Source of the DNA: a virus
DNA length: 20,980 nucleotides
Strand: one strand, 5' to 3'
Virus record (IMG/VR): IMGVR_UViG_3300010883_000626
Location: 1 to 20,980 of that record
Shown here: positions 1 through 20,980 of the stretch, in pieces
Layout: each line of letters starts with the position of its first letter
Numbering within the stretch: the stretch's first letter is position 1
Notes under the pieces: model-generated
Database searches by the model: none
What the model was told of the DNA's origin: nothing
The model's input: only the letters and a program-made list of their open reading frames with translations
Position numbers and translations under genes: made by a program

Positions 1-16
1 CGGGCATCAGGTTTAA
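1..16 (+). CDS. 3' end of an upstream gene, probably a paralogue of the kelch-like repeat protein (5' end outside window)
   Basis: Only the last codons are in the window. The frame starting at base 2 reads G-H-Q-V and then a TAA stop at 14-16. The complete repeat gene that follows ends in G-Q-Q-V and TAA, and the bases around both stops are alike (gcatcagg before each, gtttaaat across each). I infer that the preceding gene encodes a related repeat protein with the same C-terminal ending. The evidence is short, so a chance match is possible. Confidence 0.4.
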
Positions 17-31
17 ATAGGATTATAATAA

Positions 32-1027
32 GTGGCAGACGAAATTAAATTTAACAGTGACAGTACCATAACATTTGGTGCTTACACTATGACTTTCACT
101 GACGATGGATTTGAATTTGATGGCAACATATTGGCTACAGAATATGAGGTGCTACCGCCGCAAGCACAAGGATCAATATCAGGTTATACTTCGGGTGGCA
201 ATCCCGGGCCAACAAATGTTATCGACAAGTTTCCCTTTGCTTCAGACGGTAACGCAACAGACGTAGGTGATTTGACAGTAGGTCGGTATGCGGTGACAGG
301 TCAATCAAGTAGTGTATCTGGTTATGCATCAGGAGGCAACCCATCAACAAATGTAATTGATAAATTTCCTTTTGCGGCTGATGCTAATGCAACTGATGTT
401 GGTGATTTGACAGCAGCAAGATATTTTCCAGCTGGACAATCAAGTACAGTATCTGGTTATAATTCAGGCGGGCAAACTGATAGCAGTACTTTCTTGGATG
501 TTATTGATAAGTTTTCTTTTGCTGCTGACGGTAACGCAACAGATGTTGGAGATTTGACACTAACTCGGTCGGGAGCGGGTGGACAGTCAAGTGATGTTTC
601 GGGTTATACTTCTGCTGGCGCCAGACCGCCCAACTCGAGCTCGCAAAACACAATTGATAAGTTCCCCTTTGCGGCAGATGGTAATGCAACTGATGTTGGT
701 AATTTAACGCAGGCAAGAAGATTAACTTCAGGTCAATCGAGTGACGTATCGGGTTATACCTCGGGTGGTTTTGCTCCGCCTAGAGTAAATACAATTGATA
801 AGTTTCCGTTTGCGGCAGATGGTAACGCAACAGATGTTGGGGATTTATTATCAGTAACAAATGCACCTGCTGGTCAATCTAGCACTACGGATGGTTATGC
901 ATCAGGCGGAACTGCCCCGGCCAACACGAATGTGATAAATAAGATTTCTTTTGCATCTGACGGTAACGCAACCGATGTTGGTGATCTAACGCTGGCGCGT
1001 AGTAGCGCATCAGGCCAACAAGTTTAA
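32..1027 (+). CDS. Six-repeat kelch-like (beta-propeller-like) protein, probably tail fibre or host-recognition component
   Basis: This is a 331-residue protein. A non-repetitive N-terminal segment (about residues 1-49) is followed by six repeats of about 45-50 residues that run to the C-terminus. Each repeat has the frame S/D-G-Y-x-S-x-G, a variable loop, I-(D/N)-K-(F/I), an F-A-x-D-x-N-A-T-D-V-G-(D/N)-L core, another variable loop and G-Q. The GG, aromatic and R positions recall kelch motifs, and six units would suit a six-bladed propeller. The start is GTG at 32, with AGGAT ten bases upstream. A GTG within the same sequence (ATAAGTGGCA) starts the next gene. Its position directly before gp15, in the tail/neck gene region, suggests a virion-surface role. 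No signal peptide or membrane segment is visible. The fold and role are inferred from the repeat pattern and the neighbours. Confidence 0.6.
   Translation: MADEIKFNSDSTITFGAYTMTFTDDGFEFDGNILATEYEVLPPQAQGSISGYTSGGNPGPTNVIDKFPFASDGNATDVGDLTVGRYAVTGQSSSVSGYASGGNPSTNVIDKFPFAADANATDVGDLTAARYFPAGQSSTVSGYNSGGQTDSSTFLDVIDKFSFAADGNATDVGDLTLTRSGAGGQSSDVSGYTSAGARPPNSSSQNTIDKFPFAADGNATDVGNLTQARRLTSGQSSDVSGYTSGGFAPPRVNTIDKFPFAADGNATDVGDLLSVTNAPAGQSSTTDGYASGGTAPANTNVINKISFASDGNATDVGDLTLARSSASGQQV
179..1024 (+). repeat. Six tandem in-frame coding repeats (about 135-150 bp each)
   Basis: The repeats start near 179, 317, 452, 599, 749 and 890. The most conserved stretch at DNA level encodes the D-G-N-A-T-D-V-G core; for example ggtaacgcaacagatgttgg recurs with one or two changes. 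The segments between the cores differ in both sequence and length. The repeat belongs to the protein and is not a CRISPR array or a non-coding satellite. Confidence 0.85.
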
Positions 1028-1046
1028 ATCAAGAGAGTATATATAA

Positions 1047-1868
1047 GTGGCATTTGTAAATCAATTCTATAACTCAAGCACGAGAAAATACGTTGCTTTG
1101 TTTGGTACTCTTTTTAATAAAATACGTATCACGCGAAATGCAAGTAATAATGCTGAAGTACAGAGCGTTATAGTACCAATTGCTTATGGTCCTTTTCAGA
1201 AGTTTCTTTCTAAGATTACACAGGATCCAAACCTAAGTAATCCATCAGCAATTACGTTGCCAAGAATGTCTTTTGAAATGACAAACATGGTATATGATGG
1301 AACTAGAAAAATAGCATCGAAACAAAGAATATTCAAAACAAAACCAGAAACTAACGACGATAATAGGTATTTTACTTGGTCAGGAACACCATATAATATA
1401 GATTTTTCTTTGTATGTTATGACAAAATATTCCGAAGATGCAACGAAAATAATTGAACAAATCATACCATTCTTTAAACCAGAATGGACTTCAACTGTTA
1501 AAATAATTGACAGTATGGATCCGATTGATATACCACTTATTTTAAACGGCATTACAAACGAAGAGCTGTACGAAGGTGCTTACACGGAAAGAAGAGCAGT
1601 ATTATGGACTCTCAATTTTACAATGAAATGCTGGTATTTTGGACCAGAAAAAGATAATAAAGTAATTAAATTTGTTGATGCAGATGTATATGGCACTACA
1701 GACGTCCTAGCAGACCCAATAAGAGGTGTTAATACATTCCCAGGCTTAACCGCTAATGGAACGCCAACTACTGACCCAGATGATTCGATTCCTTACAATG
1801 ATATACAATATGACGATGACTGGGCACCTATTGGAGTTGTAACTGAGGATCCTGAGGGGGATGCATGA
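1047..1868 (+). CDS. 15: Tail sheath stabiliser / tail completion protein, T4 gp15 family
   Basis: The 273-residue product is nearly the same length as T4 gp15 (272). It has the family N-terminus (F-Y-N-S-S-x-R-K/R-Y near residues 7-15), a middle segment Y-S-E-D-A-T-K-I-I-E-Q-I-I-P-F-F-K-P that matches the T4 segment around I-V-E-Q-I-L-P-Y-F-Q-P, and an acidic, proline-containing tail. In T4, gp15 forms a hexameric ring that caps the tail tube and sheath and provides the docking site for the head. The start is GTG at 1047, preceded by AAGAGAG. Its stop overlaps the gp16 start by four bases (ATGA), which implies translational coupling. The assignment also rests on gene order (15-16-17-18-19-20). 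Confidence 0.9.
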   Translation: MAFVNQFYNSSTRKYVALFGTLFNKIRITRNASNNAEVQSVIVPIAYGPFQKFLSKITQDPNLSNPSAITLPRMSFEMTNMVYDGTRKIASKQRIFKTKPETNDDNRYFTWSGTPYNIDFSLYVMTKYSEDATKIIEQIIPFFKPEWTSTVKIIDSMDPIDIPLILNGITNEELYEGAYTERRAVLWTLNFTMKCWYFGPEKDNKVIKFVDADVYGTTDVLADPIRGVNTFPGLTANGTPTTDPDDSIPYNDIQYDDDWAPIGVVTEDPEGDA

Positions 1869-2305
1869 GTGAAGATAAGATTGCAAAGGTACTTGGTCTA
1901 AGACCTTTATCGGAAGCAAAGGATGAAATTTTGCCTGAAATAATTGAAGAAACCCCGTTAGTAATTGCAGAAACTTTAGAAAATGAAGATGATACAATTG
2001 TTGATATCGAGCAAGCTCGTGGAAATATAAAAAATATTATAGAACAGGGTGATGATGCTTTAAAGGAAATGATAGAACTTGCAAAACAATCAGAGTCTCC
2101 ACGCGCCTTCGAGGTTGCGTCAACTTTAATGAAAACTCTTCTCGATGCAAATAAAGATTTTGTTGAAATGTCAACTAAGAAAAAGTACGCAAAAGAAGAA
2201 AAAACAAATACAAATAATGGAACACAGCAGAACGTAACAAACAACAATCTTATACTCTCGACTGCTGATTTACTTAAAATGATTAAAGGTGAAACGGATG
2301 GGTGA
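1865..2305 (+). CDS. 16: Small terminase subunit, T4 gp16 family
   Basis: This 146-residue protein (T4 gp16 has 164) has an acidic N-terminus. Its helical centre contains S-P-R-A-F-E-V-A-S-T-L-M-K-T-L-L-D-A-N-K, which aligns with the T4 segment S-P-R-H-M-E-V-F-A-T-L-M. An Asn/Thr-rich linker and a short C-terminal helix follow. Small terminases form rings that recognise concatemeric DNA and regulate the packaging motor gp17. The gene overlaps gp15 by four bases and gp17 by eight, so the three are probably translated from one message. A purine-rich GAGGGGG lies just before the ATG. Confidence 0.88.
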   Translation: MSEDKIAKVLGLRPLSEAKDEILPEIIEETPLVIAETLENEDDTIVDIEQARGNIKNIIEQGDDALKEMIELAKQSESPRAFEVASTLMKTLLDANKDFVEMSTKKKYAKEEKTNTNNGTQQNVTNNNLILSTADLLKMIKGETDG

Positions 2306-3908
2306 CGGTTACTTAGGTAACATACATTTAAAGAAAACTGGAGAACAAATAGAATGGACGCCGGAATTAATTAAAGAATATTTAAAATGTTCCGAAGATC
2401 CTGTTTATTTTGCAAAAGAATATATAAAAATTGTTCACGTAGATCATGGTCTTATTCCGTTAAACATGTATGATTATCAGCAAGACATTGTTGAAAAAAT
2501 AACAAACAATAGACGCGTCGCTGTCTTAACTGCAAGACAAGCCGGTAAGACAACAACTGCCGTAGCTGTAATACTACATTACATTTTATTCAACGAATTT
2601 AAAACAGTTGCTATTCTTGCAAACAAAGGAGATGCGTCTCGAGAAGTTCTCGCGCGTATTAAATTAGCCTTTGAAGCTTTACCGAAGTGGCTTCAGCATG
2701 GTGTTGAGGAATGGAACAAAGGTAACATTGCACTGGAAAACGGATGTAACGTTTTAGCCGGAACAACATCAAGTTCAGCAATTCGCGGTAAGTCTATTTC
2801 ATTTTTGTATTTAGACGAAGTAGCCTTCATTGAGGGATACGATGAATTTTTCGCGTCAGTTTATCCTACGATTTCGTCTGGTGAATCTACAAAGCTGTTA
2901 ATGACATCTACACCAAATGGTTTAAACCATTTTTGGAAAACGTGTAAAGGTGCCGAAGAAGGAACAAACGGATACGAATATGTAAAAGTCGTATGGAGTG
3001 ATGTTCCAGGTAGAGATGAAAAATGGAAAACTGAAACACTCGAATCATTAGACCACGACGAAGAAAAATTTAATCAAGAATACAATGGACAGTTTTTAGG
3101 ATCTTCAGGCACGCTAATATCAGGTGCAAAACTAAAGCAGTTAGCGTTTTCACAACCTTTATATTCAAAAGAAGGTATTAACCAATACGAAAAACCCCAA
3201 AAAGATCACGTATATTCAATGACCGTTGATGTTTCTCGAGGTAAGGGTTTAGATTATTCTACGTTTAACGTAATAGATATTACATCAATGCCATATAAAC
3301 AGGTTTGTACATTTAGAGATAACTTTGTAGCACCTATTGATTTTGCATCTATTATATATCGTATAGGTACTGCATATAACGATGCTTTAGTTTTAATTGA
3401 AATTAACGACATTGGCGGCCAAGTATCAGACACTCTTTTAATGGATTTCGGCTATGAAAGCATGCTCCATACTGAAAGCGGCGGCCGCGCGGGCATAAGA
3501 ATTTCTAGCGGATTTGGTAAAATGTCTGACTCTGGTGTTCGAACAACAAAAAGTGTAAAAGCTATTGGTTGTTCCATGTTAAAAATGCTTGTTGAGCAAA
3601 ATCAGATTATTTTAAGCGATTTTGAAACAATACAAGAATTATCAAGATTTTCTAAAAAAGCAAATTCGTATGAAGCAGAACCAGGATCTCACGACGATCT
3701 TGTAATGAATTTAGTTATATTTGGATGGTTAACGAGCCAATCGTATTTTAAAGAAATTACTGACATAAATACGTTACACAAGCTAAGAGAGAAAACTGAG
3801 GAGCAAATACAAGATGATTTACTCCCATTTGGATTTATTGATAGCGGCGATGCTCTAAAAAACGTCGGCTTCCAACCAATCGACGAAGAAAACGATTGGA
3901 TGATGTAG
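2298..3908 (+). CDS. 17: Large terminase subunit (packaging ATPase and nuclease), T4 gp17 family
   Basis: I place the start at ATG 2298 (536 residues) rather than GTG 2289, because AAAGGTGA sits at the right distance before the ATG. The N-terminal ATPase domain has Walker A A-R-Q-A-G-K-T-T (about residues 79-86), Walker B F-L-Y-L-D-E (about 169-174) and the coupling motif T-S-T-P-N-G (about 203-208). The C-terminal RNase H-like nuclease domain has acidic residues in V-D-V-S-R-G (Asp311), L-I-E-I-N-D (Glu368) and H-D-D-L-V-M (Asp466/467). These correspond to the T4 catalytic triad. The enzyme docks on the portal gp20, cuts concatemers and pumps DNA into the prohead. All key motifs are intact. 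Confidence 0.97.
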   Translation: MGDGYLGNIHLKKTGEQIEWTPELIKEYLKCSEDPVYFAKEYIKIVHVDHGLIPLNMYDYQQDIVEKITNNRRVAVLTARQAGKTTTAVAVILHYILFNEFKTVAILANKGDASREVLARIKLAFEALPKWLQHGVEEWNKGNIALENGCNVLAGTTSSSAIRGKSISFLYLDEVAFIEGYDEFFASVYPTISSGESTKLLMTSTPNGLNHFWKTCKGAEEGTNGYEYVKVVWSDVPGRDEKWKTETLESLDHDEEKFNQEYNGQFLGSSGTLISGAKLKQLAFSQPLYSKEGINQYEKPQKDHVYSMTVDVSRGKGLDYSTFNVIDITSMPYKQVCTFRDNFVAPIDFASIIYRIGTAYNDALVLIEINDIGGQVSDTLLMDFGYESMLHTESGGRAGIRISSGFGKMSDSGVRTTKSVKAIGCSMLKMLVEQNQIILSDFETIQELSRFSKKANSYEAEPGSHDDLVMNLVIFGWLTSQSYFKEITDINTLHKLREKTEEQIQDDLLPFGFIDSGDALKNVGFQPIDEENDWMM

Positions 3909-3927
3909 ATATGCAAAAACAAATTTT

Positions 3928-3935
3928 TATAAATA
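3928..3935 (+). promoter_or_regulatory. T4-type late promoter before gp18
   Basis: There is an exact TATAAATA match in the 72-base gap between gp17 and gp18, 45 bases before the gp18 start codon. In T4-like phages this octamer is the whole -10 element read by RNA polymerase carrying the phage sigma factor gp55. A strong AAAGGAG ribosome site follows at about 3968-3974. Confidence 0.75.
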
Positions 3936-3980
3936 AAGAAAATAGAGTGAAACAAATAATCTTACACAAAGGAGAAAAAC

Positions 3981-5822
3981 ATGACTTTTTCTGTAAGTCC
4001 ATCCGTTATCGTTAGGGAAGTCGACGCATCGGCAGTAATTCCGGCCATCGGAACGCCACCTGCTGCTATTGCCGGTGTTTTTCGTTGGGGTCCAATCAAC
4101 CAGCGTATTTTAGTTTCTTCAGAAGAAGAACTAGCTAGCCGCTTTGGTAAACCATACGCAAATACGACTTGGCAAAACTACGAAACTTTTTTCAGCGCTG
4201 CTGATTTCTTATCGTATTCAAACGCGTTATATGTAACTCGTGTTGTAAGCGCAAATACAGTAACTGCAGATGGTACGTATTTTAAAGCAAAATATCCAGG
4301 ACACTTAGGTAACGAAATTGAAGTTGCTGTAACTTCTTCTACATCTTACGATGAAACAATTGCTGTTGCTGGTGAACTAACAGGTACCGTTGCATTTAAT
4401 TCAACATCTCTTAGCTTAACTGCGCTGACAAGCGCAATTGGTGACCTTCAGCAAGACGATATTATAAGAATAGGTAATGATTCTGGTGGATACCAGGAAC
4501 TTATAGTATCATCTTTCACAGATAATACAGCAGATGCAAATACAGCGCCTTATGACTACGCAATAACAACAAAAAATAGATTTACACTCGCCGAGACAGA
4601 TCTTGCTTTGTTAAATGTAGAAAGAAAATGGGGATATTCAAATATTGCACAGGCCGCTCCTAGCGCAAATAATATTCACATAGCTGTTATTGACAAGACT
4701 GGCGGAATTACAGGGACTGCTGGATCTGTTTTAGAATTGTATGAAAACGTATCAGTTAATACCGGAGCAAAACTTCCAGATGGTACAAACAACTATTACG
4801 GTACCGTATTAGAAAACTCTTCTGTTTGGATTGACCAAAAAGCAGCGACTACTATTAATACTGCTATTACAATTCCAATTTACGACCGTATGGGTGCCAC
4901 CACGAATGGTGCGGACGGCGATGGCGAAGCTAGCATAGCATTTGGCAAAATTGCATTGGGTTATGATTTATATAAAGATGCTAACGAAGTTGATATTTCT
5001 GCTATTATTTGCGGTAAATCTTCGAGTGCAAATCTTTCTAACTACGTAGTTGCAAACATTGCTGAAAGCAGAAAAGATTGTGTTGTTTATATTTCACCAC
5101 CGCTTGCTGATGCTGTTACGCCAACAAATCCTGAAACTAAAATGACAAACGTTATTGCATTTAGAAATTTAGTGCAATCGTCATCTTATTGGTTTATGGA
5201 TACGGGTTATAAATATCGTTATGACAAATATAACGATGTGTATCGCTGGGTACCACTAAACGGTGATATTGCAGGCATTTCTATGAGAGTAGAACCTTGG
5301 CAATCACCAGCTGGTTTTAAGCGCGGTATAATCAAAAACGTAGTTAAATTAGCGTTTAATCCAAATAAAGCTCAAAGAGATCAATTGTACGGAGCAGATG
5401 TTAATCCAGTTATTTCTCAAGTAGGACAAGGTGTCTTACTCTTTGGCGATAAAACCGGATTAGGCACAGCAACCGGAAGCGCGTTTACTCGGATTAACGT
5501 CCGGCGCCTTTTCATTACAGTTGAAAAAGCTATATCTACAGTGGCTGCATCGTTCCTATTTGACTTCAACGACGAGTTTACACAAACGCAGTTTAAAAAT
5601 TTAGTAGAACCATTCCTTCGCGATATTCAAGGAAAACGTGGTATTATTGATTTTAGAGTTGTATCTGACGCTACTGTAAATACGCCGCAAGTTGTAGACA
5701 GTAACGTGTTCAGAGGCAATATCTTTATTAAGCCTGCTCGTGCAATCAATATCATCGAGTTAACGTTTGTTGCTACTAGAACTGGCGTAGAATTCGATGA
5801 AATCGTTGGTCAGCCACTCTAA
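3981..5822 (+). CDS. 18: Contractile tail sheath protein, T4 gp18 family
   Basis: This 613-residue protein (T4 gp18 has 659) opens with the typical sheath start S-P-S-V-I-V-R-E-V-D, followed by the conserved G-V-F-R-W-G-P-I segment. The middle region (about residues 100-330) is variable. The C-terminal sheath core includes R-I-N-V-R-R-L-F-I-T-V-E-K-A-I and the F-R-G-N-I-F-I-K-P-A-R-A-I-N-I-I-E-L strand region, which are hallmarks of the interlocking C-terminal domain. Sheath subunits polymerise around the gp19 tube and contract during DNA injection. The gene has its own late promoter and an excellent AAAGGAG ribosome site, as expected for an abundant structural protein. Confidence 0.96.
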   Translation: MTFSVSPSVIVREVDASAVIPAIGTPPAAIAGVFRWGPINQRILVSSEEELASRFGKPYANTTWQNYETFFSAADFLSYSNALYVTRVVSANTVTADGTYFKAKYPGHLGNEIEVAVTSSTSYDETIAVAGELTGTVAFNSTSLSLTALTSAIGDLQQDDIIRIGNDSGGYQELIVSSFTDNTADANTAPYDYAITTKNRFTLAETDLALLNVERKWGYSNIAQAAPSANNIHIAVIDKTGGITGTAGSVLELYENVSVNTGAKLPDGTNNYYGTVLENSSVWIDQKAATTINTAITIPIYDRMGATTNGADGDGEASIAFGKIALGYDLYKDANEVDISAIICGKSSSANLSNYVVANIAESRKDCVVYISPPLADAVTPTNPETKMTNVIAFRNLVQSSSYWFMDTGYKYRYDKYNDVYRWVPLNGDIAGISMRVEPWQSPAGFKRGIIKNVVKLAFNPNKAQRDQLYGADVNPVISQVGQGVLLFGDKTGLGTATGSAFTRINVRRLFITVEKAISTVAASFLFDFNDEFTQTQFKNLVEPFLRDIQGKRGIIDFRVVSDATVNTPQVVDSNVFRGNIFIKPARAINIIELTFVATRTGVEFDEIVGQPL

Positions 5823-5846
5823 TAAATAAAAGAAAAGGAGATAATC

Positions 5847-6380
5847 ATGGCATTTAATATCAACGAATTTAAATCACAACTAGTAGGGGGTGGGGCAAGA
5901 CCCACCCTCTTCCAAGTACAAATCACAAACCCAATAACTGGGATTGCCGATTTAAAAGTACCCTTTATGGTTAAAACTGCAGCATTGCCCGGGTCAACCC
6001 TAGGTTCTTATGTAGTTCCATATTTTGGTCGACAAATAAAATACGCTGGCGATAGAACGTTTGAAGATTGGCCAGTAACAATTATAAACGACGAAGACTT
6101 TTTAGTTCGCAACGCAATGGAAACATGGTCAAACGCTATAAATACACATGATTCTAATGCAAGATCTTTACCACAGGATTACAAATCAAACGCGATTGTA
6201 ACTCAATTTAGTAAAGACGGAAGTCTGCTTAGAACATACGTATTCGAGGGTATATATCCTGTCACTGTTGACGCGATACCCCTTTCATGGGAATCCACTG
6301 ATGTGATCGAAGAATTTGGAGTTACATTCCAATACGATCTGTGGAGAGTTGAAGGAACCACTGGCACTTCAACTACTTAA
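5847..6380 (+). CDS. 19: Tail tube protein, T4 gp19 family
   Basis: The product has 177 residues (T4 gp19 has 163). The N-terminus (F-N-I-N-E-F-K-S-Q-L, then G-G-A-R-P-T-L-F-Q-V) and the following V-K-T-A-A-L-P-G-S-T-L segment match T4-like tube subunits. The C-terminal part, with S-W-E-S-T-D-V-I-E-E-F-G-V-T-F-Q-Y-D, is also typical. Subunits form the stacked hexameric rings of the inner tube through which DNA passes. The gene follows gp18 by 24 bases with an AAGGAGAT ribosome site. A degenerate late-promoter-like AATAAATA lies at 5821-5828, but it is probably too close to the start to matter much. Confidence 0.95.
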   Translation: MAFNINEFKSQLVGGGARPTLFQVQITNPITGIADLKVPFMVKTAALPGSTLGSYVVPYFGRQIKYAGDRTFEDWPVTIINDEDFLVRNAMETWSNAINTHDSNARSLPQDYKSNAIVTQFSKDGSLLRTYVFEGIYPVTVDAIPLSWESTDVIEEFGVTFQYDLWRVEGTTGTSTT

Positions 6381-6399
6381 TTTATAGGATGATTAATTA

Positions 6400-8073
6400 A
6401 TGCGAATATTTGGATTCGAGATAAAAAGAGAAATTGGTGGTGCTGATGAAGACACCGCGGTTTCCTTTGTAGAACCAACTAACGATGAAGGCGCAATTAC
6501 TATAGGAAACTCTCTTGGAGGATCCTATGGCATTGCTATTAATATGGACGGGGATGCCAAATCAGAAGGTGAATTGGTAACAAAATACCGTGGAATGATG
6601 CTTCAACCTGAAATTTCTCAGGCCGTTGACGAGGTTATTAACGAAGCTATAAGTATTGATTCACATGAGAATGCAGTAGAAATTGTTCTTGACGATACGA
6701 ATTTACCACAAAAAGTAAAAAATATAATAACTGAAGAATTTGAAGAAATTCTTCGTTTTCTCGATTTTTCAAACTACGGATATGACATTTTCCAAAAGTT
6801 TTACGTAGATGGAAGATTAAACTATCACGTTGTTATAGATAACGATAATTTAAAAGACGGCATAAAAGAAGTACGTTATATAGACCCTAGAAAACTTCGT
6901 CTTATTAAAGAAATGGACGAAAAGCAAAAAGATTCCCATTCTGGAATTCCTTTGAAAAAGATTAAAAAAGAATATTATCTTTATTCTGATTCTGGTTTTG
7001 GATCGAAATCGACTGCCGGAACATCAGGCGGTGCAACAGTTCAGGGCTTTAGAATTGCAAAAGACTCAGTAGCAAGAGTAACATCTGGTTATATGAACGA
7101 AAATAACTCTTTAATTCTTTCGCATTTACACCCAGCAATTAAACCGTTAAATCAGCTTCGTATGTTAGAAGATGCTACTGTAATCTACACAATTACACGC
7201 GCCCCTGAAAGAAGAATTTTCTATATCGACGTAGGTAACCTGCCTAAAATGAAAGCAGAGCAATATCTACATGATATGATGACTCGACATAAAAATAAAT
7301 TACAATACGATTCTGATAGTGGTGATATCACTGACGGTCGTAAATTTATGACTATGACTGAAGACTTTTGGTTCCCTCGCCGTGGCGGAGAAAGATCTAC
7401 TGAAGTAGATATTTTAGCAGGCGGAAACGCTCCAGCATTAAGCGGCGATGAAAACATGTCGTATTTCCAAAGAAAATTGTATAAATCTTTGAAGGTACCA
7501 GTATCAAGATTAGAACCTGAAAATACGTATAGCTTTGGCCGTGTTTCTGAAATGACTCGCGACGAATTAAAATTTAGTAAATTTATTCGTAGATTGCGCA
7601 ATCGTTTTTCTGGATTATTTGATTCTCTTCTCGAAAAGCAACTAATTCTAAAAGGTGTGCTCGATCCAGAAGAGTGGGACGAAATTAAAAACAAAATACG
7701 TTATGACTTTATGAAAGACAACTATTTTGAAGAATTAAAGCAAACTGAAATCTTGCGTGAAAAAATAACAACGTTGAGAGATATGGAAGAACAAGTTGGC
7801 AAATATTATTCGAGAGCTTGGGTTACTAAAAACGTTCTGTTTATGAATGATCAAGACGTAGTTGATATGCAAAAAGAAATGGATGCAGAAAGAGCAGCTG
7901 GGTTATATGACGACGGTATACCACAAGATATAGATATGGATACCGATAATGATTCTAATCAAGAACCGGAGTCAGACGCAGAGACTGGTGCCGATGAAGT
8001 TGAAATAGATGCTGAAGAGTCGCTAAAAGTTATAAATAAAACGAAATCACTTAAAAGAGGGCATCAAGAATGA
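6400..8073 (+). CDS. 20: Portal vertex protein, T4 gp20 family
   Basis: This 557-residue protein (T4 gp20 has 524) carries the portal signatures M-L-Q-P-E-I-S-Q-A-V-D-E-V-I-N-E-A-I-S (about residues 67-85), Y-I-D-P-R-K-L-R, R-A-P-E-R-R-I-F-Y-I-D-V-G-N-L-P-K near residue 270, and N-T-Y-S-F-G-R in the crown/stem region. The C-terminus is a long acidic tail rich in Asp and Glu. Twelve copies form the ring at the unique capsid vertex that nucleates prohead assembly, binds the terminase and later joins the neck. The start is ATG 6400, with TAGGAT about 14 bases upstream. The stop overlaps the next start by four bases (ATGA). Confidence 0.96.
   Translation: MRIFGFEIKREIGGADEDTAVSFVEPTNDEGAITIGNSLGGSYGIAINMDGDAKSEGELVTKYRGMMLQPEISQAVDEVINEAISIDSHENAVEIVLDDTNLPQKVKNIITEEFEEILRFLDFSNYGYDIFQKFYVDGRLNYHVVIDNDNLKDGIKEVRYIDPRKLRLIKEMDEKQKDSHSGIPLKKIKKEYYLYSDSGFGSKSTAGTSGGATVQGFRIAKDSVARVTSGYMNENNSLILSHLHPAIKPLNQLRMLEDATVIYTITRAPERRIFYIDVGNLPKMKAEQYLHDMMTRHKNKLQYDSDSGDITDGRKFMTMTEDFWFPRRGGERSTEVDILAGGNAPALSGDENMSYFQRKLYKSLKVPVSRLEPENTYSFGRVSEMTRDELKFSKFIRRLRNRFSGLFDSLLEKQLILKGVLDPEEWDEIKNKIRYDFMKDNYFEELKQTEILREKITTLRDMEEQVGKYYSRAWVTKNVLFMNDQDVVDMQKEMDAERAAGLYDDGIPQDIDMDTDNDSNQEPESDAETGADEVEIDAEESLKVINKTKSLKRGHQE
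8031..8038 (+). promoter_or_regulatory. T4-type late promoter inside the 3' end of gp20
   Basis: There is an exact TATAAATA 31 bases before the start of the 417-residue core-like gene. It falls within coding sequence, encoding part of V-I-N-K, but has the right position to give extra transcript for the downstream gene. An AGAGGG ribosome site lies between the two. Confidence 0.55.
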
Positions 8074-9323
8074 AAACCTTTAAAAACTTAATATCTGAGG
8101 TTGCTGAACCAAAAGCAGGCGACGAAAAGGCATTCAAAGCTAAACACATCGTAACTAAAGTAGGACATCCTGTTGCTTTAGATCACCAATTTACTGGTGA
8201 AATTACTGGAACTAAGAAATCCAAGCGCAGGGCAGATCTTGCACCGGGCGAAGATGCAGAAGTATACGAAGATCTAGATGCGTTAAACAAAAAAGCCCTT
8301 AAAGGTAAGCATAAAGATCGTAAAGATAAAGACATTGATAATGACGGTGACGTTGATAGTTCAGATGAATATCTCCACCGTCGGCGCAAAGCAATCAGCA
8401 AAGCGATTAACAAAGATAAAACAGAATCTACTGATGAATCTGTTGAAGAGATATTGGCTGAAAACCCAATGGAAGAAAAGCCAATGATGATGGGCGCGCT
8501 GCGTTCTATGTCACACAATTTATCTGGTATTGCGCGCTACATACAATCAACGCAAGATCCTGAAGAATGGTTCCAAAATAAATTGGCGGGCGTTGCAAAA
8601 GAAATGCAAACTTTATATTCGTATGCTACTGCAGAAGTAATGGCTATGGGAGAAGAAGCTGAGATTGGTGAAGCTAGAAGTAAAGCTCCTAAAATTAAAA
8701 GATCACTAGCGGACGTATCTGTTAAAGGTATCGCTAAACGTGCTAATAGGATGGCTGCTACTGGTAAAAACGAAGATATCGATGAAGCGAAAGCAAAGCC
8801 TGTTAAACAAACAATTTCTCAAAAAACTATTACAAGAGCTTTACAGGGAATGAAAGTTCAGCCTAAGGGCAAGGTTTCTCTTAAAAAAGCTCCTTGGGAC
8901 AAAAGCGAATCTGCAGAGATCGTTGAAGCTGATGAAGGCCAAATTCGCATTGTAGATTTAGCAAAGGTTCATCCTGATAACAGAGCAGGAGCTACTCAAA
9001 AACACGGTTTTCAAATTCAAAAGTTCCATGGTGGTAAATTTGTGAACCAAGGCGCGCCGTATTCAACTAAAGACGCCGCTGACAAAGTTAGAGAAACAGG
9101 GCAGCATTCTATGCAGTTTGAATCCCTCGATGAATCGTTTAAAGCTGGGATGGTTAAATTAAAAAATGGTGATTCAGTCGTTCTTAAAGATAAAGACGCC
9201 AAAATTTTAAATCAGATGTTTAAAGATCTTACATCTGCAAACCGTAAAAAAATGCAGGCAACTGCAATGCTAGATAAATCTGGCTTTGAAGAAATTCTCG
9301 GTTTTGCAAGAGAAGCTATGTAA
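8070..9323 (+). CDS. Prohead core / internal virion protein candidate with an EF-hand-like loop (gp67/68 position)
   Basis: This 417-residue charged, Lys/Glu-rich protein occupies the place where T4 has the small core proteins gp67 and gp68, between portal and protease. Residues 88-99 form a 12-residue EF-hand-like loop, D-x-D-x-D-G-D-x-D-x-x-D, with acidic residues at positions 1, 3, 5, 9 and 12, Gly at 6 and Val at 8. Several (I/L)-x-E sites resemble prohead protease cleavage points: I-S-E near 10, L-A-E near 131, I-G-E|A at 201, I-D-E|A at 239, I-V-E|A at 286 and L-D-E|S at 355. The C-terminal 65 residues (L-K-N-G-D-S-V-V-L, then G-F-E-E-I-L-G-F-A) form a compact-looking domain. A scaffold-associated role is inferred from context. 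I cannot match it to a named T4 protein. Confidence 0.6.
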   Translation: MKTFKNLISEVAEPKAGDEKAFKAKHIVTKVGHPVALDHQFTGEITGTKKSKRRADLAPGEDAEVYEDLDALNKKALKGKHKDRKDKDIDNDGDVDSSDEYLHRRRKAISKAINKDKTESTDESVEEILAENPMEEKPMMMGALRSMSHNLSGIARYIQSTQDPEEWFQNKLAGVAKEMQTLYSYATAEVMAMGEEAEIGEARSKAPKIKRSLADVSVKGIAKRANRMAATGKNEDIDEAKAKPVKQTISQKTITRALQGMKVQPKGKVSLKKAPWDKSESAEIVEADEGQIRIVDLAKVHPDNRAGATQKHGFQIQKFHGGKFVNQGAPYSTKDAADKVRETGQHSMQFESLDESFKAGMVKLKNGDSVVLKDKDAKILNQMFKDLTSANRKKMQATAMLDKSGFEEILGFAREAM

Positions 9324-9584
9324 ATGGCTTGGGTGACGGTTCCTGGATCAAACAGTATTTGGCAATACGACAATGCGCCTACTCTTGGTTCTTTAGCCAC
9401 AGGCGCAAAAGTTCACCCTGATGACCAATATTATAGAGAAGCTAATGGTACAGTCGCCGCTGGCATAAGAACATATACTCCCACTGGCGGGTCTGCCCAA
9501 AGAACATATGTTAGATGTAGAAAAATCGGTGAAACAATTATTCGCGGCGAGCTGAACAAAAACTATTACGACGCTAAAGTATAA
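9324..9584 (+). CDS. Small uncharacterised protein between the core-like gene and gp21
   Basis: The 86-residue product starts at the base after the preceding stop (TAA then ATG), so it is probably translated by re-initiation. It begins M-A-W-V-T-V-P-G-S-N, then W-Q-Y-D-N-A-P-T-L-G. It contains Y-R-E-A-N-G-T-V-A-A-G-I-R-T-Y-T near the middle and ends with a basic stretch. There is no signal peptide, membrane segment or catalytic motif. Its place inside the capsid gene cluster and the late promoter before it suggest a virion or assembly protein. The function is unknown. Confidence 0.75.
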   Translation: MAWVTVPGSNSIWQYDNAPTLGSLATGAKVHPDDQYYREANGTVAAGIRTYTPTGGSAQRTYVRCRKIGETIIRGELNKNYYDAKV

Positions 9585-9595
9585 ATATATAAATA
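9580..9595 (+). promoter_or_regulatory. Tandem T4-type late promoters before gp21
   Basis: Two exact TATAAATA octamers lie directly head to tail, at 9580-9587 and 9588-9595, followed by another AT-rich stretch and a GAGGAG ribosome site. The distance to the gp21 start is 39-47 bases. The first copy overlaps the stop codon of the preceding small gene. Confidence 0.75.
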
Positions 9596-9634
9596 AACAT
9601 ATATTATACTAATAAATTAACGAGGAGTATATAC

Positions 9635-10321
9635 ATGAGGCTAATTACTGAAGTATTCGATGAAGATTGCGAGGTTTTCACCGAAGCAACTGAAAACGGT
9701 AAGAAGAATTACTTCATTGAAGGTATCTTCATGCAAGGCGATATGAAAAATCGTAATGGCCGTATATATCCTTCGGCTATTCTTGAAAAAGAAATGAATA
9801 GATATCAAAAAACTTTCATTGAAACAAAGAGAGCGCTTGGCGAACTGGGTCACCCTGATGGACCACAGATCAATGGCGACCGAGTTTCGCATTTAATTAC
9901 CGAGATGAAACGTGAAGGAACGAATTTTATTGGACGGGCAAAAATTTTGTCTACTCCGATGGGCGAAATTGTTAAAACCTTTGTAGACGAAGGCGTACGA
10001 GTTGGAGTATCAACGCGTGGTCTTGGTTCAGTAAAACCTACTAAAGAAGGTATCATGGAAGTACAGGACGACTTTCATTTAGCAACAGTTGATATCGTAA
10101 CAGATCCATCCGGGCCTGACTGTTTTGTAAACGGCATTATGGAAAATACCGAATATTATTACGATATTGGTGCTGGAACTTGGAGACAGCAAGCTATAGA
10201 GCAAGTTGTTGAAGAAATAGTACAAGAAGTGAAAAAGGAATATAAGAGAACAATCAGGGTGATTGACGAGTCGCACGCTGCTAAACTCTTTGAAAAATTC
10301 CTTACTTCTCTGAAAAATTAA
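9635..10321 (+). CDS. 21: Prohead maturation protease, T4 gp21 family
   Basis: The 228-residue product is about the T4 gp21 length (212). The serine-protease dyad is visible as His73 in G-E-L-G-H-P-D-G-P and Ser126 in V-G-V-S-T-R-G. The conserved T-V-D-I-V-T-D-P-S-G-P segment follows (Asp153). In T4 this enzyme sits in the prohead core, is activated on assembly, cuts gp22, gp23 and other proteins after (I/L)-x-E, and then degrades itself. The start ATG 9635 has a GAGGAG ribosome site, and the tandem late promoters lie just upstream. The substrate gp23 downstream contains a matching cleavage site. Confidence 0.95.
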   Translation: MRLITEVFDEDCEVFTEATENGKKNYFIEGIFMQGDMKNRNGRIYPSAILEKEMNRYQKTFIETKRALGELGHPDGPQINGDRVSHLITEMKREGTNFIGRAKILSTPMGEIVKTFVDEGVRVGVSTRGLGSVKPTKEGIMEVQDDFHLATVDIVTDPSGPDCFVNGIMENTEYYYDIGAGTWRQQAIEQVVEEIVQEVKKEYKRTIRVIDESHAAKLFEKFLTSLKN

Positions 10322-10325
10322 TAAT

Positions 10326-10333
10326 TATAAATA
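10326..10333 (+). promoter_or_regulatory. T4-type late promoter before gp22
   Basis: There is an exact TATAAATA in the 60-base gap after gp21, 48 bases before the gp22 start. An AGAGGAGAG ribosome site follows. Confidence 0.78.
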
Positions 10334-10381
10334 TGGATATAGTAATATAATAACACGGATCCAATTAAGAGGAGAGTAAAT

Positions 10382-11338
10382 ATGTCAGAATTAGAAGAAA
10401 AATTCGTTGCTGACGACGGTGTTTCGGAGGTTCCTGAACCAACGACGCCAGAGGGCGGCGCAATTAAAAAGAAAAAAGCTGATGTTAAAAAGAAAGTAGA
10501 TGCTAAAGCTGATACTGTAGAAGCACCACCAATGTCTGAAGAAGCTGATGAAGCTGATGACAACATTGAAGTTGCGGAAGAAGTAGAAGTACTTTCTGTT
10601 GAAGAGTCTATCGCTTCAATGTTTGAAGGCGCAGATCTTTCTGAAGAATTTAAATCTAAAGTATCTTTAGTATTTGAAACTGCAGTTAGAGAAGCAACTA
10701 ACACAAAAGTAAACGAAGCTGTTTCTGAGCTCGAAGAAGAGTTTGACAAGAAATTAGTTGAAACTGTTGAAGTTGCAATAGAAGAAATTACCGAAAACCT
10801 AGACTCATATCTCGACTATGTCGTTGAGCAGTGGATGGAAGAAAATGTAGTAGCTGTAGAATCTGGCATTAAAGTAGAAATGGCAGAATCGTTAATGGAC
10901 GGCCTCAAAGAAATCTTTACTTCACATAACATAGATATCGACGAAGAAACAGTCGATGTTGTTGCTGGTTTAGAAGAACAAGTTAGCGAAATCCAAGCGC
11001 AAGCGAACGATGCGATTAACGAAAATATTTCCCTCGCAAAGGAAATAGCTGCTCTCAAAGCTGAAAAGACTTTTGATAACATTTCTGAAGGACTTACCGT
11101 TTCTCAGAAAGAAAGATTAAAATCCTTATCAGAAAAACTTGATAACGAAGATTTACAAGCATATGAGACAGACCTTGGCACTCTTAAGGAATCGTTCTTT
11201 AAAGCTAAAAAAGCACAGGTAATAAGCGAAGAAACAGAAGACGAAGTTATTACTGAAGAGACTGAAACAAGAAAAACATTATCTCAGTATGCATCGGTTT
11301 CTGCTATCGTTGAAGCCATCAACAGTAAACAAAAGTAA
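10382..11338 (+). CDS. 22: Major prohead scaffolding core protein, T4 gp22 family
   Basis: This 318-residue protein (T4 gp22 has 269) is strongly acidic and predicted mostly helical. Long Glu-rich heptad-like stretches cover about residues 70-270, for example S-E-L-E-E-E-F-D-K-K-L-V-E-T-V-E. A short basic C-terminal end contains L-S-Q-Y-A-S-V-S-A-I-V-E-A-I. A Lys-rich patch is near residues 28-42. The composition, and the position between the protease and the capsid gene, fit the T4 scaffold that shapes the prohead and is then cut to peptides. Sequence similarity in this family is low, so the call rests on synteny plus composition. It has its own late promoter and a strong ribosome site. Confidence 0.88.
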   Translation: MSELEEKFVADDGVSEVPEPTTPEGGAIKKKKADVKKKVDAKADTVEAPPMSEEADEADDNIEVAEEVEVLSVEESIASMFEGADLSEEFKSKVSLVFETAVREATNTKVNEAVSELEEEFDKKLVETVEVAIEEITENLDSYLDYVVEQWMEENVVAVESGIKVEMAESLMDGLKEIFTSHNIDIDEETVDVVAGLEEQVSEIQAQANDAINENISLAKEIAALKAEKTFDNISEGLTVSQKERLKSLSEKLDNEDLQAYETDLGTLKESFFKAKKAQVISEETEDEVITEETETRKTLSQYASVSAIVEAINSKQK

Positions 11339-11350
11339 AAATAACCAAAT

Positions 11351-11358
11351 TATAAATA
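11351..11358 (+). promoter_or_regulatory. T4-type late promoter before gp23
   Basis: There is an exact TATAAATA 37 bases before the gp23 end of the leader, in the short gap after gp22. A TAGGAGAG ribosome site precedes the ATG at 11396. This is the promoter expected to give the highest late output. Confidence 0.78.
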
Positions 11359-11395
11359 TCAGTATAGTTAAAACAACAGGGATAGGAGAGACAAA

Positions 11396-12709
11396 ATGAG
11401 TCAATCTAGCAGAACATTAGTTGAAAAGTGGGGTCCTCTTCTCGAGCACTCTTCTTTCGCAGCAATCAAGGACGAGCACAGAAAAGCAGTTACTGCTACT
11501 CTTCTTGAAAACACAGAAAAAGCGCTTGTAGAAAGTGGCGACCAGTCTATTAACATGACTTCGCTTTTACAAGAAGCTCCAACAAACGCAGCTGGCACGG
11601 GCGGTTTCGGTTCGGGCGCAGGCACAAATCCAACAGCAGGCTATGATCCAGTATTGATCAGCTTGGTGCGTCGTTCCATGCCAAACCTAATGGCATATGA
11701 CATTGCTGGCGTGCAGCCGATGACAGGACCAACAGGTCTTATCTTCGCAATGCGCTCTAACATGAATGCAATGACAGGTAACACTGCACAAGAAGCATTC
11801 TACAACGAAGCCGATACAGACTTCTCTGGTACAGGTACAATGTCTAGCACAACTGGTGCGGGTGCAACAGCACCAACAGGTACAGGTCTTGCAACTGCAG
11901 ACGCTGAAGCACTTGGCGACGGTGGCGGCACACAATTTGCAGAAATGGCGCTTGCTATTGAAAAAGTAACTGTTGCTGCTAAATCACGTGCGTTGAAAGC
12001 AGAATACACCACAGAGCTAGCACAAGATCTTCGTGCTGTTCATGGTCTTGATGCCGAAACAGAACTTGCAAACATTCTTCAATCTGAAATCCTAGCGGAA
12101 ATCAACCGTGAAGTTGTTCGTACAATCTATAGCACTGCGGTAACTGGTGCAGCTGGAACTGCTTCAGCCGGTGTGTTCGACTTAGACGTCGATGCAAACG
12201 GTCGTTGGTCAGTAGAGAAATTTAAAGGCTTGATGTTCCAGGTTGAAATCGAAGCTAACGCGATTGCAAAAGCAACTCGTCGCGGTAAAGGTAACATTGT
12301 AATTTGTTCTTCTGACGTAGCGTCAGCATTGCAAATGTCCGGTGTTCTTGATTACACACCAGCACTTAACAGCAACGCAATTAACGTTGATGATACAGGC
12401 AACACATTCGCCGGTATCTTGAACGGTCGTTACAGAGTGTACATCGATCCATATGCAGGTTCAAACTACCTAGTAGTAGGATATAAAGGTTCTAGCGCAT
12501 TCGATGCAGGCCTCTTCTATTGCCCATACGTTCCATTGCAAATGTATCGTGCGGTCGGTGAGAATTCCTTCCAGCCAAAAATTGGCTTTAAAACACGTTA
12601 TGGTATGGTTGCTAATCCATTCGCAGCTGGCCCAACACGTAGTGAAGGTGCTCTTACAGATAACACTAACGTATACTACCGCAGAGTTCGCATCAGCAAC
12701 CTCTTCTAG
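11396..12709 (+). CDS. 23: Major capsid protein, T4 gp23 family (HK97 fold)
   Basis: The 437-residue product is shorter than T4 gp23 (521) but typical of marine T4-like phages. The N-terminal propeptide (about 1-60) is helical and ends in S-L-L-Q-E|A-P, a good match to the (I/L)-x-E prohead protease site. Mature protein would therefore begin at Ala61. The following segments G-Y-D-P-V-L-I-S-L-V-R-R-S-M-P-N-L, P-M-T-G-P-T-G-L-I-F-A-M-R and S-R-A-L-K-A-E-Y-T are classic gp23 signatures, and F-N/Q-P-K-I-G-F-K-T-R-Y-G lies near the C-terminus. It forms the hexamers of the icosahedral head. GC content looks higher than in neighbouring genes, in line with high expression. A terminator follows directly. 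Confidence 0.98.
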   Translation: MSQSSRTLVEKWGPLLEHSSFAAIKDEHRKAVTATLLENTEKALVESGDQSINMTSLLQEAPTNAAGTGGFGSGAGTNPTAGYDPVLISLVRRSMPNLMAYDIAGVQPMTGPTGLIFAMRSNMNAMTGNTAQEAFYNEADTDFSGTGTMSSTTGAGATAPTGTGLATADAEALGDGGGTQFAEMALAIEKVTVAAKSRALKAEYTTELAQDLRAVHGLDAETELANILQSEILAEINREVVRTIYSTAVTGAAGTASAGVFDLDVDANGRWSVEKFKGLMFQVEIEANAIAKATRRGKGNIVICSSDVASALQMSGVLDYTPALNSNAINVDDTGNTFAGILNGRYRVYIDPYAGSNYLVVGYKGSSAFDAGLFYCPYVPLQMYRAVGENSFQPKIGFKTRYGMVANPFAAGPTRSEGALTDNTNVYYRRVRISNLF

Positions 12710-12720
12710 TATAATAAAAA

Positions 12721-12744
12721 AGGGAGAGGGTTTAACCTCTCCCT
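12721..12744 (-). terminator. Rho-independent terminator for the minus-strand block
   Basis: A perfect nine-base stem (agggagagg / cctctccct) encloses a six-base loop. Read on the minus strand, the stem is followed by TTTTT and more A/T bases (plus-strand A-run at 12716-12720). On the plus strand it is followed by ctataaac, with no U-tract. It lies just beyond the stop of the last minus-strand gene. Confidence 0.75.
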
Positions 12745-12755
12745 CTATAAACTAG

Positions 12756-12781
12756 GGCCGCTTTTTAAGCGGCCTTTTTTT
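12756..12781 (+). terminator. Rho-independent terminator after gp23
   Basis: A perfect eight-base GC-rich stem (ggccgctt / aagcggcc) has a three-base loop and seven Ts at 12775-12781. The U-tract is on the plus strand only, so it ends the capsid-gene transcript before it enters the convergent genes. Confidence 0.9.
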
Positions 12782-12787
12782 ATTACT

Positions 12788-12967
12788 TTATCTGATTACT
12801 AACGGTATCACGTTTGATGAATCGTGGTAATCCCCGCTTTCATAATAATCACGACACGCTTCTTCTCTTATCATAATGCCATCGCGTATACGATAAGATG
12901 TGATTTCACGCCGGATTACGCCAATAGTATCAGCGTCAAACGCGTTTTTAAATGGACCTTCTGTCAT
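12788..12967 (-). CDS. Small uncharacterised protein (59 residues), last gene of the minus-strand block
   Basis: An uninterrupted 59-codon frame runs from ATG at 12967 to TAA at 12788. It reads M-T-E-G-P-F-K-N-A-F-D-A-D-T-I-G at the N-terminus, then R-R-E-I-T-S-Y-R-I-R-D-G, a charged centre with A-C-R-D-Y-Y-E, and D-Y-H-D-S-S-N near the end. It begins six bases after the stop of the DsbA-like gene and ends next to the terminator, so it fits exactly in the remaining space. No strong ribosome site is visible, so coupled translation from the gene before it is likely. The function is unknown. Composition and packing make it a likely real gene. Confidence 0.7.
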   Translation of the reverse strand: MTEGPFKNAFDADTIGVIRREITSYRIRDGIMIREEACRDYYESGDYHDSSNVIPLVIR

Positions 12968-12973
12968 TTTATA

Positions 12974-13282
12974 CTATGAACCACTCTTTTCAATTTGTCT
13001 TGAAACTGGAGCCATCACCGCAGATGCAAATTCCATAAATTCTTCATTGCGTGCTGCTTCTTCCATTAAGTTTGAAGCGTGAAAAATTCTAGCAAGTTTG
13101 TTAAAATCTTTTTTTGATACGTTTACTTTTTCAAGAATTTGTTCTGCAATATCTTTTTGTAAGTCTTTTTCTGCCGAAATTCTTGTCATAGAATCTGACA
13201 TTTCTCGTAATGCATTTTGAATAACTTTGCGATCGCTGTCTGTAATAACAGATGGCAAAGATTGTGTTGTTTGAGTATTCAT
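12974..13282 (-). CDS. dsbA: DsbA-like double-stranded DNA-binding protein (late transcription accessory)
   Basis: This 102-residue, mainly helical, charged protein has a central segment K-D-I-A-E-Q-I-L-E-K-V-N-V-S-K-K-D-F-N-K that aligns with T4 DsbA (K-D-I-R-I-R-A-K-D-E-L-G-V-D-G-K-M-F-N-R). A second match is A-R-I-F-H-A-S-N against L-A-L-Y-H-K-D-N, and the C-terminal E-E-F-M-E-F-A-S-A-V matches E-E-V-V-E-L-Y-D-A-V. T4 DsbA (89 residues) binds double-stranded DNA near late promoters and assists late transcription. The gene overlaps the preceding nucleotidyltransferase gene by four bases. The assignment is from remembered sequence similarity and is moderately secure. The N-terminal 25 residues are extra relative to T4. 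Confidence 0.6.
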   Translation of the reverse strand: MNTQTTQSLPSVITDSDRKVIQNALREMSDSMTRISAEKDLQKDIAEQILEKVNVSKKDFNKLARIFHASNLMEEAARNEEFMEFASAVMAPVSRQIEKSGS

Positions 13283-13686
13283 AATATACCTTTCTTTCTC
13301 ATTTCTTCTCTTATTTTAGTAGCACTTATATCATGGGTTTCTTCACCGAGATCGTGTTCAGTAAAAGTGTATCCTACATCACGGCCATAGCTAATGTCGA
13401 CAATGTTTGGCACTTCAAGGATAAGATATTCATAACCATTGCGAAAACCGTGCTGCTCTAATCTGTTTTCAATATTAGAAATTACATCAATAATACCAAA
13501 GGGGTTATCATCTTGCAGACGAGTCCGCCCAGAACCAGCATCGCCTTCATATTGATAAACATCGCGTATCATAATTACAACCTGGCCAGTAATAGAATAG
13601 GCTTGCTTAAACAATTCGGTATGTCCGTCATGCCAAGGCTGCCAACGTCCTAACATCTGCACTGAGGGTTTCTTATAATCAAACAT
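13279..13686 (-). CDS. HxGH nucleotidyltransferase (cytidylyltransferase / NMN adenylyltransferase-like)
   Basis: This 135-residue single-domain enzyme has the nucleotidyltransferase motif G-R-W-Q-P-W-H-D-G-H (about residues 13-22) and the C-terminal I-S-A-T-K-I-R-E-E-M (about 119-128), which equals the I-S-S-T-x-x-R signature. Both bind the NTP triphosphate. An N-P-F segment in the middle resembles NMN adenylyltransferases. The family joins a nucleotide to a phosphorylated small molecule and releases pyrophosphate. The substrate here could be a phosphoalcohol/sugar phosphate or nicotinamide mononucleotide; sequence alone does not decide. The start ATG 13686 overlaps the end of the APS-kinase-like gene by eight bases, so the two products are probably made together and may act in one pathway. 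Confidence 0.75.
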   Translation of the reverse strand: MFDYKKPSVQMLGRWQPWHDGHTELFKQAYSITGQVVIMIRDVYQYEGDAGSGRTRLQDDNPFGIIDVISNIENRLEQHGFRNGYEYLILEVPNIVDISYGRDVGYTFTEHDLGEETHDISATKIREEMRKKGIL

Positions 13687-14134
13687 AATCAGCTCCCAAG
13701 TTATATCCTTTACCTTGTTTTAAAAGAGAATAGCGCTGTATTACTTTTGAAAGAATTTCAGGAGTATTGGTAAACCATTCCTTAACATGATAATCGCACT
13801 CAACCGGATCCTCAAATATTTTGTTTGTGTCTTTAAATTTACTTTCTTTAATAGTATCCATCCACACTGTAAAGTCGGCATCAAACGCTAATCGAGTTTC
13901 TTTAGTTGGGCATACGAAATCACTTACACAATTCTTACCTGCCCGAATCACTCCATCGCTTAAATGTTTCATACGCAAAGCCTGCCGTATACGTCCCTTT
14001 GGACTAAAATCCCAATCATCGTACAATTGCCTAACCTCATCTGCGTTGATGTACACGGCATCGATAATATTTGCAAAGGGTTCAGCTAACGTAGATTTAC
14101 CCGAACCTGGCAGCCCAAATATAAGTATTTTCAT
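13679..14134 (-). CDS. APS-kinase-like P-loop kinase (CysC-like)
   Basis: The product has 151 residues. The Walker A motif G-L-P-G-S-G-K-S-T is at about residues 7-15. I-N-A-D-E-V-R (about 29-35) replaces the CysC segment D-G-D-N-V-R. D-F-S-P-K-G-R-I-R (about 42-50) matches G-F-S-x-x-D-R, and D-F-V-C-P-T-K-E-T-R (about 72-81) matches the CysC A-F-I-S-P-x-R-x-x-R segment. Typical APS kinases have about 190-200 residues, so this one is compact. CysC makes 3'-phosphoadenylyl sulfate from APS and ATP. Related P-loop kinases act on other small molecules or on polynucleotide ends, so the substrate is uncertain. The gene overlaps the membrane-protein gene before it by four bases. Confidence 0.65.
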   Translation of the reverse strand: MKILIFGLPGSGKSTLAEPFANIIDAVYINADEVRQLYDDWDFSPKGRIRQALRMKHLSDGVIRAGKNCVSDFVCPTKETRLAFDADFTVWMDTIKESKFKDTNKIFEDPVECDYHVKEWFTNTPEILSKVIQRYSLLKQGKGYNLGADYV

Positions 14135-14499
14135 TGTTTCTCATCCTCTAAATTTTGTTGTAAAAACCCAAGAATATTAGTTAATAAAAATATTGTCGAA
14201 TGCGCAAACATAAAGCCAGCAAAAATCATATATCCTTGGTGATACACCTGATATGAAGATAACAGGTATAGCAGGGAAATTAATATTAAAATATGATAAT
14301 TATGGTCGTTTTTGTCTTCTTTATGTTTAATGAAACCCGAAAGCATGCTTGCTGCTGCAATAGATTGCATAAAGCCGATATAACTAACCATTCCCATAAC
14401 TGGGTACATGGCCCAGGCTATACCATAGGTTGAAGCAAAAATAGAGCCAGCTTGGAACAGCGCGTTTGCAGTTGCGGTGTATATATTACTTGTAAACAA
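14131..14499 (-). CDS. Small multi-pass membrane protein of unknown function
   Basis: The 122-residue product has three or four hydrophobic helices: about residues 14-34, 36-57, 67-85 and 88-110. A hydrophilic K-H-K-E-D-K-N-D-H-N-Y-H loop sits near 58-69, and the C-terminus is charged. The start is TTG at 14499, supported by AAAAGGT seven bases upstream. The next in-frame ATG would remove the first helix. The gene begins 12 bases after the ALAS stop and its own stop overlaps the APS-kinase-like start. It therefore lies within one transcript between two metabolic enzymes, which could mean a transport or anchoring role, but nothing in the sequence shows this. Confidence 0.75.
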   Translation of the reverse strand: MFTSNIYTATANALFQAGSIFASTYGIAWAMYPVMGMVSYIGFMQSIAAASMLSGFIKHKEDKNDHNYHILILISLLYLLSSYQVYHQGYMIFAGFMFAHSTIFLLTNILGFLQQNLEDEKQ

Positions 14500-14511
14500 T
14501 TGATGTACCTT

Positions 14512-15717
14512 TTATTCATTGGTAGATAAAATTTCTTTTAACGCTGTTACTAATTCCATCATCATAACATCCGTGTGATAAGGAGTTGGCGCTATTCTTA
14601 ATCTTTCAGTACCCGGGTCAACTGTGGGACTGTTAATCGCTTGAATATATATCCCATACTCATTAAGAAGTCTATCGCTTGCTTCCTTTGTTTTAAATGG
14701 ATCGTTTACCATGACTGGAATAATGTGAGTGCACGCATTTGGATGAATACTAATGCCGCGATCTGACATCATTTTCTTTAGTTTTTTTGTTCTCGCTTGG
14801 TGTATATCTCGTAAAGAAGAATTATCCCTTAGATAATTTATGGAGGCGAGAGCCCCAGCACATAGTACAGGTGACATGCTTGTAGTGAATATAAATCCAC
14901 TTGCCACCGATCTAATAGCGTCAATAATTTCTCTGTCACCTGCAATATAACCTCCTTGCACGCCGAAAGCTTTGCCTAAAGTGCCGTTGATAATGTCAAT
15001 ATCGTCAGCATATAAATTTAAATGTTCGCAATAGCCCGCACCCGTAGGACCATATAAACCCACGGCGTGAACTTCATCAATATATGTCATTGCTTCGTAT
15101 TTGTGAGCAAGTGCTACAATGTCTTTAATAGGAGAAACATCGCCATCCATACTATACACAGACTCAAAAACAATTACAGGGTTTAGTTTTTCTTTTTTCG
15201 CGAGCTTTAATTGATTTTCTAAATCTTCCATATCATTGTGTTTAAATATTTTCTTCTCTGACCTTGAATGCTTAATTCCCATAATTAGGGAAGCGTGATT
15301 TTTATTGTCAGAAATAAAACAAATATCTGGTATGATACGAGATAAAGCTATTAGAGACCATTCGTTTGCTACAAACGCGCTAGTAAATAACAGCGACGCA
15401 CTCTTATTGTGCAATGAAGCTATTTCTCTTTCAAGAGTTACGTGATAATGTGACGTACCTCCAATATTACGCGTACCTCCAGAACCAGCGCCTGTTTGAT
15501 TTAACGCAGTTTGCATAGAATCAATAACATGCTGGTTTTGACCCATGCCTAAATAGTCGTTAGAACACCAGTTAATTATGTTTTTTGGAGCGTATTTTCC
15601 ATACCATACAGATCTAGGAAACTTTCCACGTTCTCTTAATATGTCATTAAAAATTCTATAACGACCATCGTCTTTAAAGTCTTTAATTGTTTCGTTGATA
15701 TATTTTAAATATTTCAC
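14512..15717 (-). CDS. hemA: 5-aminolevulinate synthase (ALAS), phage-encoded auxiliary metabolic enzyme
   Basis: This 401-residue PLP enzyme condenses glycine with succinyl-CoA to 5-aminolevulinate, the first step of the Shemin route to haem, bacteriochlorophyll and cobalamin. Signature segments are present in order: R-Y-R-I-F (Arg21), [10 protein letters not shown] (Asn53), G-G-T-R-N-I-G-G-T (Thr82), H141, [10 protein letters not shown] (Asp214, His217), G-T-L-G-K-A-F-G (PLP lysine Lys249) and [13 protein letters not shown] (Arg374). Thr82 and the P-T-V-x-x-G-T-E-R-L-R segment separate ALAS from the sister enzymes KBL and BioF. The protein is full length with no lesion. The start is GTG 15717 with AGGAT nine bases upstream; a nearby ATG is out of frame. 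No strong promoter lies directly before it, so it is probably read through from the DUF932 promoter. Confidence 0.93.
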
Positions 15718-15747
15718 TCATATATCCTAAATTATTGGATGTTATTA

Positions 15748-15770
15748 GGAGTAGCCCTTAAGGCCACTCC
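15748..15770 (-). other. Intergenic RNA hairpin between the DUF932 gene and ALAS
   Basis: A nine-base stem (plus strand ggagtagcc / ggccactcc, one G-U pair on the minus-strand RNA) with a five-base loop lies in the 66-base gap. It is followed on the minus strand by TAATAACATC, which is AT-rich but not a U-tract. It could be a weak terminator or attenuator, or a processing/stability element that lowers ALAS expression relative to DUF932. Confidence 0.4.
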
Positions 15771-15783
15771 ACATAAAATCGTG

Positions 15784-16740
15784 TTAACAAGCATCAGCCA
15801 TATCCAACGCAGTGGTAAGTGCGTCAACTTTGCGTTTAGCGTTTCCACCAAACCACGCAGAAGCCATTCGAGTATCAGCAGAGCGACCTAGTTTGTGGTC
15901 AGTCATATAGGTTACTGCGTTATATGCATTCCACCATGTTCCAGGCGCAAATTCACAGCCTGGTTGGTCTTCAACAATAGACATAGCTTCTTTTGCTGTG
16001 CGCGCTAAAATTTCTTTTTCTTTTGTTGATTTGCCAAATACGATACCAAAAAACTCAGTAAGTTTTTCGTCTGTGTAACGCTTAGATCCAAGAAACTCTG
16101 CAGCTTCTTTAAATTGTTCAACGCGGTTGTGACCAAGACCTAGAATTTCTTTTACACTTTCAGGATTGAACACTGAGCGATGGTTAACGCGAACAGATGG
16201 TTGACCTACTTCATTAAGTGCAACTGACAAAGTGTTATTGCAAACAACACGCTCCATCACAAACTTAATGTCGATTGCTTTGCCGTACTGGTGTGGGTTT
16301 GAGAAAAGCAAGTAGCCTTTCACTTCATCACCACCAAATAGCGAAAAGCCGTCTTTTACATCAGCCAGTGCCCATACAATTTGACCATCTTTAAGTGAAC
16401 CAGCGGTATCCATTTGCATGTCGCCAGCACGTACAAAGTCAGTAAAGAAGTCAAAAGCTTCTGAATTTTGAACTGGGTTCCAACCTTGACCAACTTGTGT
16501 GAGAATTTTACCATCAGTTGAGCGAACTAATGCTTGTTGACCAGTTTCTATTTGCTCATCTTTGTAATTAATAAATGTATTAACTTTTTCAACAGACCAA
16601 TCAAGCCCTGCAGCTTCCATAATTTGTTGAGGAGTCATCTCATCTGAGACTGGGACGCCTAATCCATGCCAAGGTAGACCTTTGCTTGCACGGTATGCCA
16701 TTTGAGCTTGACCGTTAACCATTTCAATTTCATGTGCCAT
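15784..16740 (-). CDS. DUF932 / phage-plasmid-like protein (TIGR03299 type)
   Basis: This 318-residue soluble protein has the family N-terminus M-A-H-E-I-E-M and W-H-G-L-G-V-P-V (about residues 24-31). These are followed by L-T-Q-V-G-x-G-W-x-P-V-Q-N, L-L-F-S-N-P-H, R-V-V-C-N-N-T-L (about 164-171) and, near the C-terminus, T-W-W-N-A-Y-N-A-V-T. DUF932 proteins are common in phages and plasmids, and their biochemical role is not established. The length is typical. The gene has its own near-consensus sigma-70 promoter and a TAGGAAT ribosome site 10 bases before ATG 16740. GC content appears higher than in its small neighbours, which suggests strong early expression. Confidence 0.88.
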   Translation of the reverse strand: MAHEIEMVNGQAQMAYRASKGLPWHGLGVPVSDEMTPQQIMEAAGLDWSVEKVNTFINYKDEQIETGQQALVRSTDGKILTQVGQGWNPVQNSEAFDFFTDFVRAGDMQMDTAGSLKDGQIVWALADVKDGFSLFGGDEVKGYLLFSNPHQYGKAIDIKFVMERVVCNNTLSVALNEVGQPSVRVNHRSVFNPESVKEILGLGHNRVEQFKEAAEFLGSKRYTDEKLTEFFGIVFGKSTKEKEILARTAKEAMSIVEDQPGCEFAPGTWWNAYNAVTYMTDHKLGRSADTRMASAWFGGNAKRKVDALTTALDMADAC

Positions 16741-16775
16741 GATATATTCCTAATTTGTTTTCATTTGATATATTA

Positions 16776-16804
16776 AATATACACTGATTCTTTCGTATTG
16801 TCAA
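16776..16804 (-). promoter_or_regulatory. Early sigma-70-type promoter of the DUF932-ALAS operon
   Basis: Read on the minus strand, TTGACA (16804-16799) is followed by a 17-base spacer and TATATT (16781-16776). The -10 box is preceded by AATCAGTG, and the sequence upstream of -35 is AT-rich (UP-element-like). The expected start of transcription near 16769 gives a leader of about 30 bases. Confidence 0.85.
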
Positions 16805-16818
16805 TAGTTAATTTGAAA

Positions 16819-16995
16819 TTAATTCAAACTATTTCTCTGAGACTCGACAATCATTTGCATTTCAATATCCTCGGCTCTACGCTGAAATTCTTCAGCGAGG
16901 TCTAGAATTTTAAACGCGGGAATTTTTGAATTTGGCCCATCAGTATGGCGGATGAGCTCGCGGAGTTTAGTAATCATTTCGTAATATTCTAACAT
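16819..16995 (-). CDS. Small uncharacterised helical protein (58 residues)
   Basis: A 58-codon frame runs from ATG 16995 to TAA 16819. It begins M-L-E-Y-Y-E-M-I-T-K-L-R-E-L-I-R, has a short T-D-G-P-N-S linker, and continues with a second helix-like part (A-E-E-F-Q-R-R-A-E-D-I-E-M-Q-M). It reads as a small charged helical hairpin. Support for a real gene is strong despite its size: a TGAGGAAT ribosome site lies nine bases upstream, a dedicated near-consensus promoter precedes it, and it fills a 317-base gap. The function is unknown. Confidence 0.8.
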   Translation of the reverse strand: MLEYYEMITKLRELIRHTDGPNSKIPAFKILDLAEEFQRRAEDIEMQMIVESQRNSLN

Positions 16996-17021
16996 AATAT
17001 ATTCCTCATTTTCATAATTAT

Positions 17022-17050
17022 ATTATACACTGATTCTAAATAAATGTAAA
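17022..17050 (-). promoter_or_regulatory. Early sigma-70-type promoter of the 58-residue protein gene
   Basis: On the minus strand TTTACA (17050-17045), a 17-base spacer and a perfect TATAAT (17027-17022) are present. The 11 bases before the -10 box include GAATCAGTG, identical to the DUF932 promoter. Confidence 0.82.
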
Positions 17051-17057
17051 GGAAAAG

Positions 17058-17357
17058 TTAATGTATTTCCGTTGAACTCATTTCAATAGAGTCTACCATA
17101 TTGTGCGTGTATTGATGATAACCGTTTTTCAAAAGATCAACTACATGCACAAATTTGCTGTCAGTTTCTATTCCAATAACTAGCCATTCCTCTTTAGCTT
17201 TATACATATGGTCATCGATAAACTCTTCAGCTTCTTCTTTTGTACTAAAACTAATTGCTTTCGATAACCCGAAGACGTCGGTTTTTGCAAAAACACCTTG
17301 GTTTTTAAATGCACCTAAGAAGAAACCTAGATTTTCTTCTGCTATCGTATACCGCAT
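17058..17357 (-). CDS. Uncharacterised small protein (99 residues)
   Basis: The preferred start is ATG 17357 (M-R-Y-T-I-A-E-E-N-L-G). It lies beyond the upstream gene's stop and has AAAAGG about ten bases before it. A longer version from TTG 17393 would overlap the neighbour and lacks such a site. The protein has a mixed alpha/beta pattern: F-F-L-G-A-F, a K-E-E-A-E-E-F-I-D-D-H helix (about residues 40-50), then E-E-W-L-V-I-G-I-E and V-H-V-V-D-L-L. No family or catalytic motif was recognised. It follows the conserved 185-residue gene by 19 bases on the same transcript. Confidence 0.72.
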   Translation of the reverse strand: MRYTIAEENLGFFLGAFKNQGVFAKTDVFGLSKAISFSTKEEAEEFIDDHMYKAKEEWLVIGIETDSKFVHVVDLLKNGYHQYTHNMVDSIEMSSTEIH

Positions 17358-17376
17358 TAAACTTGACCTTTTAAAT

Positions 17377-17934
17377 TTAAGTTGCAACTTCAAACCAATC
17401 TGGTATTTTTCTTTTTGACCAAGCCATTTTAAAACGGTGTTGCTTTGTTTGATAAAATTTTCTATAAGACTCTACCACATTATTTTCATCCATACATTCT
17501 GGATTTGATTTCATCGCAAGAGGCTGTGAAGTCAAAGGACCAAGCGGGATGTTTTTTGGTAGACTTTCTAAAATATTTTTTAACAGTTTATCAGTGGCGT
17601 GAACCTTTTCATAGCGATATTTATATTCTTCACAAAGCGCCGCGAAGTGCGCCCAGTGCCAATTATAATTGCTATTTGATTCTGCGGTCCAAACCGTGCA
17701 TGGGTGGTACATGTGTACGGGCTTATAGAGCGTATTCTCGCGACCGTCCGATAGCGTCCAATACTTAACCATCGACTTACCAGACTTTGAAAGTCTTCGC
17801 TCTAGACGCCCATCTAGCATGCGGTGGACGGTAGATAACATCTGCGCAGATTCGACAATCATTTTAACTACGTGCTTATCGCATTGTAATTGCGCGGATT
17901 TTACTGGGTGCTTATCAAGTATGAATAGATTCAT
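17377..17934 (-). CDS. Conserved phage protein of unknown function (185 residues, D-K-H-V-V-K family)
   Basis: The 185-residue sequence has a recognisable but unnamed pattern that I associate with many phage hypothetical proteins: M-N-L-F-I-L-D, C-D-K-H-V-V-K-M-I-V-E-S-A-Q-M-L (about residues 18-33), a H-P-C-T-V-W-x-x-E-S-x-x-N-Y-x-W-x-W-A-H block (about 77-95), and a C-terminal S-Y-R-x-F-Y...K-x-R-F/F-K-M-A-W block before P-D-W-F. The conserved His, Cys, Asp and Trp residues suggest a metal- or nucleic-acid-related enzyme, but no function is known to me. The start ATG 17934 overlaps the end of the SWIM-like gene by 20 bases, and TAGGA lies upstream. Confidence 0.72.
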   Translation of the reverse strand: MNLFILDKHPVKSAQLQCDKHVVKMIVESAQMLSTVHRMLDGRLERRLSKSGKSMVKYWTLSDGRENTLYKPVHMYHPCTVWTAESNSNYNWHWAHFAALCEEYKYRYEKVHATDKLLKNILESLPKNIPLGPLTSQPLAMKSNPECMDENNVVESYRKFYQTKQHRFKMAWSKRKIPDWFEVAT

Positions 17935-18130
17935 TATAAAATGTTTGTCCTACGCCTAAAATTCCAAGTTCTACTGATGTAATGTGTTTGCACTTATATA
18001 CCGCGCGCTTACTGCACGTACATGCAAATCCTGTTTCGTCCATTACTACTTCACAGCCCCTAAAAGTCCACGAGGTTCCATTAAAAGCATGCCCAACAGT
18101 ATTAATAAATTTTGATTTAAAGCTTTTCAT
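17915..18130 (-). CDS. Mini SWIM-type zinc-finger-like protein (71 residues)
   Basis: The 71-residue product has C-T-C (Cys37, Cys39), seven intervening residues, and C-K-H (Cys47, His49). The C-x-C-x(n)-C-x-H pattern of the SWIM zinc-binding domain is complete, and the preceding G-C-E-V-V and F-A strand residues fit the usual SWIM beta-hairpin. SWIM domains mediate DNA or protein binding and are normally part of larger proteins; here the motif makes up most of the gene. The start overlaps the stop of the previous gene (ATGA), and the 3' end overlaps the next gene. The zinc-binding function is inferred from the motif only. Confidence 0.65.
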   Translation of the reverse strand: MKSFKSKFINTVGHAFNGTSWTFRGCEVVMDETGFACTCSKRAVYKCKHITSVELGILGVGQTFYNESIHT

Positions 18131-18465
18131 GCTGCTACCTCTAATTGATTCTGCAGACGTTTATTCATAATTTTTTCATACCAAGCAGGATTTTTATCTT
18201 TGAGGATAGCTACCGGAGCCATTCCAAAAAGATAAGCATTTGCGTAATCTTCAACGGTGTGGTTTTTAATAAGCTCTTTCAGGAACTTTGCTTTAGTGAT
18301 TGGACCTTTATGCTTGAAGCGCGCAATAAAAAGATCTTTACCTTTGCCGATGCGTGTAGGATGAACACCTGGCTTATCTTCATACACTGGACGACCGTTA
18401 TAATCGCCAGTATATGTTAGGTAGCCACCGTGATAGTTGATTTTTGTTTTGTCAAAGCTTGTCAT
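18127..18465 (-). CDS. Uncharacterised protein (112 residues)
   Basis: The preferred start is ATG 18465 (M-T-S-F-D-K-T-K-I), which has GGTAAGGAAT upstream. A longer frame from 18507 would overlap the preceding gene and is less likely. The N-terminal half contains Y-H-G-G-Y-L-T-Y-T-G-D-Y-N-G-R-P-V-Y and is Gly/Tyr-rich, probably beta. The C-terminal half is basic and helical (K-A-K-F-L-K-E-L-I-K-N, W-Y-E-K-I-M-N-K-R). No known family was recognised. It sits 10 bases after the 89-residue gene in the same transcript and overlaps the SWIM-like gene by four bases. Confidence 0.75.
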   Translation of the reverse strand: MTSFDKTKINYHGGYLTYTGDYNGRPVYEDKPGVHPTRIGKGKDLFIARFKHKGPITKAKFLKELIKNHTVEDYANAYLFGMAPVAILKDKNPAWYEKIMNKRLQNQLEVAA

Positions 18466-18475
18466 ATTGTATTCC

Positions 18476-18745
18476 TTACCAATAGGCCACTTGGCCAGTA
18501 GATGCATTTTCTAGGATTGAGTTCAGCATAAGTTTGGCATCGCCGTCGTCAGCAAAACCTTCTTCTGAAGCAAAATCCATATCAGACGAAAGGAACAAAT
18601 CTTGGGCAACACCGTAGCAGCCAACCCAGAATTGGCCATCTTCGACAGTATCACAACGACGCTGGATTGAACCTTTGTCGGTGTCGATAGTGAAGATAAG
18701 ACCGGCTTCATTTGCATTTACGAAGTTGATACCAAGATTTTTCAT
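18476..18745 (-). CDS. Uncharacterised protein (89 residues), first gene of an early operon
   Basis: The 89-residue acidic protein begins M-K-N-L-G-I-N-F-V-N. It carries a beta-like segment A-G-L-I-F-T-I-D-T-D, two cysteines (Cys31 and Cys43), and an Asp/Glu-rich stretch near residues 54-69 (S-D-M-D-F-A-S-E-E-G-F). No family was recognised. The start ATG 18745 has AAAAGGAATC eight or so bases upstream and is preceded by a near-consensus promoter. It leads a run of overlapping or closely spaced genes (89, 112, 71, 185 and 99 residues). Confidence 0.75.
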   Translation of the reverse strand: MKNLGINFVNANEAGLIFTIDTDKGSIQRRCDTVEDGQFWVGCYGVAQDLFLSSDMDFASEEGFADDGDAKLMLNSILENASTGQVAYW

Positions 18746-18779
18746 TTGAGTGATTCCTTTTGATTCTCTTTATACTATT

Positions 18780-18808
18780 AATATAACCGAGTATACATGG
18801 AATGTCAA
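18780..18808 (-). promoter_or_regulatory. Early sigma-70-type promoter of the 89-residue protein operon
   Basis: On the minus strand TTGACA (18808-18803), a 17-base spacer and TATATT (18785-18780) are present. The 18 bases tgtcaatagttaatttga (plus strand, 18803-18820) are identical to 16799-16816 at the DUF932 promoter. Confidence 0.85.
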
Positions 18809-18827
18809 TAGTTAATTTGATTTAATT

Positions 18828-19496
18828 TCAAATTTCATAAAGTTCTTTATATTTTTTGCGAACTGCGAGAAAATGTGATAAGTAATCAAAAGTATTAATC
18901 TTAAAAACTTGAGATTCCGAGCCGTCAACTGCTATTAAGATAACTGCTTGCTTAATCGGGATGCCGGTGCGTTCAAAAAAAGCAGCTGCATAAAACGAAG
19001 CTTGAATAAAGTATCCTTCAATCCATTCAGCTTTTTTTGGTTTACGTGATGTTTTAAAGTCAATAATTGATAGCTCGCCATCGTATTCTGCAATACAGTC
19101 GACTTGGCCGGCGCATTTTAGTTTATCACTGTAAAGGAATTCTTCTTGCATCCATACATTATCAATCCGGCCGTCAATAATTTGGCGCAAGTCATTAAAC
19201 GTATTTAAATTGGCAGGCATGTGTTTACCTTTCCAATCTTCTTTATTGTTTAGGTAATCTTCTGCGAGAGTGTGTACTGCAGTACCTCGACCAGCGGCCT
19301 GACGAGAAATCTTGTTTGCTTCTTCCTCGCCCACGCGTTTACGCCATTCTAAAATGCCTTGTTTACTTAAAATCCCAAGTACTGTTGTGATGGATGGATA
19401 TGCATTACCGTCAGGCGTAAAATACTTACGACCAGACTCGGTAGTTTTGCGTGTTAGTTTGGGTAGCTCTACGCTATGATCGACATGGTTAAACAT
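18828..19496 (-). CDS. PD-(D/E)XK nuclease (RecB/Cas4-like exonuclease family)
   Basis: I place the start at ATG 19496 (222 residues). The longer frame from 19538 would begin inside the promoter, upstream of the predicted transcript start, while AAAGGAATC sits just before 19496. Visible motifs are G-R-G-T-A-V-H (about residues 75-81, helix before the core), G-Q-V-D-C-I-A-E (Asp in the first core strand), L-S-I-I-D-F-K-T (the D-x-K catalytic pair) and Y-F-I-Q-A-S-F-Y-A (the Q-x-x-x-Y helix typical of RecB-like nucleases). Metal-dependent nucleases of this type act on DNA ends or single-stranded DNA, and in a T4-like phage may serve recombination or host DNA breakdown. The core residues are all present. 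Confidence 0.85.
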   Translation of the reverse strand: MFNHVDHSVELPKLTRKTTESGRKYFTPDGNAYPSITTVLGILSKQGILEWRKRVGEEEANKISRQAAGRGTAVHTLAEDYLNNKEDWKGKHMPANLNTFNDLRQIIDGRIDNVWMQEEFLYSDKLKCAGQVDCIAEYDGELSIIDFKTSRKPKKAEWIEGYFIQASFYAAAFFERTGIPIKQAVILIAVDGSESQVFKINTFDYLSHFLAVRKKYKELYEI

Positions 19497-19520
19497 TCTT
19501 TGATTCCTTTGATATTTTCT

Positions 19521-19549
19521 ATTATACACTAATATCAAAAGAATGTCAA
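19521..19549 (-). promoter_or_regulatory. Early sigma-70-type promoter of the nuclease gene
   Basis: This is a perfect TTGACA (19549-19544), 17-base spacer and perfect TATAAT (19526-19521) on the minus strand, with TTAGTG before the -10 box. It lies directly after the stop codon of the protease gene. The predicted start near 19514 gives a leader of only about 18 bases with an AAAGGAA ribosome site. Confidence 0.9.
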
Positions 19550-19554
19550 CAACA

Positions 19555-20980
19555 TTAACCTCTTCGTCTAATCCTTGGACGAGGCCACATTCTTTTCCCG
19601 TAATAAACTAAATCATCATCAACATGTCGTGGCCTAAAGTTTCTTTGTGGGAACGGTGCGCCATCTACTGGTCTTTGGTTAGTCCATTTTGCAAATCTGT
19701 TAGGAGCGCCCTGCAAGCTAGCAATATCCATCGCGTTGTCCGCGCCAGTATCAGTTATTTGATTTTCATTACAAAAATCGATTAACCATTGATGTGCTTC
19801 AGCCTGTCTCATATTAGGCCAATGTTCTGCAAGACACGCGAGAATACCACACACTTGCGGAGATGCCATGCTCGTTCCTTGCATTTTACCTTTGTAATAG
19901 TTCGTATTCCTATTATCGTATATCGCTGAACTAAACTGCGCTCCAGCGGGTGTGTGCAAACTACTGTGTATTGCAGTACCAGCTGCGAATATATCAACTT
20001 GGCTTCCGCAATTGCTAAAGGTACCTTTATAATCTTCCTTATTAATTCCAATAGCACCAACTGTTATATGTGGCGCGTATCCAGCCCCGCCATACCCGTT
20101 TCCCCTATGATAATATTGTGTCGAGTATCCATAATTAGTAAGGTAAGCAGTCAAAGTATTGTTATAATCTTGGTCTGCGGAATTTACTATTTTCCAAGAC
20201 TCGTTGCCAGCAGCGCCGCACATAACTATCCCGTCGTCCATTGCATCTTGAATATCCGCCTCGAATGACACACTATAAGCTGGTACTCCGCCTGGTGAAT
20301 CGTCATCTGTGTAAAAACCTCTTGCTTGAAGTTCTGCTACCGTTAGAGCTCTTCCTGGTGAAAAGTGTGTACCTCGATATGTCACTGCAGTAATAGGACC
20401 CCAAACGCCTTGATTGTAATGTTGCTGGGAGCTATAGCTGTGATTTGATATTGTAGGATTAACCCTGCCAGTTACAGGGTTAATCGGTTTAGAATTGTGC
20501 CAAGCTCTTATATAATCCCAAAATGTGTCGCTGCCAAACCCTAGAACACCCCAGTTTGGATTGTCATTCAACGGATTCAGATTGTATATATTAGCGTCTC
20601 TAGCCCAACCTTGGGAATTACCTGCTGCAGTCCCGCCGACGTGCACACCGTGATTATTAGTTGCTTCTGCCGAGCCTGGACCTGCATAAGGAGTGTATAC
20701 GTATGAGCCAGTGCCAGCCCCAACGTTATTTTGAAACCAATTATATTGAACAACACGGGATCCTCCAGAACCGTTAGAATTTACTGAAAATTCTGGATGA
20801 CCAGGGTCTATGTGGCCATCAACAATCAGAACATCAACGTTTCTTCCAGATGCTGTTATAATTAAATTGAATGCAATATTACTGCCATCCTCTTGGATCG
20901 TTCCAGTTGTCGTTCCATACACAATACCGTAAATCATTTTGCGCAAAAAGGCCTGGTTGGTAGAATTATAATAAGCAGGC
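19555..20980 (-). CDS. Subtilisin-like (S8) serine protease domain, C-terminal part of a longer protein (5' end outside window)
   Basis: The frame stays open to the edge of the window. Codons upstream of the first possible start (TTG 20946, ATG 20937) encode Y-Y-N-S-T-N-Q-A-F with no stop, so the true N-terminus probably lies beyond 20980. Numbered from the TTG, the subtilase triad is Asp43 in L-I-V-D-G-H, His99 in N-H-G-V-H-V-G-G-T and Ser359 in G-T-S-M-A-S-P. Asn248 in G-A-A-G-N is the oxyanion-hole residue. The His-to-Ser spacing is longer than in subtilisin. The C-terminus is unusually basic (P-R-P-R-I-R-R-R-G). No signal peptide is visible. The role is unknown; virion maturation, degradation of host surface material or defence inhibition are possible. 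Confidence 0.85.
   Translation of the reverse strand, partial: PAYYNSTNQAFLRKMIYGIVYGTTTGTIQEDGSNIAFNLIITASGRNVDVLIVDGHIDPGHPEFSVNSNGSGGSRVVQYNWFQNNVGAGTGSYVYTPYAGPGSAEATNNHGVHVGGTAAGNSQGWARDANIYNLNPLNDNPNWGVLGFGSDTFWDYIRAWHNSKPINPVTGRVNPTISNHSYSSQQHYNQGVWGPITAVTYRGTHFSPGRALTVAELQARGFYTDDDSPGGVPAYSVSFEADIQDAMDDGIVMCGAAGNESWKIVNSADQDYNNTLTAYLTNYGYSTQYYHRGNGYGGAGYAPHITVGAIGINKEDYKGTFSNCGSQVDIFAAGTAIHSSLHTPAGAQFSSAIYDNRNTNYYKGKMQGTSMASPQVCGILACLAEHWPNMRQAEAHQWLIDFCNENQITDTGADNAMDIASLQGAPNRFAKWTNQRPVDGAPFPQRNFRPRHVDDDLVYYGKRMWPRPRIRRRG

Follow-up and report, generated by a model that had tools for sequence, protein, structure and literature searches.

Phage-borne 5-aminolevulinate synthase (ALAS) genes, named valaS (protein, vAlaS), have been described from marine and freshwater viromes, where haem oxygenase and PcyA/X genes accompany them (Wegner et al. 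2024, Nat Commun 15:8783; PMC11480375). One freshwater vAlaS member made 5-aminolevulinate (ALA) and complemented the E. coli auxotroph ST18 (PMC11480375), and a 2026 estuary study followed a phage ALAS gene in viromes and transcriptomes (PMC13390420). An earlier note on the DNA analysed here had suspected that aquatic phages with Shemin-pathway genes were not a new concept, and these publications prove it right: phage ALAS is already known, and what is new here is its movable position and its neighbours. The stretch that we analysed as a whole (the window) is a 20,980-base IMG/VR virus record, a fragment. Our overall reading, which we hold to be highly probable, is that it encodes an active, PLP-dependent ALAS, carried as an optional metabolic cassette by a T4-like aquatic phage with a probably alphaproteobacterial host.

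The ALAS gene and its genomic setting

The plus strand of the window carries a T4-like structural run including terminase, portal and a gp23-type capsid, and the remaining plus-strand genes can be read, by order and sequence, as sheath, tube, prohead protease and scaffold. The T4-like carrier proposed in the earlier note is thus borne out by terminase, portal and gp23-type capsid genes beside ALAS. In several contigs ALAS is flanked by T4-type capsid, terminase, portal and sheath genes together with phage replication genes, which argues against a contaminating bacterial contig. The features around ALAS are as follows.

11396–12709, plus: T4 gp23-type major capsid protein (PF07068, E 2e-143; 65% identical to Sinorhizobium phage phiN3)
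12719–12776, no strand assigned: terminator-like hairpins where the capsid (late) and ALAS-strand runs converge (consensus scan)
12974–13282, minus: DsbA-type transcription regulator, end of the ALAS-strand run (PF11126, phrog_639)
13279–13686, minus: cytidylyltransferase-like protein, ALAS-strand run (second half of phrog_10255; weak PF01467)
13679–14134, minus: AAA/APS-kinase-like nucleotide kinase, ALAS-strand run (first half of phrog_10255; PF13671/PF01583)
14131–14499, minus: 122-aa small membrane-like protein, the next gene after ALAS, bounding the cassette site on the right (persists without ALAS)
14512–15717, minus: ALAS gene (valaS/hemA type), 401 aa, GTG start (TIGR01821, active site, tree, selection)
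15718–15783, minus: DUF932–ALAS intergenic stretch with the hairpin GGAGTGGCC..GGGCTACTCC (-21.9 kcal/mol for the stretch)
15784–16740, minus: DUF932/TIGR03299 phage protein, the gene directly before ALAS, bounding the cassette site on the left (profiles, synteny)
16776–16804, minus: sigma-70-like promoter TTGACA-17-TATATT (11/12) upstream of DUF932 (consensus scan only)

The ALAS strand therefore reads DUF932, ALAS, 122-aa protein, nucleotide kinase, cytidylyltransferase-like protein and DsbA-type regulator, and the sigma-70-like site is a candidate early promoter of this operon. On the structural strand the T4 late-promoter motif TATAAATA was counted eight times, in most cases directly ahead of a gene, against a single copy on the ALAS strand, a bias suggesting that the ALAS strand is not late; from these consensus matches we infer early expression of ALAS. 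Relatives have hairpins of differing sequence after DUF932, and the DUF932–ALAS hairpin may act in read-through or attenuation. Neither RNA elements nor tRNAs were found in the window, and the 122-aa protein gave no Pfam match. The overlapping kinase and nucleotidyltransferase genes at 13279–14134 correspond to the two halves of one family, phrog_10255, and so form a split/fused pair. Elsewhere in the window, a protein of repeated 'IDKFPFAADGNATDVGDLT' units (32–1027) is probably a tail or appendage repeat protein. A subtilase domain lies at 19555–20946; the full protein measures 798 aa in the sibling contig described below (L233) and adjoins a 1560-aa collagen-like repeat protein, both being possible tail or adhesin proteins.

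The ALAS open reading frame runs from 15717 to 14512 through 401 codons and no internal stops, and its start position is shared with close homologues, most of which use ATG where the window has GTG. The TIGR01821 (5-aminolevulinate synthase) profile matched residues 1–398 with 543.8 bits, 205 bits above its curated equivalog cut-off of 338.55; the gene is intact and full-length, as first claimed. The top solved structures by sequence are ALASs (7x98, 1e-124; 2bwn, 1e-115). ALAS structures were also best in a fold search with an AlphaFold model, which was of moderate quality (pLDDT 73.5, 11 sequences used) and added little. The eight residues that the earlier note had placed in register with bacterial ALAS (Arg21, Asn53, Thr82, His141, Asp214, His217, Lys249 and Arg374) do align with R21, N54, T83, H142, D214, H217, K248 and R374 of the R. 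capsulatus enzyme, and each is invariant across 94 phage and 110 bacterial ALASs except for one gap in a truncated phage sequence. Ser136, Ser189, Thr246 and Thr365 are retained too. Indeed, the PLP lysine (K249) and the PLP Asp/His, glycine and succinate residues (D214, H217, H141, R374, N53, S189, R21, N84 and T365) are all present, and the further glycine-, succinate- and PLP-contacting residues checked are invariant or nearly so in the same 94 phage and 110 bacterial sequences. Against close phage relatives the dN/dS of the gene is ~0.03–0.08, a range counting only relatives with measurable dS and with synonymous sites near saturation; it indicates strong purifying constraint. Together these findings are far beyond chance: the protein is a true member of the ALAS family and appears functional.

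The fold and the PLP site are common to the whole alpha-oxoamine synthase family, and KBL and BioF profiles match the window protein as well, which would suit a KBL, BioF, SPT or autoinducer synthase that acts on another acyl-CoA or amino acid. Every rival profile stays below its cut-off (BioF, 318.1 bits against 426.45; KBL, 255.6 against 493; SPT likewise under its own), whereas the ALAS profile lies far above. A tree of ALAS, KBL and BioF sequences, proposed beforehand as a check, placed the phage clade inside ALAS and KBL and BioF outside. Moreover, the succinate-binding Arg21, Asn84 and Thr365 are retained. We consider another substrate class very improbable; KBL, BioF and SPT were dropped on their sub-cut-off scores, and for KBL and BioF also on the tree. 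The original choice of ALAS over KBL/BioF is thereby upheld.

Ancestry and host

In both trees the phage ALASs grouped as a single clade (98% SH-aLRT in one, 100/100 with all bootstrap trees in the other), separate from all bacteria sampled. The window ALAS falls in this clade, whose phage members were taken from IMG/VR, and its relatives occur in at least 586 places in that database. The nearest bacterial ALAS among those sampled is 56% identical to it, and the highest phage–bacterium identity seen, 62%, belongs to a different phage. The closest-donor search suggested in the earlier note accordingly named no donor: in a limited sample, the best 80 genome loci and 385 genomes drawn evenly from the class, no bacterium exceeded 56%. 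Among the isolated phages of INPHARED no ALAS was found; the 19 matches to the window protein are at most 34% identical, those annotated informatively are KBL or BioF, and some of these are bacterial sequence filed as phage or transduced bio genes.

The window ALAS is therefore best read as long resident in phages and not as a copy lately taken from a host. Recent acquisition from the present host, perhaps of neutral effect, would agree with the optional nature of the cassette and the empty site in a close relative (below). Such an event is contradicted by a best bacterial match of 56%, where more than about 85% would be needed, and also by the deep phage clade with its many relatives and by the low dN/dS; we give it almost no chance. 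Recent host transfer and a named donor were accordingly dropped on the 56% identity. Since the clade is phage-only and bacterial identity so low, no donor can be named and ALAS does not indicate the host.

The earlier note had held ALAS to be the best single clue to the host group, a claim that these results do not support. The head genes are closest to the Sinorhizobium T4-like phages phiM12/phiN3 (terminase 57–59%, portal 53%, capsid 65%), in which no ALAS match was found. Capsid identity is nearly equal for three phage groups (Sinorhizobium phages 65%, Stenotrophomonas phages 64%, Methylophilales phages 62%), so head genes are indecisive. A better clue than ALAS, with its phage-only clade and bacterial matches of 56% at most, is given by a 201-kb relative (G002), which carries 24 tRNAs and an alphaproteobacterial-type permuted tmRNA (RF01849, L222:382-728; 102.9 bits against a cut-off of 50) with the tag ANANRAPAMAIAA. 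This tmRNA and the phiM12-like head genes favour an alphaproteobacterial host, which is unproven because the Stenotrophomonas and Methylophilales capsid identities are nearly as high as that of Sinorhizobium.

Companion genes and a movable cassette

A sibling contig (G001, L001) shares window positions 13904–20980 (4 mismatches over 7,077 bases) and extends a further 15.6 kb. At the equivalent of window position 35260–35952, ~20 kb from ALAS, it encodes a bilin reductase that matches the phage PcyX structure 5owg (2.6e-80) and keeps Asp55, a residue named as PcyX-specific (PMC11480375). No haem oxygenase was found in the window or the sibling contig, both of which are fragments. The 201-kb relative G002 encodes haem oxygenase and bilin reductase, and the two occur together in 6 of the 9 ALAS contigs of at least 80 kb; ALAS contigs without haem oxygenase or bilin reductase also exist (e.g. 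G037, 156 kb; G009, 110 kb). With a bilin reductase in the same population and haem oxygenase in relatives, the context speaks no less for turnover of ALA, by way of haem, into bilin and iron than for a supply of haem. None of the companion genes noted here hints at bacteriochlorophyll or corrinoids. The earlier proposal that ALAS boosts haem, bacteriochlorophyll or corrinoid supply is therefore plausible but too narrow.

Other genes were observed in related contigs. An alternative oxidase (PF01786) lies near ALAS in L168 (5837–6430) and also in L165, L170 and L171, suggesting a link to respiration, and a ferritin/Dps-like gene lies between ALAS and a DUF454 gene in L011 (7180–7620) and L015 (7180–7617). 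In one very large phage contig (L290; G447, 327 kb) genes for haem oxygenase, bilin reductase and DUF454 cluster within ~5 kb, and ALAS is missing.

In the proposed mechanism, the phage ALAS would form ALA, which host enzymes would convert to haem; in phages that also have haem oxygenase and PcyX, some of this haem would be passed on to yield biliverdin, phycoerythrobilin and free iron. The parts of this scheme that we infer are its early timing, the escape from control, the flux to haem and bilin, and the host. ALAS might instead mainly supply haem and cytochromes for respiration in the infected cell, with haem oxygenase and bilin reductase serving a separate purpose. This model is preferred in PMC11480375 and fits both the ALAS contigs that have neither companion gene (G037, G009) and the alternative oxidase beside ALAS in some contigs. 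ALAS, haem oxygenase and bilin reductase stand together in the majority of long contigs, among them the long one closest to the window, and the window's own population has the bilin reductase; we rate the respiratory role as a serious contender with somewhat less than an even chance. A role in tRNA economy, in which a Shemin enzyme in C5-pathway hosts would leave more glutamyl-tRNA for making phage proteins, was also put forward in PMC11480375, where one valaS phage was assigned to a gammaproteobacterium. It appears improbable for this phage: the alphaproteobacterial-type tmRNA of G002 points to a Shemin-pathway host, as do the nearest isolated phages by head genes, which infect Sinorhizobium, the host itself not being proven.

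As to escape from control within the ALA-to-haem-to-bilin reading, phage ALAS was proposed to evade haem feedback on account of absent His342/Cys400 (PMC11480375). Position 342 of the window ALAS is Lys. This argument deserves caution because only 4 of the 110 bacterial ALASs sampled, a set biased to those most like phage ALASs, carry His342. The idea that His342 loss is a phage adaptation is likewise weakened, most of the sampled bacteria being without it too.

Phage ALAS is also accompanied by a DUF454/YbaN-type membrane protein (PF04304; ~97 bits against a cut-off of 35.1). It adjoins or lies near ALAS in 75 of 89 IMG/VR loci (e.g. L101:9194-9667), and in 46 of these 89 its start lies no more than 60 bases from where ALAS ends. 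The ALAS loci without DUF454 belong to the window's own clade or to contigs ending within 1 kb, so that it is found in every relative outside that clade whose contig continues for 1 kb or more downstream. On the scale of whole contigs DUF454 is present in 42 of 47, a count that shared ancestry partly accounts for, contigs being non-independent samples. The ALAS–DUF454 pair is found in several different gene contexts. By comparison, DUF454 was near none of the 110 bacterial ALAS loci, and phage records gave 2 matches in 50,697, both weak and both in Acinetobacter records. No DUF454 was seen in the window itself, which is a fragment. YbaN belongs to the core Fur regulon of E. coli (PMC10164565, PMC7157518), and DUF454 occurs near haem oxygenase in T11SS loci (PMC12282271); our literature search found no paper linking DUF454/YbaN to phages or phage ALAS.

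A 183-kb relative (G448) shares synteny with the window over the region that begins with the gene at 1047 and ends with the subtilase (terminase 91% and capsid 94% identical). Here DUF932 and the 122-aa protein lie ~185 bases apart (matched ends) with no ALAS between them (L296, G448:145001-165000), and the whole contig gave no TIGR01821 match. This empty site indicates that ALAS is optional and that the 122-aa protein, which remains there, is not tied to it; the latter was accordingly rejected as an ALAS partner. The spacer at this site is similar to the very end (a few bases) of a related ALAS gene together with the leader that follows it, which fits loss of ALAS and is no proof of it. In both G002 and G448, DUF454 stands at a locus that we read from the sequences as nrdB–nrdA, where other phages have nrdB, nrdA, ALAS and DUF454. 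It therefore seems that, in the clade to which the window belongs, ALAS shifted to the DUF932 site and left DUF454 behind. Taken together, ALAS is best described as an optional, relocating cassette in this phage family. G448 retains haem oxygenase, bilin reductase and DUF454; because it keeps the first two without ALAS, ALAS is not essential to the haem oxygenase/bilin reductase step.

These observations allow a tentative model, which we hold to be less likely than not: ALAS, haem oxygenase, PcyX and DUF454/YbaN might form a four-part haem-turnover set in which DUF454 acts in membrane tetrapyrrole or iron handling, and in which DUF454, haem oxygenase and PcyX are stable while ALAS is swapped in and out or between sites. 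If so, phages would offer a way of finding out what YbaN does, since DUF454 accompanies ALAS in every testable locus beyond the clade of the window.

Significance and comparison with known systems

The results confirm and extend the view that phages control how tetrapyrrole synthesis begins, the most interesting leads being the optional, relocating ALAS cassette and the DUF454 link. A near-identical T4-like backbone with ALAS (the window, G002 and G003) and without it (G448) offers a natural comparison in which the benefit of ALAS is testable, and the tie to DUF454/YbaN opens a new approach to an iron-regulated membrane protein of E. coli and Caulobacter whose role is unexplained.

Like valaS (PMC11480375), the window gene is phage-borne in myovirus-type phages, keeps the catalytic lysine and substrate residues, falls in a phage clade apart from bacteria and, in relatives, is often accompanied by haem oxygenase and PcyA/X, as a complete set or as a 'broken cassette'. 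Among the isolates searched, the window's head genes are nearest those of Sinorhizobium T4-like phages and not those of the pelagiphages reported in that paper, and its ALAS has DUF932 on one side and a 122-aa membrane-like protein on the other; the empty site and the DUF454 companion seen here are absent from the text of PMC11480375. With the alphaproteobacterial ALAS/HemA of R. capsulatus (2bwn) and R. palustris (7x98) the protein shares full-length alignment, ~48–50% identity (structure alignment) and the active site, and it differs in its separate phage clade, a shorter C-terminal tail and the Lys at position 342. The sibling bilin reductase resembles PcyX (5owg) in its 2.6e-80 match and its Asp55; its setting is different in that it lies ~20 kb from ALAS, with no haem oxygenase found on the fragment. 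Finally, for DUF454/YbaN others have reported a link to iron (Fur regulon; haem oxygenase in T11SS loci); in the relatives of the window it is phage-borne and tied to ALAS.
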